Origin: Rhodopirellula europaea 6C
Lineage (GTDB): Bacteria > Planctomycetota > Planctomycetia > Pirellulales > Pirellulaceae
Direction: 5' to 3'
Assembly: GCF_000338295.1 (NCBI RefSeq)
Contig: NZ_ANMO01000006.1
Location: 1-64,000 of the forward strand
DNA: 64,000 nucleotides
Shown in pieces: positions 1 to 64,000 of the stretch (position 1 is the stretch's first letter; the number at the start of each line of letters is the position of its first letter). Below the pieces are notes generated by a model, which was given only the letters and a program-made list of their open reading frames with translations, was not told the DNA's origin and did not search any database. The position numbers and the translations under genes are program-made.

Positions 1-57
1 CCCTTTGTGAAGCCCTTTGGGAAGCTCTTTGGGAAGCTCTTTGGGAAGTCCTTTGGA
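1..57. repeat. 12-bp tandem repeat at window edge, possibly coding
   Basis: Four 12-bp units (consensus CTCTTTGGGAAG) run from base 1 to 48, followed by a degenerate fifth. On the plus strand, frame 1 stays open from the edge to a TGA at 118-120 and reads as tetrapeptides of the form [PLS]FGK. On the minus strand, an ATG at 65 reads into the repeat as FPK[SG] units and runs off the window. Either could be the end of a real gene outside the window; the strand cannot be decided here. Confidence 0.6.
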
Positions 58-182
58 TTCGTCATTCGTATTCACTCAATCGATTGGTTCGGAATTGATG
101 TTTCGTATAGCAATGAATGAGTTGTTTTGCGTACCAAGATCATTCGCCTGCCAGCACAGCTCGTGAGCCATCGTTTCGACGT

Positions 183-1400
183 CTAATTCGACTCGGCCTC
201 ACCCAACTCTTCGCGAGCACCTTTGCCTTTTTTCTGTTGCTCCGTCCGGTACTCGCCGGGCGACTGGCCAGTCTCACGTTTGAATACCGCGCCGAGACTT
301 TCCTTGTGACTGTAGCCGGCCAGAGGAGCGATTTGTTCCAACGTCATGTCGGTTTCAGTCAACAACTGACGCACCCGTTCCAACTGAGTCACCGTGATCT
401 GATGATGCGGCGTGTGGCCCAGCACGTCTCGGAAACGTCGCTCAAGTTGCCGACGCGATAGCGATGTGAACTCGACCACGTCACCAACGTTGATTCCGTT
501 GCAAGCGTTCTGGCGGATGAAGCGACACACTCGTGCAAGTTCAGCGTCTTCGACCGCGACAACTTTGGTCGACAATCGTTCCGTCACTGAAATCGGCGGG
601 ATACGTTCGACTTCTTTGTCAGGCACCCAGCCGTTGAGCATTTGTTGCAAGATCTCGGCGGCTCGGTATCCCGCCAATTCCGCATTGGGCCGCACGCTTG
701 AGAGCGATGGATCACAAATCGAACAAATCGTGTCATCGTCATCGACGCCGATCACACCCACATCGTCAGGCACGGCGATGTTTGCAAACCGACATGCATT
801 GAGAACTTGTTGCCCGCGAATGTCGTTGCACACAAACAAGCCAGTGGGCCGTTCCAATGTCGACAACCATTCAACCAAAGCCTCTTGTTCAACAACGCCG
901 GCCCGTTCGAGTTCTCTCAACGTGATGCCGGGAGCACCCGGTGATTGATGTTCGGTGAATGGACAACCAGCCTTCTCCACCAGTCTGCGAAACGCAATCA
1001 ACCTGTCGTCGGAATACGTCGCGAATCGAAAGCCGCAAAACGCGAAGCGTCGAAAGCCGCGTTCCCAAAGATGCTCGAACGCCATCTCAGCGATTCGCTC
1101 GTTGTCAGCCACGACCTGTGGCACGCCTGGAAACTTTCGGTTGCCACGCACGTCCACGATCGGGACTCGCAACTTTCGAAGCGGATCGATGCTGTGGTGA
1201 TCCAGACGTGCGATCACGCCGTCGACGCGTGTTCTGGATATCCAATCGGGCACCACCGAATCGATCGTCATCTCTTCATGCAACAACGACCAATCGCCCT
1301 TCGTCCTCGCATAAAACGCGATGCCCCGCAGAAGCTCGCGACCATAGGCCCGTGAGACCTCCACCAGCAACGCGATTCGGGGTCGATTGATATGAGTCAC
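183..1400 (-). CDS. XylR-like AraC-family transcriptional regulator
   Basis: About 405 residues. The N-terminal two thirds resemble a LacI/periplasmic-binding-protein-type sugar-sensing domain, beginning with RIALLVEVSRAYGRELLRGI and containing GVIGVDDDD. The last ~100 residues are an AraC-type double helix-turn-helix, with LSRRQLERRFRDVLG and IAPLAGYSHKESLGAVFKRE. This architecture is that of XylR, which activates pentose catabolic genes, but no sugar genes lie next to it and the ligand is unknown. I chose the GTG at 1400 because GGAG lies about 11 bases upstream; an in-frame start at 1463 would add 21 unsupported residues. It is divergent from the propeller protein at 1754. Confidence 0.85.
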   Translation of the reverse strand: MTHINRPRIALLVEVSRAYGRELLRGIAFYARTKGDWSLLHEEMTIDSVVPDWISRTRVDGVIARLDHHSIDPLRKLRVPIVDVRGNRKFPGVPQVVADNERIAEMAFEHLWERGFRRFAFCGFRFATYSDDRLIAFRRLVEKAGCPFTEHQSPGAPGITLRELERAGVVEQEALVEWLSTLERPTGLFVCNDIRGQQVLNACRFANIAVPDDVGVIGVDDDDTICSICDPSLSSVRPNAELAGYRAAEILQQMLNGWVPDKEVERIPPISVTERLSTKVVAVEDAELARVCRFIRQNACNGINVGDVVEFTSLSRRQLERRFRDVLGHTPHHQITVTQLERVRQLLTETDMTLEQIAPLAGYSHKESLGAVFKRETGQSPGEYRTEQQKKGKGAREELGEAESN

Positions 1401-1753
1401 TGACGTGATTTCTCCAAAGCCGGACACGTTGTCGCAAAACGACACCCATTTGTCGCAAATCATTACCTACGAGGGACGCAACACAGAGTCTATAGGCATC
1501 AACCAGTCTAACAGAACACAAAGACGCCGCAATTCGCGAGCCACACGTGACTCCACATTTGCGAGCCACTTCCTTCACCATGTCGCAAGACGTTTGGCTG
1601 AACCGATCGGAATCAGTGCTGATTCAGCCGAGCAGCAGGTGAACATGCATTCCAAGATCGGTAACAAAAACGCAGGGCGGGTTGGCAAAGGATCTGCCGC
1701 TGGGTCAGAGTGAAAAGAGACGATCACCATCACTCACATCCAGGACTCTCCTC

Positions 1754-3103
1754 GTGCCTTCACTTCGACGCTCAGCAAAACATTGCTTCACTCGCCTTCC
1801 ACTTGGCGCGCCCATCCTGGTTGCGACGTACTTGATGTTGGCGGGAATGCCAAACGCCTCCGCGATCGAAGGCCAATGGCCCAAGTTTCAAAACGGCGGG
1901 CTTTCGTCGATCGACACCGCATTGCCGACGGAGTGGTCACCCGAGCAAAACATTGCTTGGACAGCCGACATCAAAGGGTACGGCCAATCAACACCGATCG
2001 TGGCTCACGACCAAATCGTTGTGACCTCAACCAGCGGCGAGAACAAGGACGATTACCACGTGTCATCTTTCGCGATTGATACCGGCGAACTGAATTGGCA
2101 AGTCGACGTCGCCAACCCATCGCCCTTCAAAAACTCTCCCATGGTCAGCCGCGCCGCACCAAGCGCCGTCGCAACCGAAGCAGGCTTTGTCGCCTTTTTC
2201 GAAGGCGGTGTTCTGCTGGCGATCTCACCATCGGGCGAAACACAATGGAAACGAGACCTCGTCGCTGAGTTCGGTCCCATCACCGCTCGTCATGGTTTAT
2301 CCGCATCTTTGGAAGCCGACTCGACTCGCGTTTTTGTGTGGGTTGAACGGGAGGAAGCTCCTTACATTTTGGCCGTCAATCCAACGACTGGCGAAGACAT
2401 CTGGAAAGCCGATGGGTTGGGCGCGACATCATGGGCGTCACCGCGATTGGTGCCTGTCGAAGATGGCCAACAACTCGTGTGCAGCGCCAGCGGAAAACTG
2501 GTTGGTTTGGATCCATCGACGGGAGAACGTCTTTGGGAATTCACCGACCTTTCCAACAACACATCCAACACACCAACGATTGTCAGTGAGGGACGCTTTC
2601 TAATCGGAGCTTCCGATGGTCGCGGCGAAACCAACGCGGGCGCGTCGGCGGCCAGCAACGGCTTGATCGAAATCAGCAAAGGCGACGACGGTAAGTTCCA
2701 AGCGGGATTTGTATGGCAAGCCAAGAAGGCAACCTGCACGTTCGGAAGTCCAGTCGTTGCGGGTGACACCGCCGCGATCGTCAATCGAACCGGAGTGCTC
2801 TATCGGTTGGATTTGGAAACGGGCGAACAAGTCTCCGCGAAACGGACGGATTCGGGAGGGCTCTGGGCGACTCCATTGGTCGCGGGCGGCAACCTGTACC
2901 TGTTCGGCTACAAGGGGACGACCAGCGTGATCTCGCTGGCCGATGGCAAAGAGATCGCCGAAAACCGTTGTTGGCCCGAAGGCGGCGACGGAGAGAAAAC
3001 GCCAGGTTTCGGCGGCGGAAATGTGCTTTACGCCGCCGCACCAGCCGGCGACCGACTGCTGATCCGTCGCGGAGACAAACTGTACGCGATCGGGGCGAAA
3101 TAG
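1754..3103 (+). CDS. Exported PQQ-binding-like beta-propeller protein
   Basis: About 449 residues. A signal peptide (basic RRSAKH, then a hydrophobic stretch ending near MPNASA) is followed by WPKFQNGG and repeated propeller blades with motifs such as GQSTPIVAHDQIVVTS, NPTTGEDIWKADG, DPSTGERLWEF and DLETGEQVS. These are PQQ-like repeats as in BamB and quinoprotein dehydrogenases. No dehydrogenase catalytic domain is visible, so a periplasmic scaffold or structural role is more likely than an enzyme; that is inference. The GTG at 1754 gives a compact signal peptide; an in-frame TTG at 1682 would add 24 residues. Confidence 0.8.
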   Translation: MPSLRRSAKHCFTRLPLGAPILVATYLMLAGMPNASAIEGQWPKFQNGGLSSIDTALPTEWSPEQNIAWTADIKGYGQSTPIVAHDQIVVTSTSGENKDDYHVSSFAIDTGELNWQVDVANPSPFKNSPMVSRAAPSAVATEAGFVAFFEGGVLLAISPSGETQWKRDLVAEFGPITARHGLSASLEADSTRVFVWVEREEAPYILAVNPTTGEDIWKADGLGATSWASPRLVPVEDGQQLVCSASGKLVGLDPSTGERLWEFTDLSNNTSNTPTIVSEGRFLIGASDGRGETNAGASAASNGLIEISKGDDGKFQAGFVWQAKKATCTFGSPVVAGDTAAIVNRTGVLYRLDLETGEQVSAKRTDSGGLWATPLVAGGNLYLFGYKGTTSVISLADGKEIAENRCWPEGGDGEKTPGFGGGNVLYAAAPAGDRLLIRRGDKLYAIGAK

Positions 3104-3371
3104 CGTTTGCAGTCACATCGCCGGTTGAGCACATCGCCGGCCGAGGATTCTTTTTCGCAAGCGATGTTGACGCAAATCAACGATTCGCTACCATACTGCG
3201 AACCAGTCGCAATAAGCATCTGGTTTTCGATAGCCAGCGAGCAATGCTCGGCGATCGTGAAGCACATGTCGAACGCCGACATTCGCACTCCGATCGCCTT
3301 GATGCCAGCCAGCCATGACCTGTTTGCCTCGAACGTCTTGAGGCACGTAATCCGTCATCAAGGTTGGCCCC

Positions 3372-4154
3372 GTGGCAAAAATCAATCAAGAAACTCTCGA
3401 TCTCGCGTGGCATGCACATGCCAGCAGCGATGCTAATCGAGTCATCCAGCTTCTCGCAGCGGAAGACATCCTTTCGCAGTCGCACGACGACATCGAACCG
3501 GCCGTGTTGCTTGGGTTGGCACTTCATGATCGCGGTCGCGTGGTCGAAGCCGCCGATGCAATCGAAAAAGCAAGTCTGCTCGGCCCAATCCCAGACGAAG
3601 CCCGGATCACGCTCGCGTCGTGCTACGCACAACTTCGCCGAATCGACTTGGCACGCGAATTGTATTTGGAACTCGCACTCAGCCGCCGCTTGGATGCGGA
3701 TTTGATGCTGAAGGTTGCCGGCGGTTTGTCCGCGATTGATTCACCTCAGCTTGCCATGAAGGTCTGCGAGTGGATCACGGAGCGAGACGATTCGGTCGCG
3801 CAAGCTTACTACGACATGGGCGTTTACTCCGCCCACTGTGGTCACGCGTTGTACATCAGCGAAGCGCTGACTCGGCGTGCCCTGGCATTGGACACCGGCA
3901 ACGTGCACTACCGAGTCGGGCTGGTTTCATTGCTGATCCAACTGCAACGCGAAAGCGAAGCACTCGAAGTCGCTCTCACCTTTGAGGTCGAACAGATCCG
4001 AACAGCAACATGCTTTAGTTGTTTGCAACGGATTGCCGACTTGTTAACCCGTCACAACCACACCGATTTAGCGATCGCCTGTCATGAACGATCCAAAGCT
4101 TTGCGGGCTGAACGTGCCGCCAAGCCGATCCAATCTGCCAAACCAACGCTGTAA
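3372..4154 (+). CDS. TPR-repeat protein A (tandem paralogue)
   Basis: 260 residues, GTG start, no signal peptide, predicted cytoplasmic. Helical tetratricopeptide-type repeats are visible, for example AVLLGLALHDRGRVVEAADAI and YYDMGVYSAHCGH. The gene next to it encodes a clear paralogue: both share the blocks G-L-x-A-I-D-x-P-x-L-A-M, M-G-x-Y-x-x-x-C-G-H, VH[YF]R[VI]GL and SLLI. A Cys-containing block C-L-x-R-I-A near the end is also shared. The partner and function are unknown; TPR proteins usually mediate protein-protein contacts. The two genes are 7 bases apart and are probably cotranscribed. Confidence 0.8.
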   Translation: MAKINQETLDLAWHAHASSDANRVIQLLAAEDILSQSHDDIEPAVLLGLALHDRGRVVEAADAIEKASLLGPIPDEARITLASCYAQLRRIDLARELYLELALSRRLDADLMLKVAGGLSAIDSPQLAMKVCEWITERDDSVAQAYYDMGVYSAHCGHALYISEALTRRALALDTGNVHYRVGLVSLLIQLQRESEALEVALTFEVEQIRTATCFSCLQRIADLLTRHNHTDLAIACHERSKALRAERAAKPIQSAKPTL

Positions 4155-4161
4155 ATCCACC

Positions 4162-4917
4162 ATGAATGAATCACTCTCCATCGCTCACCTCGAGTTCGAG
4201 GCCGGTCGCTTCGCTCACGCGATCCAGTTTGCTCAATACGCATTGGCCCAAGATCCGGACGACGCCGACGCCCTGACTTTGCTGGGCATGGCCAGCCTCT
4301 GCTTCTGCGAATTCGATGAAGGCATCGATGCACTCGAACGTGCCGCCCTAATTCAACCGCTTTCGCGGGCGGTCCAGATTGAACTGGCGATCGCATATGG
4401 ATCCGTCGGCAGACACAACCTTTCCATGGAGCTGCTGATGTCGGTCGCGACGTCGGGCAAAGTCTCCAGTGCGGAGCTGTTGCGAATCGCGGCCGGATTG
4501 GAAGCGATCGACGCGCCGCGGTTGGCCATGGAGGCTTGCCGGCAGGCGGGCATTTTGAATCCGGAGCAGCCCGAAGTTCACTATCAAATGGGTTACTACG
4601 CCCAGCAGTGCGGCCATCCATCCGAAATCTGCGAGTCGTTGATTCGACATGCAATCTCGCTCGATCCGCGCAACGTCCACTTTCGAATCGGACTGGCGTC
4701 TTTGCTGATTCGACTCGAACGCAAGACCGACGCGATCAAGGTTCTCACGCCAGTCATCCCGGACCGGCTCGATGAGGTGAACTGCCAGTGCTGTCTCAAA
4801 CGCATCGCGAACGTTTTCTTTGACTGCGACGATGTCAACCGAGCTCGCCTGTGCGCATCGCGATTGAAAACGCTGACCAAACAATCGTTCACTGCGCAAC
4901 AAAGCAACGTCGCTTGA
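4162..4917 (+). CDS. TPR-repeat protein B (tandem paralogue)
   Basis: 251 residues from the ATG at 4162, seven bases after the stop of the preceding paralogue. An in-frame ATG at 4084 would overlap that gene by 71 bases and adds a sequence not shared by the paralogue, so I reject it. TPR helices are seen in FAHAIQFAQYALAQDPDDAD, in LLGMASLCFCEFDEGIDALE and in the region with YQMGYYAQQCGHPSEICESL. The two genes share residues along most of their length, which indicates a local duplication. No enzyme motif is present. Function unknown. Confidence 0.8.
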   Translation: MNESLSIAHLEFEAGRFAHAIQFAQYALAQDPDDADALTLLGMASLCFCEFDEGIDALERAALIQPLSRAVQIELAIAYGSVGRHNLSMELLMSVATSGKVSSAELLRIAAGLEAIDAPRLAMEACRQAGILNPEQPEVHYQMGYYAQQCGHPSEICESLIRHAISLDPRNVHFRIGLASLLIRLERKTDAIKVLTPVIPDRLDEVNCQCCLKRIANVFFDCDDVNRARLCASRLKTLTKQSFTAQQSNVA

Positions 4918-5367
4918 GGCCATTCCCCGCAGCCTGGGCAAACCGCCTGGAACCACAAACATCGATGCTGGCCGCGACCTGAACGGCTCGTCGAACAACT
5001 CGGTGAATTGCTGGCTTCCGCCAAGAACAATGAATCGTCCCGATGCACTGCCTCCACGTCGTTTGCTGCGGCCAATGCATCGATATGAACCTGATTCCTT
5101 CGGTTGCATCATTGCAAAACGACAGGCCGGCCAGACAACGCAAACAACAAACTGAGCAAGCCAGCTAAACCAGGCAAACACAATCGTTTGATCGTGATCG
5201 ACTCGTTCAAAGAGCGGCTTGCGATCGGTTGTTGGTAGACATCTGAACCCTCGCAAATAAATCGTTCGATCAAAACGATTTATCGCACCGGTCCCACTTG
5301 TTGCGAACGCGAGTTTGTGGATAACGTGTCTACGTTTTGCACATCTCCCCACGGATCGGATCCTCTC
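4918..5367 (+). other. Intergenic region upstream of the antiporter operon
   Basis: About 450 bases with no reading frame I can support and no clear hairpin. It presumably contains the promoter of the operon that begins at 5368. An in-frame GTG at 5317 lies inside and is the alternative start of the first operon gene. Confidence 0.5.
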
Positions 5368-5850
5368 GTGAGATACGCGTTTTGGCTCACTGTCGCATTG
5401 ATCGCGACCTGGCTGCTCTGGTCAGGACACTTTGACAACCCGTTCCTTCTTGGACTCGGTGCGTTGTCGGTGCTGGTCAGCCTCTACGTCTCGTTGCGAA
5501 TGAAAATCGTTGATGAGGAAGGCGCCCCGGCTCAGCTCGGCATCCGCCCGTTCGTGTTCTATGCACCTTGGTTGGCGAAGGAAATTGTTGAAAGCAACTT
5601 GGCCGTCGCCAAGATCATTTTGTCGCGCAAGATGAAGCTGAAACGCAACATGATCACGATCCGGTCGCATCAAAAATGCGAACTCGGACGAGTCATCCTG
5701 GCAAACTCCATCACGCTGACTCCCGGCACCGTGTCGGTCCAGATGGAAGACGACAAAATCTTGATCCATGGTTTGAACCTGGAAGAAACCGAGGAAGACA
5801 TGTCCGGTGAGATGGACGAACGCATCTGCCGACTGGAGAAATCCAAGTGA
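5368..5850 (+). CDS. mrpE: Mrp/Mnh cation:proton antiporter subunit E
   Basis: About 160 residues. MnhE-family features are two N-terminal membrane segments (YAFWLTVALIATWLLWSG and LLGLGALSVLVSLYVSL), then YAPWLAKEIVESNLAVAKII and a cytoplasmic beta-rich part with ANSITLTPGTVSVQMED and IHGL. In the Mrp complex this small subunit belongs to the membrane module that couples proton entry to sodium export. The GTG at 5368 matches the usual MrpE start; the GTG at 5317 adds 17 polar residues. It is the first gene of a ten-gene operon and its stop overlaps the next ATG. Confidence 0.88.
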   Translation: MRYAFWLTVALIATWLLWSGHFDNPFLLGLGALSVLVSLYVSLRMKIVDEEGAPAQLGIRPFVFYAPWLAKEIVESNLAVAKIILSRKMKLKRNMITIRSHQKCELGRVILANSITLTPGTVSVQMEDDKILIHGLNLEETEEDMSGEMDERICRLEKSK

Positions 5851-6275
5851 TGATTCCCTGTTGCATGATGCCACTGATGTTCGCTGCGAGCGAAGCGGCC
5901 GGTCACGTTGCCCATTCGGCGTCGGGGCGTGGGCACGCGAGCTCCGCCGACCTGCACAACATGCTGAATCATTCCGCTCAAGCATTCCAATTGAGTGCAA
6001 CGCATCACGTGATGATGGCGACGTCCGCGGCCGTCTTGGTCACGATGACGCTCGCTTTGATTCGCGCGATGGCCGGTCCGACGGTTTTCGACCGCGTGCT
6101 CGCGCTCAACATGTTCGGCACCAAAACGGTGCTGTTCATTTGTGTGGTCAGTTTCGTGACCGCACGGACCGACTTTCTCGATCTCGCATTGCTCTACAGC
6201 CTGATGAACTTCATCGGCATGGTCGCTTTATTGCGATTCACTCAGTACCGCAGCTTTGGTGAGGAACCCGCCTGA
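5850..6275 (+). CDS. mrpF: Mrp/Mnh antiporter subunit F
   Basis: About 141 residues. The C-terminal ~90 residues are a standard MrpF with three membrane helices and the motif RAMAGPTVFDRVLALN, followed by FICVVSFVTARTDFLDLALLYSL. The first ~50 residues are a His- and Ala-rich extension not found in typical ~90-residue MrpF. It may be a signal-like segment, or the true start may be the double Met near 6012. The ATG at 5850 overlaps the mrpE stop codon. Confidence 0.87.
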   Translation: MIPCCMMPLMFAASEAAGHVAHSASGRGHASSADLHNMLNHSAQAFQLSATHHVMMATSAAVLVTMTLALIRAMAGPTVFDRVLALNMFGTKTVLFICVVSFVTARTDFLDLALLYSLMNFIGMVALLRFTQYRSFGEEPA

Positions 6276-6288
6276 TGAGAGGTGACTC

Positions 6289-6651
6289 ATGATCGCGTTG
6301 GAAATCGCAAGCTGGTTCTTTTTGATCGCGGGAGCGTTCTTTTCCATCGTGGGTGGAATTGGAATCATCCGGTTGCCCGAGTTCTTCTCGCGCATGCACG
6401 GTGGCGGCATCACCGACACGATGGGTGCCGGCCTGATTTTGATCGGGCTGTTGTGCTTGGCTGGTCCGACGTTGGTTGCGGCAAAGCTGCTTGCAATTTT
6501 GTTTTTCCTGACCATCACCAGCCCCAGTTCATGCCACGCACTGGCACACTCGGCGTTGATTCACGGTGTTAAACCAGAACTCGACGTCAAACCCAAACCG
6601 AACACCATAATGAACCCGCCCTACGGCCCGCGTGACGGAGACGCCTCATGA
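6289..6651 (+). CDS. mrpG: Mrp/Mnh antiporter subunit G
   Basis: 120 residues with three membrane segments and the MnhG/PhaG signature: FFSIVGGIGIIRLPEFFSRM, then the glycine-rich GGGITDTMGAGLILIGLL. The C-terminal ~30 residues are hydrophilic (VKPELDVKPKPNTIMNPPYG) as in other MrpG proteins. It lies 13 bases after mrpF and overlaps the next gene by four bases (ATGA), so it is translationally coupled. Confidence 0.88.
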   Translation: MIALEIASWFFLIAGAFFSIVGGIGIIRLPEFFSRMHGGGITDTMGAGLILIGLLCLAGPTLVAAKLLAILFFLTITSPSSCHALAHSALIHGVKPELDVKPKPNTIMNPPYGPRDGDAS

Positions 6652-7226
6652 ATTGGGTCGTCTTTGCCATCCTGGCGTTGCTGGCACTCACCGCCGTGAC
6701 GGTCGCGAGATTGCGACAGTTGTGGGCCGCGGTAATGTTCACCGGCATTTACAGTTTTCTGAGTGCATCCTGGATGATGATCCTGGACGCACCCGATGTT
6801 GCGTTCACGGAAGCCGCTGTCGGAGCGGGCATTTCCACCGTGTTGATGCTCAGCACGCTGGCGCTCACGGGCGAACAAGAGCAACCGACCAAGCGATCGC
6901 CAATCGTGCCGTTGCTTGTTGTGCTGGTCACGGGCGGAGCCTTGATTTACGGCACGCTCGACATGCCGCACTATGGCGACCCCAACGCGGTCGTCCATCA
7001 ACATCCGGATCCTTCGTTTGTTGAACGATCACTCGATGACATGCACGGATTGCCCAACGTGGTCACCGCGTTGCTGGCGTCATACCGGGGTTACGACACG
7101 CTCGGTGAAACCACCGTTGTGCTGACAGCCGGCATCGCCGTGTTGCTGATCCTGAGACGAGACGAAATGGAACGTCCGGCGATCGCGAACCGAGCCAAAC
7201 GACGTCGACGGAAGGCAAACGCATGA
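6648..7226 (+). CDS. MrpA C-terminal-like subunit (DUF4040 plus MbhE-like)
   Basis: 192 residues, a natural fusion of two small membrane modules. Residues 1-80 are DUF4040/MbhD-like: RLRQLWAAVMFTGIYSFLSA, DAPDVAFTEAAVGAGIST. Residues ~130-175 are MbhE-like: LPNVVTALLASYRGYDTLGE, TTVVLTAGIAVLLIL. In classical bacterial Mrp these parts form the C-terminus of the giant MrpA; here they are a separate gene, as in archaeal membrane-bound hydrogenase and Mrp clusters. Four-base overlaps with both neighbours. Confidence 0.85.
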   Translation: MNWVVFAILALLALTAVTVARLRQLWAAVMFTGIYSFLSASWMMILDAPDVAFTEAAVGAGISTVLMLSTLALTGEQEQPTKRSPIVPLLVVLVTGGALIYGTLDMPHYGDPNAVVHQHPDPSFVERSLDDMHGLPNVVTALLASYRGYDTLGETTVVLTAGIAVLLILRRDEMERPAIANRAKRRRRKANA

Positions 7227-7660
7227 TCAAGTTTCCAATCATTCGCGTGATCACCAAACTGCTGATCCCGTACATCTTGCTATTCGCGTTTTATGTCCAG
7301 TTCCACGGTGACTACGGACCCGGCGGTGGTTTTCAGGCGGGAGTGATCTTTGCTTCGGCGCTGATTCTCTACGGCCTGGTCTTCGGTCTCGATGCGATCA
7401 AACGTGTTGCTCCACCCATCGTGATCGAAAAACTGATGGCGATCGGCGTCTTGGTTTACGCCGGCACCGGCTTCGCCACGATGATGCTGGGCGGCAATTT
7501 TTTGGACTACGACGTTCTAGAACACTCCTTCAACCACAAATACCTGCCCGGTGGACAACACCTGGGGATCTTCTTGGTGGAAGTCGGCGTGGGAATCACG
7601 GTGACCTCGGTGATGACGATGATTTTTTACGCCTTCGCCAGCCGGAGTCGATTCGTATGA
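7223..7660 (+). CDS. mrpB: Mrp/Mnh antiporter subunit B
   Basis: 145 residues, MnhB domain, with about four membrane segments. Family motifs are visible: FAFYVQFHGDYGPGGGFQAG, VIFASALILYGLVFG, the loop DYDVLEHSFNHKYLPGGQHL and the helix FLVEVGVGITVTSVMTMIFY. The HG-x-x-x-PGGGFQAG block is diagnostic. Starts within the stop of the previous gene and overlaps mrpC by four bases. Confidence 0.92.
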   Translation: MIKFPIIRVITKLLIPYILLFAFYVQFHGDYGPGGGFQAGVIFASALILYGLVFGLDAIKRVAPPIVIEKLMAIGVLVYAGTGFATMMLGGNFLDYDVLEHSFNHKYLPGGQHLGIFLVEVGVGITVTSVMTMIFYAFASRSRFV

Positions 7661-8256
7661 ATAGTCCAGCCTTGGAACAAGCCGCAGGGCTCTACAATTA
7701 CTGGATCGTGATCGTCTTGATGATGACCGGTTTCTACATCGTGCTGGCACGAAGAAACCTCATCAAAGCCGTGATCGGTCTGAACATTTTTCAAACGTCC
7801 GTGTTTTTGCTCTACGTCACGATGGGCAAAGTTCGCGGCGGCACGGCACCGATCATTCCTCCCGAAGTCGCCGAGGCTCAGGCCAAAGCGATGCACGAGA
7901 CCGGCCACAGCGAGCACGGAACCCACGCCCTCGGAACCGTCTCCGAAGAGATTGTCGGAGCGCATGCCGCGCACGCTGATTTGCCCGGTGCCGACATCAT
8001 TTACTCCAACCCATTGCCCAGCGTTTTGATGCTGACGGCGATCGTGGTTGGCATCGCCACCACCGCGCTGGCACTCGCGTTGGTCGTTCGCATTCGCGAA
8101 GACTACGGAACGATCGAGGAAGACCGAATTTTGGAAATTGATCGCGCCGATGGCTTGCCAGATGACGACGACGAGGACCAATGGATTGACGCAGACACTC
8201 ATTCACTGGCCGGGAGTTCACCCGACACCCCCACCGATTCGGAGTCAGTGAATTGA
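7657..8256 (+). CDS. mrpC: Mrp/Mnh antiporter subunit C (NuoK-like)
   Basis: 199 residues, three membrane segments, homologous to NuoK of complex I. Motifs are NLIKAVIGLNIFQTSVFLLY in helix 2 and NPLPSVLMLTAIVVGIATTA in helix 3. Between them is a His-rich loop (residues ~85-108, HETGHSEHGTHALG and HAAHADLPGAD). The C-terminal ~50 residues are strongly acidic (DDDDEDQWIDAD) and longer than in typical ~110-residue MrpC. Four-base overlaps on both sides. Confidence 0.9.
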   Translation: MNSPALEQAAGLYNYWIVIVLMMTGFYIVLARRNLIKAVIGLNIFQTSVFLLYVTMGKVRGGTAPIIPPEVAEAQAKAMHETGHSEHGTHALGTVSEEIVGAHAAHADLPGADIIYSNPLPSVLMLTAIVVGIATTALALALVVRIREDYGTIEEDRILEIDRADGLPDDDDEDQWIDADTHSLAGSSPDTPTDSESVN

Positions 8257-9731
8257 CGGAACATCTCCCGATTCTATTGATCGTGTTGCCGTTGGTCGCG
8301 GCTCCGCTGTGCGTGATCTTGCACCAGCGAACCGCCGCCTACACGCTCGCGTTGCTGGTCTCCTGGATCACGTTTGGCATTTCCATCGCATTGGTCGCGC
8401 AAGTCAATCAAACCGGAGTCATCCGGTACAACCTGGGCGGCTGGGCTCCGCCGTACGGCATCGAATACCTGGTCGATTCACTGTCATCCTTTGTGATGAT
8501 GTTCGTGTCGGGCATTGGTGCGATCGTTCTGGTCTACGCACCGAAATCCGTTGACGACGAAATCGCTCGATCAAAGCACTACCTGTTCTACGCAACATAT
8601 TTGTTGTGCTTGACCGGATTGATGGGCATGTGCGTGACGGGTGACCTTTTCAATGTCTTTGTCTTCCTTGAAATCTCGTCCCTGTCGTCCTACGCACTGA
8701 TCAGTCTCGGGCAAACTCGCCGAGCCCCGTTGGCCGCGTTCCAGTACCTGATCATTGGCAGCATCGGTGCCACATTCATTTTGATTGGCATCGGTCTGCT
8801 GTATCAGATGACCGGCACGCTCAATATGGCCGACATCGCCGCTCGCGTTCCACAAGAAAACGGTCCTCGCACTGTTCTGGTTGCCTTCAGTTTCTTGGTC
8901 ATCGGATTGTGCGTAAAGATGGCGGTGTTCCCGCTGCACACGTGGCTGCCCAACGCGTACACGTATGCCCCATCGGTGGTGACCTGCTTCATTGCCGCGA
9001 CCGCAACGAAGGTTTCGGTGTACGCGTTCATTCGTGTGATCTTTGGAATCATCACGCCGGGATTCGCCTTCGACTACCTGCCGCTTGATACCGAGCTGAC
9101 CATTCTGGCATTGGTCGGAATCTTTGTCGCATCGACCGCGGCAATCTACCAAGCCAACGTGAAGCGGTTGCTGGCCTATTCCAGCGTCGCTCAGATCGGA
9201 TACATGATTTTAGGAATTAGCATGTCGACGCCAGGTGGACTGACCGCCGGCATCGTGCACATGTTCAATCACGCGTTGATCAAAGGCGGGTTGTTCATGA
9301 TCGTTGGTTGCTTCGCGCTGCGATTGGGCAGCGTCAAACTGGACGATTGGAAAGGTGCCGGAAAAACGATGCCCTGGACGTCGCTCGGTTGGGCGATCGG
9401 TGGGCTGGCGTTGATCGGTGTTCCCGTGACAGCTGGCTTCATCAGCAAATGGTTGCTTCTCACCGCGGCAATGGAAAAAGGCATGTGGCCGGTCGCCGTG
9501 CTGATGCTGCTGAGTTCTTTGCTGGCGGTGGTCTACGTCTGGCGAGTGGTCGAAACGCTGTACTTCAGTGAACCGACCGCCAAAGTATTGAAGGCCAAGG
9601 AGGCTCCGCTGGGCATGTTGATCCCAACCTATGTCGTCTTAGCAGGAACATTTGTGTTTGGTGTTTGGACCACTTACTCCGCTGATTTGGCCGCCGCCGC
9701 GGCAGCGGGATTGTTGGGAGCCACGCCATGA
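8253..9731 (+). CDS. mrpD: Mrp/Mnh antiporter subunit D (first antiporter-like subunit)
   Basis: 492 residues, TTG start overlapping the mrpC stop. About 14 membrane helices of the Proton_antipo_M family (NuoL/M/N). The conserved helix-5 glutamate is in FVFLEISSLSSYALISLG, the pumping lysine in VKMAVFPLHTWLPNAYTYAP, and the next lysine in TATKVSVYAFIRV and in ANVKRLLAYSSVAQIGYMIL. It carries out proton/sodium exchange with the other subunits. Standard length for MrpD. Confidence 0.9.
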   Translation: MTEHLPILLIVLPLVAAPLCVILHQRTAAYTLALLVSWITFGISIALVAQVNQTGVIRYNLGGWAPPYGIEYLVDSLSSFVMMFVSGIGAIVLVYAPKSVDDEIARSKHYLFYATYLLCLTGLMGMCVTGDLFNVFVFLEISSLSSYALISLGQTRRAPLAAFQYLIIGSIGATFILIGIGLLYQMTGTLNMADIAARVPQENGPRTVLVAFSFLVIGLCVKMAVFPLHTWLPNAYTYAPSVVTCFIAATATKVSVYAFIRVIFGIITPGFAFDYLPLDTELTILALVGIFVASTAAIYQANVKRLLAYSSVAQIGYMILGISMSTPGGLTAGIVHMFNHALIKGGLFMIVGCFALRLGSVKLDDWKGAGKTMPWTSLGWAIGGLALIGVPVTAGFISKWLLLTAAMEKGMWPVAVLMLLSSLLAVVYVWRVVETLYFSEPTAKVLKAKEAPLGMLIPTYVVLAGTFVFGVWTTYSADLAAAAAAGLLGATP

Positions 9732-11275
9732 CCGATTCGATGCAAATTTGGCTCTCGTTGCTGCTGCCGCTGATTGCCTATGTGCTGCTCACGCTAACCG
9801 GCAAATCGCCGAACGTTCGCGAAGGCTGCACGCTAACCGTCGCCACCATTCTCTTTTTGCTGACATGCCGAATGGCCAGCGGCGTGTTCGCCGGCGAGCG
9901 TCCGGAATGGATGTGGGGTGAGTGGTTGCCCGGATTCCAAATCGCATTCAAAGTCGAACCGTTGGGGATGCTTTTCGCTCTCGTTGCTTCGGGGCTTTGG
10001 ATCCTGACGACGATCTACGCGGTCGGCTACATGCGGGGCCACAACGAAGACAATCAGACACGATTCTTTGGCTGCTTCGCCTTCGCCATTTTCGCGGCCA
10101 TCGCGGCCGCTTATGCGAAGAACCTGTTCACGCTGTTTGTTGCCTACGAGGTCATGACGATCTCGACCTATCCCTTGGTCACGCACCACGGCAATGAAGA
10201 AGCTCGCAACGGCGGACGGGTTTACCTCGGGATTTTGCTGTCGACCTCGATCGCGTTTTTCATGCTCGCGATTGCTTGGACTTACTCGCTGGCCGGTACC
10301 TTGGAATTCACGCTCGGAGGAATCCTGGCGGAACCCGTCGCTGACGAAAAGATCTCCAGCGTCGGACTTGGCCTGCTGCTGGCTTTGTTTGCGTTCGGGA
10401 TTGGCAAAGCCGCCCTGATGCCGTTTCATCGCTGGCTGCCCGCCGCCATGGTCGCACCAACGCCCGTCAGTGCATTGTTGCACGCGGTCGCGGTGGTCAA
10501 GGTCGGCGTGTTCTCGGTGCTGAAAGTGGTGGTCTACATCTTCGGGTTGGACTTGCTCACCAATTCAGGCGTGAACCTTTGGCTGGCCTACGTTGCCGGG
10601 TTCTCGTTGGTGGTCGCGTCCTTGGTCGCGATGACCAAAGACAACCTGAAAGCACGACTAGCCTATTCGACGATCGGTCAACTGGCCTACATCACACTGG
10701 GCGCCGCCCTCGCGACGCCGAACAGCATCATCGGAGGCGGCATGCACATCGCAATGCACGCGGTCGGCAAGATCACGCTGTTTTTCTGTGCCGGTGCAAT
10801 CTACGTCGGAGCTCACAAGAAAAATATCAGCGACATGCGTGGACTCGGCCGACAAATGCCGTTCACCTTTGGTGCGTTCCTGTTGGCCTCGGTCAGCATC
10901 ATTGGGTTGCCGCCCGGCGGCGGTGCCTGGAGCAAATGGTTCTTGGCCGTTGGCACCGTGGAGACTCACCAGTACCTGCTCACTGCTGCGTTGATGGTCA
11001 GTTCGCTGCTCAACATTGCTTACTTGGTGCCGATCCCAATGCTTGCCTTCATGGGCAAACCCAAGACGGATGAATCACACAGTGATGATGCACACGGGCA
11101 CGAAGCCGACGAGCACGACTCGCATCATCACGCACCAACCGACGGGATTCACGAAGCCCCCATGATGTGCGTGGTTCCACTGTGCATCGCCGCGATTTGC
11201 AGCGTCGCATTGTTCTTCGCCGCCGACTGGATTTACGAAGCCCTGTTGCCGATCACGCAGACGCCAAACTCATGA
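9728..11275 (+). CDS. Second antiporter-like subunit, NuoL/MrpA-N type
   Basis: 515 residues and about 14 membrane helices. It carries the NuoL/MrpA signature APTPVSALLHAVAVVKVGVF, whereas mrpD upstream has APSVVTCFIAATATKVSV at that place. The helix-5 glutamate is in LFVAYEVMTISTYPLV and the pumping lysine in GIGKAALMPFHRWLPAAM. A His/Asp-rich cytoplasmic loop near residues 445-475 (HSDDAHGHEADEHDSHHH) could bind metal. It probably replaces the N-terminal half of classical MrpA, whose C-terminal half is the gene at 6648. Confidence 0.85.
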   Translation: MTDSMQIWLSLLLPLIAYVLLTLTGKSPNVREGCTLTVATILFLLTCRMASGVFAGERPEWMWGEWLPGFQIAFKVEPLGMLFALVASGLWILTTIYAVGYMRGHNEDNQTRFFGCFAFAIFAAIAAAYAKNLFTLFVAYEVMTISTYPLVTHHGNEEARNGGRVYLGILLSTSIAFFMLAIAWTYSLAGTLEFTLGGILAEPVADEKISSVGLGLLLALFAFGIGKAALMPFHRWLPAAMVAPTPVSALLHAVAVVKVGVFSVLKVVVYIFGLDLLTNSGVNLWLAYVAGFSLVVASLVAMTKDNLKARLAYSTIGQLAYITLGAALATPNSIIGGGMHIAMHAVGKITLFFCAGAIYVGAHKKNISDMRGLGRQMPFTFGAFLLASVSIIGLPPGGGAWSKWFLAVGTVETHQYLLTAALMVSSLLNIAYLVPIPMLAFMGKPKTDESHSDDAHGHEADEHDSHHHAPTDGIHEAPMMCVVPLCIAAICSVALFFAADWIYEALLPITQTPNS

Positions 11276-11598
11276 GCCACACACCTCCTTCCGACCCCAG
11301 TTGGTTCGAACGACCGCAGAACATCCGGCGGATGATCATCGGCTTGGTCGTCGTTTGCGTGCTGCTTGTTCTCGCCGATTTATTCTACGAGAACCCTCAC
11401 CCACACTTTGGCAAAGTCGAAACATTTTTCGGCTTCCAAGCTTGGTTTGGCTTCATTGCCTTTGTGGCAGTTGTGTTCTTGGGAACGTTGCTGCGTCCGT
11501 TGATCAAAAAGCCTGAGGGTTACTACGACCCTGAACCCGAAAACGAATTCCCGCGTCTGGACCGCCCCGAAGACAACACCTCAGGAGAACAAGCATGA
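11272..11598 (+). CDS. Small two-helix membrane protein in the antiporter operon
   Basis: 108 residues from the ATG at 11272, which overlaps the upstream stop (ATGA). Two predicted membrane segments: MIIGLVVVCVLLVLADLFY and FGFIAFVAVVFLGTLLRPL. Both ends are polar; the C-terminus is acidic and proline-rich (YYDPEPENEFPRLDRPED). It is not one of the seven canonical Mrp subunits. Its position between two antiporter subunits, with four-base overlaps on both sides, suggests an accessory or assembly subunit. Function unknown. Confidence 0.8.
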   Translation: MSHTPPSDPSWFERPQNIRRMIIGLVVVCVLLVLADLFYENPHPHFGKVETFFGFQAWFGFIAFVAVVFLGTLLRPLIKKPEGYYDPEPENEFPRLDRPEDNTSGEQA

Positions 11599-13334
11599 AT
11601 CTGTTGTCTGCTTTGCCTCCTGGATGGCCGATGATTGTCGGCGGCGTCTTCCTTTGGCTGTTGCCCAAGCGGGCCCAGGCCGGCGGTGCACTTGGCCTCG
11701 CCATTCTGAGCGGCTTGCTGTTCTGGTTCACGCCGGTTCTAGGCGATGGAGAAACCGCGAAGACATTTTCGATGTTGGGCGCTGAACTCCAACCCATTCG
11801 CGTTGACTCTCTCAGCCGTCCGTTCGGATTGGTGTTCCATATCGCGGCCATCGTGTCCGCGATTTATGCGTTGCACGTGCGAGACACTCGGCAACACATC
11901 GCCGGAATGGTCTACGCCGGCGCGGCCATCGGTGCGTGCTGTGCCGGTGACTTGATGACGCTGTTTGTGTTCTGGGAACTCACTGCAATCAGCAGCGTGT
12001 TTTTGGTTTGGGCATCGGATACACCCGCGGCGTATCGAGCCGGGATGCGCTACCTAATCGTGCAGGTCGGCTCGGGAGTATTGCTGCTCACGGGAGCGAT
12101 CATTCAGTACGTCGAAACAGGCTCGCTGAAATTCGAGCTGTTCGTCAGCGAAGGGCAAACCCTGTTTGGTGTTGAAGCGATTTCGCCCGCCGCTTGGTGC
12201 GTCTTGATCGCTTTTGCAATCAAGTGTGCCTTCCCACTGCTGCACAACTGGTTGCAAGATTCCTATCCCAAAGCGACCGTGACCGGCACCGTATTCCTCA
12301 GTGCGTTCACAACAAAGTTGGCCGTGTACTCGCTGGCTCGCGGCTTTGCAGGCTTTGATCCATTGATCACCGTCGGCTGCATCATGACGTTGTTCCCCAT
12401 CATCTTCGCGGTGATCGAAAACGACCTCCGACGAGTCCTCGCGTATTCGCTCAACAACCAACTCGGGTTCATGGTTGTCGGCGTCGGCATCGGAACGGAG
12501 CTGGCCATCAACGGGACCGTGGCTCACGCGTTCTGTCACATCATTTACAAATCGTTGCTATTCATGTCCGTCGGTGCGGTGCTGTTTCGCGTCGGCACGG
12601 CGAAAGCAACCGAACTGGGTGGACTTCACAAGTCGATGCCATGGACGACCGCGTTTTGCATGATTGGTGCGGGAGCGATCTCCGGCTTTCCGCTGCTCAG
12701 TGGTTTTGTCAGCAAATCCATGATCATCTCCGCCGCCGGCGAAGAACACATGTTCGGCGTTTGGATCGTGTTGCTGATCGCCTCGGCTGGTGTGATGGAG
12801 CACTCAGGAATCAAGATTCCGTTCTTCGCGTTCTTTGCCCACGATAGTGGCAAACGCGTCAAGGAAGCCCCATGGAACATGTTGTTGGCGATGAGCATCG
12901 CGGCCTTCTCGTGCGTCGCACTGGGAATCGCCTATCCATTGCTGTACCGACTGCTTCCGTTTGATGTGGACTACCATCCATACACCATCACCCACGTCGT
13001 CACTCAGCTTCAATTGCTGATGTTCGCGGCTCTCGCCTTCGTCGCGTTGATGAAGTCAGGCCTCTATCCCGCGGAGCAGCGAGCCGTGAATTTGGACACC
13101 GATTGGGTCTACCGCCGCTTGATTCCAAAAGCCACTCGTGGCGGCCAAGTCGCAATCGAACTGGTCGACCAAACGTTCCGCCACGACTTTTTGTTGACGC
13201 TGCGAAGTGGACTTCGGATGGTGCAGCGTTCGTTCAACGTCAACGGTTGGATCGGTCGAACTTGGTCCACCAGCACGATGGCGTTCTGGGCCGCAACGCT
13301 GCTCGCGATCAGCTTGGTGCTCTACTACACCTAA
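11595..13334 (+). CDS. Third antiporter-like subunit, MrpD-related
   Basis: 579 residues, Proton_antipo_M family, the last gene of the operon. The helix-5 glutamate is in LFVFWELTAISSVFLVW; the conserved lysine is in IAFAIKCAFPLLHNWL, followed by DSYPKATVTGTVFLSAFTTK and RRVLAYSLNNQLGFMVVGVG. The C-terminal ~90 residues (VNLDTDWVYRRLIPKA onwards, ending in one more membrane helix) extend beyond the usual MrpD length, as in NuoL-type subunits with a lateral helix. A third antiporter-like subunit suggests a higher ion stoichiometry than in standard Mrp; that is inference. Confidence 0.85.
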   Translation: MNLLSALPPGWPMIVGGVFLWLLPKRAQAGGALGLAILSGLLFWFTPVLGDGETAKTFSMLGAELQPIRVDSLSRPFGLVFHIAAIVSAIYALHVRDTRQHIAGMVYAGAAIGACCAGDLMTLFVFWELTAISSVFLVWASDTPAAYRAGMRYLIVQVGSGVLLLTGAIIQYVETGSLKFELFVSEGQTLFGVEAISPAAWCVLIAFAIKCAFPLLHNWLQDSYPKATVTGTVFLSAFTTKLAVYSLARGFAGFDPLITVGCIMTLFPIIFAVIENDLRRVLAYSLNNQLGFMVVGVGIGTELAINGTVAHAFCHIIYKSLLFMSVGAVLFRVGTAKATELGGLHKSMPWTTAFCMIGAGAISGFPLLSGFVSKSMIISAAGEEHMFGVWIVLLIASAGVMEHSGIKIPFFAFFAHDSGKRVKEAPWNMLLAMSIAAFSCVALGIAYPLLYRLLPFDVDYHPYTITHVVTQLQLLMFAALAFVALMKSGLYPAEQRAVNLDTDWVYRRLIPKATRGGQVAIELVDQTFRHDFLLTLRSGLRMVQRSFNVNGWIGRTWSTSTMAFWAATLLAISLVLYYT

Positions 13335-13450
13335 CAGCCTGTTGATTTAGTCGTATACCGAATGACAACAATTAGCCGATGGGCGTTCGCCCCGGTTGGC
13401 GTTTGACTAACCGCCGCTAACGCGGTACGGCTCATAAAATCAACAGCCCG
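13335..13450. repeat. REP/MITE-like palindromic element
   Basis: Directly after the antiporter operon stop, a perfect 10-bp inverted repeat (CTGTTGATTT at 13339-13348, AAATCAACAG at 13437-13446) encloses two internal hairpins: GGGCG-tt-CGCCC at 13381-13392, and CCGC-taac-GCGG near 13414-13425. The element has no coding capacity. The structure is that of a dispersed intergenic repeat; it may also end operon transcription. Copy number cannot be judged from one window. Confidence 0.6.
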
Positions 13451-13596
13451 CCAAAGCCGATCTGGATTCGCGATGATCGGGATTCTTCGAAATCCCGTGA
13501 TCGAGGAACCGTGCGACCGCGAAATGACTGATGCTATCGTTCTACAATGGGGTGGTCCCACAGGCACCATCCCATTCCGAAAACGATTCTCAATCG

Positions 13597-15687
13597 ATGC
13601 TTTCGCAAACACTTCACTTGATAGCGTCCGCCTTTCGCTGCCTTCCATCGTCGCGGCGATTGAGTTGTCTGTTGGGGCTGGTGCTGATCGGTTGTCTGTT
13701 TTGCGGCTCGACAAACGCCGGAATCAGCGGCGAAAACATCATCGTCGTCGTCAACGCGAATTCGCAAGATTCGTTGACCCTGGCAAACCACTACGTCCAT
13801 CTGCGTGAGATCCCGCCAGCCAACATTGTTTTGTTGGAGGACGTCCCAGGTGGCCTGCGAGTCTCGCTGAACGATTTTCGCGAAAAGATTTTGCGGCCGG
13901 TTCTGAATGAGCTCAACCGTCGCAAGCTGGCCGCGAACGCGCAGGTGATTGCGTACTCGGCCGGATTCCCCACCGCGGTCGACATTCGCGAACACACCAA
14001 ACAGCTGACTGACGAGAACCAGAAAAAGTATCAGCGTCCGGTCGCGTCGATCAACTCGATGACTTTCTTCTACCGCTGGGTACTCTCCGATTCGCCGGAC
14101 TACCTGGGTTGGGGCAGTAACTTCTACGCTCGCGGCCGATTTGAACGCCATTTCGCGAATCCATTTGCGGGCGAGACTGGCGAAGAATTCAAGGCAGCTG
14201 AAACCGCAACCAACGAAGCGACCACCGCGGATGATTGGACACAGGCTGCCGAACTTTGGTCAAACATTGCCGACGACTATCCGACGTTGCATCCACTGAA
14301 TATTCGCGCCGCCGAAGCGTTTGCGAACGCCGGCGACATGGACGCCGCACTCGAACGGTTCACGCTGGCGGCGGCGTCGGGTTGGTCCAACCGACGTTAC
14401 ATCGAAGAATCGGAGTCGCTGCAAAAGCTGGCCTCGACCGTGGGCTTCGACGCGGTCGTGGATCAATTACAAGACGTCCCAATGAAGAACCAAGGACCGG
14501 TTCCCTTCTCGGCCAGCGTTGGATGGACAAGCACCGGACATATGATTCCCAGCGCCAAGGGCGGTATGCCATACATGCTGTCCTGCGTGTTGGGCGTGGT
14601 GCACGAGCGCGGCAGCACGCTCCAGCAAGCCATTGATGTTTTGAAACGAGCTCACCAGGCTGACCGAAGCTACCCTGATGGAACGGTCGCGTTTGCCAAG
14701 ACATCGGACGTTCGGGTCACAACCCGCGAACCGTTGTACGCCGACGGTTTGGCTTGGTTGATGTCACGCGATCGCGACGTTGAGATCTTCTCATCGAAAT
14801 TGCCAACGTCGAACAAGCGATACATTGGATTGATGTTGGGAGCGGCCAGCTTCGATGCCAAAAATCAACCGTGGTCGATGGTTCCGGGAGCCATCGCCGA
14901 AAATCTCACTAGCTTGGGCGCGGCCTTTGAAACCAACTCGCAAACCAAGCTGACCGAGTTGCTGCATGCCGGAGCGGCGATCAGCAGCGGTGCCGTCGCG
15001 GAACCCTATTCGTTGATTCCAAAATTTCCGACGCCCATGATGCATGCGTATTACGCGGAAGGGGTCTCGGCGATCGAAGCGTTCTATTTGACAACCACAT
15101 CGCCGTACCAATTGTTGATCGTCGGCGACCCAGCCTGCCAGCCCTTCGCGAAAGCTCCGATTGACTTTGTTCGAATGGAAGTCGGCGAACCGATGGGTGA
15201 CAAAATCCCGGTCAATTTCTTCTGGCAAGCTCTGCCGGGCAATGAGAACACATCGCCAACCGCAGCGATCGAACTGTATCTGCAAGACAAACGAATCGCG
15301 GTTTCTCGTCCCGCGAAAAAGATCGAGGTTAAACTACCGAAGAATCTGGAAGGAGCTCTGCGTTGCCGAGCCGTGTTGATCGGACGCCACACGACGCAAC
15401 CACGAATCACAATCACCGACACTTTGGTTTTGGGCAATCCCAACATCCTGCCGACCATCGATGTTTTATCAACCGACGGCGAGACACTGCGAATCAAGCT
15501 CGCTTGCCCTGACGCGGAGCGAATTGAATTGAAGCATCTCGGTCGTGTCGTAGCAGAAACCAGCGGCACGTCCGGAACCGTTTCCTTAACGCCCGACCAG
15601 ATCGGACGCGGCCCGATTGAACTCGAAGCGACCGGACACATTGGCGAGCAAGGCATCCCGGGCAAGCTAAAGCTCATCGAGTTCTAG
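13597..15687 (+). CDS. TIGR03790-family exported protein
   Basis: About 696 residues. A signal peptide (RRLSCLLGLVLIGCLFCGST) is followed by the TIGR03790 pattern: SGENIIVVVNANSQDSLTLA, HYVHLREIPPANIVLLEDVP, then VIAYSAGFPTAVDI and a late block SAIEAFYLTTTSPYQLLIVGDPACQPFA. The family is found mainly in planctomycetes and related bacteria and has no established function. An insert of ~100 residues near 200-310 contains TPR-like helices (HPLNIRAAEAFANAGDMDAA). I chose the ATG at 13597 because it begins the signal peptide; an ATG at 13531 adds 22 polar residues. Confidence 0.8.
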   Translation: MLSQTLHLIASAFRCLPSSRRLSCLLGLVLIGCLFCGSTNAGISGENIIVVVNANSQDSLTLANHYVHLREIPPANIVLLEDVPGGLRVSLNDFREKILRPVLNELNRRKLAANAQVIAYSAGFPTAVDIREHTKQLTDENQKKYQRPVASINSMTFFYRWVLSDSPDYLGWGSNFYARGRFERHFANPFAGETGEEFKAAETATNEATTADDWTQAAELWSNIADDYPTLHPLNIRAAEAFANAGDMDAALERFTLAAASGWSNRRYIEESESLQKLASTVGFDAVVDQLQDVPMKNQGPVPFSASVGWTSTGHMIPSAKGGMPYMLSCVLGVVHERGSTLQQAIDVLKRAHQADRSYPDGTVAFAKTSDVRVTTREPLYADGLAWLMSRDRDVEIFSSKLPTSNKRYIGLMLGAASFDAKNQPWSMVPGAIAENLTSLGAAFETNSQTKLTELLHAGAAISSGAVAEPYSLIPKFPTPMMHAYYAEGVSAIEAFYLTTTSPYQLLIVGDPACQPFAKAPIDFVRMEVGEPMGDKIPVNFFWQALPGNENTSPTAAIELYLQDKRIAVSRPAKKIEVKLPKNLEGALRCRAVLIGRHTTQPRITITDTLVLGNPNILPTIDVLSTDGETLRIKLACPDAERIELKHLGRVVAETSGTSGTVSLTPDQIGRGPIELEATGHIGEQGIPGKLKLIEF

Positions 15688-15735
15688 TGATTGGGTCATC
15701 GGCCCTGCAATGTGCAGCACACGGGCAACGGAAAC

Positions 15736-16791
15736 TCACTGGGTAACCGCTTGACGTGGTGGCTGACTCGAAAGAGCTCGCTGGACTTCGATCACGCGAA
15801 TGGATTGTTCAGGACTCATCTCCATCAATCGGTCGCGACCATTTTCATCGGGAAGAAACTCGGTGAAGCCTTCTTCGTCCACCACCACGCGTCCCGGTTC
15901 CGACAAATCAAAGTAGTGGTCGTCAGGGCGAACGGCGTACAGCACACTGGTCAAATCCCACGTTGGCCGATCATGGTTAGGACCACTGTGCATCAGATAC
16001 GCTTCACGGACCGGATGGTGCGGTACATAGGAATAGTCGCGAGCAATGCTTTCACGTGGGTAGGGCACCGCGATTCCAATTCGATAGTCACTCCACACGA
16101 CGGGAACGTCATCGGGTGACTGATCGGCGAATCGACGCATGGCATCGATTCCGTTGACGACGTTCGCTTCATCATGTCTGGGTTTACCAAGCGTTGGGCC
16201 AAAGCATCCCGCCATCACCGAAATCAGCTTGCACTTCTTTTGCAGCAACGCTGGACCGTCCAACGGACTGATTGCGTCGGCTTTCGATTCCAGCAAATCC
16301 GCCAGGTTGGCCGCCAAGCCAACTTGGATGATGACGACGCTAGCATCTTCTGCCTCGGCCAATGTGCGGCGCAAGACATCCACCGCTTCGGGAGCGTCGT
16401 CGCTGCTCAGCAAATCATGCGGGTATCGCAGCGAATCTCGATCGCGAACTTTGCACAATTCCAGATAGCGACTTGGACGATGCTGGGCGTCCCGTGTCGC
16501 ACCGATTGGAATGTCGCCACGGCCATAAAACGTGTTGACCGCATCAACGAACGGTGCGGCGAGCGGGTTGACCTTCGAAATGGTGACCGCTTTTAGTTCG
16601 CACTCACCGCGATCCTCCAGTGCGTGCAACATCGCGAGTGCCAACACATCGTCACAGTCTCCGGTGATGTCGGTGTCAAAGATCACCGGCGTCGGTTTGA
16701 CCTCCGAGGCACCATCGGATTCCGCACGGACATCTAAGCAGTCGATCAGGCCGAACGTGAGCAAAAGGGGGATGGTTCGTCGGAACATCAA
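15736..16791 (-). CDS. Exported nucleoside hydrolase-like protein 1
   Basis: 351 residues with a signal peptide (TIPLLLTFGLIDCLDVRAES). Inosine-uridine nucleoside hydrolase (IunH) fold: the calcium-binding aspartate cluster DTDITGDCDDVLALAM near residue 40, NTFYGRGDIPIGATRD, and the C-terminal HPVREAYLMHSGPNHDRPTW. The family cleaves the N-glycosidic bond of nucleosides. An export signal suggests periplasmic salvage; the substrate cannot be told. A paralogue with the same architecture lies at 31562-32614. It is convergent with the TIGR03790 gene. Confidence 0.85.
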   Translation of the reverse strand: MMFRRTIPLLLTFGLIDCLDVRAESDGASEVKPTPVIFDTDITGDCDDVLALAMLHALEDRGECELKAVTISKVNPLAAPFVDAVNTFYGRGDIPIGATRDAQHRPSRYLELCKVRDRDSLRYPHDLLSSDDAPEAVDVLRRTLAEAEDASVVIIQVGLAANLADLLESKADAISPLDGPALLQKKCKLISVMAGCFGPTLGKPRHDEANVVNGIDAMRRFADQSPDDVPVVWSDYRIGIAVPYPRESIARDYSYVPHHPVREAYLMHSGPNHDRPTWDLTSVLYAVRPDDHYFDLSEPGRVVVDEEGFTEFLPDENGRDRLMEMSPEQSIRVIEVQRALSSQPPRQAVTQ

Positions 16792-17126
16792 AGCGCTTTC
16801 GAAAGAGAGGACTGGAGAAAAAAAACTGTGAAAACCCCAAATTTTTTACGGGCCGTCGAAACCGGTTCCAAACGGGGTATGTCGCAAAATGATCGGCGAG
16901 AGCGGTGTTTTCCGCCACTTTAGTCTCTGGAAAGGGGTTCACATTTCGCACGCAAAGGCTATAGATTTCATTACGGGCGACTACAATACCCGCTCGCAAG
17001 AGCGGGGCACCGGCCTTCCAGACTCGATTCGCGAACCGCGGAAAGCGTCCGAGTTATGCCACGAGCCAATCATGCCCACCCTGAAATCGTCCTACCTTAT
17101 TTCTCGTTCTTAACAAGGCGAACAAA
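16792..17126 (+). other. Intergenic region with GCAA-tetraloop hairpin
   Basis: 335 bases between a divergent gene and the small lipoprotein. It contains a perfect 7-bp hairpin, CCCGCTC-GCAA-GAGCGGG, at 16989-17006, whose GCAA loop is of the stable GNRA class. The hairpin has no T-run after it. It is likely in the 5' untranslated region of the lipoprotein/pseudopilin transcript, where it could stabilise the RNA. Promoter positions are not assigned. Confidence 0.45.
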
Positions 17127-17297
17127 ATGAAGAATTTGTTTTGGTTACTGATGCTCGGAGCCCTGATTGGCTCCGTCGGTTGCGATGGTTCCGCGACCTC
17201 CGCACCATCGGATGATGAACTGACCCAGTACGTCGAGGAAAACCCGCACGACTACGACAGCAATGCTTCGCTGGATGACGGCGACACCGCGAACTAA
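17127..17297 (+). CDS. Small putative lipoprotein (56 residues)
   Basis: A short gene, ATG at 17127 and TAA at 17295-17297, with AAGGCG a few bases upstream. The product has a hydrophobic start (KNLFWLLMLGALIGSVGCDG) with a plausible lipobox ending at Cys19, then a strongly acidic tail rich in Asp and Ser (YVEENPHDYDSNASLDDGD). It is probably anchored to a membrane by a lipid. It lies 63 bases before the DUF1559 pseudopilin in the same direction, so the two may work together. No family recognised. Confidence 0.7.
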   Translation: MKNLFWLLMLGALIGSVGCDGSATSAPSDDELTQYVEENPHDYDSNASLDDGDTAN

Positions 17298-17360
17298 TCA
17301 CGGTGGTGAAGACTCTTCTCATCTGATTTCTTTTTGATTCATACACAGGAACCACATCCC

Positions 17361-18623
17361 ATGCCATATCGAACCCAATCCAAGGGATTCACACTGGTCG
17401 AATTGTTGGTGGTCATCGCAATCATCGGAGTCCTTGTCGGACTCTTGTTGCCTGCCGTTCAAGCTGCCCGTGAAGCGGCACGTCGAATGAGCTGCAGCAA
17501 CAACTTCAAACAAATTGGTTTGGCACTGCACAACTACCACTCCGCCTACAACCTGCTTCCGGCGCATGCCGCTGGAACCACAAACACCGCCAATTCAGGA
17601 AATCCCAACCCATCGCGTCGTGCAGATGGTGGCGGCGGACACAACCGAAACGAACTGAGCTGGTTGCCGGGACTGACACCGTTCTTTGAGCAACAAGCGT
17701 TGTGGGAACAAATCAGCAATCCAATGGACTCGGACGGCGATGGCGTCATCGACTTCCAAGCGATGGGCCCCGACGCTCGCATGAATTTGAGCGACCACAA
17801 TGCAGCAGGCAATCGCTATCGCCCGTGGTTGACCAACGTTCCAACGTTGCGATGCCCCAGTGATCCCGGCGAAGGCCTGCCAGCTCAAGGCCGCACCAAC
17901 TACGCTGCGTGCTTGGGTGACTCAACTCACCACATGCACGTTGGTGCAGAACAGGATCGCGCCAATATTCCCAACGGCAATTGGGCCCAAGCCGAACGAG
18001 CAGCCTGCCGAGGAACCTTTGTTTCGAGCCGTTCAACCAGCTTCCGAGAAATCCTGGATGGATTGTCCAACACCATCGCCGCCGGTGAGATCATCACCAG
18101 CCTCGGCGACCGCGACATCCGTGCTTTGCCACCGGATGCCCCGACAAGCATCCAAGCCAATAGCGGAGACCCGACCGGTCCGGACAATGCGCTTGCATGT
18201 CGCAACATGATCGATCCTGAACGTCCATTGTTTTGGCGTAATGGTGCACCGTTTGTCGCATCGCCAGCAATCACCGGTCCGGCGGGCGAGATGGAACGTG
18301 GATACAAATGGGCCTACGGGCGTCCTCTGTTCTCCGCGATGAACACGATCCTGCCGCCAAACTCGGAAATCTGCATGCAAGGGAACCGCCACAACGAAGG
18401 CATCTTGCCACCGAGCAGCCATCATCAAGGTGGTGTGCATGTCTTGATGGCCGATGGTGCGGTGAAATTCATCACTGAGTCGATCGATGCCGGCAACTCA
18501 GGTGCTCCACCGGTTCGATGGGACGGGTGGGCAATCAATCCCGCCGGATCCCCCAGCCCGTACGGCATTTGGGGTGCATTGGGAACACGTGCATCCAAAG
18601 AAGTGATCGATCAAGAATTCTGA
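17361..18623 (+). CDS. DUF1559 type II pseudopilin-like protein
   Basis: About 420 residues. It begins with a type IV prepilin signal, SKGFTLVELLVVIAIIGVLV, with cleavage expected between Gly9 and Phe10 and the conserved Glu at +5. Then comes the hallmark AVQAAREAARRMSCSNNFKQ and LALHNYHSAYNLLPAH. The C-terminal DUF1559 part has the HXXGGVHVLMADGAVKFI block. DUF1559 proteins are greatly expanded in planctomycetes and are thought to be surface or secretion pseudopilins. The ATG at 17361 has GGAA upstream; upstream in-frame starts break the short basic leader. A strong terminator follows. Confidence 0.93.
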   Translation: MPYRTQSKGFTLVELLVVIAIIGVLVGLLLPAVQAAREAARRMSCSNNFKQIGLALHNYHSAYNLLPAHAAGTTNTANSGNPNPSRRADGGGGHNRNELSWLPGLTPFFEQQALWEQISNPMDSDGDGVIDFQAMGPDARMNLSDHNAAGNRYRPWLTNVPTLRCPSDPGEGLPAQGRTNYAACLGDSTHHMHVGAEQDRANIPNGNWAQAERAACRGTFVSSRSTSFREILDGLSNTIAAGEIITSLGDRDIRALPPDAPTSIQANSGDPTGPDNALACRNMIDPERPLFWRNGAPFVASPAITGPAGEMERGYKWAYGRPLFSAMNTILPPNSEICMQGNRHNEGILPPSSHHQGGVHVLMADGAVKFITESIDAGNSGAPPVRWDGWAINPAGSPSPYGIWGALGTRASKEVIDQEF

Positions 18624-18660
18624 TCAACCAACGTCGGTTGAGACGCATGATCGAAAAATC

Positions 18661-18699
18661 AAAGAGCCACCACGAACTGTATTCGCGGTGGCTCTTTTT
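18661..18699 (+). terminator. Intrinsic terminator after DUF1559 gene
   Basis: Perfect 11-bp inverted repeat AAAGAGCCACC (18661-18671) and GGTGGCTCTTT (18687-18697) with a T-run on each strand. It can stop the plus-strand pseudopilin transcript and the minus-strand gene at 18767, which ends on its other side. Confidence 0.85.
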
Positions 18700-18766
18700 G
18701 TTGCTTGAAATCTTTTTAGAGACGAACAAGAGTGCCGAAGCCTTCCTTCTCGTGCGTCGTGATTGC

Positions 18767-19594
18767 TCACTTCTTCAGGAGAGCCAACACAGCATCGTGC
18801 AGATGACCGTTCGTTCCAACACCGTCGCCACCGCGGACCGTGTCGATGCCTTTCCATGAAGTGAATCGCCCACCAGCTTCGCTCATGATCGGAGCCATCG
18901 CCGCGACGTCCCAAGCATTGCAGATCGGGTCGACCATCAGGTCCGCACGACCGGTCGCGACCATCGCGTAGCCATAACCATCGCCCCATGTTCGTGTCAG
19001 CCAAGTTTCTCGCTGCAGGGCTTCGAAGACGTCGGTGTCGCCGCGAGGTCCTTCGCCACGATCACCAAACGACTTCGCTTCGCTGGTGACAAAGACAGCT
19101 TTCGACAAATCAGTTTGTTCCGAAACGCGAGCTTCACTCCACGTCTTCAGGTCATCGCTGTGGAAACAACCGCCACCCAACGCGGCCACCACGATTTGAT
19201 CGGTTGCGGGCAGGTAGATGACTCCGCCAATCGGTGTCTCATCGCATTCCAACGCCAACAACGTGCTGTACAGCGGCACACCACAAATAAACGATTTGGT
19301 TCCATCGATTGGATCGACAACCCAGCGATATCGGCTGGCTCCTTCGCTGTCAGCAAACTCTTCGCCCGCGATTGCATCGTCCGGGAATTGTTCCGCGACC
19401 AGCTTGCGAACCAATTGCTCAGCTTCGCGGTCAGCGATGGTCACCGGTGAATCATCGGATTTGCGATCCACGGAAAGCGATGGCTTTCCATAGTGAGTCA
19501 GCGTGTGCTGGCCGGCCTTCAATGCGATATCAACCATCGCGGTCAACCGTCCATCGTGTTCCGATTGCCACTGGGTGGGAGTCCAATCCGACAT
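18767..19594 (-). CDS. Inositol monophosphatase-family phosphatase (HisN-like)
   Basis: 275 residues. Family motifs for the two-to-three Mg2+ site are visible: GEEF (residues ~74-77), WVVDPIDGTKSFICGVPLYS (~85-105) and NAWDVAAMAPIMSEAGG (~220-236). The short N-terminus, VDIALKAGQHTLTHYGKPS, is typical. HisN-type histidinol-phosphatase is the most likely specificity among IMPase, CysQ and HisN families, judging from SFICGVPL, but it is not certain. I chose the ATG at 19594 (MSDWTPTQ); longer starts give an unsupported arginine-rich extension. Confidence 0.85.
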   Translation of the reverse strand: MSDWTPTQWQSEHDGRLTAMVDIALKAGQHTLTHYGKPSLSVDRKSDDSPVTIADREAEQLVRKLVAEQFPDDAIAGEEFADSEGASRYRWVVDPIDGTKSFICGVPLYSTLLALECDETPIGGVIYLPATDQIVVAALGGGCFHSDDLKTWSEARVSEQTDLSKAVFVTSEAKSFGDRGEGPRGDTDVFEALQRETWLTRTWGDGYGYAMVATGRADLMVDPICNAWDVAAMAPIMSEAGGRFTSWKGIDTVRGGDGVGTNGHLHDAVLALLKK

Positions 19595-19813
19595 GAGAAA
19601 CCAAAGTTGCGAGTGAGGTGGAAAAACGGAATCTCGATACGTCCGCGACGTTCGTGCCCCGCGAGAGCGAGACATTCGAGTTCTCGCCAACAATCTAAAT
19701 GAGCGAGCGAACGACGTACTACCCGGGTGGCTTCAATTCGGCGGGGACATGTGTATGTTTGGCCCCAATCTCTGACTCTTCGAACTCTCTTTCATCGTGC
19801 TGGCGTTCTTTTC

Positions 19814-20755
19814 ATGGCCGACAACATTTTCCGTGGTTGCATTCCCGCTTTGATGACCCCATGCACCGCCGATGGCGAGCCGATGTGGGATGCACTGGTC
19901 AAAACCGGCGTGGACCTGATCGAACGAGGGATGCACGCGGTGGTCTATTGTGGCTCGATGGGCGATTGGCCACTGCTGAGCGATCAACAACGTCAACAAG
20001 GCGTGACCGAATTGGTGCGGGCTGGCGTTCCAGTCGTCGTCGGCACGGGAGCCCAAAACACAAAGCTGGCCGCTGAACACGCCGCCCACGCGGCCACCGT
20101 CGGTGCGGCCGGATTGATGGTCATCCCCCGAGTGCTTTCGCGAGGCACGTCGCAACAGGCGCAGGCCAACCACTTCAAACGAGTTCTTTCCGCCGGCGAA
20201 GCATTGCCCGCGGTGATCTACAACAGCCCGTATTACGGATTTGAAACGAAAGCCGATTTGTTCTTCGCCCTTCGCGAAAAACATACGAACTTGGTCGGCT
20301 TCAAAGAATTTGGCGGTGCGGAATCATTGTCGTACGCCGCCGAACACATCACCAGCGGCGATGCCAACTTGACCCTGATGGTCGGCGTCGACACGCAAGT
20401 CTTCCACGGCTTTGTTCGCTGCGGAGCCGCCGGAGCGATCACCGGTGTCGGAAACGCGTTGCCGACCGAGATTTTGAAGTTGGTCGATCTTTGCCAGCGG
20501 GCGCAAAACGGCGACGTGGAAGCTCGCCGATACGCCGCCGAGCTCGAAAGTGCGTTGGCGGTTCTTTCCAAGTTTGACGACGGTCCGGATTTGGTCCTGC
20601 ACTACAAGTACTTGATGGTGCTGGAAGGCCACGCCGAGTACGAGCATCACTTCAACAAGAGCGACCATCTGAGCGACAGCCAACGCGAATTCCTTCATGA
20701 CCAATGGCGGCTGTTCCGCACGTGGTGGTCAAACTGGCCCGGCAAAGATGCGTGA
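19814..20755 (+). CDS. DapA/NanA-family aldolase or lyase
   Basis: About 313 residues, a class I aldolase TIM barrel. Visible: the N-terminal FRGCIPALMTPCTADGEPMW, the catalytic tyrosine in PAVIYNSPYYGFE, and the Schiff-base lysine in LVGFKEFGGAESL. The usual GTTGE motif reads CGSMGDWPLLS here, so the pyruvate-binding Thr-Thr is altered and the product may not be a true dihydrodipicolinate synthase. Late residues (HYKYLMVLEGHAEYEHHFNK) are specific to a DapA-like subgroup. The substrate is unknown. Start at the ATG 19814; longer in-frame starts lack support. Confidence 0.82.
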   Translation: MADNIFRGCIPALMTPCTADGEPMWDALVKTGVDLIERGMHAVVYCGSMGDWPLLSDQQRQQGVTELVRAGVPVVVGTGAQNTKLAAEHAAHAATVGAAGLMVIPRVLSRGTSQQAQANHFKRVLSAGEALPAVIYNSPYYGFETKADLFFALREKHTNLVGFKEFGGAESLSYAAEHITSGDANLTLMVGVDTQVFHGFVRCGAAGAITGVGNALPTEILKLVDLCQRAQNGDVEARRYAAELESALAVLSKFDDGPDLVLHYKYLMVLEGHAEYEHHFNKSDHLSDSQREFLHDQWRLFRTWWSNWPGKDA

Positions 20756-20759
20756 TCAA

Positions 20760-20812
20760 CACTGATTTGCAAATGCTGATTCGCAATGGCTGATTTGCAC
20801 GCTGATTCGTCA
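20760..20812. repeat. Imperfect GCTGATTYGCA tandem repeats
   Basis: Four imperfect units (ACTGATTTGCA, GCTGATTCGCA, GCTGATTTGCA, GCTGATTCGTC) follow the aldolase stop, between two convergent genes. Unit spacing varies from 12 to 15 bases. No hairpin is evident; it may be replication slippage. Confidence 0.45.
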
Positions 20813-20824
20813 ACGCCGGCGATG

Positions 20825-22648
20825 CTAGCGAAGTGAGTTGGAATCGACGTCCGCGTTCGAAACCGCAGCGGCGTCATTGCTGGTCTGCTGCGAACCTCGC
20901 AGCATCTCTTCGGTCAAATCCAACACCACGACCTGTTCTTCCACCGACAAATTGTCACGTGAACGAACGGTCAAACGAATCTGATATCGCCCGGCATCGA
21001 TCTCCGCCGGAAGATGAAATTGCAATTCGCGTTTTTGACCGGGAGCCAACCAACGGCCAAAGCCATCCAGCAACCGGTGAGGGCGAGAACCATCGTCTCG
21101 GCCCAATAGCAATTCACCTTGAATCGGTGCATAGCCATCGCCTTCATTGGCAACTTCGATCACGAACGCGTTTCCGTCGGTCAGGTTTGCCCACTGCAAT
21201 GGTCCGGCTGCGACCGTCAATTGCGGCCGTTGTTTGTGAACCAACTCGAGAGGCAATGACGTTGCGGACTCCACGTCGTTGGGCGTTTTGAGGTTGCGTC
21301 GAATGATGTCCAGCGTTCCCCACTGCGACGTTTCTTTCGACACGCCTCGCAAGAGAGCACGGATGGTTTTGGATCGACCGGCGGTCAATTCAAACTTGGT
21401 GCTCGACAACATCAGCCGACTCATCGGGTCGCCAAGATGATCGCGAGGAACCAAATGAATCAATTGGTCATCGTCGCTGTTGTTCTTCACTTCCAACGTC
21501 ACCATTCGTTGCGTTCCTTCGACACGCCCCAGTTCGATCTGGGCTGGTTCCAACGTCACGCCGGGTCCCAGGTTGGCGATGCGAGTGTCCAGGGCACGGA
21601 AGGAATTCACCAGCAACGTCTGTGGGAACGTCCGCTCCAACATCGTCCGTCGGCCGTTGCTAACCATCAAATTCAAATCGTATCGTCCATCAATCAACGA
21701 CGTCTCCAGCGGAGCCTCCAAACGCAGGCGAGCGTTGGGCATCATGCGGACCAAATACTTCTCGTCATCGTCCAGGTTGGCCCGCGAAGGCATGAACAAT
21801 GCGATCGGATCGGACGAGCGAGACTTCGATGCATTGGCGGATTCTTTGTGCGACAGCTCCGCTCGAACACGACACTCCAGTGCAAAGTTGCTTGGGTTTT
21901 TGACGTAAGCGCGGATGTACGGCATGCCTTCGTGCGAGACGACTTGAGCGTCTTCGATTTCCATCTGCTCAATGCTGCTCAGATTCGTCAAACCTGTTTC
22001 AACGTCCACGCGAAGAACATACTGCGTGACGTAGCGAATGGCGGCTCGCGTTTGACCTCCGATGGCATCGTCCTCCGTCGGTTCGTCGACCATTCCCTCA
22101 TCACGCACCAACAACCCAAACGACAAATAGTTTGTCTTCGCCAGCGGGATCGTCACCGTCCCCTTTAGTTCCACCGTTTCGCCCGCATTCAAGGTGAACC
22201 GGGTCGGAGTCGTGAACTTCACGCCTTCCATCGGCGGGCTGTGTTCATCGTGCAAGATGATACCGGACTCCTCCTGTCGCAATTGAATCGGCGACACATC
22301 GATCTGCATCGTCTTGCCCGTCGATGTGACAGTGAACGAGAAAGGGATCACCTCTCCACGGCGTCCTTTGAACCGTTGCACGACTGGCTCAATTCGAAAC
22401 GCTTGTTCGACTCGTTGTTCGATGCTCACCCGACGACCGTCGCGAGCGTCGATGGCCCCCGTCCGAACTCCGGGTGTTTGAGCTTGTACAACACTCGACA
22501 TCATCATCGATGCCAAACAAGCAAGCATCCAAATTCGTACGCGACGGGAGCGAACACGCGTTGGCGAAGCGTTGTCTCGTTCCGCGTTGTACTCAAGAGG
22601 CTGTTGAATGAAACGCATCGTTGGCTGGATAAGAGCAAGTGTTTTCAT
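20825..22648 (-). CDS. Large exported protein with WxLIP/DUF916-like beta domains
   Basis: About 607 residues. After a signal peptide (IWMLACLASMMMSSVVQAQ) comes a beta-rich region. Residues ~75-185 follow the pattern of DUF916/WxL-interacting and chaperone-like domains: FRIEPVVQRFKGRRGEVIPF, then TPTRFTLNAGETVELKGTVT and LSFGLLVRDEG. Further Ig-like segments follow (VTLEVKNNSDDDQLIHLVPR, FVIEVANEGDGYAPIQGELL). No catalytic motif. It is downstream of, and probably cotranscribed with, the secretin gene. The family is inferred from pattern only. The start is uncertain: ATG at 22678 is an alternative. Confidence 0.6.
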   Translation of the reverse strand: MKTLALIQPTMRFIQQPLEYNAERDNASPTRVRSRRVRIWMLACLASMMMSSVVQAQTPGVRTGAIDARDGRRVSIEQRVEQAFRIEPVVQRFKGRRGEVIPFSFTVTSTGKTMQIDVSPIQLRQEESGIILHDEHSPPMEGVKFTTPTRFTLNAGETVELKGTVTIPLAKTNYLSFGLLVRDEGMVDEPTEDDAIGGQTRAAIRYVTQYVLRVDVETGLTNLSSIEQMEIEDAQVVSHEGMPYIRAYVKNPSNFALECRVRAELSHKESANASKSRSSDPIALFMPSRANLDDDEKYLVRMMPNARLRLEAPLETSLIDGRYDLNLMVSNGRRTMLERTFPQTLLVNSFRALDTRIANLGPGVTLEPAQIELGRVEGTQRMVTLEVKNNSDDDQLIHLVPRDHLGDPMSRLMLSSTKFELTAGRSKTIRALLRGVSKETSQWGTLDIIRRNLKTPNDVESATSLPLELVHKQRPQLTVAAGPLQWANLTDGNAFVIEVANEGDGYAPIQGELLLGRDDGSRPHRLLDGFGRWLAPGQKRELQFHLPAEIDAGRYQIRLTVRSRDNLSVEEQVVVLDLTEEMLRGSQQTSNDAAAVSNADVDSNSLR

Positions 22649-22722
22649 CGAAGAGGTTGTCCGAGAGAAGAGCGTCAATGCTGAGTCGAAAGTTCACGCG
22701 GCATCGCGATCAGCACGCGAAA

Positions 22723-24246
22723 TTATCCACCCGAGGTGATGAATGCGCTGCCGGTCGATCGAACGATTCTTGGTGAGATAAAAATCACCACTTCCGCGTC
22801 GCGCGTTTGCCGCTGGGTCGTTTGAAAAAGGTAGCCCACTCCGGGCAGTCGACTCAGTCCTGGAATGCGATTGACTCGATCGACCGTCTCTCTTTGGACC
22901 AATCCACCAATGACAATGGTTTTGCCGTCTTTGACACTGACCGTTGTGGAAACACTTCGGCGGTTGATGATCGGGAACTGATTGATTGACAGAGCCGGGG
23001 TTGCATTTCGAACATCCTCACTGACCTCCGCTTTCTCGATATCGATCGTCACTTCGTCACCACGTATGTGTGGTGTAATGTCCAACATGATTCCGGCATC
23101 GACCTTTTGAATGTTCTGTTGAAAGAACACTGAGTTGTTTCCGGTCGATCCCGGTGGTTGCACACTGAAGAACGTTTCGCGATTGATGGCAATGTTGGCT
23201 TGCTCGCCATCCTTGGCCATCACGTGTGGTGTCGCGCGGATGGTCAAGTAACCTTTTTCGGAAAGCAATCGAACGAACGCGGAAGTGTTTCCAAAGTCAG
23301 AAAAGATCGCATCCAAACCGGCTTGCGAAAGTTCACCGTTCAACGCCAAACCAGACGCGCTGAGCGAGAGTTCTTTCACGCCGTCCATTTCGACCGCGTG
23401 TTGCCAATCCAACCCAAACTGAAAACCAGAGTCCGGCGATACCACACAAATGATTGCCTCCAACACCACCTGCGGAATTGGCTGATCGATGTTTTGAAAA
23501 CGTGACACGATGTCGTTAGCGATTCGCGGTGGTGCTTCGACCAACATTGTTTTGGCTTGCTCGATCACTGTCACGTATTGCAACCAAGACACCGGCACCG
23601 TTTCCAACAATGTGTTTGGATCCATGTGCAGAGGTTGATACTGGGTCTTGATCGACACCATCGCGAAAAGTGGCGAGGCGGGATCGGGCGGCGCGACAAT
23701 CAATTGCTTTCCGCGGCGGGACGATGCCAATCCTAAAGGCAGCAAGACCTTTTCAACCGCTTCATCGACGGTCAGATCATTGATTTGTGCGTTGACAATT
23801 CCGGCTACGTTGTCGTCCAACACCAAATCCAAGCTGGCGTCGGTGGCCAACAACGTCAGCACTTCGCGAACATCAGTCTCGATGAATTCCTCATTGATCA
23901 AGTAGTCCTCGTCGTAGTTGACGCGAGCGATCTGCGAAGATCGAGCCTGCGAGATCGGGATCAGTTCCAATGGAATGATCTCTTCCTGAGGCGTTTGGCT
24001 GAATCCATCAATCGAATGTTCTTCTTCGATGATCACGGTGTCGCCGTGATCAACCATCACGCCGTCAACAACGACAGAGTGGTCGTGAACGTTTCCGATC
24101 ATCTCCGGATCGCCGCCAGTGGACGCGTTGGACTGATCCAATGATTGCTGGATCAATTCATCGATGGAGGTTCGATGGTAATCTGGCCGGTAGGCACACC
24201 CCACCAACGAGAAGAAAAAGCAGATCAACCCCAGCATTCTTTTCAT
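22723..24246 (-). CDS. Lipoprotein secretin (GspD/PilQ family)
   Basis: 507 residues. The lipobox FSLVGC puts the lipidated Cys near residue 17. An N0/STN-like domain follows (EFIETDVREVLTLLATDASL, LTVDEAVEKVLLPLGL), then one short N-type domain, then a full secretin beta-barrel domain ending in TVSVKDGKTIVIGGLVQRET, RIPGLSRLPGVGYLF and VVIFISPRIV. Secretins form outer-membrane pores for protein or pilus export. It has fewer N domains than GspD or PilQ, and no T2SS or T4P ATPase gene is nearby. Start at the ATG 24246 fits the lipoprotein signal. Confidence 0.88.
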   Translation of the reverse strand: MKRMLGLICFFFSLVGCAYRPDYHRTSIDELIQQSLDQSNASTGGDPEMIGNVHDHSVVVDGVMVDHGDTVIIEEEHSIDGFSQTPQEEIIPLELIPISQARSSQIARVNYDEDYLINEEFIETDVREVLTLLATDASLDLVLDDNVAGIVNAQINDLTVDEAVEKVLLPLGLASSRRGKQLIVAPPDPASPLFAMVSIKTQYQPLHMDPNTLLETVPVSWLQYVTVIEQAKTMLVEAPPRIANDIVSRFQNIDQPIPQVVLEAIICVVSPDSGFQFGLDWQHAVEMDGVKELSLSASGLALNGELSQAGLDAIFSDFGNTSAFVRLLSEKGYLTIRATPHVMAKDGEQANIAINRETFFSVQPPGSTGNNSVFFQQNIQKVDAGIMLDITPHIRGDEVTIDIEKAEVSEDVRNATPALSINQFPIINRRSVSTTVSVKDGKTIVIGGLVQRETVDRVNRIPGLSRLPGVGYLFQTTQRQTRDAEVVIFISPRIVRSTGSAFITSGG

Positions 24247-24715
24247 TCGAATGCAGAGCATCCGAGGGATCGGCTTCGGGCAAATCAAAAACAGCAACGA
24301 TGCATCTCATGTGGGCAAAGAAGCGAAACGAGATGTTTCACTGATCGTTGCTGTTAGTGGTTGTACAGTTGTACGCCCACCCCGATTCCTGAAGCGGTTG
24401 CGATTTACCACCGTAAAAAGCGTCATCAAATCGATCGTTCACGATCGTGACTCGTGCCAGCGTTCAGTAGCGTTGGGGCGGGAAACTACTGAGCATCAAT
24501 GCAGACGGCCCGTGATTTCTCACGGGCCGTCGCATTGTCGAGTTGTTGATCAAAGAAGTGCCGCAATCAGTTCAACGGGGCACTGTTGAACCAGGGGCAA
24601 ATCATGCGGCTTTCCAGATCGCGATGGCGTGGGCAGGTCACCGCTTTCAACTCGTGGGGATGGAATGAATTCGCGAAAAACGAATCATCCAGGGGGCATC
24701 GTTACTGATGACGGA
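24247..24715 (-). other. Intergenic region between secretin and beta-protein genes
   Basis: 469 bases. It contains two hairpins: GTTCAAC-8-GTTGAAC at 24570-24591 and a perfect 12-bp stem at 24504-24531. No gene is supported. It presumably carries a terminator or processing site for the beta-protein transcript and a promoter or leader for the secretin gene. Confidence 0.5.
24504..24531 (-). terminator. Strong 12-bp hairpin with GAAA tetraloop
   Basis: GACGGCCCGTGA at 24504-24515 and TCACGGGCCGTC at 24520-24531 form a perfect stem. Read on the minus strand, the direction of both flanking genes, the loop is GAAA, a GNRA tetraloop. There is no T-run, so it is either a Rho-assisted terminator, an RNA-stabilising or processing element, or part of a leader structure. 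Confidence 0.5.
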
Positions 24716-25237
24716 TCAAAGAGCCGTGATCGTACCCGTCACGGTTGTCTCGTAAGTTCCCGCGGCGAATGAGCCGAACGTGCCAGTGATGAACTCGACC
24801 GACAAGTCCAACGTTGCATTCGAGACACCGTCACTGACGGCGGAAACGGTTGCGATGTTGACCGAGTTGGCATAGTCCGTTTGGCCGGTGGCCTGCGAGA
24901 TCGAGAACGATCCCGGACCGGTTTGGCTGTTGATGGACAATCCCAATTTCGCATCTCGTTTGAAGTTGGGATCAGCTGTGTTCACAAACGGACCATCGGT
25001 CGCGAAAGAAACGCTCACACCGTTTTGGCTGTTGCCAATCACGTTCCACGGTTGCGCCGTGAAAGTTTGGTTGGCGTGAGTTTCATCGTGAGTCAGGACC
25101 GCGTCGGCAGGAGCCGTCACGCTCATCGCGACCGAAACGTTCGCGGTGAATTTTTGTGAGTCCGTTGTGTCGGCGAACAATGTCGAGACGGAACCAGCGG
25201 ACAAAAGGGCAGTCAGGGCAAGGGCAATTTTTTTCAT
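24716..25237 (-). CDS. Secreted beta-sandwich protein, fimbrial/WxL-like
   Basis: 173 residues. A clean signal peptide (KKIALALTALLSAGSVSTLF, cleavage after ADT region) is followed by a Thr/Ser/Val-rich beta protein with no Cys: FTANVSVAMSVTAPADAVLT, LDLSVEFITGTFGSFAAGTY, ending in TTVTGTITAL. The G-x-Y-x-T-x-V-T-x-T-x-T ending resembles WxL-domain and DUF4402-type surface proteins. No ~30-residue prepilin motif. It could be a substrate of the secretin downstream. The ATG at 25237 was chosen because it begins the signal peptide. Confidence 0.7.
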   Translation of the reverse strand: MKKIALALTALLSAGSVSTLFADTTDSQKFTANVSVAMSVTAPADAVLTHDETHANQTFTAQPWNVIGNSQNGVSVSFATDGPFVNTADPNFKRDAKLGLSINSQTGPGSFSISQATGQTDYANSVNIATVSAVSDGVSNATLDLSVEFITGTFGSFAAGTYETTVTGTITAL

Positions 25238-25611
25238 CGGTTTAAAATCATTCTTGGAGCAAAGTGGGCAATCTAGGAGCATGTCAATTCGAATCGCGAA
25301 TCCAGACTTCCGTGGGCAACCCACCGTCATTCGAAACAAGTTTCTCATGTTGGCCGGGTGGGTTCGTTCCGAAGTCCGCCATTCGTTTTGACACCGAAAC
25401 GTAAGCTGCGTTTTTGCGTTCGGTCGCGCGGACAAATCAATTTTCATTCTCTGGCGAATAAAAACCGTTTGAAAAGTTCAGGCTAGAACCTGCTCAATGT
25501 TCAGACGCTCCGCAGATTGGTCTGGTCTTGAACGCTTTCGATGCACTATGGAAGAGGCAACACTTACAAAATCCACCTTGTGAGCACGTACCCGGCAGGG
25601 GAGTTATTGCC
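25238..25611. other. Divergent promoter region
   Basis: 374 bases between divergently transcribed genes (secreted beta protein, minus; L,D-transpeptidase, plus). I see no supported frame or strong hairpin. AT-rich stretches near 25440-25470 could hold a promoter, but none is assigned. AGGGGAG at about 25597-25603 is a good ribosome binding site for the GTG at 25612. Confidence 0.4.
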
Positions 25612-26967
25612 GTGCAGACTTTGAAAACAGCCGCCATTGTCGTACTCATGACGACGGTCCTTTACGGGGCCTGGATATCGATGACGACACCGCCAGATGC
25701 GTTGCCGCCTGAAGTGGCGCGGGACCTCATCGTAGACGCCGATACATTTGATATCAGCGATGGGATTCCTGAAGCCTTGGGCTCCCTCGACCCCCTCGCG
25801 GAGTTCGGGATCGATGATGGAACGGCGGCCGATCCAAACTCATTTGATCAGTCCAATCTGGCATTGAACGATGCTGCAAACGGCGGGTTCGGGGACTTGG
25901 AATCGGCTCTCGGTAGCGAAGGCGCCGACGTTGGAATCGATGCACCGTCTGATCCGATGTCGATGGATTCCGTCAATCGAAGTTTCGCCGATATCCCTTC
26001 GCAACCAGCGTCGGCGACGGACAACTTGGGTACGGAATCAAGTTCTTTCTCGATGTCTGATTTGGATTCCCCCGCCACCGATATGCAAGCGAGCCGTTTG
26101 CCTGAAGTGACGCCCGGTTCGAGCACACCGATTCAACTGAATCCGAACCAAGAGTACACATCGACCGGAGCGACCTACCAGTCGCCTGATCCGAACACCG
26201 CCATCGCCTCGGTGAAGCCATCCAATCAATCGACACCCGATGTGGTTGCGACTGAATCCAATGCGATCGCATCGGCAGGTTTGAGCAATGCAATTGCGAC
26301 CGCCGACCGTCAATATCATTCCGATCGCCGACGAGAAGCCTTGGCAACACTCAGCCTGTTCTACGAAACACCCAATTTGACCAGCGAGCAACGCGACGAA
26401 TTGCTCAGTCGTCTGGATCCGTTGGCCGCCGAAGTTATCTATTCGTCCGAGCACTTGTTGGCAGAACCGCATCGTGTCGGTCCTAACGAAACACTGATGG
26501 ACATCGCGAAAAAGTATGAAGTGCCGTGGCAATTGCTGGCCAATATCAACGGAGTTGATGATCCAGTCACCATTTTGCCGGGCACCGATTTGAAGGTCGT
26601 TCGCGGCCCATTTCGTGGCGACATCGATCTGAAGTACCAAGAACTGACTTTGTTCCTGGGTGACTTGTACGCCGGACGATTCAAGATTGCCGTTGGAAAC
26701 GATCCGGCTCCTAAACCTGGTTCGTACACCATCCAAGAAAAGCAATCCGCGAAAACTTACTACGACATGTCAGGCACACCGATTCCGCCCGGCAACCCAC
26801 GCAACCCATACGGGTCGATGTGGATCGATTTGGGATCCGGTTTGAGCATCCACGGAAGTCCCGATGCGAACGCTCCGACCGACAAGGGCTGCATCAGCCT
26901 GGCCGGCAATTATTCGCGTGACGTGTTTGGCATTCTGTCCGAAGGATCGTCGGTCACGATCCGCTAA
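25612..26967 (+). CDS. LysM-containing L,D-transpeptidase
   Basis: About 451 residues. GTG start preceded by the strong ribosome site AGGGGAG eight bases away. An N-terminal membrane anchor (AAIVVLMTTVLYGAWISM) is followed by a long Ser/Asp/Pro-rich linker of low complexity (~30-250). Then comes a LysM motif (HRVGPNETLMDIAKKYEVPW, ~283-330), then a YkuD domain with HGSPDANAPTDKGCISL, whose His and Cys (about 427) are the catalytic pair. It cross-links meso-diaminopimelate stems in peptidoglycan, which Pirellulales planctomycetes do have. No operon partner. Confidence 0.9.
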   Translation: MQTLKTAAIVVLMTTVLYGAWISMTTPPDALPPEVARDLIVDADTFDISDGIPEALGSLDPLAEFGIDDGTAADPNSFDQSNLALNDAANGGFGDLESALGSEGADVGIDAPSDPMSMDSVNRSFADIPSQPASATDNLGTESSSFSMSDLDSPATDMQASRLPEVTPGSSTPIQLNPNQEYTSTGATYQSPDPNTAIASVKPSNQSTPDVVATESNAIASAGLSNAIATADRQYHSDRRREALATLSLFYETPNLTSEQRDELLSRLDPLAAEVIYSSEHLLAEPHRVGPNETLMDIAKKYEVPWQLLANINGVDDPVTILPGTDLKVVRGPFRGDIDLKYQELTLFLGDLYAGRFKIAVGNDPAPKPGSYTIQEKQSAKTYYDMSGTPIPPGNPRNPYGSMWIDLGSGLSIHGSPDANAPTDKGCISLAGNYSRDVFGILSEGSSVTIR

Positions 26968-27003
26968 TGATCCGGGTCGACGCCACTTAGAAACACTCTA
27001 AGC

Positions 27004-27037
27004 GTCGCTCGGTCATCGCCCGAGCGACACCGGGTTT
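27004..27037. terminator. Bidirectional terminator-like hairpin
   Basis: GTCGCTCGG (27004-27012) and CCGAGCGAC (27020-27028) with a 7-base loop, followed by a short T-run on the plus side. It lies between the L,D-transpeptidase and the convergent regulator gene. Confidence 0.65.
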
Positions 27038-27046
27038 TCGAGACAT

Positions 27047-27937
27047 CTACTTTTGCCGGTTCAGCCGCATCAAAGCGGCAAGCTCGACCAAGTGACGAAG
27101 TGAGTCACAATGAGCCGTGTATCGCAATCGCGGTCGCAGCTTGTCACATAGGGCTCGCCCGCCGATCAGCAATGGGACGTCTTCCCCTAGCGAATCGGCC
27201 AATTGGTTCTGAGCCGCGACAAACATCCCCGGTTCGCTGACCGAGGAAACGCTCATCCAAACCATTTGCGGGTCGTAATCATGAGCCGCTTGGACAAAGC
27301 TTTCCATTGGAAGGTCATTGCCGAGGCTGGTCGCGTTCCAACCAACTTCGCGAAGCGCTAACTCGACCAACATCGTTGGCAATTGATACGGATCCCCTTC
27401 CGGTGCACCACCGATCGCAATCGGAGCGGACTTGGGAGGTGAAGGGATCTCAGATCGCAGCTCGTAGATCAATCGCATCGCGATGTCACATCCACGACGT
27501 TCTTGGTAGACATCCAGCTGGTTGCAATCCCAGGCTTCGCCGAAACCGTGCATCGCATCGGTGATCAACGACTCCGCCGCTTCGCTTCGCGTGTGACCCG
27601 CCGCAACCTTCTTGGCCATCAACTCGCGACACGCCGCTTCGTCGCCTTCGGCCAATGAATCGCGAAAATTTTGGTTCAGCGGGTCTTCGTTCCCATCAAT
27701 GCGAGTCGTCCGGTCCGGCGACAGCTGAGGCAGGCCCAAAACCTCCGGCTTCAACAAACACCGGTCATTGGCGTGCACGAACGCCTGCAACGCGTCCAGG
27801 GTGATCCGGCGATGGCCGCCCGCTGTCTTGATGACCGGGATCGTTCCGTTGTCGCACCATCTCTTCACCGACGACTCGCTGACATCCATCGCCGCGGCGA
27901 CTTCTTTCGGTGAGAACTGGGGCTGACGAGCTGCCAC
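27047..27937 (-). CDS. CarH/LitR-like MerR-type regulator lacking B12 ligands
   Basis: 296 residues from the GTG at 27937; the frame stays open upstream to 28276 but that part is not regulator-like. Residues ~8-45 are a MerR-type winged helix (SPKEVAAAMDVSESSVKRWC, then NGTIPVIKTAGGHRRI). A helical cap of the B12-binding-2 type follows (~95-170), and a Rossmann-like B12-binding fold (~185-285, LVELALREVGWNATSLGNDL). CarH and LitR use cobalamin to repress light-induced genes. Here the cap E-H reads QERRG and the E/D-x-H-x-x-G motif reads GDPYQLP, so the histidine ligands are missing. Divergent from a sigma factor gene. Confidence 0.85.
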   Translation of the reverse strand: MAARQPQFSPKEVAAAMDVSESSVKRWCDNGTIPVIKTAGGHRRITLDALQAFVHANDRCLLKPEVLGLPQLSPDRTTRIDGNEDPLNQNFRDSLAEGDEAACRELMAKKVAAGHTRSEAAESLITDAMHGFGEAWDCNQLDVYQERRGCDIAMRLIYELRSEIPSPPKSAPIAIGGAPEGDPYQLPTMLVELALREVGWNATSLGNDLPMESFVQAAHDYDPQMVWMSVSSVSEPGMFVAAQNQLADSLGEDVPLLIGGRALCDKLRPRLRYTAHCDSLRHLVELAALMRLNRQK

Positions 27938-27970
27938 GAGACACGTTGGGATGAGAGAAGAGAAACGAGG

Positions 27971-28057
27971 TGAACGTTTTAAAGAACGATGTGAACGTTT
28001 TAAACGCCTCGGTTGAACGTTTCCAGTGTAATCGGTCGACAATGGTGGACGTTTTCC
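27971..28057 (-). promoter_or_regulatory. Direct-repeat operator cluster upstream of regulator
   Basis: TGAACGTTTTAAA at 27971-27983 and again, identical, at 27992-28004; then TGAACGTTT at 28014-28022 and TGGACGTTTTCC at 28046-28057. All have the same orientation. They lie 34-120 bases upstream of the regulator start and fit autoregulation. Confidence 0.65.
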
Positions 28058-28186
28058 GCTCACTGCAAGCTCGGAAAATGATCGATTACCGCTCATTTCC
28101 TTTCTAATTCGCGGCTTGGAAAAACAATGAATTCTCAGTTCGATGCGAATTTCGCTTGCAATCGGTTCCACGGGGCGATATACCAA

Positions 28187-28224
28187 TGGACGTTCTGAAC
28201 GTTTTGAAAGACCAAAACGTTCAC
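28187..28224 (+). promoter_or_regulatory. Inverted-repeat operator upstream of sigma factor
   Basis: TGAACGTTTT at 28196-28205 and AAAACGTTCA at 28214-28223 form a perfect 10-bp inverted repeat with an 8-base spacer. A partial box TGGACGTTC starts nine bases before it at 28187. The site lies ~175 bases upstream of the sigma factor ATG, on the side expected for regulating it. Confidence 0.65.
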
Positions 28225-28399
28225 GCAAGTGCATCATTCGGCACATCAATTGCGGAACTCGCGTCTCCATGTCCATTGGGTTGGAAGAGGAAGTTGACTC
28301 GAATTTGCCGTTTGGTGACTTCCGTCGTCGACACCTCCCTGACTGACCCTGCGATTCAGCTATCAGCCATCACGCCCAGCCATTCGAGAAGGTCGAAAA

Positions 28400-29422
28400 A
28401 TGCCAACCCTCACCGCTTCCACCGTTCCTGCCCGCCGCCCCGCTTGGCTCAATTGTTCGGAATTGGATCAGGCGATGGCTGAGGTTCAGCCACTGTTGAC
28501 GGACATCTCAGGCGAGGATCATGCCTCGCTGCGAAAACTGACCAAACGCCGGCTGCGTCAGGAGATCGACTTTATCTCCAACGAAAAGTTCACATCGGTC
28601 CGAGAAGGAAAACGGATCTTCTCCGAGTCGCTGGGCTTGGCTCCTCGCGAAACCGCACTCGGAATTGCCACGATTCGTCGCAGCGGAGTCGACCTGCCGA
28701 TCCACTTGGGAAGATTGTGTGAAGCACCTCTGCTCAAACCCGAACAAGAGAAGATGTTGTTCGAGCGGATGAACTACCTTCTGCAACAGGCTGCAATTCA
28801 TCGCAGCGTCCTGAATCCCGAGCGTCCTTCGCGACACCGATTGGAATTGATCGAGCTGTTCGTGGCTCTGGCCGATTGGCACCGCGATCGAATTGTTGAG
28901 GCCAACTTGCGGCTCGTGTTCTCGATCGTCAAGAAGTTCGTCAATCCAAACAACACGTTCGATGATTTGCTGAGCGACGGAATCGTGGCGTTGATTCGCG
29001 CGGTCGAAAAGTTCGACTTCGATCGTGGTTTCCGATTCAGCACCTACGCGACTCAGGTCGTCCGACGCAATTCGTACCGAACCGTTGTGTTAAAACAACA
29101 AGAACGTCAAAAGGTCCAAGGGGGGCTGCAGGACATGGATATCGATGTCAGTGAGGAAGAACGTTCTTCCGCGATCAGCGAAAAACGATGGCACGAATTG
29201 CGAAGTCGTCTCAGCGTGATGCTGGGCGATTTGGATCGTCGCGAAAAGTTCATCATTCGTGCTCGGTTCTCGCTCGGACCTCACCGCAAAGTTCACACGT
29301 TGCAGTCGCTCGCCGATCGGTTGGGTGTCTCCAAAGAACGAGTTCGTCAACTCGAACGCCGTGCGATGGACAAACTCCGTGCGATGGCAGGTGACGTTCA
29401 GTTGGCAGAGTTGGAAGCGTAG
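28400..29422 (+). CDS. RNA polymerase sigma-70 family factor
   Basis: 340 residues. Conserved region 1.2-like sequence near residues 113-130; region 2 at ~172-232 (VEANLRLVFSIVKKFVNPNN, DDLLSDGIVALIRAVEKFDF, FRFSTYATQVVRRNSYR); region 4 near the end (LQSLADRLGVSKERVRQLER). Region 3 appears short. It is a group 2/3 sigma-70 rather than an ECF factor. In CarH/LitR loci of other bacteria a sigma factor is often the first light-induced gene; by analogy this one could direct the downstream genes. It ends six bases before the next gene. Confidence 0.85.
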   Translation: MPTLTASTVPARRPAWLNCSELDQAMAEVQPLLTDISGEDHASLRKLTKRRLRQEIDFISNEKFTSVREGKRIFSESLGLAPRETALGIATIRRSGVDLPIHLGRLCEAPLLKPEQEKMLFERMNYLLQQAAIHRSVLNPERPSRHRLELIELFVALADWHRDRIVEANLRLVFSIVKKFVNPNNTFDDLLSDGIVALIRAVEKFDFDRGFRFSTYATQVVRRNSYRTVVLKQQERQKVQGGLQDMDIDVSEEERSSAISEKRWHELRSRLSVMLGDLDRREKFIIRARFSLGPHRKVHTLQSLADRLGVSKERVRQLERRAMDKLRAMAGDVQLAELEA

Positions 29423-29428
29423 GTTCCG

Positions 29429-30940
29429 GTGGCATCAAACTCCGATCACACTTCTCATTCTTCCAACACAGTCTCATCCACGGACGAATCGGCATCGTCC
29501 GAAAGTGGCGGGCGCCCCGAGCTGCCCGAGGAATGTCGATCTCAACCCGGAACGGATCACTACGCGGCAACGGTTGAATTGCCGGTCAGCATCGACGAAG
29601 CGTTCGCGTATCACGAACGCCCCGGTTGTCTGAACCGATTGACTCCGCCTTGGGAAAGCGTCCAAGTCGAACATTCCGATCAGTCGCTGGCACCGGGAAG
29701 CCGGGTCGTTCTCAAGACAAAGATCGCGGGCATCCCAGTGCGATGGAAAGCTCGCCACGTCTGGTACGATCCACCTCATGGCTTTGCCGACGTACAAGAC
29801 TCCGGTCCGTTCGCACGTTGGGCTCACCAGCATCTTTTCGAGTCGCTCGATTCCAACCGATCCCAGCTCACCGACGCGATCGAGTACAAATTGCCTGCGG
29901 GCGTTGCGGGAAAGGTGTTTGGTAGCGGCAAGGCTCGCCGAACCATCGAAGCAATGTTTGCCTATCGCCACCGCGTCACCCAGGATGATTTGCAGATGAT
30001 GGCTGACTACCCGATGAGTCCCAAGACGATCGCCGTGTCCGGTTCAAGCGGACTAGTGGGCGATGCTCTTTGCACGACGCTGACGTTGCTCGGACACAAA
30101 GTCATGACGATCACTCGAGGCGATCACGGTGACGAGGGCTCCATCGCCGCATGGGGTGATCCGGCTGAGTTTGAGAAATTCGAATCAGTCGACGTGGTTG
30201 TTCATTTGGCTGGTAAGAGCATTGCGAGCAAGCGGTGGACGCCCGAATTGAAAGAACAAATTCGCGAAAGTCGAGTGGAGAAGACTCAGGCTCTTTGCGA
30301 GGGATTGGCCAAGTTGCAAACGAAGCCGCCCGTGCTGATCTGTGCATCGGCAACCGGGATCTACGGCAATCGTGGCGAAGAAGTTTTGACCGAGACATCC
30401 CCTGATGGCGACGACTTCCTGGCTGATGTCGCTCGGCCGTGGGAAGACGCCTGCCAGCCCGCCCGAGAAGCTGGCATTCGAGTCGTGAACACACGGTTCG
30501 GCATCGTACTGTCACCGAAGGGCGGCGCACTGCAACAGATGCTGCTGCCGGCAAAAATGATGGGCGGCAAATTGGGGAGCGGCAGGCAATGGTGGTCTTG
30601 GATCGCACTGGATGACGTCGTCGGAGCGATCGTTCATTGCATTCAAAAGGAAGAGACCAACGGCCCGGTGAACTTCGTTTCGCCCGAACCCATTCAAAAC
30701 CGCGAATTCGCGAAAGTGCTGGGTGAGGTTCTTAACCGACCTGCGCTGTTCCCGGCCCCGGCTTTTGCTCTTCGTCTGGCTTTGGGTGAGATGGCCGACT
30801 CGTTGTTGCTGGCCAGTTCGCGAGCGGTGCCCGAGCAGTTGCAGCAAACTGGATACAAGTTCCGCTTCACCGATTTGAAGGAATGCTTACGAACACTTTT
30901 GGGCAAAGATCTCAAACCGGCGACGCAGGCAACCGCATGA
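29429..30940 (+). CDS. SRPBCC domain fused to TIGR01777 epimerase-like protein
   Basis: 503 residues, GTG start six bases after the sigma factor. Residues ~40-185 are a START/SRPBCC ligand-binding domain (ATVELPVSIDEAFAYHERPG). From ~195 on is an SDR-type NAD(P)-binding domain of the TIGR01777/DUF1731 family (IAVSGSSGLVGDALCTTLTL, VVVHLAGKSIASKRWTPELK, GIRVVNTRFGIVLSPKGGAL). Proteins of this family occur in light-responsive LitR/CarH regulons elsewhere and in general metabolism as YfcH; the substrate is unknown. Its stop overlaps the next gene (ATGA), so the two are coupled. Confidence 0.88.
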   Translation: MASNSDHTSHSSNTVSSTDESASSESGGRPELPEECRSQPGTDHYAATVELPVSIDEAFAYHERPGCLNRLTPPWESVQVEHSDQSLAPGSRVVLKTKIAGIPVRWKARHVWYDPPHGFADVQDSGPFARWAHQHLFESLDSNRSQLTDAIEYKLPAGVAGKVFGSGKARRTIEAMFAYRHRVTQDDLQMMADYPMSPKTIAVSGSSGLVGDALCTTLTLLGHKVMTITRGDHGDEGSIAAWGDPAEFEKFESVDVVVHLAGKSIASKRWTPELKEQIRESRVEKTQALCEGLAKLQTKPPVLICASATGIYGNRGEEVLTETSPDGDDFLADVARPWEDACQPAREAGIRVVNTRFGIVLSPKGGALQQMLLPAKMMGGKLGSGRQWWSWIALDDVVGAIVHCIQKEETNGPVNFVSPEPIQNREFAKVLGEVLNRPALFPAPAFALRLALGEMADSLLLASSRAVPEQLQQTGYKFRFTDLKECLRTLLGKDLKPATQATA

Positions 30941-31386
30941 ACGCGAATCTCTTGTTGCTGCTCAATGCATTGTCGACCTGGTACATGGTCGGGTTGATTT
31001 GGATGGTTCAAATCGTTCACTACAAGATGTTCGACCGCGTCGGGGAAGATGTCTTCGCTCGCTACGCAACGGATCACGCTCGGTTGATCACGCCGATCGT
31101 CGCCGTCCCGATGTTGATTGAAATCGCCACCGCCGCCGGATTGCTGATGACTCGCCCGGGGAACATCTCGTTCACCTGGGCCGCGGTGGGAATTGCTTTG
31201 CTGATTGTGATTTGGGTCAGCACCGCTGCCTTGCAAGTTCCGGCACACGGAAAGCTGGCATCGGGTTTTCAGCCGAACGTTTATTCCACATTGGTGACAA
31301 CCAATTGGATTCGCACGATCGCCTGGTCCATACGTGGCTTGTTGGTCGGTTGGGCTTTGTGGACGCTGCTGCCGACCAAGGTTTAG
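30937..31386 (+). CDS. Four-helix membrane protein
   Basis: 149 residues from the ATG at 30937, overlapping the preceding stop by four bases. Four membrane segments: LLLLLNALSTWYMVGLIWMV, MLIEIATAAGLLMT, WAAVGIALLIVIWVSTAAL, IAWSIRGLLVGWALWTLL. Conserved-looking polar residues lie in helix 1/loop (QIVHYKMFDRVG) and before helix 4 (NWIRT). Some members of this type are linked to LitR/SDR clusters. Function unknown; the third gene of the sigma-led operon. Confidence 0.75.
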   Translation: MNANLLLLLNALSTWYMVGLIWMVQIVHYKMFDRVGEDVFARYATDHARLITPIVAVPMLIEIATAAGLLMTRPGNISFTWAAVGIALLIVIWVSTAALQVPAHGKLASGFQPNVYSTLVTTNWIRTIAWSIRGLLVGWALWTLLPTKV

Positions 31387-31561
31387 TCTCGATCATCGTC
31401 GTTGGATTATCTGTCCAACGCGGAAATCGTCTTTCGCATCAGCGTGAATCGTTCCGGCGACTGAGCGTGTTGCGTTTACGGGTTTGGGTTAAGATACGCA
31501 TCCGTGTTTCGCATTCCGAAACACTTCGATGCCCCCACCCCCTTCCCACCTCCCGCATCCC

Positions 31562-32614
31562 ATGTCTCAAAAAACATTTGGATCGCTCCTGCTTGCGATC
31601 ACAGTCTGCTTCGGCCTGCTCAGCTCCAGCACGACACTTCGTGCCGACCAACCCGTTCAACTGATCTTTGACACGGACCTCGGCAACGACGTCGATGACG
31701 CACTCGCCATGGGAGTCATCCACGCATTGCAATCACGCGGTGAATGCGAGTTGTTGGCCGTCACGATCACCAAGGACCACGAACTGGCCGCCCCGTTCGC
31801 AGATGTGATCAACACGTTCTATGGTCGCGGCGACATTCCGATCGGCGTTTGCCGCAGTGATGTCACCAACGGCGAAGGCCGCTTCAACGGATTGGCCGCC
31901 ATCCAAGACAATGGCAAGGACCGATATTCACACGATCTGCGAAGTGGCAAAGATGCTCCCGACGCCGTCGAAGTGTTGCGGCGTACGCTGGCCAAGGCCG
32001 ACGACAACAGCGTCGTGATCGCTCAAGTTGGATTCTCCACCAACTTGGCCAACCTGCTCGACTCGCCCGCCGATGAGATCAGCCCGCTCACCGGGTTGGA
32101 ATTGATCAAGAAGAAGGTTTCAAAACTGAGTGTGATGGCGGGTGCTTTCACTCAGATCATGAACAACAAAGGTCAGCCGTATGACCACAAAGAGTACAAC
32201 GTCGTCAAAGACATTCCCGCCGCTCAGAAGTTGGCAAAAGAGTGGCCGACGCCGATTCTGTGGAGCGGTTACGAAATTGGAATTGCACTGCGTTACCCGC
32301 ACGAGAGCATCGAGCAAGACTTTGGCTACGTGGAGCACCATCCGTTGGCCGAGGCATACATCGCCTACAACCCACCGCCACACGATCGCCCGACTTGGGA
32401 CCTGACTTGCGTGTTGCAATTGGTGCGGCCAACCCGCGATTATTTTGGATTGACTTCGGTCGGCAAGGTCACCGTTGCCGACGATGGTCTGACCACGTTT
32501 GAAGAAAACGCAGACGGTCGCGATCAGCACTTCACGTTGAACGACGAACAAATCTCCCGGACATTGGAAGCGTTGCAGTTGCTTTCCAGTGAACCACCGC
32601 ATCCGGTGCGTTGA
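31562..32614 (+). CDS. Exported nucleoside hydrolase-like protein 2
   Basis: 350 residues with a signal peptide (FGSLLLAITVCFGLLSSS) and the aspartate cluster DTDLGNDVDDALAMGV near residue 35. NTFYGRGDIPIGVCRSD and HPLAEAYIAYNPPPHDRPTW match the paralogue at 15736-16791 motif by motif. IunH-fold enzymes hydrolyse nucleosides to base and ribose; the export signal suggests periplasmic nucleoside scavenging. Start at the ATG 31562 gives the correct signal peptide. Confidence 0.87.
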   Translation: MSQKTFGSLLLAITVCFGLLSSSTTLRADQPVQLIFDTDLGNDVDDALAMGVIHALQSRGECELLAVTITKDHELAAPFADVINTFYGRGDIPIGVCRSDVTNGEGRFNGLAAIQDNGKDRYSHDLRSGKDAPDAVEVLRRTLAKADDNSVVIAQVGFSTNLANLLDSPADEISPLTGLELIKKKVSKLSVMAGAFTQIMNNKGQPYDHKEYNVVKDIPAAQKLAKEWPTPILWSGYEIGIALRYPHESIEQDFGYVEHHPLAEAYIAYNPPPHDRPTWDLTCVLQLVRPTRDYFGLTSVGKVTVADDGLTTFEENADGRDQHFTLNDEQISRTLEALQLLSSEPPHPVR

Positions 32615-32635
32615 CCCAAAAGGATTTTGACATCC

Positions 32636-33169
32636 ATGAGTGCCCGTCTGATCTCTCTCCGTTGCGACCATTGTGGCGCTCCCATCGACGTGAAAGCGAA
32701 AGCCAAGTTTGTCACCTGTGGTTTTTGCCACGCGAGCTTGGCGATCCACCACACCGGGTCGTCCTACTCCACTGAAATGCTGGAGGACCTGAAGCAAACG
32801 ACGGAGGCTCTGATCAAAGACGTCGCGCAGATCAAACACAACGCGGCGCTGGATCGGTTGGATGAACAGTGGGAACGTCGACGGCTAAAGTTGCTTGGCA
32901 CGAACAAGGAAGGTCATCAAATCACTCAGCCGCCCAATCAGGCCGCCATGATCATCATGCCCGGTTGTGTGATTGTCTTCGGACTGTTTTGGACCTTGTT
33001 TGCCGCGACGATATTCCCTCCGATGGCCTTGTTTGGCATCGTCTTCATCGGGATGGCAATATTTGGAATGATCAATTCGCATTCGAAAATGGGCACCTAC
33101 AAAGCCGAGCGACAACGCTACATGCGAGAACGTCAGTCGTTGATTGAAGAGATTCAAAACAGCGACTGA
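32636..33169 (+). CDS. Zinc-ribbon membrane protein
   Basis: 177 residues from the ATG at 32636. An N-terminal zinc ribbon uses CDHC (residues ~10-13) and CGFC (~28-31). A helical polar segment follows (MLEDLKQTTEALIKDVAQIK), then two membrane helices (MPGCVIVFGLFWTLFAATIF and ALFGIVFIGMAIFGMIN), then a short basic tail (KAERQRYMRERQSL). Zinc ribbon plus membrane helices is common in small regulatory or assembly proteins. Function unknown. It follows the nucleoside hydrolase by 21 bases. Confidence 0.7.
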   Translation: MSARLISLRCDHCGAPIDVKAKAKFVTCGFCHASLAIHHTGSSYSTEMLEDLKQTTEALIKDVAQIKHNAALDRLDEQWERRRLKLLGTNKEGHQITQPPNQAAMIIMPGCVIVFGLFWTLFAATIFPPMALFGIVFIGMAIFGMINSHSKMGTYKAERQRYMRERQSLIEEIQNSD

Positions 33170-33199
33170 TCGGTGGCCCTTTCGTTCGCGACGACTGGA

Positions 33200-34159
33200 T
33201 CACCAACCCAGTACGTGAGCAAACACCAGTGGTGCACAGATCGTTGCGTCGCTTTGGATCATGAACTTGGGCGAGTCCGCATCGATCTTGTACCACGTGA
33301 TCTTTTCGTTTGGCACGGCTCCGCTGTAACCACCGTAGCTGGTCGTTGCATCGCTGATTTGGCAGAAGTAGCCCCACAACGGGATGTCGAGCTTCAGGTC
33401 CTGAATCAACATCGGAACGACACAGATGGGGAAGTCGCCCGCGATTCCGCCGCCGATCTGAAAGAACCCGATCGGATCTTTCATTGTCGCTTGGTACCAC
33501 TGAGCCAACTGCTGCATTTGTTTCGTGCCGGTGGCGTAAGCACCATGGCCAGGCACGCTGCCGTCGATGACATGGGCAGTGTAGATATTGCCCAAAGTTG
33601 AGTCTTCAAAGCCCGGTGTAAAAACCGGAATCCCAGCATCCTTTGCCGCCGCGACCCAACTGTTTTCGCGGGGAACCTGGTAGTGCTGGACCAATCCCTC
33701 GTCGTCCAGAAGATCGAACATGTACTCGACCGGCATGCGAGCGGCGTTCTCGCCGGCCGCCTTTTGCCACATGGGCACCAATCGATCCTCTAGGTGTCGC
33801 ATGACCGTTTCGGGGATGCAAGTGTCGGTGACTCGGTTGAAGCCACGGTCTCGCAGAGCCACTTCGTCTTCGGCCGAAAGAGCTCGCCAGTTCTCGACGA
33901 TTTCGTATTCGTCATGAGCGACCAAGTTGAAGATGTCTTCTTCCAGGTTGGCCGCGGTGCAGGTGACGGCGTGTACCTTTCCCTTGCGAATCATTTCGGC
34001 AAGTGACAGCCCCAATTCGCCGGTGCTCATCGCACCTGCCAAGGTCACCATCATCTTGCCGCCACCATCAACGAATTCGCCGTACGACTTTGCCGACGCC
34101 AGCAGTTCACGCGCGTTGAAGTGTCGGAAATGCGTTTCCAAAAATTCCGTGACATTCAT
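33200..34159 (-). CDS. Deoxyhypusine synthase-like protein
   Basis: 319 residues. The DHS fold is visible: GGGKMMVTLAGAMSTGELGL, CTAANLEEDIFNLVAHDEYE, then the long block with GFFQIGGGIAGDFPICVVPM and the NAD/lysine region DATTSYGGYSGAVPNEKITW. Eukaryotic DHS modifies eIF5A; bacteria lack that target, and their homologues have been linked to homospermidine or related polyamine synthesis. Lysine in NEKITW may be the catalytic one. No polyamine genes are adjacent. I chose the ATG at 34159; the extra 15 residues from 34204 are unsupported. Confidence 0.85.
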   Translation of the reverse strand: MNVTEFLETHFRHFNARELLASAKSYGEFVDGGGKMMVTLAGAMSTGELGLSLAEMIRKGKVHAVTCTAANLEEDIFNLVAHDEYEIVENWRALSAEDEVALRDRGFNRVTDTCIPETVMRHLEDRLVPMWQKAAGENAARMPVEYMFDLLDDEGLVQHYQVPRENSWVAAAKDAGIPVFTPGFEDSTLGNIYTAHVIDGSVPGHGAYATGTKQMQQLAQWYQATMKDPIGFFQIGGGIAGDFPICVVPMLIQDLKLDIPLWGYFCQISDATTSYGGYSGAVPNEKITWYKIDADSPKFMIQSDATICAPLVFAHVLGW

Positions 34160-34461
34160 GACAGATCGGTAACCAATACGAAGGAGGGAAACACTGAAGT
34201 CCACGGTGGCATCGCGCGACCAATTCAGCCCCGAAAGCGCAATCAGCCGTCATTTTGCGGTACTTCGCAAAAAATAAACAATCGGCGATGGCGCCGAATC
34301 TTACCGTTCACTCGGCTCAGTGTCGTCAGGGGATCAATAGCAGTTTTGCTTCACGAAATCCGTTCGAACCGCCGTTGCAGTCAATGGAAGCACTAACCAA
34401 TTTAGATGCAAATTCTGAAACTCGAGCGAAACATTTTGCATCCCTTGCTGTTGGATCCACT
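34160..34461. other. Divergent intergenic region
   Basis: 302 bases between the deoxyhypusine-synthase-like gene and the leucine-rich-repeat gene. No supported frame other than the upstream extension of the latter (in-frame ATGs at 34255 and 34384). No hairpin noted. Confidence 0.4.
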
Positions 34462-37176
34462 ATGAACAAGCTGCAATCCAGAAGTGCCTCTGTGAAGACA
34501 TCTCATCGTCGATGGATCCGAACGGGGATGACGCTCGCGATCCTCGGGATTCTGATCGGCTTGGCTTGGAAACCACGATTGGTTACCGAAAACTACCTTC
34601 GCGATGCCACTCACGTGATGGTGACCGACAGCGAAGTCCCCCCCGCTGGACCGCAAGTCGTTGACCTAGTTCGCGCAGACGCTTCTCATCCAAAAGCAGA
34701 TTCGCCTCGCCATCGCTGGTACATCGGTGGATTCCCGCTGGACGCTTATCAAGCTCGCATGTCTCACAACGAAGGCGACGATGGTTTGGACCGTTGGAGC
34801 ACGTTTGGCTTGGGATTATGGATCGACGTTTGGTTTTGTATTGGCGTTCTCGCGTTGGCCGGAATCGCGGCGTACCACATTCGCCCTGGACAATCACCTT
34901 GGAACGTTTTGTGGTCGCCCAAACGAGAAGACAACACACGCTACCGTCGCGCATTGGTTGGTATCGCCTCGATCGGTTTCATCGCGACTGCCGCTCACTT
35001 TTACGAGACTCAGCGTCGTTTGCGGACGTTCGAGCGTGAAACAATGGTCACGTTGGTTCGATCGACCGACCATCCCATCGTGGCCAATTTGCCTCTCGCG
35101 TTTCGGGGTCCTTGGACCCACGCGTTCCAACTGCAATGCCATCCTGAATCGAACTTGGAATCGATTGACTGGAGCAACTACAAATCGCTCGACTTCGTCG
35201 CATTCAATGGCGAGATCGATGCGGCAACGCTGTTAGCGATCCAGGAGAACCCCTGGGTCACCGGCCTTCGCTGGAGCAACGTTCCCAGTGTCGAAGCCGC
35301 CAATTCGGTGCTGGCACATTTGCCGTCACTTCGCAGCGTCTCGATGTCATTTCGATCCGGCGAAGAAGCATCCGGGCAAGCATCCGATGCGAAAATTCAA
35401 GTTCAATCACTCGACCGACTGGCTTCCTTGTCGTTGCGTCGCATTCAAGCGTCGGCAATTTGCACAGAGGACCTTTTGGTGCCTTCGTTAGCGATTCTGG
35501 ATATCCAAACCATCGGCCCCAGTCCACGATCGTGGTTGTTCGAGGACGCCAACCGATTGCAATCTCTCTCCGTTCGCCATCTGCGTCCGAATCGCAGAAC
35601 GAACGCGGAAGAATTACAGATGACCGTTCGATTGATGCCCGCACTGACGGAGCTTTCAATCGACGCGGGCATTCCCGTCGATTTGAGCCTGCTCGAATTG
35701 CCACGTTTGACAAAACTGCATGGCATTGATTCTCACTCGATGCATTTCAGCAACCCGGACAGCGAAGAGGGTTACATCGCGCGAGTATCGTCGCTGAAGA
35801 TGTCCGGTCTGAGTTCGCTAACGAAACTGGAATTGGCTGGCGAGAACTTTGACGATTGGGAGATCGAAGAGTGCCCACGTCTGCACGATGTCCGAATCAC
35901 CCGACCAGCGCCAGGCGGCTACGGTCGTTTTCGTCGAAGCAGGAGAGGTTGGGATGCGCCGCCTCAATTCGCCGGTGGTCGATTCTTTACTTCGGTTGAA
36001 TCCGGGCCGTCTGTATTGCCGCGAAAATCGACGAAGGGTTTGATGGCGTGGACCGCATCGCTGCCTTCGTTGCGCACACTGAGTTTCGATGGCATGGACC
36101 TCACCATGTGTGAACTCTCGAAACTGAAATCTTGCTCCTACCTGAAATCTCTGACACTCGAAAATTGTCAACTTGACCCACGTCAACTGGAAGAGCTGCA
36201 AGTCGTTAGCACACTACGAGAATTGGCAGTCAGCGGTGCCGAGATAGATCCTGAAGTGATTCCGCGATTGCTTGCTATGCACGGAAATTGGGAAGTGCTG
36301 GAACTGCCTTGGGAAGAGCTGGACGAAATCCGAATCATCGACCAACCGCAACTCAGGCGGGCTTTCGGCACGAGAACACTCCGAGCCAAGCACATCGAAT
36401 TGGTAAACTTGGAATCGTTGGTCAGCCGTTTGCGTGTCGCTCCCGGAGCCGAAACCGTTCGCTTGGTCAATCTGCCTCGTCTGACCGAAATTGTCATTCG
36501 CCGTCCAAAGACAGATCTGATCGAAATTGAACGTGTGCCACATCTGTTGTCGTTCACCTTGGAACGAGGGGTTCTGAATTCGGCAGCGCTCAGTAGCCTG
36601 ACGCAAAGTCGACAACTGCACTCATTGATCCTACCGGGCACCGACTATCCCGAGGGCTTGGGCAAACACTTCGCGTCATGGCCCGGACTACAAGAAATCA
36701 ACGTGATGGGAACCACGATTGGCGACGACGATTTGCGAGACCTGCCAAGTTTAAAAAACCTTCGACGTTTGCGTTTGGACTACACCGCATTGACCGACAA
36801 GGGCATCTCGACGCTGGCACGTTGTACCCGATTGCAAAGCGTGTCCTTGATGGGACTCGAATTATCCAGTGCCGCGATTGAGCCGTTGGCGGCTTTGGCG
36901 TGGTTGATGGAATTGTCCGTGAACGAATCCATTTCGCTTCCTGATGCACTTCAGTCCATTCGCTTGATGCCCGATGAATGGGCCGCCGAAAGCACTGACC
37001 CGCGATTGGCTGAGAAGTGGTTCAACGGTATCCGTCCCGGTGCTAACCACGCGACGGAATTTTCCCGCCGTAGGTGGTCCCGCGGGCGGCGTCCACGCTG
37101 GGTGTCCAACGAAGAAAAGGGTTCCAACGAGGCGTTGGATTCGCAACGGTCGATTCCGCAGTTTGATGCAACGTGA
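34462..37176 (+). CDS. Membrane-anchored leucine-rich-repeat protein
   Basis: About 904 residues. Three membrane helices occur in the first ~170 residues (MTLAILGILIGLAW, WFCIGVLALAGIAAYHI, ALVGIASIGFIATAAHFYE). Then come many leucine-rich repeats up to ~830, including LKSLTLENCQLDPRQLEELQ, LRRLRLDYTALTDKGISTLA and LQSVSLMGLELSSAAIEPLA. The LRR arc is probably exposed and could bind protein or polysaccharide. An Arg-rich tail ends the protein. ATG at 34384 or 34255 are alternatives. Its last 134 bases overlap the convergent gene at 37043. Confidence 0.8.
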   Translation: MNKLQSRSASVKTSHRRWIRTGMTLAILGILIGLAWKPRLVTENYLRDATHVMVTDSEVPPAGPQVVDLVRADASHPKADSPRHRWYIGGFPLDAYQARMSHNEGDDGLDRWSTFGLGLWIDVWFCIGVLALAGIAAYHIRPGQSPWNVLWSPKREDNTRYRRALVGIASIGFIATAAHFYETQRRLRTFERETMVTLVRSTDHPIVANLPLAFRGPWTHAFQLQCHPESNLESIDWSNYKSLDFVAFNGEIDAATLLAIQENPWVTGLRWSNVPSVEAANSVLAHLPSLRSVSMSFRSGEEASGQASDAKIQVQSLDRLASLSLRRIQASAICTEDLLVPSLAILDIQTIGPSPRSWLFEDANRLQSLSVRHLRPNRRTNAEELQMTVRLMPALTELSIDAGIPVDLSLLELPRLTKLHGIDSHSMHFSNPDSEEGYIARVSSLKMSGLSSLTKLELAGENFDDWEIEECPRLHDVRITRPAPGGYGRFRRSRRGWDAPPQFAGGRFFTSVESGPSVLPRKSTKGLMAWTASLPSLRTLSFDGMDLTMCELSKLKSCSYLKSLTLENCQLDPRQLEELQVVSTLRELAVSGAEIDPEVIPRLLAMHGNWEVLELPWEELDEIRIIDQPQLRRAFGTRTLRAKHIELVNLESLVSRLRVAPGAETVRLVNLPRLTEIVIRRPKTDLIEIERVPHLLSFTLERGVLNSAALSSLTQSRQLHSLILPGTDYPEGLGKHFASWPGLQEINVMGTTIGDDDLRDLPSLKNLRRLRLDYTALTDKGISTLARCTRLQSVSLMGLELSSAAIEPLAALAWLMELSVNESISLPDALQSIRLMPDEWAAESTDPRLAEKWFNGIRPGANHATEFSRRRWSRGRRPRWVSNEEKGSNEALDSQRSIPQFDAT

Positions 37177-38539
37177 CCAGAACGCCGGCCATGGCGAACA
37201 GATACATGTGCACCATGTGAATGATGCCGACTTCGTGGAACATTCCATTGCACACGTAGCCGCTGAGTAATCCCAGCATCAAAATTCCGATTGCTCGTCG
37301 ATGGTCCTCGGGGACAGGATTCCAGAGAGTTGCTCGCATCTTTGAACCGGTTGCATCAGCATGCTTTGCGGATGCAAGCTGCCACGCCAGGCAGAACAAA
37401 CTGATCAGCATCAACAAATGCATGCTGAATCCAAACAACCCCAAGTCCACCAGTGTCGACAAAAAGACGTTGTGTTGCATGTAGGGCCGAGCATTTTCCA
37501 AAGGCACACCGTGCCGGCGAATCGCGTGATAGGGTTCTGCCGCGTCGAAGTAGTTGCCATAGCCGTGACCACCCAACGGTCGGTCCAGAAACATCTCATA
37601 GGCAACCAAAGCCAATAGCGGTCGCAACTCGACGCTCTTCGCGGCATCGGCGGCGCTCAACGCCTTGTCGCGTTTCATGCTCATGATTTGGTCTTTTAAT
37701 CCCATCGCCATCGCACCGCTGAACAAGACCACTCCAACGAGCGCGACGATCCGAACGCGGCGAGGAACGTAAATCAGGCCGATCCACCCCAACGCGGCGA
37801 TGGCCCCCAACCACACGCTTCGTGTCAATGTTGAATAGCAACCGGCCAGCATCAGCAAAGCCAACATCGTGTACCAAGCTCTACCATGGCGACCGCTTTC
37901 GAGAAAGCGACTTGCACACGCGGCCAAAGCCAACGTCAATACAATTCCGTTGCCAGCCGGATTCAACAGCGGCCCGCGGCCTCGTCCGTAGAATTCCCAG
38001 ACTTCGGGATCGTTGATGAACCGAGGGAACACCAGGGCTCGGACATCCAGCATTTCCATCACGCCGGTGAACGCCAGGTACGAACCCATCGCGATCAACG
38101 CGGTGACCATTCGGTGGATATCTTCTCGAGTGAAGGTGGCGGTACGCATCACCGCGTAAACGCTGCACGGCAAAGCCATGTAGAACAACCATCTCGCGAT
38201 CGGCGGTTGTCCGTCACTGAACATGCCAAATCGCAAGCAGCTCAACAAAGTGATTCCGACGAGACCGACCACCACACCATCGGTTCGAGTCACGCGTGGC
38301 AGTTTATTCTCGCCTGTCAGAACACGAAAGACGGCGACTCCGATCACGGCCGCCCAAAGCAACCGATCCAAGCTGATTTGGACAAAACCATTGAACGCAA
38401 AGAAGGCAGGTCCAAACACGGTCCCGAGAAACAACACCGCCATCACCAACGTCCACATGCGCGCGTTGTGCAAGATCGGGATGGACCAAGGAATGATCGC
38501 GAACAGAATTAGAATGAGAAGCAAGGTCATGCGGAACAA
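37043..38539 (-). CDS. O-antigen ligase/polymerase-like membrane protein
   Basis: 498 residues, about 12 membrane helices (MTLLLILILFAIIPW, MAVLFLGTVFGPAFFAFNGF). It has the Wzy_C/WaaL-type pattern: a long periplasmic loop with LGGHGYGNYFDAAEPYH, then the helix STLVDLGLFGFSMHLLMLIS. Catalytic residues are not assigned. Such proteins attach O-antigen to lipid A or polymerise repeats. The last ~45 residues are polar and overlap the C-terminal coding part of the LRR gene on the other strand. No flanking polysaccharide operon, but WecG-like glycosyltransferase is 2 kb away. Confidence 0.82.
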   Translation of the reverse strand: MFRMTLLLILILFAIIPWSIPILHNARMWTLVMAVLFLGTVFGPAFFAFNGFVQISLDRLLWAAVIGVAVFRVLTGENKLPRVTRTDGVVVGLVGITLLSCLRFGMFSDGQPPIARWLFYMALPCSVYAVMRTATFTREDIHRMVTALIAMGSYLAFTGVMEMLDVRALVFPRFINDPEVWEFYGRGRGPLLNPAGNGIVLTLALAACASRFLESGRHGRAWYTMLALLMLAGCYSTLTRSVWLGAIAALGWIGLIYVPRRVRIVALVGVVLFSGAMAMGLKDQIMSMKRDKALSAADAAKSVELRPLLALVAYEMFLDRPLGGHGYGNYFDAAEPYHAIRRHGVPLENARPYMQHNVFLSTLVDLGLFGFSMHLLMLISLFCLAWQLASAKHADATGSKMRATLWNPVPEDHRRAIGILMLGLLSGYVCNGMFHEVGIIHMVHMYLFAMAGVLVTLHQTAESTVANPTPRWNPFLRWTPSVDAARGTTYGGKIPSRG

Positions 38540-38788
38540 TAGCTCACCCGATGGTTCCTCACCGCGTCCGCAGACGTTTCTCGATGAAGCGAATCATCAA
38601 GTTTGCCGGTTACAACGGTTAATCGCTTTGTAAGCGTCCTGCCAGTCGCATGCATCGAACTCATTCTCCCGAGCGAAACGTTCGATTCGATCAGACAGGC
38701 GAACTGCCCTCCGCACTCGCCCGTTCCCGTTTGCCCGCTCGCGTCAGGAAACCCAGTGCCGCGCCGCGAAAATTGCCGTCGCTCCGCT

Positions 38789-40009
38789 ATGACTCAGCCG
38801 CTCCGCGCATGCGGTTTGGTGGGGTTGGTTGTGTGTGCGTGCCTGATCGCCGGTTGCTCTCATCCGGTACGTGCGTTGGTCGGCGGCAACATGCGGATCG
38901 ATGGCGACATGGGCGTCAACGGAGAAATGGGTGTCGATGGCGACATCAACATGAACGGCACGATGACCACGGTCAGCAAGACCGACAACACGGCGTCCCC
39001 AGTTCGTGCGGTCCAGATCAACGCCAAGTCGTCTGATTCCCAGTCGCGCATCGCGATCGTTGATGTGGACGGATTGCTGATCGACCAGAACTTCAGCGGT
39101 TTTGGGTCGATGGGTGAAAACCCCGTCGCACTGTTCCGCGAAAAGATGCGACACATCGAATCTGACCCGACCATTTCCGCGGTCGTCCTGCGAATCAATT
39201 CGCCCGGCGGCGGAGTGACGGCATCGGACATGCTCGCCCACCAACTGCAGCATCTCAAATCCGAACGCAACATTCCGGTCGTTGCCTGCCTGATGACGAC
39301 CGGCACGGGCGGTGCGTACTACTTGGCCACACACGCCGACGCAATCGTCGCGCATCCGACATCCGTTGTCGGTGGCATCGGGGTCATCCTGAACAACTAC
39401 AACATGGAAGACACGTTGGGTCAGTTCAATATCGTTTCGCTGCCGATCAAATCAGGTGACAAGATCGATGTCGGATCACCTGAGAGGATGATGCAGCGAG
39501 AAGAACGCGACCTGCTGCAATCGATGGCCGACGAATTCCACCAACGTTTCATTGAACAAGTCCGCTCGTCACGAGGCGATCGCTTGGTGATCACCAGCAA
39601 TGTTGACGATTTGGATTTGGATGATTCCGACGCGGGCAACCTGGACGCGGGTGATCTGGCTGGCGATGACGAGAAAAATGAAGCGACAAAGCCAAGCGAT
39701 CTGGTCCCGTTTGATGGACGCGTCGTATCAGGCCTGCACGCTCAAAAGATCGGTTTGGTTGACCACACCGGATATCTCGACGATGCAGTTTCCTTGGCCG
39801 GACAGATGGCGGGACTGTCCTCGTCGCCAGCGTTGGTTCTTTTGCGACGAGACAACGATCGAGCGATGTCAGAATTTGACGTCACTCCCAACGTGCCGAT
39901 GACTTCAATCTTGCCGATTCAATTACCCGGTCTGGATCGCAGCTCCATGCCAACGTTCCTGTACCTGTGGCAACCTGACCCGAGCATCGTCACCGCCAAC
40001 GGCGGCTAG
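38789..40009 (+). CDS. SppA-like S49 peptidase-family lipoprotein
   Basis: 406 residues. Lipoprotein signal with lipobox LIAGC, Cys23. Four hexapeptide repeats follow at residues 35-58 ([MI]-x-[IVM]-[DN]-G-[DET]). Then an S49 protease fold: VVLRINSPGGGVTASDMLAH, VACLMTTGTGGAYYLATHAD, VVGGIGVILNNY and SGDKIDVGSPERMMQREERD. The serine of the usual ASGGYY motif is absent; the block reads GTGGAYY, while the catalytic Lys in SGDK is present. An acidic insert near 270-315 is unusual. It may be a threonine-nucleophile variant or inactive. Start chosen for the lipoprotein signal. Confidence 0.82.
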   Translation: MTQPLRACGLVGLVVCACLIAGCSHPVRALVGGNMRIDGDMGVNGEMGVDGDINMNGTMTTVSKTDNTASPVRAVQINAKSSDSQSRIAIVDVDGLLIDQNFSGFGSMGENPVALFREKMRHIESDPTISAVVLRINSPGGGVTASDMLAHQLQHLKSERNIPVVACLMTTGTGGAYYLATHADAIVAHPTSVVGGIGVILNNYNMEDTLGQFNIVSLPIKSGDKIDVGSPERMMQREERDLLQSMADEFHQRFIEQVRSSRGDRLVITSNVDDLDLDDSDAGNLDAGDLAGDDEKNEATKPSDLVPFDGRVVSGLHAQKIGLVDHTGYLDDAVSLAGQMAGLSSSPALVLLRRDNDRAMSEFDVTPNVPMTSILPIQLPGLDRSSMPTFLYLWQPDPSIVTANGG

Positions 40010-40947
40010 GCAGTCATGCCCCAGCTCTTGACCGTGTTCTTCCAATCGGTCGTCAAAGCGGAGCACAGGTAGCCGATGTTGGACATGTATCGCGGAACCA
40101 ATCGCTTTGGGTCGCTGAGCATTCTGTAGGCCCATTCCATGCCAACGCTTTGGAAAATCTTGGGGGCTCGCTTCGCCGTTCCGGCCAAAAAGTCAAACGA
40201 CGCACCAAGTTGGATGCTGACGGGCACACCAATCCGAGCGGCATGTTCAGCGATCCATTGTTCACCTTTGGGCTGACCAAAAGCGACGAACAACAAATCC
40301 GTTCCAGCGTCACGGATTCGCGCGTCTTGAGCGGCCTGCTCTTCCGCGGTGAGTTTGCGGAACGGAGGTGATTCGCAGCCGGCGATTTGCAGGCCCGGAT
40401 ACATCGCTTTCAAACGCTTGGATGCTTTCTCGGCGACACCAGCCTCTCCGCCCAAGAAGTAAACGCGGTGGCCACGTTGGGCGGCTCGTCCGCACAGGTG
40501 CACAATCAGTTCGCTACCGGCGACTCGTTCAGGCAACGGTCGGTCGGTCAATTTGCTGCGAGCGACAATGGGCTGACCATCGGCGAGCACCAACGCCGCA
40601 CGATGGGTGATTTGCTGAAGCTGCTGCGATTGATGGTGCAGCATGCAGTAGTTCAAGTTGGCAGTGATGACATACTGAGGCGTTCGAGCGGCGATCAATC
40701 GATCAATCGCATCAACCGATTGCCACATGTCCAACCGATCAAACGGCACATTCCAAACGTTGACGGTGTCACGCACACATGGCGGTGCGGTGACGACCGA
40801 TTGCTCGATTTCCGTGACGACGGTCGTCTCAAATCTTGGCCTTGACTCAAATTTATCTGTGGCCGATCGCGAAGCCGACGGCACCACGACCGAAGAGGCC
40901 GAAGTCGAGGAGGCGGGATAAGAACTGACGGGAGAAGCCGAATTCAT
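40006..40947 (-). CDS. WecG/TagA/CpsF-family glycosyltransferase
   Basis: About 313 residues. A Ser-rich N-terminal tail of ~60 residues precedes a GT26 domain: VWNVPFDRLDMWQSVDAIDR, ITANLNYCMLHHQSQ, the catalytic-type ADGQPIVARSK, VYFLGGEAGVAEKASKRLKA and LLFVAFGQPKGEQWI, then FDFLAGTAKRAPK. The family transfers ManNAc(A) or another sugar to a lipid-linked GlcNAc for teichoic acid, ECA or capsule. Its stop codon and the SppA-like stop share a CTAG. The ATG at 40947 was chosen; 41004 is the alternative. Confidence 0.9.
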   Translation of the reverse strand: MNSASPVSSYPASSTSASSVVVPSASRSATDKFESRPRFETTVVTEIEQSVVTAPPCVRDTVNVWNVPFDRLDMWQSVDAIDRLIAARTPQYVITANLNYCMLHHQSQQLQQITHRAALVLADGQPIVARSKLTDRPLPERVAGSELIVHLCGRAAQRGHRVYFLGGEAGVAEKASKRLKAMYPGLQIAGCESPPFRKLTAEEQAAQDARIRDAGTDLLFVAFGQPKGEQWIAEHAARIGVPVSIQLGASFDFLAGTAKRAPKIFQSVGMEWAYRMLSDPKRLVPRYMSNIGYLCSALTTDWKNTVKSWGMTA

Positions 40948-41098
40948 TGGGGACGTATTCGATGAGTGGTTGAAAAATCGATCCAACCGCGACAATCGGA
41001 ACACCCGTCATTCAGAGAGGGCCCATGCCGCGATAGACTGCACGTTCAACCCTACGTCACGTTTTTTGACTTCACGCAAATTTGGCCCCAAGCAACGC

Positions 41099-42358
41099 AT
41101 GCTGATCTTCACACTTGAAGGATTCACCCCCGCTGCAATCTCCGCCTATGGGTCCTCTTGGAATCGAACTCCCGCCATCGATCAACTGGCGGCCGAAGGA
41201 ACCACGTGGAACCGTGCCATCACTCCGGTCACGAATCCTCTCGAACAATGGGATCGCTGGGCAAAAGCATTGGCAGAAACTCCACGGGCAAAAGAGATCG
41301 TCGTGGTCACCGACGACCCTCGCCTGCTGGAACGCGAATCGGCGGCCGCGTTTGAAGAAATCGTCTTGCTGGAAAGCGACGTCGAGTCGGACTCCGAAAG
41401 CGAAACCGAGACCATTGAAATCGAAGACACATCGATCGGTCGCTTGACCGCCGTCGCCGCGGACCGATTGGCACAAGGCGACTCGGTCTGGTTGCATTCG
41501 CGGTTCCTAACACATTGCTGGGACGCGCCGCGAGAACTCAGCGATGATTCCGTCGCCGAAGAACCGGCCTACTACGCGGATGAATACGAAGAGGCCCCGC
41601 CAATCGAAACGGATGCGGCGGACGACATGGACGACTCTCCGGAAGAGGTGCCGTTCATGGTTCATTCAACCGCGCCACCGGATCATCGCATCACCGCCGA
41701 AGACGATCCGGATTGGATCACGACATGGATGCGAACCTACGGTTGCCAAATCAAATTGGTCGACGCGATGCTCGATGTTTTGGACTCGGTGCTCGAGCCC
41801 GACGCGACGGTCGTGCTGGGTGGAACCAGCGGGTTTGCACTTGGTCAAAATGGTGGCATCGGACATCGAACCGGTCCGTGGCGGTCGTGCCATCTGCACG
41901 TGCCTCTGGTTTGCTCGGGCGGCTCGGGCCTGCGGTCTCGCATGGTCGCGTCCGCCGATGAAGTCGCTGCTGTAATCGACGCTCGGCTATCCGACCCGAG
42001 CGGGGACCTCATGCCGGCCGAACGATTCGTTGCAGAAAACGTTGCGAACCCTGCAACGGAAGAATCTCAGCCCGACGAATCTTTGCGGTCGGATGCCACG
42101 TCGCCATCCCACAAAGCTCGTGTTATCACCCAGCATCGCAATGTCCCGATCGCGATCACGACCAACGATTGGTTCTACGTCCTCTCCGAAGAAGACGAGG
42201 CCGACGCACCATCGTTGCCAAGTGAATCCGATGATCGATGCCATCTGTATTTGAAACCCGACGACGTCGACGATTTCAACAACGTGGTGCGTTTGCGACT
42301 CGACGAGGCGGACCAACTTCACCAAATTCTTTTGAACGAATCGCATCGAGCAGAGTGA
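41099..42358 (+). CDS. Degenerate sulfatase-fold protein
   Basis: About 419 residues from the ATG at 41099. The start resembles sulfatase/alkaline-phosphatase-superfamily enzymes (LIFTLEGFTPAAISAYGSSW, TPAIDQLAAEGTTWNRAITP, and later DATVVLGGTSGFALGQNGG, cf. T-S-D-H-G). The formylglycine motif C/S-x-P-x-R is missing, as are the usual N-terminal metal aspartates. Long acidic segments (residues ~105-225, DVESDSESETETIEIED) replace part of the catalytic core. It is likely a non-catalytic pseudo-enzyme. Four bases separate it from ald. Confidence 0.65.
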   Translation: MLIFTLEGFTPAAISAYGSSWNRTPAIDQLAAEGTTWNRAITPVTNPLEQWDRWAKALAETPRAKEIVVVTDDPRLLERESAAAFEEIVLLESDVESDSESETETIEIEDTSIGRLTAVAADRLAQGDSVWLHSRFLTHCWDAPRELSDDSVAEEPAYYADEYEEAPPIETDAADDMDDSPEEVPFMVHSTAPPDHRITAEDDPDWITTWMRTYGCQIKLVDAMLDVLDSVLEPDATVVLGGTSGFALGQNGGIGHRTGPWRSCHLHVPLVCSGGSGLRSRMVASADEVAAVIDARLSDPSGDLMPAERFVAENVANPATEESQPDESLRSDATSPSHKARVITQHRNVPIAITTNDWFYVLSEEDEADAPSLPSESDDRCHLYLKPDDVDDFNNVVRLRLDEADQLHQILLNESHRAE

Positions 42359-42361
42359 CCC

Positions 42362-43447
42362 ATGATTGTTGGCGTGCCTTCGGAAATTAAGACCGACGAA
42401 TACCGCGTGGGAATGCTTCCCGTCGGCGTGGCCGAACTGACACAAGCGGGGCACACCGTTTTGGTGCAAGCCGGCGCGGGGCTTGGATCGGGTCTGCCCG
42501 ACCACGACTACCTTCGAGCGGGCGCCGAGCTGGTCGCCTCCGCAGAAGACATTTTCGCGAAAGCCGATTTGGTGGTGAAAGTGAAAGAGCCACAGCGGTC
42601 GGAATACGGATTGATCCGGCCCGGTCAGCTGGTCTTCACCTATTTTCACTTCGCCGCGGACGACACGCTGACCAAAGCGATGCTGGACAGCGGTGCGACC
42701 TGCCTGGCCTACGAAACACTTCGTGATGCATCGGGACAACTACCGTTGCTGACACCAATGAGCGAAGTCGCCGGTCGGATGAGCATTCAAGAAGGTGCGA
42801 AATACCTGGAACGCCCTCAGATGGGACGCGGCATTTTGCTGGGCGGTGTCCCCGGCGTTGCTCCAGCTCACATCACCATCCTTGGCGGCGGCGTGGTGGG
42901 TGCCAACGCCGCCAAGATCGCGGCCGGATTCCAAGCCGACGTGGCGATCCTGGACGTCAATCTCGATCGTTTGCGATACCTCGACGATGTGATGCCCGCC
43001 AACGTGAACACGCTCTACAGCGATCGTCACAACATCGTCGAACAACTCGAACGAGCCGACTTGGTGATCGGTTCCGTGTTGATCCCCGGTGCTCGAGCAC
43101 CCAACTTGGTTCGGGCCGAAGACCTTCGCATCATGAAGTCGGGTGCGGTCGTCATCGACGTCGCCGTGGACCAAGGCGGATGCATCGAAACCAGTCGCCC
43201 AACCACCCACAGTGAGCCGACTTACATCATCGATGAGGTCGTCCACTACTGCGTCGCGAACATGCCCGGAGCCGTCGGCCGAACCAGCACGTTTGCATTG
43301 TGCAACGCGACGATGCGATGGGTCTCGAAAATTGCCGCGGCGGGAATGTCTGGTGTCTTACAAGACACCGGTCCTCTTCAATCCGCGATCAACATCCACG
43401 AAGGCAAGATCGTCCACGAAGCCGTCTCCTCCGCCTATCAAGACTGA
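42362..43447 (+). CDS. ald: Alanine dehydrogenase
   Basis: 361 residues, the standard family length. N-terminal IVGVPSEIKTDEYRVGMLPV, the active-site histidine in LVFTYFHFAAD, lysine in VVKVKEPQ, and the NAD fold ITILGGGVVGANAAKIAAGF, then VVIDVAVDQGGCIETSRPTT. Interconverts alanine and pyruvate with NADH/ammonium. It starts four bases after the preceding stop and is followed by a hairpin with T6, so it likely ends the transcript. Confidence 0.95.
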   Translation: MIVGVPSEIKTDEYRVGMLPVGVAELTQAGHTVLVQAGAGLGSGLPDHDYLRAGAELVASAEDIFAKADLVVKVKEPQRSEYGLIRPGQLVFTYFHFAADDTLTKAMLDSGATCLAYETLRDASGQLPLLTPMSEVAGRMSIQEGAKYLERPQMGRGILLGGVPGVAPAHITILGGGVVGANAAKIAAGFQADVAILDVNLDRLRYLDDVMPANVNTLYSDRHNIVEQLERADLVIGSVLIPGARAPNLVRAEDLRIMKSGAVVIDVAVDQGGCIETSRPTTHSEPTYIIDEVVHYCVANMPGAVGRTSTFALCNATMRWVSKIAAAGMSGVLQDTGPLQSAINIHEGKIVHEAVSSAYQD

Positions 43448-43474
43448 GCCTCAGGTCTTGTTGGCTGTTTGAGC

Positions 43475-43496
43475 TCTTCGCTCGAAGAGTTTTTTG
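43475..43496 (+). terminator. Intrinsic terminator after ald
   Basis: CTCTTC (43475-43480), loop GCTC, GAAGAG (43485-43490) then six T residues at 43491-43496. It lies 28 bases after the ald stop. Confidence 0.8.
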
Positions 43497-43591
43497 CCAC
43501 AGAGATCACAGAGGGGATGCGTGTGATTTTCAGGTCCGACGCACTGCCTCGAACACCATCTCTGTGAACTCTGTGCCCTCTGTGGCAAAAC
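43493..43591. repeat. TTTTGCCACAGAG palindromic repeat with CTCTGTG heptads
   Basis: A perfect 13-bp inverted repeat (TTTTGCCACAGAG at 43493-43505; CTCTGTGGCAAAA at 43579-43591) encloses further CACAGAG/CTCTGTG heptads: CACAGAG at ~43509-43515, CTCTGTG at 43561-43567, and ACTCTGTG near 43570-43576. It has the look of a dispersed repeat of environmental bacteria. The left arm overlaps the ald terminator T-run. No coding capacity. Confidence 0.65.
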
Positions 43592-43645
43592 CAATCCACA
43601 CCAGACTCACAAAGAAAACAGCCCCCCTCGAAAGCCAACGGTGTG

Positions 43646-44521
43646 TCACTCACCGGTTTCGGTATTTTCCGAACTGTCTGGGTCAGCAACCTCAGCTTCT
43701 GATTCAGCTAAATCCTGATCGCTCGGCGATGGACCCTTTCGCAGCATCTCCAACTTTTTATCGGGTTCGCCGTAGATGAGCACCGGGTTCTCCGGATCTT
43801 TCATCAGTTCGATTCGCTCGGGGGTTTCGTAGTCGTAGTCATCAAATGCGACTCGAACATGAGTCTTCCCGGCATCACCTCGAACCTGAAGGACGTAGTT
43901 GGTGTCCTCGATGCTGGTGTACTCATCGGTGAGTTCCCAGTCATAACTGACATAGCTGACCGTCCCCACTTCGCTTTTGATCGTTTCGTCTTCTTTGATC
44001 AACTCGTAAGTCTCATGTGACGACGTCGAATCAAACGGCACCGGGATGGTTTCGAGTTCGACGCGAGTGTCCAAATCGGTTTCATCGGGGACCCAATCCA
44101 CGCGGTCAAACCAAACCTCTTCTTTGTCGCTGACTTCCGCTCGAACGATTGCGTCGCCATCCGTTCCAACAACTCGGTAGAAATAGTTTTCGGTGTAGAT
44201 TGAATTGTCGAGATTGTGTTCTTCTGCGAATTCGATCGATTCGATTTCACCAACCTGCTCTCGGATGGTTTCATTTTCTGACAACGCGTACATCAATGCA
44301 TGAGGCGTCTCTTCGTCGTCAACCATGTAGTCGTAGTTGACCGCGTTGATTTCTTTGGCGAGTCGCTCGACCGCGTAGTACCCCAGCCCCAAAACACCGC
44401 CGCACATCAACAACATCGTCACGGAAACGATGGCGACGATGATGACGGTGTTCTTTGACGAGCCACCGGACGGCGAACTGGGGACCGGTTGGGTGTAAGG
44501 GGAATGGGGCGCGTGAGACAT
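43646..44521 (-). CDS. Membrane protein with two Coa1-like domains
   Basis: About 291 residues. A Pro/Ser-rich N-terminus, one membrane helix (VIIVAIVSVTMLLMCGGVLG), then two related beta-rich domains at ~85-170 and ~175-265. In each there is an E-x-x-I-x-x-x-V-G-x-[IV] start (NETIREQVGEIESI, DETIKSEVGTVSYV) and a V-x-G-[DT]-x-G-x-x-x-V-x-V block. The pattern matches cytochrome-c-oxidase assembly Coa1-like domains, so internal duplication is likely. Acidic C-terminus. The function is not known in bacteria. The ATG at 44521 precedes the membrane helix; 44617 is unsupported. Confidence 0.7.
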   Translation of the reverse strand: MSHAPHSPYTQPVPSSPSGGSSKNTVIIVAIVSVTMLLMCGGVLGLGYYAVERLAKEINAVNYDYMVDDEETPHALMYALSENETIREQVGEIESIEFAEEHNLDNSIYTENYFYRVVGTDGDAIVRAEVSDKEEVWFDRVDWVPDETDLDTRVELETIPVPFDSTSSHETYELIKEDETIKSEVGTVSYVSYDWELTDEYTSIEDTNYVLQVRGDAGKTHVRVAFDDYDYETPERIELMKDPENPVLIYGEPDKKLEMLRKGPSPSDQDLAESEAEVADPDSSENTETGE

Positions 44522-44582
44522 GAGCGAAGCTGCTGATCGAACGAGAGCCGAAAGAAAATGAGATGGCTCGGAGTATAAACAA

Positions 44583-44613
44583 AAACGGACTGGTGATTTC
44601 CACCAGCCCGTTT
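44583..44613 (-). terminator. Terminator of the htrA gene
   Basis: Read on the minus strand, AAACGG-CTGGTG and CACCAG-CCGTTT form a 12-bp stem with one mismatch and a 5-base loop, followed by T-rich sequence. It lies 29-60 bases downstream of the htrA stop at 44642. Confidence 0.75.
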
Positions 44614-44641
44614 GCATTCGTTTCGATTCAGCGTCGATCGA

Positions 44642-46138
44642 TCACTGCAGTGGCACGATCATTCGTGTATTTCCACGACGGATGATCAATCGCAAAGGAA
44701 TGCCTTGCCGTTTGGCTTCGGTGATGATCGCTTGCAAAGCGGTGACGGAGCTGACCGCGTTGCCACCGGCACTCTCGATCACGTCGCCCGCCAACAATCC
44801 GGACTCATCCGCGATACCGCCGTCCTCCACACTGACAACGATCAACCCCGAATCCATCCCGGCGTATCCGTAGCGTTGAGCGGACTCGGGCGTGATGGGT
44901 TCAAGCTTTGCGCCCAAGACGCTGCCGCCATTGAACATCGCCATCGCTTCGCTGGTTCGCTCCTGCAGATTGACGGTCTTGGTCAAAGTTTCGCCATCGC
45001 GATTGATCACCATCGAAACGCTCGCCCCGGGTGGGCGACTGGCGATGTAGTTGACCAATTGCGAGCTGCTGCGGACCTTCTTTCCATCAACACTGACAAC
45101 AACGTCACCCGGCTGCAAATTCGCGTTCGCCGCAGGCTGCTTGTCCAACACGCCTTGGATCAAAGCACCGTCGTTGACCTTCAAACCCATCTCTTCGACC
45201 AACTCGGGCGTCACGTCACGCACTTGGGCACCCAAGAAACCACGCCGTACTTGGCCGTACTCGATGATCGATGTCAGCACGGGACGAGCCAACGAGACCG
45301 GGATGGCGAATCCGATGCCGGCACTCGCTCCACTTCGCGAAAGGATCGCGGTGTTGATGCCGACCAATTCACCTCGCAAGTTCACCAGCGGGCCGCCTGA
45401 GTTACCCGGATTGATCGCCGCATCGGTCTGCAAGAAATCCTCGAATCCGTTGCCGTTGTTGACAATCCGGCGGTTGCGGTTCTTTCCGCTGATGATGCCC
45501 GCCGTCACGGTTTGATCCAATCCAAAGGGACTGCCGATCGCCAGCACCCAATCGCCAACTTGAATGGCGTCGGAGTCACCGAACGCGATCGCTCGCAGGT
45601 TATCGGCTTCGACCTTCAGAACGGCCAAATCAGTTTCAGGATCGGTTCCAACCACTTCCGCTTCCAAACGACGATCGTCGCTCAGTTCGACGTAAACTTC
45701 GTCGGCGTCTTCGACCACGTGATTGTTGGTCAGGATGTATCCGTCTTCTCGGACAATCACGCCACTGCCCTGGCCTTCTCGTTCAGGCATTTGACGGCCG
45801 CCTTGTGACGGATCCTCAAAGTACTTTTCAAATCCAGGCGGCAACTGGCTTCGCAGTCCCGGTGGCAATCGACTCGCAACTGCCTTCGCGGAAGTCTTGG
45901 AACTGACGCTGACGACGCTGGGTCGCATCGCTTCGGCAACCGTTCGAAACGATGCCGACAAATCTTGAGCCGTGTTGAGCCCTTGGCCCGGATCGATCGC
46001 ACCGGCTCGCGGAGTCGTTTGATCTGCCATCGCGTCTGACCGCAACCCATCCGGCAGGCTCATCACAACGGCGGCGGTCAGCGTGGCGACCCACAAACTT
46101 CCCAAAGCAAAACTGACTGGTTTCCATTGATTACGCAT
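44642..46138 (-). CDS. DegP/HtrA-family serine protease
   Basis: 498 residues from the ATG at 46138. A signal-anchor (VSFALGSLWVATLTAAVVMS) is followed by the trypsin-like domain with triad His in YILTNNHVVEDADEVYVEL, Asp in DPETDLAVLKVEA and Ser in INPGNSGGPLVNLRG. Two PDZ domains follow (RRGFLGAQVRDVTPELVEEM, then GDVVVSVDGKKVRSS; the second with YAGMDSGLIVVSVEDGG). Length and two PDZ domains fit DegP/DegQ. It degrades misfolded envelope proteins. It has its own terminator and likely its own promoter. Confidence 0.93.
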   Translation of the reverse strand: MRNQWKPVSFALGSLWVATLTAAVVMSLPDGLRSDAMADQTTPRAGAIDPGQGLNTAQDLSASFRTVAEAMRPSVVSVSSKTSAKAVASRLPPGLRSQLPPGFEKYFEDPSQGGRQMPEREGQGSGVIVREDGYILTNNHVVEDADEVYVELSDDRRLEAEVVGTDPETDLAVLKVEADNLRAIAFGDSDAIQVGDWVLAIGSPFGLDQTVTAGIISGKNRNRRIVNNGNGFEDFLQTDAAINPGNSGGPLVNLRGELVGINTAILSRSGASAGIGFAIPVSLARPVLTSIIEYGQVRRGFLGAQVRDVTPELVEEMGLKVNDGALIQGVLDKQPAANANLQPGDVVVSVDGKKVRSSSQLVNYIASRPPGASVSMVINRDGETLTKTVNLQERTSEAMAMFNGGSVLGAKLEPITPESAQRYGYAGMDSGLIVVSVEDGGIADESGLLAGDVIESAGGNAVSSVTALQAIITEAKRQGIPLRLIIRRGNTRMIVPLQ

Positions 46139-46717
46139 CGTGAGAGTGTTCTCCAAAGGGGGATGGGCGGGTGAGTGATATTTCGCTCGTACCGTGGCGA
46201 AGTCAACGCAATGTTTCGCGACCTCGTCCAAACATTTTCCATGAGTTGCACGCATCCGAATCGCGGACGCTCCCATGAGTTTTCGAGAGCAGTACTACAG
46301 CGACCGGTGCCCATTTGGTTCACTTTGAACCGGAGACAAGTTGTCGAAAACGTTTCCGCTCCCCGACGATGTGGTGACCTGGCCTGGTCCGAGATGTGCG
46401 GGGACTGGACGACAGATCAATCGAGTCGTCTGCGAGGCACGACGTCGTTGATCGCTTGGTCGTTTTGCAGACAACGGGAGCGCCACCGGTGCGACGACCG
46501 TCACTTTCTGATCGCGAATCGATCGTGTTTGCGACGAGGATCGTCATGACGAATGTCAAAATAGGAAAGCTGACCCGCATCGACGCATGAAACTCCCTTT
46601 CAAGCCGGTGAGGGAAAACTAAATTCCGCTCGACAGTCCTCACGGGACTTTGCTAGCATGCAGCCTGAACATGTTGCGGGTGCCAACATGCCCAACGCGG
46701 TAGGAAACCACGATCCA
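46139..46717. other. Intergenic region between htrA and glgC
   Basis: 579 bases. No convincing gene. A weak minus-strand frame at 46320-46580 would encode 86 residues with a hydrophobic start (SFPILTFVMTILVANT), but it lacks a ribosome site and its codons look unlike neighbours; I treat it as unproven. Promoters of the divergent htrA and glgC must lie here. Confidence 0.4.
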
Positions 46718-47998
46718 ATGATGCGACAAACAGTAACTGTGATTCTGGCCGGAGGTCGTGGTTCACGACTCGAACCACTCACACGGGATCGCGCCAAACC
46801 AGCGGTCCCCATTGGTGGTGCCTACCGCATCATCGACTTTGTGCTGAGCAATTGCCTGAACAGCGATATGCGGCGATTGTTGCTGCTGACGCAGTACAAA
46901 GCTCAATCGTTGGACCGGCACATCAACGTGGCGTGGCGGAATTACTTCTGCCGCGAATTGGGCGAATTCATCGACGTTGTGCCACCGCAACAACGCATTG
47001 ATGACAATTGGTACCAAGGCACCGCCGACGCGGTTTACCAAAACATTTACGCAATCGAGCGGGAAGCACCCGAGTACGTGGTGATTTTGGCAGGTGACCA
47101 CCTGTACAAGATGAACTACGAATCGATGGTCAATTTCCATCATCGCAAAGGCGCCGATGTCACAGTGGGCGCTTTGCGTGTCAGTCGCGAAGAAGCGAGA
47201 CAGTTCGGCGTGATGCAGGTCGACACCGACAATCGGTTGGTCGAATTCCAGGAAAAACCGGAAAACCCGCGTCCAACGCTCGACGATCCGGATGTTTGTT
47301 TGGCATCAATGGGCATCTACGTCTTCAACACTCGTTTCTTGTTCGAGCGATTGTGTGATGACGCGACTCAACCCGACAGCGAGCACGACTTCGGAAAAAA
47401 CATCATCCCCGGCGCGATCGAAGACAGCCAAGTTTTCGCGTTTCCATTCACCGATGAAAATCGCAAACGAGACGCGTACTGGCGTGACGTCGGTACACTC
47501 GAAGCCTACTACGAAGCCAACATGGACTTGGTCGGCGTCGATCCTCAATTGAATCTCTACGATCGACAGTGGCCGATCCGCTCTTTCCAACCGCAACTGC
47601 CACCACCAAAGTTTGTCTTCGGAAGCGAAGGTCGATCGTCACGTCGCGGTGAAGCTCTCGATTCAATCGTTTGCCAAGGCGCGATCATTAGCGGTGGCTG
47701 CGTTCGGCGGAGCATCATCGGCACAGGCTGCCGCATCAACAGCTACGCTCAAGTTGAAGACAGCATTCTTTTCGATGATGTCAACGTTGGACGGCACAGT
47801 CGCATTCGACGTGCAATCATTGACAAGGGAGTTCAAATCCCACCCGAAACGGAAATTGGATATGATCTGGCACTGGATCGTGCTCGTGGGCTAACAGTGA
47901 CCGATAGTGGACTCGTTGTGATAGCGCGCGGCGAGATGATCGCTTCGCCGGTATCCACCAATGGATCGCATGATCCGACATCCAGCTTGACTTCCTAA
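46718..47998 (+). CDS. glgC: Glucose-1-phosphate adenylyltransferase
   Basis: About 426 residues. The nucleotidyltransferase motif GGRGSRLEPLTRDRAKPAVP, then GGAYRIIDFVLSNCLNSD, the product-binding region WYQGTADAVYQNIYAIE and LAGDHLYKMNY, DVGTLEAYYEANMDLVG, and the C-terminal left-handed beta-helix (GCRINSYAQVEDSILFDDVN). It makes ADP-glucose for glycogen. No other glg gene is adjacent. I chose the ATG at 46718 that begins the family-typical start; 46658 adds 20 residues. Confidence 0.93.
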   Translation: MMRQTVTVILAGGRGSRLEPLTRDRAKPAVPIGGAYRIIDFVLSNCLNSDMRRLLLLTQYKAQSLDRHINVAWRNYFCRELGEFIDVVPPQQRIDDNWYQGTADAVYQNIYAIEREAPEYVVILAGDHLYKMNYESMVNFHHRKGADVTVGALRVSREEARQFGVMQVDTDNRLVEFQEKPENPRPTLDDPDVCLASMGIYVFNTRFLFERLCDDATQPDSEHDFGKNIIPGAIEDSQVFAFPFTDENRKRDAYWRDVGTLEAYYEANMDLVGVDPQLNLYDRQWPIRSFQPQLPPPKFVFGSEGRSSRRGEALDSIVCQGAIISGGCVRRSIIGTGCRINSYAQVEDSILFDDVNVGRHSRIRRAIIDKGVQIPPETEIGYDLALDRARGLTVTDSGLVVIARGEMIASPVSTNGSHDPTSSLTS

Positions 47999-48049
47999 CC
48001 GTGGCTTTCGGCAACTGCCGAGGGCTTCCTCGAAACCCTCCGCTGTGCC

Positions 48050-49018
48050 GTGAACCCGTCATTGATCGCCGCCGGTTTCTTTTTTGCCGCGGTCTTGATT
48101 GCAATCGGTTACCTCCTCGGACGTCGACGCGCCAAAGTCGCGACGGCGATCCCGCAAGGACCGATCATCCAAGAGGACGAGCGTCAACGCATGCTGGGCT
48201 TGCTCGAAGGCCTGTCGCGTTGGACCAACGAGTACTCCGGCAACGTTTCGAACTACCAAAGCGAACTGGGCGAACTCAGTGACGCGATGCGGATCAGTCT
48301 GCAGCAGTCGCGATCCGGCGCCGCTCGCAATGGCAGGGCGAATGAAAATCAACAAGCCAGCGATGCGAGAATGGTGACGTTGATCAATCAGATCATGTCG
48401 ACGAACACCGAGTTGCAAACACGGTTGGAAGCCGCTGAGCAACAACTCGAAGAACAAACCGAACAAATCCAGTCCTACCTCACCGAAGCTCGCACGGACG
48501 GTCTGACAGGTCTGTTCAATCGACGAGCCTTCGACAAGAAACTCGACGAATTGTTCTCGGCCTACCGAGCCGGTGGCAAGTCGTTCACGTTGATTTTGAT
48601 GGACATCGATCACTTCAAGATGATCAACGATACACATGGTCACCCGATCGGCGACATCGTCTTACAACAGATCTCGCAACGACTCGGCCATGGAATGCAA
48701 GACGCCGAGATCGTGTCGCGATTCGGCGGCGAAGAATTCGCGATTCTGACGCATCTGCCGATTCGAGCCGCTGCCGACAAGGTCAACAAACTGCGAGACC
48801 GCATCGCCAACGAACCCGTCGATGCGGGGTCAACCGAGTTGCAAGTCACATTGAGCGTTGGACTGAGCACGCCACAAGAAGACTTGGTCATCGGTCCGAT
48901 TGTTCGTCGTGCCGACGAGGCCCTTTATTCGGCCAAGAACATGGGACGAAACCGCGTCTACTTCAACGACGGCAATGGTGCACAATTGATCAACGCTCCC
49001 GAAGTCATTCGCTCATAA
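48050..49018 (+). CDS. Membrane-anchored diguanylate cyclase (GGDEF)
   Basis: 322 residues from a GTG at 48050. An N-terminal membrane helix (LIAAGFFFAAVLIAIGYLLG), a coiled-coil-like linker (~90-150, ELQTRLEAAEQQLEEQTEQI), then a GGDEF domain: DGLTGLFNRRAFDKKLDELF, LILMDIDHFKMINDTHG, and the active site RFGGEEF. It makes c-di-GMP from two GTP. The inhibitory I-site R-x-x-D expected nine bases... residues before GGEEF reads QDAE, so product inhibition is probably absent. It lies 51 bases after glgC. Confidence 0.93.
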   Translation: MNPSLIAAGFFFAAVLIAIGYLLGRRRAKVATAIPQGPIIQEDERQRMLGLLEGLSRWTNEYSGNVSNYQSELGELSDAMRISLQQSRSGAARNGRANENQQASDARMVTLINQIMSTNTELQTRLEAAEQQLEEQTEQIQSYLTEARTDGLTGLFNRRAFDKKLDELFSAYRAGGKSFTLILMDIDHFKMINDTHGHPIGDIVLQQISQRLGHGMQDAEIVSRFGGEEFAILTHLPIRAAADKVNKLRDRIANEPVDAGSTELQVTLSVGLSTPQEDLVIGPIVRRADEALYSAKNMGRNRVYFNDGNGAQLINAPEVIRS

Positions 49019-49058
49019 AATCGCTCGCCGAATCGAATCCCAAACCGGCGATCGGCAA

Positions 49059-49970
49059 TCACTTTCCCGCCAGCAACCGCGCCGGGTTGGTGCGCGTCCA
49101 AGTTCGGATGCGGGCTTCCTCGATCTTCAATTCCGTGCGTAGCTTTTCAGCCATCGTTTGAACGGAAGTTGCACATCCGGCAAAGTGCGTTCGACACTCG
49201 GCCCATGCCGCACCGTCGGCGTCGACATGAACGTTTTGGCCCGCCAACGCATAGGTGCCCGGCCCTAATCCAGCCGCACTGATCGCGTCGCTAACGATGA
49301 CGATGTTCTCCTCAGGCACGCACTGCAAATAGTTGCCCAAGGCCATCATTGGGATATGAAATCCATCGGCAATGAAACTGATCGACAACCGCGAAGCTCG
49401 TGACAGAACTCGCTGCACGATGTTGTCGTGACGAGGAACCTGTGATGGACATGCGTTGCCCAAGTGCGTGAACATGGACAATCCCGCATCAATCGCGACG
49501 TCAAGTTCATCCAGGCTCGCGTTGGTATGTCCCGCCGCGACGATGATTCCGCGATCGTGCAACCAACGCGTCGTGACACCGTCAGGATCTTGCTCCGGTG
49601 CAAGCGTGACCAAACGAACGTGACCACGGCCCGCGTCCAGCAATCGCCCAGCGTCCTCGATGGTCGCCGCACGAATCTCTGACTTCGGATGAGCCCCCGC
49701 GTAGCCATCCAACGGCGACAAAAACGGTCCTTCGACATGAATTCCCGCAATCGTCTTGGCGATGTCACTGTCCGCTTCGATGGCATCAACAATTCGGCTG
49801 ATCCGAGCGCACATGGCATCCATCGAATCCGTGATCACCGTGGCCAGACACCGATCGACATCGTGCGAACGCATGACGTCACATGCGTGCTGAACCTGCT
49901 CGGTTGAAAGTTCGTTCCCGTTGAAGTCCACGCCGGCATAGCCGTTGACTTGAAGATCGACGTGGTTCAA
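49059..49970 (-). CDS. nagA: N-acetylglucosamine-6-phosphate deacetylase
   Basis: 303 residues, slightly short of the ~380 of most NagA. An amidohydrolase barrel: VDLQVNGYAGVDFNGNELST at the start, the metal glutamate in GIHVEGPFLSPLDGYAGAHP, then VAAGHTNASLDELDVAIDAG, TAH-like THLGNACPSQVPRHD and the catalytic Asp in IVSDAISAAGLGPG. It lacks the small beta-sandwich cap at the N-terminus that typical NagA has, so it is a minimal form. It removes acetate from GlcNAc-6-P. It overlaps nagB by four bases and is the second gene of the pair. Confidence 0.88.
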   Translation of the reverse strand: MNHVDLQVNGYAGVDFNGNELSTEQVQHACDVMRSHDVDRCLATVITDSMDAMCARISRIVDAIEADSDIAKTIAGIHVEGPFLSPLDGYAGAHPKSEIRAATIEDAGRLLDAGRGHVRLVTLAPEQDPDGVTTRWLHDRGIIVAAGHTNASLDELDVAIDAGLSMFTHLGNACPSQVPRHDNIVQRVLSRASRLSISFIADGFHIPMMALGNYLQCVPEENIVIVSDAISAAGLGPGTYALAGQNVHVDADGAAWAECRTHFAGCATSVQTMAEKLRTELKIEEARIRTWTRTNPARLLAGK

Positions 49971-50746
49971 CTGCCAGGCTCCATCGAATTTCGAACGTCG
50001 CGATTCAGCTCGGCCGACGAAGCGATGTCGATGATCAGCGTCACGTTGGGATGCTGATGAAGGGCCGACGCTGGGACCATCGGATCATTGACGACCGCCA
50101 ATGTTTTCGCGACCGCTTCGGCTTTCTGGGCATCCGGGACCGAACAGAAAATCTGCCGCGATTTCAGGATCTGCTGAACAGACATGCTGATCGCTTGCGT
50201 CGGGACTTCCTCGAGCGATGAGAACCATCCTTCGCCGACTTGTTGTTCACGACAACGTTGATCCAAATCCACCAGCAAATACGGTTCGGTCGTGGTCAAG
50301 TCGGCCGGTGGGTCGTTGAACGCAAGGTGCGCGTTCTCACCGATTCCCACCAAGGACACGTCGATTCGAGTTTGCCGCAACAAATCGCCAACTCGTTTCA
50401 TCGTTTCCGCAGGATCTTCGTCCCCGCGAAGGTAATGAAACGCTCCCGGCGAAACCTTTTCAACAAATCGTTCACGAAGGTATTTGCAAAACGATGCGGG
50501 ATGATCCGGCGATACACCAACGTATTCATCCAGATGGAAACCGGTCACCTTCGACCAATCGATGCCGGGTTGTTCGGCCAAAGAGGCCAAAACTTCGAAC
50601 TGGGAAGCGCCCGTTGCAACGACGATATTGGCATGACCGAACTCACTCAGAGCCATTCGGATCGAGTCGGCAGCATTTCGGCCCACCCAGAGCCCCATTT
50701 CGAAGCGGTCAGCGGCTAGGATCTTGTTCAACATTGGCGGTCGCAT
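49967..50746 (-). CDS. nagB: Glucosamine-6-phosphate deaminase
   Basis: 259 residues, usual NagB length. Motifs: VVATGASQFEVLASLAEQPG, the proton-relay aspartate in GFHLDEYVGVSPDHPASF, and the active-site block VSLVGIGENAHLAFNDPPAD. It converts GlcN-6-P to fructose-6-P and ammonia. Together with nagA this is amino-sugar recycling, for example of peptidoglycan or chitin. ATG at 50746 touches the divergent start of the transporter; the ATG at 50734 leaves more room for a promoter. Confidence 0.92.
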   Translation of the reverse strand: MRPPMLNKILAADRFEMGLWVGRNAADSIRMALSEFGHANIVVATGASQFEVLASLAEQPGIDWSKVTGFHLDEYVGVSPDHPASFCKYLRERFVEKVSPGAFHYLRGDEDPAETMKRVGDLLRQTRIDVSLVGIGENAHLAFNDPPADLTTTEPYLLVDLDQRCREQQVGEGWFSSLEEVPTQAISMSVQQILKSRQIFCSVPDAQKAEAVAKTLAVVNDPMVPASALHQHPNVTLIIDIASSAELNRDVRNSMEPGS

Positions 50747-50788
50747 GTGGCGGCTAACAAATCATTTGTTCATCGACAAGGCTTCATT

Positions 50789-52102
50789 GTGACACAGCCG
50801 GTAGCAGTAAACGAGAGTGGTTGGAAACGATACCGTCGAATTGGCCCTGCCATCGTCGTCGCGGCCGTCGTTCTTGGGCCCGGCAGCATCGTCAGCGCCA
50901 GCCGCGTTGCCTGCGGAGAAGGCTTTGATTTGCTTTGGATTGTCCCGCTCGCAGGAATTCTGATGATCGGCATGACCGCCGCCGCGATGACGATTGGTGT
51001 CTGCAAAGAAAATACTTTGTGCGGTCTGGTTGCCGATCGTTTTGGACGCTGGGCCGCCTGGGTCGTCGGATTGTCGCTATTGATCGCGATCACGTTGTTT
51101 CAAGCATCCAACAACAACGCGATGTGGATGGCAGTCAGCGGATTCATTGGCCACGAAACCGTGAACAAATGGTCAACACTCGGACGCGCATCGGGCTTGT
51201 TGCTTTTCAACGGAGGCATCATCGCACTTGTGTGGCTCGGCCGGCGTGATCTGTATCGATGGATCGAACGTGCAATGGCGTTCCTCGTCGGTGCAATGGT
51301 CTTGTCGTTTGGTGCCAGTATGTTTGCATCAGCGCCTGACTGGGGCGATGTGATCGGCGGATTGATCCCCAGCCTCCCGGCATCGGAACCAACGCTGACA
51401 AGCGATGCGGAAGCAGTCGCGAGTTCAGACAACGCATCGATCGCGTGGCTGAGCATGGCGGCATTGGTCGCAACAACGTTTTCGGTCGCGGGAGCGTTCT
51501 ACCAGTCCTACCAAGTCAAAGAAAAAGGTTGGAAACGCGAAAACCTGTCGACTGGGTTAGTCGATGTCTTCGTTGGCATCTCATCCCTGGCGCTGATCAC
51601 CGGAATGATTTATGTCACGGCCGCCACGGCACTGCACGGCAACATCGCACCCGCAGATCTGACCGATGCATCCGTCGTTGCCCTTTCGCTCGAACCACTG
51701 TTTGGATCGTGGGCTCGAATCGTCTTTTCAATCGGTATTTTTGCGGGAGCGGCCAGTTCTTTCCTGGTCAACGCGCTGATTGGCGGCGTCGTTTTCTGCG
51801 ACGCGATTGGAACGGACTGCCGAGTCTCATCGCGACCGGTTCAACGAGCCACAATCGCGGCATTGCTCGCCGGATGGGCCGTCGCCAGCCTCGCTGCACT
51901 GACGGAAGTTGACTTGGTCAGCTTCATCGTCATCGCACAGTCGTTGACCGTCCTTTGCTTTCCGCTGCTCGCTGGTGTGATCGTTTGGCAGTTGCACACC
52001 TTGGATCGTAAAGACGTCGCTTGGCCAATCAAAGTGTTGGCCTGGATCGGATTGGCGGTCGTGATCGCCCTCTCGCTGAAAACACTCAGCGGATTGATCT
52101 GA
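50789..52102 (+). CDS. Atypical Nramp-family metal transporter
   Basis: About 437 residues, ~11 membrane helices. The overall pattern is NRAMP, but the key metal motifs are changed. The helix-1 D-P-G-N reads GPGSIVSASRVACGEGFDLL, and the helix-6 M-P-H reads SVAGAFYQSYQVKEKGW. So Mn2+/Fe2+ transport by the usual ligands is doubtful. Similar sequences are a known non-canonical clade. GTG at 50789 is the most plausible start; GTG at 50747 would leave no gap from nagB. Confidence 0.8.
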   Translation: MTQPVAVNESGWKRYRRIGPAIVVAAVVLGPGSIVSASRVACGEGFDLLWIVPLAGILMIGMTAAAMTIGVCKENTLCGLVADRFGRWAAWVVGLSLLIAITLFQASNNNAMWMAVSGFIGHETVNKWSTLGRASGLLLFNGGIIALVWLGRRDLYRWIERAMAFLVGAMVLSFGASMFASAPDWGDVIGGLIPSLPASEPTLTSDAEAVASSDNASIAWLSMAALVATTFSVAGAFYQSYQVKEKGWKRENLSTGLVDVFVGISSLALITGMIYVTAATALHGNIAPADLTDASVVALSLEPLFGSWARIVFSIGIFAGAASSFLVNALIGGVVFCDAIGTDCRVSSRPVQRATIAALLAGWAVASLAALTEVDLVSFIVIAQSLTVLCFPLLAGVIVWQLHTLDRKDVAWPIKVLAWIGLAVVIALSLKTLSGLI

Positions 52103-52107
52103 GTGTT
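52081..52107. terminator. Hairpin over the transporter stop codon
   Basis: AACACTCAG (52081-52089) and CTGAGTGTT (52099-52107) form a perfect 9-bp stem whose right arm holds the TGA stop at 52100-52102. A second palindrome, CGCGATCG-AG-CGATCGCG at 52123-52140, follows. They sit between convergent genes and fit transcription termination in both directions. Confidence 0.6.
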
Positions 52108-52167
52108 CTCGTGTTGAAACAACGCGATCGAGCGATCGCGTGAGTGACCTCGAGACAGCTGGCTAAA

Positions 52168-53508
52168 TCAGTGAATCGCAGCCGCGAATAGTTGCGAGAT
52201 TTTTGCTTGTTGATCCGGGGTGACCCATCGCAAATCGATCGCGACACCATCATCCGATGGTTCGACTAACAAACATGTGTCGCCTTTCGTCAATCGCTCG
52301 ACGACCACCGCGGGACTGGACGTATTGACTCGCACCAACACTTGCCGCGACGGAAGCTTGCCTGACTCGAGAGGCATCGTCGCACTGTCCTGCGTTACAA
52401 CCGCAGATGTCACGCCGTCGATGCCAGACAACTGAGTCGCCAACCGTTCGGCGCGGTCCTGCAGATTGCTTTCGCTGGCCGCGATCAAACGATCCACCGG
52501 CAAATTGTTATCGCAAGCCAACAACGCCGCCGCGTTCAGCATGGCAGCCATCGCATCGGGAGCCTGGAGCATGGAAACTCGTGGGTCCTCGTTCCACACC
52601 TTCATCCATTCCGAGCGTCCGATGAGAATCCCCATGCCGGGTGTTCCCGTCAAAACACCGCCACCGATCAACGCCGCATCGGCACCCGCTCGGATCAAAC
52701 CTGCCGCACTGCAACAACCTTCGGTAGAAGCTCCGAGCAATCGCGCCGACGGTGCCACAACGATCTCCGAAACGCCATGTTTGCGACGTGACTCCACATC
52801 CAGCGTGCAACACTCTTTTGGCAAACGCACCAACGTTGTTGTTCGTTGACCACCGAACGATCGACTGGGACAACCGCCCATCGCGTCGACCAAGTCAGAC
52901 TCTTGAATGCCATCGCTCGTGCCGACTTCGCGAACCGCGCCGCCAGTCCAACGTTGCAGTTCATCGGCCAAGCAGGCCGGACTTCCGCTCCGCAAAGGCA
53001 CCGCACAACAACGTGGCACCAAAATGCGTCCGGCCCGTCGCCCGCATTGCCCGATCAAACTCAATCCCGCATCAAACGAATTGACAACGAGCACCTGCAC
53101 ATCGGTGCCACAAGGCTCGCTAAGGAAGCGTTCGACCGGCTGGGTGTTTCGACGATCGTGAGACAGGCTGCAATCGCCCATCAGATACGGTGCCGCGGCG
53201 GCCAGGACGGATGGATCGACGGCCACGCCGCTGCCGCGTTCATGCGACAAATTCCCGGCCCCGTTGATCAAAGACTGCGGGCCTTGGAAGGCTGATGTTC
53301 CAGCCCAAGCATCGCGAAAGGGTGCGGCACTTGCTTCGGCCTGCTTCAGGATCGTGTCGACCTTTTCGCGAGCCGCACGAGGAAGTTCCTCGACCAACTT
53401 GCTCGCTTGGTCCTTGAGGTTTTGTGCAGTCTCCGGGTCTGTCGCTTGCCGAGCCAAGTCGGCAACGCCGCGTCGCAACAAATCCACCGTCCAGGGAGGC
53501 AGTGCCAT
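52168..53508 (-). CDS. SelA-like PLP-fold protein lacking the PLP lysine
   Basis: 446 residues. The sequence follows L-seryl-tRNA(Sec) selenium transferase (SelA) in order: VDLLRRGVADLARQATD at the N-terminus, NGAGNLSHERGSGVAVDPS in the middle, then GADAALIGGGVLTGTPGMGI. In SelA the last block is SGDKLLGGPQAG and its Lys binds PLP; here the aligned residue is Val. The catalytic cofactor attachment is therefore lost. Unusually rich in Cys (at least nine). No selB/selC nearby. It is probably a non-selenium paralogue with a new role. Confidence 0.75.
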   Translation of the reverse strand: MALPPWTVDLLRRGVADLARQATDPETAQNLKDQASKLVEELPRAAREKVDTILKQAEASAAPFRDAWAGTSAFQGPQSLINGAGNLSHERGSGVAVDPSVLAAAAPYLMGDCSLSHDRRNTQPVERFLSEPCGTDVQVLVVNSFDAGLSLIGQCGRRAGRILVPRCCAVPLRSGSPACLADELQRWTGGAVREVGTSDGIQESDLVDAMGGCPSRSFGGQRTTTLVRLPKECCTLDVESRRKHGVSEIVVAPSARLLGASTEGCCSAAGLIRAGADAALIGGGVLTGTPGMGILIGRSEWMKVWNEDPRVSMLQAPDAMAAMLNAAALLACDNNLPVDRLIAASESNLQDRAERLATQLSGIDGVTSAVVTQDSATMPLESGKLPSRQVLVRVNTSSPAVVVERLTKGDTCLLVEPSDDGVAIDLRWVTPDQQAKISQLFAAAIH

Positions 53509-53613
53509 CAGATATCATTTTCAATGAGAGAAGTAGACCAGTTCGAAACCGTCTCTTCTATCATCCTTCACTCAATCCCAACACGCAAGAAAGGATTTTT
53601 GGTGACCAATCGG

Positions 53614-54108
53614 TCAAGGACGTTCTAGATCTAGAAAGTCATTGACGTTGGCAACGCGTTCTTCCGGACCGGGTGCGGCTTGAGGAGCACCAAACATGGA
53701 GCTGAAGAAACCAGGCGAATCCGATTGCGAATTCGGCTTCGTTTCGGTTCCCGTCCCAGCAAACATGTTCATCGGGTTCAAACGAGCTGGGTTGAACGTT
53801 TCCTTGGTACGCTGCCAAGACTTGGAAGCGGTGGTTTTGACATCCGTCATCAAACCATTCTTGCGTTCCACAATCCGATCTTGATCCTCATTGGGAACCA
53901 AGAAGCTTGGCATGCGGAAAGCAGGTGCCTTCGGCATCGAAGGCATCTTCCAGTTTGCGGGATTGAGTGTCTGAGCCATCTTTGAGAAAGCACCCGGCTC
54001 CGCCCCTTGCGCAGAGGCAGACGTGGCGGCCATGCACAGGCTGCCAACGAACAAACAAACGCAAACAGTTAGTCGACGCGAAAAAGGCGACATTTCAAAA
54101 CGGGGCAT
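53614..54108 (-). CDS. Small exported protein of unknown function
   Basis: 164 residues. A signal peptide (RRLTVCVCLFVGSLCMAATS, cleavage after ASAQ) precedes a Pro/Met/Asn-rich, mostly disordered mature part (MAQTLNPANWKMPSMPKAPA, NPARLNPMNMFAGTGTETKP, PGFFSSMFGAPQAAPGPEER). The NPAx[WR] motif occurs twice (NPANWKMP and NPARLNP). No known domain. It stands alone between the SelA-like gene and DUF2461. Confidence 0.7.
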   Translation of the reverse strand: MPRFEMSPFSRRLTVCVCLFVGSLCMAATSASAQGAEPGAFSKMAQTLNPANWKMPSMPKAPAFRMPSFLVPNEDQDRIVERKNGLMTDVKTTASKSWQRTKETFNPARLNPMNMFAGTGTETKPNSQSDSPGFFSSMFGAPQAAPGPEERVANVNDFLDLERP

Positions 54109-54228
54109 TGAGAACGCTCCACGTACTACGATTCAGAAAATTCAACGTTGAATCAGCTATCGCTTTTCCGCCAAAACCATCGCAACCCCAGTTTCTAAAA
54201 ACGAAGTCAAAAAGTGTGACAAAACGGT

Positions 54229-54930
54229 TCAGTAAGGAACGTCGACGGCGTCGCATAAGAACCGCATCAGCGGACGTGCATCGCGAATCAGTTGAGTGAT
54301 CCGAGCGACGGCGTCTTTGCCGGTGATCTCTTGCCGATCCATTTTCGCGATTCCGACAAAGTCGATCCGCCGTAGTTCCTCGATCATCGGATGGTCGCGG
54401 TCGTAGTCTCGCGGAGAGGTCTTCAACTGTTCGCCGCCCATTTCAAACGACGTGCGAAATGACTTGGCATTGCGAGCCCGCAGCCACACCTTGGGTTCTT
54501 CCGCGATGGCCGCCCGTATCGCAGCGAGAGATTCCCGTTGCGGTCGCCAAACGCCCATGCCCACAAAACACTCTTCCGGGGACAAATGCACATAGCCGCC
54601 CGGCGTGTGGATGTCTTTCGACAATGTGCCGCTGAAGCACGCATCATGCCTCATCGAGATGCCCACGTTGGTCTTGTAAGGCGTCTTGTCTTTGCTGAAC
54701 CGCGTGTCACGGTAAATCCGCATCAGCGAGCCACCTTGCGTCTTGTCGATCACGCGAAGCATTGGCGCGGATCGTTTCAGCGGCACGGCGAGCTGTCGAA
54801 TCAGCTCCAACGCAGGCTCCCGAACGTCGGACTCATAGCGTGGCTTGTTCTCCGCAAACCACTCTCGATTGTTGTTGTCAGAGAGATCTTCGAGGAAGTG
54901 GAAGAATTCAGGTTGGATCGGAGATGTCAT
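54229..54930 (-). CDS. DUF2461-family protein
   Basis: 233 residues, full length for DUF2461/TIGR02453. Family motifs: PEFFHFLEDLSDNNNREWFA, NKPRYESDVREPALELIRQL, YRDTRFSKDKTPYKTNVGIS, and GGYVHLSPEECFVGMGVWRP. The function is not established; it is widespread in bacteria and fungi. It lies five bases downstream of flhB in the same direction, so it may be cotranscribed with the flagellar export genes by accident or design. Confidence 0.9.
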   Translation of the reverse strand: MTSPIQPEFFHFLEDLSDNNNREWFAENKPRYESDVREPALELIRQLAVPLKRSAPMLRVIDKTQGGSLMRIYRDTRFSKDKTPYKTNVGISMRHDACFSGTLSKDIHTPGGYVHLSPEECFVGMGVWRPQRESLAAIRAAIAEEPKVWLRARNAKSFRTSFEMGGEQLKTSPRDYDRDHPMIEELRRIDFVGIAKMDRQEITGKDAVARITQLIRDARPLMRFLCDAVDVPY

Positions 54931-54935
54931 CAGGA

Positions 54936-56018
54936 TCAGGCTGCGGTTGCTTGCGGAACTTTCTTACCTTGCATTTGATAGACGTAACGCAAGATTTCCG
55001 CCACCGCTTGGTACTGTTCCGCCGGGACTTCTTGACCCACGTCGACCAATTTGTACAACGCCTGAGCCAGCTCTTTTCGTTCCACCACGGGAATGCCGTT
55101 TTCCAATGCCAACCGGCGAATCCGCTGAGCAATCATGCCCGCACCTTTGGCCACCACGATGGGAGCCGGCATCGTCAACGGATCGTACTTGATCGCGATG
55201 GCAAGTTCGGTCGGGTTGCTGGCAACCACGTCGGCTTTGGGGACTTCGGATCCGAGTTGGCCCATCGCCAATTGACGTGCCACTTGGCGACGACGAGCCG
55301 CGACCTGCGGATCAGCCTCGGTGTCCTTCATTTCATCGCGGACTTCTTGGTCCGTCATCATCAAGTCTTGTTCCGTCTTCCACCACTGGTAGACATATTC
55401 GAGCAGTGCCAAAACAAACAATCCAACACCGATCCACAACGACACGCCGAACAAGGTGTCAAACATCGACTTGGCCAACTGCGGCACCGACAGCGACGCC
55501 ATCGAGATCACATCGCCGTGGTGAGCCCGAAGTGCGAGGTACGCGATCCCGCCAATGATGCCGACTTTGAACATCCCGAACACCAATCGCATCACGCCCT
55601 GAAGCGACAGAATTCGTTTGGCTCCGGACAACGGGCTGATGTTGCTCAACTTTGGCATCAACTTCTCAGTCGACAGCAACAACCCGGACTGAAAGACGTT
55701 GATCAACACGCCACCGATGAACATCAGGATCATCATCGGCACGGCCGCCATCGCCAGGCGTTGCGAGATCTGCAACATGTATTGCGTGGCGTCTTGATTG
55801 GTCATCGGTGCCAGCTTCGTTTCGCCGAGAGCTTGCTCAATGCCTCCCGACAAATACGCCGCCATGTTTCCACCGATGGTGTAAAGAGCTCCGATCGCGG
55901 CCAGCAACAGAGTCGCAGACGTCAGGTCCTGGCTTTTCGCGACCTGGCCTTTCTCGCGAGCCTGCCTACGTTTGCGTTCTGACGCTGAGTGTTTCTTATC
56001 TCCACCGGAATCAGACAT
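54936..56018 (-). CDS. flhB: Flagellar export switch protein FlhB
   Basis: 360 residues. Basic N-terminus (SERKRRQAREKGQVAKSQDL), four membrane helices, then the cytoplasmic autocleavage domain with KADVVASNPTELAIAIKYDP and APIVVAKGAGMIAQRIRRLA. FlhB cleaves itself between Asn and Pro of NPTH to switch export from hook to filament proteins. Here the motif is NPTE, so the His is replaced by Glu while the Asn-Pro bond remains. Eight bases overlap fliR. Standard length. Confidence 0.95.
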   Translation of the reverse strand: MSDSGGDKKHSASERKRRQAREKGQVAKSQDLTSATLLLAAIGALYTIGGNMAAYLSGGIEQALGETKLAPMTNQDATQYMLQISQRLAMAAVPMMILMFIGGVLINVFQSGLLLSTEKLMPKLSNISPLSGAKRILSLQGVMRLVFGMFKVGIIGGIAYLALRAHHGDVISMASLSVPQLAKSMFDTLFGVSLWIGVGLFVLALLEYVYQWWKTEQDLMMTDQEVRDEMKDTEADPQVAARRRQVARQLAMGQLGSEVPKADVVASNPTELAIAIKYDPLTMPAPIVVAKGAGMIAQRIRRLALENGIPVVERKELAQALYKLVDVGQEVPAEQYQAVAEILRYVYQMQGKKVPQATAA

Positions 56019-56805
56019 CAGGCGTTGTCCAAATCGAGGCCAATCGCTCGACGTTCGCCGTCAAGTCTTCCTGAAACAACCACGCAACCGAACCGATCGT
56101 CAGTGCGGTGACCACCAACATCGCCAACGCGTTGATCGACAACCCGATCGCCAACACATTGATCTGTGGCAACGTGCGACTGATCAAACCGGTCACCAAG
56201 TTCGCCAGCAACAACGCCGCGATCACCGGCCCCGCGACGCGCACGCCGCTGGCCATGGAATTGCCCATCACCACAATCACGGCGTCCATCATCGAATCCG
56301 TGAACTGCACGTTGCCGGGTGGAATGTGTTGAAAACTTTCGACCAATAAGCGCAGCACCACACGGTGGGCTCCCGTGATCAACATCACCGTCGTGACCAA
56401 CATGCCGACCATCCGAGCCAACGCGGGCATGCTGCTGGACGTGGTCGGATCAATCGAATCACCCAGCTGCATCCCGCCGGTGCTGGTGATCGCTTCCCCG
56501 GCCAATTGCAAACCGGTGATCACCATTTGAGTCGTTGCACCGATCAGCATTCCAATCAATGCTTCGCGTCCAATCGCGACCGCCAACTCGGGCAGGTTGT
56601 CAATCGTCGGCATCGATGGATGATCGCACTGCGCGGCCAAAGTCGGCATCAGGATCGCCGTTAAGATCAATGCCAACAAAGCCCGGATGCGTTTGGGGAC
56701 TCCCACGCCGATCGCCGGCATGGCCATCAGCAACATCCCCAGACGAGTCAGCACGAGCGTGCCGAGTACCAAGTGATTGAAAATCCAATCGACGAAGGCT
56801 TGCAT
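56011..56805 (-). CDS. fliR: Flagellar export protein FliR
   Basis: 264 residues, about six membrane helices, FliR family: LVLTRLGMLLMAMPAIGVGV, PKRIRALLALILTAILMPTL, then GREALIGMLIGATTQMVITG, QLAGEAITSTGGMQLGDSID, and a C-terminal NVLAIGLSINALAMLVV. FliR forms part of the export gate with FliP and FliQ. It is two bases from fliQ and overlaps flhB. Confidence 0.95.
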   Translation of the reverse strand: MQAFVDWIFNHLVLGTLVLTRLGMLLMAMPAIGVGVPKRIRALLALILTAILMPTLAAQCDHPSMPTIDNLPELAVAIGREALIGMLIGATTQMVITGLQLAGEAITSTGGMQLGDSIDPTTSSSMPALARMVGMLVTTVMLITGAHRVVLRLLVESFQHIPPGNVQFTDSMMDAVIVVMGNSMASGVRVAGPVIAALLLANLVTGLISRTLPQINVLAIGLSINALAMLVVTALTIGSVAWLFQEDLTANVERLASIWTTPDV

Positions 56806-56807
56806 CG

Positions 56808-57074
56808 CTACAAACCACCCGCGTCTTCAAAGACATGCCGAGTGAACTCGACCATCCGAGACATCAACCACGGCAAACAGGCGATCAACACCGCAGCCAT
56901 CGCCATGATCTTTGGAACAAACGAAACCGTTTGATCCTGAATTTGGGTGAGTGCTTGAATCAGACCGATTCCCAGCCCAGCCAGCATACCGACCGCCAGC
57001 ATCGGCAATGCCAAGACAACAGCGGCCAACAAGGCTTCGCGAACCAAATCGATTGCGTCAGATGCTTCAAACAC
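56808..57074 (-). CDS. fliQ: Flagellar export protein FliQ
   Basis: 88 residues, two membrane hairpin helices, the usual FliQ size: AIDLVREALLAAVVLALPML, AVGMLAGLGIGLIQALTQIQ, DQTVSFVPKIMAMAAVLIAC. Four copies join the FliP-FliR export gate. Six bases separate it from fliP and two from fliR. Confidence 0.95.
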   Translation of the reverse strand: MFEASDAIDLVREALLAAVVLALPMLAVGMLAGLGIGLIQALTQIQDQTVSFVPKIMAMAAVLIACLPWLMSRMVEFTRHVFEDAGGL

Positions 57075-57080
57075 GGCGCG

Positions 57081-58007
57081 TTATCCCATTGTCCCAAAGC
57101 TGTTCATCAACATTTCCACCACCAAACGCCATCCATCCACCAACACAAAAAGCAGCAGTTTGAATGGCAACGCGATCACGGCGGGAGGCAACATCAGCAT
57201 CCCCATCGAAATCGTGACGCTGGCGACGACGAGGTCGACGATCAAGAACGGTAAGTAAATTTGAAAGCCCATCAGGAACGACGTTTTCAGTTCGCTCAGG
57301 ATGAACGCGGGCAAGAGGACTCGCAGAGGCACATCGTCAAACGTGCTGGGCACGACGGCGTCGGGATCCATGTATCCGTAGAACAACACCACGTCGTCTT
57401 CGTTGCGAGCTTCGCGAATCTGCCAAGCCATGAATTCGCGAATTGGAATGGCACCCTTTTCGAATGCCTCTTCCAACGTCATCTCAACTTCGGGATCGGT
57501 GTACGGCTTGATCGCATCGTCGTAGACGCGAGTCCAAACGGGCGTCATCACGAACAAAGTCATGAACAACGCGACGCTCGTCATCACTTGACTGGGCGGC
57601 AACGACTGAAGCCCGATGGCTTGTCGCAGCAAACCAAGCACGATGATGATGCGGACATAACAAGTCGTCATCAACAAAATCGCGGGTGCCAGCGACAGCA
57701 CCGTGAGCAGCAGCATGACTTGCAAACTGCCGGCCAACCCCTCGGGGCTGGTCCACTCATCAGGACCACCGGCGATGAAGTCGAGCGGTTTGCGGTCGGT
57801 CGGTTCGGGTGCGTCGAGGTTTTCGGGACCGCCAAAGGCTTGAACCGGCGTTCGGTCGAGCACTTCGGGATCGGAAACGGTCGCCTTGCTGGGCAGCGGA
57901 TCATTCGGGCGAACGATGCTGGGCTCGGCTTGTTGCGCGACGGCTTCCGAACCAATTCCAGCCGCGAATAGGACCGTGCAAACGCCAACCAACAACCATC
58001 GCACCAT
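57081..58007 (-). CDS. fliP: Flagellar export protein FliP
   Basis: 308 residues from the ATG at 58007. A signal peptide ([20 protein letters not shown]) and a Pro/Asp-rich ~85-residue periplasmic segment that is longer than in E. coli FliP. Then the FliP core: [40 protein letters not shown]-like [31 protein letters not shown], and [20 protein letters not shown]. It is the first gene of fliP-fliQ-fliR-flhB. An in-frame start at 58091 gives no better signal sequence. Confidence 0.95.
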
Positions 58008-58470
58008 GACGGCCCGATCGCATTCGTTCACTCGAGGACAATTCAGTCGGGCAAACACAGCCAAAGCCACGGGAAGATGGAAAGCACCCACGTCGGGCCG
58101 AGCACCACGCTCGACCGTTCCGAGTCGCGACTTTAGGAGAATTTGTCATTTCGCCGAAAGTCGGATTCGCAGGTCGATTTGTCTCAGCCTGAGATTTCGC
58201 GAAATGGCTGGAGAAGACGCCTGTTTCCCCAGGTAGAGCCGGTTTCCTCGAAGAGAACGGAGGATTCCGGCCACCAAACGGGGATTCCTCCAAAAATCTC
58301 GGCAGAGAAAGCCACCCGACGCCGGAATCGAAACTTTTGTGGTGCCAAAGGGTTGAAACCATGTAGGCTAAAACCCGATCCGATTCGCTCGGCCCAATTT
58401 GCTCAGCGAGTCGAATCTGGTGGCCATTGCCTCTCTTTTCACGCTTTCACTCGTCATTTTTGACTTTGCC
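58008..58470. other. Divergent intergenic region, fliP to EF-hand gene
   Basis: 463 bases. I see no gene, tRNA or strong hairpin. It should hold the promoters of the flagellar export operon (minus) and of the EF-hand gene (plus). An in-frame start at 58399 would add a hydrophobic leader to the EF-hand protein, but the ATG at 58471 already begins a complete signal peptide. Confidence 0.45.
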
Positions 58471-59862
58471 ATGTTCACGAGCCCACTCTCAATTCGATTG
58501 CTGCTCATCCCCGCTCTTGCCATTCTGATGTCGCTGCCGGCCGCCGCTCAGCCTCCGGGGCGAGGTGGGTTTGGCGGAGGCGGATTCGGTGGTGGCGATC
58601 GAGGCGGCCGCGGAGGCCCCGGTGGCGGTGGTGAACGCGGTGGCGGAGGAGACCGTGGCGGTCGTGGTGGCGGCGAACGCGGCGGCGGTGACCGAGGAGG
58701 AGGTGGCGGACGTGGTGGATTTGATCCGTCCAGCATGCTGCAACGGTTGGACCGCAACGGAAACGGCACGCTGGATCCCGACGAACAAGAGGGCCCCGCC
58801 GGATTCCTGGTTCAACGACTCGCGGCGTCCGACTCCAGCATCAAAGCCGGTCGTCCAATTCCACTGTCGAAATTCAGCAGTGCGTTTGAAAAAATGCGTG
58901 AAGAACGCGAAGGCGGTGGTGACTCCCGCGGCGACAATGATCGTCGCAGCAGCCGCGAAACGGACGACATGGAATTGGAAATGTTGGTCCCGGGTTTTGG
59001 TTTGGAAGCGGATCCTGTCTTGGTTCCCGGTTTCGGTCCAGCCGCTGAAATGATGGCCACGCCCACCACCGAGGAAGATCGCAAATCCGCACGTGAAGTT
59101 TTGTCTCGTTACGATCGCGACAAGGACGGCCAGCTTGGAAAAGACGAAATCTCCAGCCGCTTCTGGGGAAATCCGATGGACTTTGACCGCAACGGCGATG
59201 GCAAGCTTTCCGAAATGGAGCTGGCGACTCGTCAAGCCGTCCGTCGTGGCAACGAGGAAGAACGTCGAGACGATCGTCGCGATGACCGCCGCCGAGGCGA
59301 AGATGACGAGCGAGAAATCGTCGAAGTCGATTTTGGTGGACGCAAGTCTTACCGCGTTGAGGGACCTGGGATGGCCGAAGGCATGCCGAGCTTCTTTGCT
59401 CAGCGTGATCTCAATCGCGACGGGCAGGTCTCGATGAACGAGTACACCAGTGATTGGACGCCAGATCGCGTGGAAGAATATTACCGATGGGATCAGAACA
59501 AAGACGGCGTGATCACGCAGACTGAAGTTCTCAGGGGGGTGAATGATGGTGCTGTCGCGACGGACGCTCCAATTGGCCGTGCGGCACCAGGCTCTTCTTC
59601 CACCGCACGGTCGACCAGCTCGGGTTCGAGCTCCGGTCGTTCCAGCAATTCATCTGCCGCCGATGGTCCGCCGCCAACGGAAAAGGAACTGAAATACGCC
59701 GCGACCATCATCGGTCGATATGACAGCAACAAAGACGGAGCATTAACGTCGACCGAATGGAAGTCGATGTTGCTCAGTCCCGCCGGCGCGGATTTCAACG
59801 GCGACGGTCGCGTCACGATCCAAGAGTACGCTCAGCACATGGCAAATCGATCCAAACGTTGA
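58471..59862 (+). CDS. Exported Gly-rich EF-hand protein
   Basis: 463 residues. A signal peptide (RLLLIPALAILMSLPAAAQ), then a Gly/Arg/Asp-rich low-complexity stretch (~28-85), then seven EF-hand loops of the D-x-[DN]-x-[DN]-G form: DRNGNGTLDPDE, DRDKDGQLGKDE, DRNGDGKLSEME, DLNRDGQVSMNE, DQNKDGVITQTE, DSNKDGALTSTE and DFNGDGRVTIQE. A Ser/Thr-rich linker separates the fifth and sixth. It probably binds Ca2+ outside the cytoplasm. Such EF-hand proteins are common in planctomycetes. Role unknown. Confidence 0.88.
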   Translation: MFTSPLSIRLLLIPALAILMSLPAAAQPPGRGGFGGGGFGGGDRGGRGGPGGGGERGGGGDRGGRGGGERGGGDRGGGGGRGGFDPSSMLQRLDRNGNGTLDPDEQEGPAGFLVQRLAASDSSIKAGRPIPLSKFSSAFEKMREEREGGGDSRGDNDRRSSRETDDMELEMLVPGFGLEADPVLVPGFGPAAEMMATPTTEEDRKSAREVLSRYDRDKDGQLGKDEISSRFWGNPMDFDRNGDGKLSEMELATRQAVRRGNEEERRDDRRDDRRRGEDDEREIVEVDFGGRKSYRVEGPGMAEGMPSFFAQRDLNRDGQVSMNEYTSDWTPDRVEEYYRWDQNKDGVITQTEVLRGVNDGAVATDAPIGRAAPGSSSTARSTSSGSSSGRSSNSSAADGPPPTEKELKYAATIIGRYDSNKDGALTSTEWKSMLLSPAGADFNGDGRVTIQEYAQHMANRSKR

Positions 59863-59868
59863 TCGCGG

Positions 59869-60531
59869 TCAAACCAAGATTTGGTTCAGTTCATCGTTGA
59901 TCGCGCGAGCGGATCGGAGATTCTGGAAGACACATCCGCATTCGCAGCGATCATCTTCACTCTGTCGAAGCCAGATGACCGTCACGGTGCCGCTGACGCC
60001 CAATGGGGTGCTTATCAACAATCGTTCGGACGGCTCAACTTGTCCGACCAATGTGATTCGCATGCCAGATGCCGAGCAATCTTCGAGCACTACATCGCTG
60101 ACCTCTGATTTGCCGTGCGCACGCCGAATCTGAATAGGCATTCCGACCTGCATCCGTTCTTCTTCGCGACGCGTGATCAGGCCCTCATCCACCATCCGAT
60201 CGATCAAATCCAAATCAATGGAGCGACGAAAACGGAATCCGAAGGTGTTCGATCCCACCGACGTCTGTTGATTCCAACACAGCCGGCCGGCGACCTCCAG
60301 CTCGATTCCCAATGTTGGCGCATTGATGCGAAGCACGGCAATGGTGACATTCGAATCCTCACCCAATTTGGCCCGAATGGCGCAACCGCCTTGGCTCAGG
60401 TCAGCTAATTCGCATTCGTATTCCTTTACTACGTCGTCGCGAAGAATCACCACGACAGCCTTCAAACGGTCACGATGCTTCGCATAGAAGCGATCGCTCG
60501 CTCGGTTTTGGCCGTTTACATCACGCGTCAT
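59869..60531 (-). CDS. Protein with two PilZ-like domains
   Basis: 220 residues. Two PilZ domains in tandem: the first with HRDRLKAVVVIL and ADLSQGGCAIRA, the second with TRREEERMQVGMPIQIRR and EDCSASGMRI. Each has the D-x-S-x-x-G part of the c-di-GMP site; the first has a weaker R-x-x-x-R, the second has RREEER. PilZ proteins bind c-di-GMP and control motility or exopolysaccharide. It is adjacent to, but convergent with, the EF-hand gene and divergent from the polysaccharide export operon. Confidence 0.85.
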   Translation of the reverse strand: MTRDVNGQNRASDRFYAKHRDRLKAVVVILRDDVVKEYECELADLSQGGCAIRAKLGEDSNVTIAVLRINAPTLGIELEVAGRLCWNQQTSVGSNTFGFRFRRSIDLDLIDRMVDEGLITRREEERMQVGMPIQIRRAHGKSEVSDVVLEDCSASGMRITLVGQVEPSERLLISTPLGVSGTVTVIWLRQSEDDRCECGCVFQNLRSARAINDELNQILV

Positions 60532-60763
60532 GAGGTTTGGAAGAGAGTTGGAGAGCAGGGGGCGGGATCATCTGTGAAACCCTACGTCATGAAACCCCCC
60601 AAGCCTCGGAAATCCGTAGGCTTCGTGAACTTGTAACGGTTTTGCCGCTTGTCCCACCGCTGCAACTGTTGGGATTCGTTCGGAAGGCAAAATCATCACA
60701 ATCGGACCCGGGATGACCCGATGACCAGTGTGTCGAACATCATCCCGCTGTTGATCGAGTCCT

Positions 60764-62659
60764 ATGTTGCGTCCCCACCGCCATTCAGATGCCACTGCCA
60801 GTTGCCGTGCCCGCGGTCGGCAGCGACGGCGATCTCGGATGCTCGCGATCTTCGGTTTGGCAACGCTGACGTTGCTGGCCCAACCCTTGTTTGCGCAGAC
60901 GACTCGGACCAATCAATTCGTCACCGGAACGGCAACTTCGACCGCCGACGAATTCGTCACGGCTTCTAAGGTCGCCGCGTCTCCCAGCGTCGCCGCAGGC
61001 ACCGGTGTCGCTACCGCTCGGCTGATGCTTCCGCAATCAGGCTCGACAATCGTCAAACAGCCCACCCTGGAAGCTCCGCCCGAATGGGAGACGCCGCTTG
61101 CTGCGTCCCCGGCCGCCGAACCAGCCGGTTTCTCGGGCCAAACCCCGGTCGGCCCCCATCAAAACAGCTTTGAATCGTTCCAACCCGTTGCGGTCGGCGA
61201 AGAACCTCAACCAACCGAGGCACCTCGCATCGCGTTGCGTCCACCAACACGAACTAACGACGCGACCAGCACGACTCGCCAAAGCCAACCGACCAAACCT
61301 GCTGCAGCTGCAAGACCTCAACGTTTGCCAATGGCGGAATCATCGTCGCAACCAGCAGCAGAGGTTGCAGCCGCCAAATCAACCGCTCAACGATTTGCCG
61401 AAGTGATCGCCGAACGACGTGCGATGGAACAAGCCAAAGCGCCGGTGACACCACCAGCCGCTGCCTCAGGAATGTTCCTGGCAACTCAAACGGCCAAGTC
61501 GAAACTCGATCAAGCTTGGAAGCACTTCCAACAAGCCGAGGTGGAATACAGTTCCGCTGCTTACGCATCCGCTGAGACATCGGCTTGGCAAACGTTGCAC
61601 TTGGCCGCCGAAGCGATCGACTTGCACGACCAGCACACCCGTTCGCGTTCTGCGATTGAATCAGGACAAGCCGTCGCCGCCGCTCCTTCGCGCTCCGCCG
61701 TCCGACGCTTGCAAGCCGGACGAGACGCTTTGAACGAGGCACAAGATTTCGTCGGCCCGTACGCCACGGATGATCCCGAATCGATCGCACGTCTCGCTCG
61801 ATCGCACCGCACTCCCGTTGTCCGACAAGGCCTACCACGTCGCGGCCGAGCGGCAGCACCTTCGCATCCAAACTATCAATCTGCTCCCAAAGACGAGCTT
61901 GGTTGGTACACCGAGATGTTGGTCGAAAGCACGGATGGTGCAACGCAAACGATTCCCACTGCCACCGAGGCGATTGATCGCTACCTCGATTTGGCCCGAA
62001 TGGAACTCAGCGAAGTCTCCGCCCAAAGCTTGCTCGCCGCACAAGCCATGGACTTGCTCGCCGCAATCCGACTCGGTCGAGGCGAAGCCACTCAGCTGCC
62101 GGGACCTTCCGCGATCTGTCTACGTCGAGCGGCTGTGCAAGGTCAAAGCAACAATCCGGACTTGGTTGCCAAACTCGGATTCCACTTGGCCGACGTTGGC
62201 TTGATCGAAGAAGCCACCTGGGCGTTGCAGCATTCGCTGACGCTGCGGTACGACGTCAACGTGCTTCAAAAGCTGAACCAGATCGAATCGCTATCGCCCG
62301 CCGCCACCACGGTCTTGAAGGGTGCTCCGATTCGGTCGCAAGCACAAACTCGACGCACACCCGACGTGGTCACGATGTCGCCGCAACAGTTTGCATCGGT
62401 CTCGCGAAGTGTCATCCCAGCACAAACGGGAAACGCACAGAACAACTCCGGATCGGTGAACGCGAAGAACGTTTCGACAACGGTTCCGGTCCACGCTCAA
62501 CCAGCCAGCTACCGTTTGATGAACACTCCGCCCGCAACGGCGGCGCTTGGACAATCGCTCCCTGTCCAAGAATCAAATCCTGCTGAAGCATCAGAACCAA
62601 CTCAACAACCGACTCGCAACAGTTCACGTTTCTTGCCTCAACTCAAAAAGTGGTGGTAA
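60764..62659 (+). CDS. Exported protein upstream of polysaccharide exporter
   Basis: 631 residues. ATG at 60764; a long basic N-region (RGRQRRRSRM) precedes the signal core (LAIFGLATLTLLAQPLFAQ). The mature part has a Pro/Thr/Ala-rich disordered region (~50-230), a helical section with TPR-like periodicity (LDQAWKHFQQAEVEYSSAAY, SAQSLLAAQAMDLLAAIRLG, LGFHLADVGLIEEATWALQH) and a disordered tail. No family recognised. Only four bases separate it from the Wza-like gene, so it is a likely partner in exopolysaccharide export. Confidence 0.75.
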   Translation: MLRPHRHSDATASCRARGRQRRRSRMLAIFGLATLTLLAQPLFAQTTRTNQFVTGTATSTADEFVTASKVAASPSVAAGTGVATARLMLPQSGSTIVKQPTLEAPPEWETPLAASPAAEPAGFSGQTPVGPHQNSFESFQPVAVGEEPQPTEAPRIALRPPTRTNDATSTTRQSQPTKPAAAARPQRLPMAESSSQPAAEVAAAKSTAQRFAEVIAERRAMEQAKAPVTPPAAASGMFLATQTAKSKLDQAWKHFQQAEVEYSSAAYASAETSAWQTLHLAAEAIDLHDQHTRSRSAIESGQAVAAAPSRSAVRRLQAGRDALNEAQDFVGPYATDDPESIARLARSHRTPVVRQGLPRRGRAAAPSHPNYQSAPKDELGWYTEMLVESTDGATQTIPTATEAIDRYLDLARMELSEVSAQSLLAAQAMDLLAAIRLGRGEATQLPGPSAICLRRAAVQGQSNNPDLVAKLGFHLADVGLIEEATWALQHSLTLRYDVNVLQKLNQIESLSPAATTVLKGAPIRSQAQTRRTPDVVTMSPQQFASVSRSVIPAQTGNAQNNSGSVNAKNVSTTVPVHAQPASYRLMNTPPATAALGQSLPVQESNPAEASEPTQQPTRNSSRFLPQLKKWW

Positions 62660-62663
62660 GACC

Positions 62664-63998
62664 ATGCGATTGATTTCTCGTCTTTCATCGATCACTCCGC
62701 AATTGATGAACATTGCCGCCGCTCTCTTCGTGGCTGGGCTTTGTTCCTTGCAAGTCCAAACCGCACACGCACAATCGCGTCCGGGTGAGCTGCTACCTGC
62801 TACCCATTCGCAACGTGTTCCCGTTCCGTCACACACGGTCATCACGCATTCAAACGTTGCACATGCACCAGCTTGGAATGGCATGGGTTCGCAAAGTGCA
62901 TGTGGGCCATGCGGTTCGTGTGGAACACACATGGTTTTGACCACGGAAGGCTATGGTTGCCCCAAATGCATGCTGGGCGTCGACTGTGCGACCGCGTGCG
63001 GCAGTGAGGCTCGTTGGCAAGACATGAAGCCAATGGACTTCGACAAATACGGACCCGGCGGCTACACCGGCCCTGCTCGTTTGCGACACCTGGCGAAATA
63101 CCATGTTCGTCCCGGCGACCAACTACAAATGGTTTACTTGGTCACTCGACGACAAGACGCGGGCCAATATCGCTTGATGCCCGGCGACCAAGTTTCGATT
63201 GAATCCATCGCCGACGAAGACTTGGATCGTGGGACGCTCGAAAGCGGTTTGCTGATTCAACCCGATGGATCGATCACGGTGCGTTTGCTCGGGCAAGTCC
63301 AAGCGGCCGGACTGACGGTCCCGGGACTGCGTGACCTATTGGAACGCGAATACAAAGCGTTCTACGACGATCCCGCAATCGACGTCACACCGGTTCGCAC
63401 CAACACCTTGGCAGAAGACATCCGTGCCGCTGTTGGTGGATTGGGCGGGTTCACCGCGCAAGCCATCACGACGACGGTCATGCCCGACGGTCACATCCGA
63501 TTGCCCGGCATCGGCCAAGTCAGCGTGCAAGGGTTCACGTTGGAGCAACTCAAACGCGAAATCAATCTGCGTTACGCGGAAGTCGTCGTTGGATTGGAAG
63601 TCGAACCGATCCTGACTCAACAAGCACCGCACTTTGTTTACGTGCTTGGACAAGTCGGACTGCCTGGACGCCAAGAGATCACCACACCGACGACGGTGCT
63701 CGGTGCGATTGCGGCCTCAGGCGGTCACCTGCCCGATGGCAACTTGCGTCAAGTCATCGTGTTCCGACGCGCGGAAGATTGGCGAATGATCAGCACCATG
63801 CTGGACCTCAACGGAGCCATCCGCGGCAAACGTCCGACTCCCGCCGATGAGATCTGGGTTCGCGATGGCGACGTGATCGTCATTCCCGATCGCCCGATCA
63901 CCGTGTTCGGTGACTTTGTCCGCCAAGTCTTCACCGAAGGCATCTACGGCATCGTTCCCTTCGGCGGATTCTCCTTCAACAGCGACTCGTTGAACTAG
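62664..63998 (+). CDS. Wza-like polysaccharide export protein
   Basis: 444 residues, complete, ending two bases before the window edge. Signal peptide (IAAALFVAGLCSLQVQTAHA). A Cys-rich segment at ~75-112 holds seven cysteines (CGPCGSC and CPKC among them). Then two Poly_export/SLBB-type regions: YHVRPGDQLQMVYLVTRR, IQPDGSITVRLLGQVQAAGL, VMPDGHIRLPGIGQVSVQGF, and VYVLGQVGLPGRQEITTPTT. Wza-family proteins form the outer-membrane exit for capsule or exopolysaccharide. The operon may continue beyond the window. Confidence 0.9.
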   Translation: MRLISRLSSITPQLMNIAAALFVAGLCSLQVQTAHAQSRPGELLPATHSQRVPVPSHTVITHSNVAHAPAWNGMGSQSACGPCGSCGTHMVLTTEGYGCPKCMLGVDCATACGSEARWQDMKPMDFDKYGPGGYTGPARLRHLAKYHVRPGDQLQMVYLVTRRQDAGQYRLMPGDQVSIESIADEDLDRGTLESGLLIQPDGSITVRLLGQVQAAGLTVPGLRDLLEREYKAFYDDPAIDVTPVRTNTLAEDIRAAVGGLGGFTAQAITTTVMPDGHIRLPGIGQVSVQGFTLEQLKREINLRYAEVVVGLEVEPILTQQAPHFVYVLGQVGLPGRQEITTPTTVLGAIAASGGHLPDGNLRQVIVFRRAEDWRMISTMLDLNGAIRGKRPTPADEIWVRDGDVIVIPDRPITVFGDFVRQVFTEGIYGIVPFGGFSFNSDSLN

Positions 63999-64000
63999 CT

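Follow-up and report, generated by a model that had tools for sequence, protein, structure and literature searches.

The locus lies in the window, by which we mean the whole 64,000-nucleotide stretch of Rhodopirellula europaea 6C DNA that was analysed. It comprises a regulator gene on the reverse strand and, divergent from it, a sigma factor gene followed by an SRPBCC-TIGR01777 gene and a membrane protein gene, the last three present as the initial annotation had described them (Pfam, NCBIfam).

27047..27937, reverse strand: MerR/CarH-fold regulator gene, ~296 aa, with a GTG start placed by homology
28400..29422, forward strand: sigma-70 family sigma factor, regions 2 and 4
29429..30940, forward strand: SRPBCC-TIGR01777 fusion (Polyketide_cyc, Epimerase, DUF1731; TIGR01777 1.3e-96)
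30937..31386, forward strand: membrane protein with conserved His residues, in ATGA overlap with the preceding gene

Homology of the regulator runs from the GTG at 27937, and the start region VAARQPQFSPK is kept in the alignment of close relatives. A 409-aa ORF from 28276 was rejected as too long because homology begins only at this GTG, 27938-28399 holding putative promoter and operator sequences. Pfam gave the domain order HTH (HTH_17, 1.9e-9), B12-binding_2 (2.3e-6, above cut-off) and B12-binding; the last match (6.4e-7, 29.7 bits) fell slightly below its cut-off of 32.1 and scored 33.4 when the regulator was searched together with its neighbours. The NCBIfam CarH model matched at 8.4e-11 (41.7 bits) and its equivalog cut-off of 400 bits was not reached, which is uninformative since none of 294 genomes of the phylum reaches it. 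The HTH also matched HTH_BldC (NCBIfam; 2.5e-9, 36.8 bits, below the cut-off of 77). AlphaFold predicted a CarH fold (pLDDT 93.8), for which the first Foldseek matches were TtCarH 5c8d (5.2e-14; whole-chain rmsd 11.3, the domains being set differently) and CtMerR 8jbs (TMt 0.83-0.85, rmsd 2.0); the latter was also the best PDB sequence match (profile E 4.5e-54). The domain order of CarH and LitR that had been claimed for the regulator, a MerR-type HTH followed by a four-helix cap and a Rossmann B12 fold, is thus borne out by Pfam, with AlphaFold and Foldseek in agreement.

Relatives were counted over the best 80 of 228 loci found in a collection scan with one HTH peptide pattern, some of which come from organisms also in the first genome set. 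Among the 74 of these with enough upstream sequence, a divergent sigma gene lies within 1.5 kb in 55 and is missing from that interval in 19. For the membrane protein the likeliest start is 30937, at the ATGA overlap, rather than 30883. It had been described as a four-helix protein in an overlapping frame; the membrane protein and the overlap stand, but its hydropathy shows three clear peaks, leaving four helices plausible. Its UPF0093/HemJ match is below cut-off (0.021 here, 0.0018 in the related locus L035).

Replaced histidines and the sensing domain

Six positions set the regulator apart from canonical CarH proteins:

27497..27502, reverse strand: Glu-Arg where CarH has Glu-His; ER in 80/80 (best 80 of 228 loci), EH in 37 canonical rows
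27386..27388, reverse strand: Tyr in place of the lower axial His; Y in 79/80, F in 1/80 (best 80 of 228 loci)
27257..27259, reverse strand: Trp preceding the SxS motif by two residues; W in 80/80 (best 80 of 228 loci)
27524..27526, reverse strand: family-specific Cys 1, two positions C-terminal to the pocket Trp; 99/114 of the ER set vs 0/37 canonical
27488..27490, reverse strand: family-specific Cys 2, four residues after Glu; 108/114 of the ER set vs 0/37 canonical
27107..27109, reverse strand: family-specific Cys 3, in a CD motif close to the C terminus; 108/114 of the ER set vs 0/37 canonical

The cap Glu-His pair, E141-H142 in TtCarH, reads ER, and the lower axial His of (E/D)xHxxG, H177 in TtCarH and H204 in CtMerR, is a Tyr in a loop that reads EGDPYQLP. 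Both columns align gap-free to CtMerR 8jbs, and MetH and the photocobilin SasPcob each have their His in the Tyr column. The initial annotation was therefore right that the canonical His ligands are gone. ER with Tyr was found in 30/30 rows of a first alignment, the window's own row counted, and in 30 rows of a wider 33-row set, the exceptions being L048 (EH, Tyr), L054 (ER, Ser) and L064 (EH, Ser). The EHH and ER groups compared below were defined by the E, H/R and H/Y columns, which are 100% by construction, so that the conservation of Arg and Tyr independent of that definition is the count over the best 80 of 228 loci; the 37 canonical EHH rows were drawn mainly from the top CarH scorers and are hence enriched for canonical sequences. 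A substitute for the lower His, proposed earlier as a point to check by alignment or structure, was sought in 112 rows with ER and Tyr, and no conserved candidate emerged: the sole His above 60% sits in the HTH, and the next (59%) belongs to the helical cap, at a column where the window has Tyr.

Recurrence of the same replacements in the best 80 of 228 loci rules out chance or a sequencing artefact, and open frames with strongly conserved columns rule out a decayed gene. The Gly-to-Pro/Ala change in the DxYxxP loop was dropped as proof of lost B12 binding because the B12-binding CtMerR (Ala) and SasPcob (Pro) show the same change. In a tree of 99 of 163 rows, whose bootstrap had not settled, one clade (support 95/87) holds 58 of the 62 rows without the lower His, and the loss looks ancestral to one large clade; canonical relatives exist elsewhere in the phylum. 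The regulator is a member of a widespread subfamily, not a lone oddity. Its combination of features had been called not previously seen, which underrates this spread but agrees with the open-licence literature, where no paper was found on Planctomyc with CarH, on Rhodopirellula with LitR, or on Planctomyc with MerR, B12-binding and light.

No other change found in the C-terminal domain adds as much side chain as the Trp before SxS. Its column is W in 113/114 of the ER set, as against A/G in 27/37 and W in 1/37 of the canonical rows, and holds Gly in T. thermophilus MetH, Ala in SasPcob and Cys in CtMerR. We take the SxS motif that it adjoins to line the nucleotide-tail pocket. Since a paralogue (L199) carries Trp and His together, the Trp by itself is no bar to a corrinoid. 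All three Cys occur together in 68/80 (best 80 of 228 loci) and in none of the 37 canonical rows, 36 of which have Ser or Thr at the Cys 2 column. GxxW and GxxxP are each present in 80/80 (best 80 of 228 loci) and, with GG, are 100% in both the ER and the canonical group; the Glu is likewise invariant in ER rows, as in cobalamin binders. With these elements kept, the protein might still bind a corrinoid, and some B12 proteins bind the cofactor without a protein His. Judged from the alignment, which would place the Trp and the three Cys in the cavity, the latter looks rebuilt rather than decayed. As many relatives have identical replacements, the former vitamin pocket has probably been rebuilt for sensing something else, a function that family-wide conservation favours over decay.

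Promoter and putative operators

The intergenic region contains the sigma-gene promoter and two sets of candidate binding sites:

28156..28184, forward strand: sigma-70-like promoter of the sigma gene, TTGCAA-N17-TATACC, read directly from the sequence
28189..28224, forward strand: predicted sigma-side operator of four 9-bp units, GACGTTCTG AACGTTTTG AAAGACCAA AACGTTCAC
27970..28023, forward strand: candidate half-sites of an operator at the promoter of the regulator itself, TGAACGTTT at 27971, 27992 and 28014

The promoter precedes the repeats, and the predicted sigma-side operator, whose third unit AAAGACCAA is degenerate, overlies the expected transcription start. Of 13 intergenic regions, 11 have CTTG[CT] followed by TATA at matching spacing. 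Allowing up to 3 mismatches, the genome contains no second site like the array of 9-bp repeats (AACGTTTTG), and a wider regulon through this operator was rejected on that ground. An operator-type site lies in the regulator-sigma gap of all 13 close genomes with the regulator (one at 3 mismatches); no AACGTT occurs in the 500 bases upstream of the sigma gene in a genome that lacks the regulator (G007). After six redundant regions of the 80 (best 80 of 228 loci) were dropped, AACGTT was present in 48 of the remaining 74, where a Markov model gave a mean of 14.2 (max 23). By enrichment ratio over random windows it ranks eighth among 6-mers, after AT-rich, TATA-like words, whereas among palindromes it leads clearly, with 48 regions against 18 for the runner-up. 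An inverted-repeat reading of the operator gave way to tandem 9-bp units, since AACGTT is a palindrome in its own right and 20 of its 32 spacings of up to 45 are 9, 18 or 27. The TGAACGTTT half-sites are spaced by 21 and 22, which are no multiples of 9. Five genomes have the SRPBCC gene apart from sigma; in the 600 bases upstream of it, AACGTT occurs in a single case (L229, at a distance of 451 bases from the match), besides one copy in L232 at the very start of the match.

CarH uses 11-bp repeats, in contrast to the 9-bp unit predicted here. In BldC each protomer binds one 9-bp direct repeat (excerpts of PMC5859096), a length equal to that of the predicted unit; the HTH match to the same family is below cut-off, and the regulator may bind DNA in the BldC manner. 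BldC is a wHTH domain alone, whereas the regulator also has a sensing domain.

Candidate signals and possible roles

The layout had been likened to a light regulon, a view that association in part upholds. DUF1365, FAD oxidase and CMAS genes are among those near the regulator or sigma gene in related loci, and genes of the UfaD/UfaO/UfaM (furan-fatty-acid) type occur near the regulator in 14/80 (best 80 of 228 loci), in five of them behind the sigma gene. Against it, DUF1365 (the UfaO type) is missing from the window's genome, and a Pfam search of 19 window ORFs turned up neither photolyase nor carotenoid genes. Within the genus DUF1365 occurs only in two genomes without the regulator; across 60 genomes it is found in 20/41 with a regulator match and 5/19 without. 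CMAS matches in the window's genome are modest (50.8 and 29.3 bits, cut-off 27), compared with 288 for the L034 protein. ChrR is a zinc anti-sigma factor. In R. sphaeroides the same kinds of genes, UfaMDO, are under its control (excerpts of PMC7380195); the window locus differs in having a MerR-type putative repressor and a genome without DUF1365. The Ufa-type neighbours hint at a photo-oxidative role of the operon, and the regulator may guard a light or oxidative-stress operon.

We judge the odds to be even that the regulator represses both its own gene and a sigma-led envelope operon and has given up His-on adenosylcobalamin for some other signal. On that model the BldC/CarH-type DNA-binding domain would sit on the 9-bp repeats over the start of the divergent operon and, at the promoter of the regulator itself, on related half-sites, which would give autoregulation. 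Once a signal had released the repressor, the sigma factor, SRPBCC-TIGR01777 and membrane proteins would mount an envelope response, for which light or photo-oxidative damage is the likeliest trigger. The CarH shape would be kept while the cobalt-ligand His became Tyr and the adenosyl-side His Arg, with a Trp beside SxS and three Cys gained in the sensing domain; these changes suggest that His-on adenosylcobalamin would no longer be used and that another signal may be sensed in the rebuilt cavity, perhaps through thiols. The earlier suggestion had been another signal or another chromophore. As to the latter, a bilin is unlikely because Heme_oxygenase (PF01126), the sole heme-degrading family searched, is absent from 58/60 genomes, the window's own included. 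Photocobilins join a B12 domain to a bilin-binding globin-like domain, whereas the regulator has HTH and B12 domains only (Pfam).

That a corrinoid is still bound, with Tyr or nothing as lower ligand, and that the protein is a cobalamin photosensor with altered chemistry, we consider unlikely. GxxW, GxxxP and GG speak for it, as does the nearest solved relative, the light-responsive CtMerR of Chloracidobacterium thermophilum (8jbs/8jbt), which shares the fold, HTH, GxxW, Glu and GxxxP. Excerpts of PMC11796333 give CtMerR as a proven AdoCbl photoreceptor with E-H and lower His204, report that it and photocobilins already differ from the upper-face His132 of TtCarH (Arg, Gln, Tyr), and mention no Tyr lower ligand. 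The regulator has E-R and Tyr in place of E-H and His204, with the Trp and three Cys in addition, and it departs from CarH/class I LitR (TtCarH 5c8d), with the same domain order and fold, in that both His are replaced. The loss of lower His and cap EH in the best 80 of 228 loci, the Trp beside SxS, with its presumed tail-pocket role, and the conserved cysteines all count against a bound corrinoid. An ordinary envelope-stress operon unrelated to light, its regulator sensing a metal or metabolite, would fit the fasciclin and PQQ-propeller genes that adjoin the regulator in some relatives, the missing DUF1365 and the 19 searched window ORFs free of photolyase and carotenoid genes; it too seems unlikely, given the Ufa-type genes near the regulator in 14/80 (best 80 of 228 loci) and a fold of light-sensing ancestry.

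BluF acts on BluR in light, and BluR/MlrA are MerR-type proteins whose B12-like domain is said not to bind B12, a likeness to the regulator by description. By analogy, the domain might sense nothing and a separate flavin photoreceptor (BLUF or LOV) might bind the repressor in light. The genome encodes a stand-alone BLUF protein, and all 14 BLUF-bearing genomes of the 60 have a regulator match (hypergeometric 0.002, with kinship ignored; 11 are one genus). Class II LitR proteins (PplR, PmlR2) with short LOV proteins, presumed B12-free repressors alongside which ufaM is light-induced, offer a precedent in PmlR2/PmSB-LOV (excerpts of PMC9758184). They are described with the four-helix B12-binding_2 part alone, whereas the regulator has a full, constrained Rossmann domain, and in the window's genome the strict LOV motif was found only on contigs C147 and C246, with none on the window's contig C6. 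The BLUF gene lies on another contig (C165). No BLUF or LOV partner follows the whole family, since BLUF is missing in 27/41 genomes with a regulator match (one, G036, a weak match) and a strict LOV motif is present in 13/41 with a match and 2/19 without. Docking alone would also leave the fixed cavity residues and cysteines unexplained, and we regard such a partner as rather improbable.

Returning to the repressor with a rebuilt pocket, we put forward a more specific version only tentatively: in this planctomycete branch of CarH, the cavity may have become a site of Trp, Tyr and Arg plus two or three reactive Cys, a direct sensor of photo-oxidative damage (through a thiol, metal or lipid-derived electrophile) that replaces B12 light sensing. 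If true, a cofactor photoreceptor would have turned into a stress sensor while keeping its kind of target genes. A corrinoid photosensor with Tyr as its ligand is a sibling proposal put forward just as tentatively. The subfamily, with no described member found in the open-licence literature, may be a light or photo-oxidative switch in many planctomycetes. The natural series from EHH through EH with Tyr, Phe, Gly or Ser to ER with Tyr and cysteines illustrates how a cofactor photoreceptor may lose or swap its cofactor yet keep its fold, and makes it testable whether a B12 light-sensor fold can run without cobalamin.

Ligand replacements in a CarH/LitR-type regulator

The window comes from the draft genome of a Rhodopirellula-like planctomycete, which comprises 7.19 Mb in 273 contigs and whose closest named relatives are Pirellulaceae. 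The similarity of the regulator to its relatives begins at a GTG at 27937; the listed 409-aa frame from 28276 was rejected as too long. The locus contains the following features.

27047-27937, minus strand: regulator, with BldC/MerR-type helix-turn-helix, B12-binding_2 cap and B12-binding Rossmann domain
27524, 27488 and 27107, in the regulator gene: family-specific Cys codons
28156-28184, sigma side: predicted promoter TTGCAA-N17-TATACC
28189, 28198, 28207 and 28216, downstream of the promoter: candidate operator of four 9-bp units, the third degenerate
28400-29422, divergent to the regulator: sigma-70 family gene
29429-30940, close behind the sigma gene: SRPBCC-TIGR01777 fusion gene
To 31386, start most likely 30937 (ATGA overlap), close behind the SRPBCC-TIGR01777 gene: small membrane protein gene

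The membrane protein and its counterparts at three related loci (L035, L043, L053) share conserved His residues (VHY, PxH) and match UPF0093/HemJ below the cut-off; a heme-binding role is conceivable. A nucleoside-hydrolase-like gene (PF01156, 31529-32614) lies 3' of the operon on the same strand, and a deoxyhypusine synthase-like gene (PF01916, 9.1e-40) occupies 33200-34204 on the minus strand, though the host is a bacterium.

The initial annotation held that the canonical His ligands are gone from the regulator. Alignment with its nearest solved relative, CtMerR (8jbs, profile E 4.5e-54), was gapless at both ligand positions and confirmed this: Glu-His is replaced by Glu-Arg (E-R) and the lower His by Tyr. 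The replacements are common to many relatives. E-R with Tyr was found in 30/30 rows of the first alignment (the window's row counted) and in 30/33 rows of a wider set, the exceptions being L048 (EH, Tyr), L054 (ER, Ser) and L064 (EH, Ser). In the best 80 of 228 loci from a collection scan, whose organisms partly overlap with the first alignment set, Glu and Arg were each present in 80/80, and the lower position was Tyr in 79 and Phe in one. Canonical E-H-H relatives made up 37 of 163 rows, mostly from other families of the phylum. The CarH/LitR-type build also proposed at the outset is supported by the predicted structure (AlphaFold, pLDDT 93.8, pTM 0.78, from an alignment of 69 window and scan sequences), for which Foldseek placed TtCarH first (5.2e-14; whole-chain rmsd 11.3, with the domains set differently), followed by CtMerR (TMt 0.81-0.85, rmsd 2.0-2.2) and also photocobilins. 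The window's genome has two matches to the CarH model (best 1.1e-10) and three to PF02310, the other two of these lying in frames 1310 and 465 aa long.

Descent and an apparently rebuilt cavity

In a tree of 99 rows, one clade (support 95/87) holds 58 rows without the lower His. Since E-H rows whose lower residue is Tyr, Phe, Gly or Ser sit near its base and E-R rows with Tyr form its bulk, the lower ligand probably changed earlier than the cap, judging from these sequences; support at the inner nodes is only moderate (94/83, 92/51, 81/91), and the bootstrap had yet to converge. Four more rows without the His (L200-L203), with Asp at that column, are paralogues in close relatives and cluster with L199, which retains E-H and His, so the His was lost at least twice. 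L199-L203 (from G023, G010, G012, G011 and G003) represent a second, diverged paralogue; the cap pairs of L200-L203 are ER, ER, TQ and EK. At another locus (L063, G057:C17, about 48357-48633) a regulator fragment adjoins the divergent sigma gene and an intact copy lies on C11, which suggests loss of the repressor there.

The GxxW, GxxxP and GG motifs are invariant in canonical and E-R rows alike, and all of them, the GxxW Trp included, are present in 80/80 of the best 80 of 228 scanned loci. The B12 cavity of the E-R family nevertheless looks rebuilt. Two residues before the SxS motif, Trp occurs in 113/114 E-R rows (80/80 in the best 80 of 228 loci), whereas canonical rows have Ala or Gly in 27/37 and Trp in one; this is the largest side-chain gain within the C-terminal domain. 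Aligned proteins have Gly (T. thermophilus MetH), Ala (SasPcob) or Cys (CtMerR) at this column. As the strand end bearing it presumably lines the nucleotide-tail pocket, as in MetH structures, the tail would fit badly in the E-R cavity. L199 has the Trp although E-H and His are retained, so the Trp by itself is no proof against a corrinoid. The Trp may predate the His loss, being present in 7/8 E-H rows without the lower His and, among the paralogues printed, in L199, L200 and L203. A loop Gly to Pro/Ala change was dropped as telling, since proven B12 binders have it too.

All three Cys occur together in 93/114 E-R rows and in 68 of the best 80 of 228 loci, against 0/37 canonical rows and 0/8 E-H rows that lack the lower His; a single row of the latter group carries two of them. 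The middle Cys (27488) lies four residues past the Glu, where 36/37 canonical rows have Ser or Thr.

A candidate operator on the sigma side

The predicted promoter recurs as CTTG[CT] plus TATA at equal spacing in 11/13 intergenic regions. The 28-bp operator core is a single site in the genome, allowing up to three mismatches, and is found in the regulator-sigma gap of 13/13 close genomes with the regulator (no mismatch in six, one in five, two in one and three in one, the weak case of G025). Across 15 genomes there were 11 non-cognate sites at 2-3 mismatches, one of them in G006, a regulator-less genome of the same genus, and 6 sites for a reversed control pattern. In G006 the best sigma match (2.4e-41) is not a close ortholog. 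The other regulator-less genome, G007, contains no core at up to three mismatches; it has kept the sigma gene, yet no AACGTT lies within 500 bases upstream of it.

AACGTT was present in 48 of 74 non-redundant upstream regions from the best 80 of 228 loci (Markov mean 14.2, maximum 23) and in 24/49 of a more distant subset (mean 8.45, maximum 14). It ranks first among palindromes, the next occurring in 18 regions, and eighth among 6-mers by enrichment over random windows of the same loci, after AT-rich TATA-like words. Pair spacings up to 45 bases were 9, 18 or 27 in 20/32. BldC protomers each bind one 9-bp direct repeat, head to tail (PMC5859096). Three further half-sites at the regulator's own promoter suggest autoregulation; their spacing of 21 and 22 is out of step with the 9-bp phase.

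Neighbouring genes and the candidate signal

Among the best 80 of 228 loci, the sigma gene is divergent in 55/74 with at least 1.5 kb upstream (19/74 without), and the SRPBCC-TIGR01777 gene is also present in 29/65 with 4 kb. FAD-oxidase, DUF1365 or CMAS genes, the last of a type to which we take UfaM to belong, lie nearby in 14/80, in 6/35 flanked by over 8 kb on each side, and directly behind the sigma gene in five (L117, L126, L129, L137, L146); gene identity was checked by Pfam for one set. In R. sphaeroides, furan fatty acids are made by UfaM, the FAD-binding UfaD and the DUF1365 protein UfaO (PMC7380195), and ufaM of Pseudomonas is light-induced together with class II LitR genes (PMC9758184). 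Such neighbours, from relatives, are the main support for a possible light or photo-oxidative role. In the window's own genome no DUF1365 was found, and two modest CMAS matches exceed the cut-off (50.8 and 29.3 bits). DUF1365 occurs in 25/60 genomes (20/41 with a regulator match, 5/19 without) and in this genus only in regulator-less G006 and G007; by listed positions, in 8/25 it is about 4 kb or less from the regulator. The lipid genes may track sigma type more than the regulator, since in four genomes (G006:C9, G007:C2, G018:C1, G030:C4) DUF1365 and a diverged sigma paralogue are divergently oriented and about 1.7-1.8 kb apart; no regulator match is listed alongside these pairs. In distant relatives (L036, L037, L048, L049, L057, L058, L059) a fasciclin-type protein cluster adjoins the regulator, lying between it and the sigma gene in L036 and L058; the Pfam check covers L036 and L049 members.

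The regulator descends from the CarH/LitR group. It fails two defining features of class I, the lower His and E-H, and compared with class II LitR it is without that class's defining loss. By inference, it works like a CarH/LitR repressor. A bilin chromophore is unlikely, as Heme_oxygenase was not found in 58/60 genomes, including this one. A partner could supply a light response. This genome encodes a short stand-alone BLUF protein (L218, G000:C165:3282-3563, 141 aa) beside a frame that by eye resembles TolC, and for this genus the protein is a candidate blue-light partner. Of the 60 genomes, 14 carry BLUF, and each of these 14 has a regulator match. BLUF is missing, however, from 27/41 genomes with a match, and the strict LOV motif occurs in 15/60, 13 of these with a match. 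Neither follows the family, which favours sensing by the regulator itself. Among thiols, an altered corrinoid and a partner, sensing by thiols seems somewhat the most likely.
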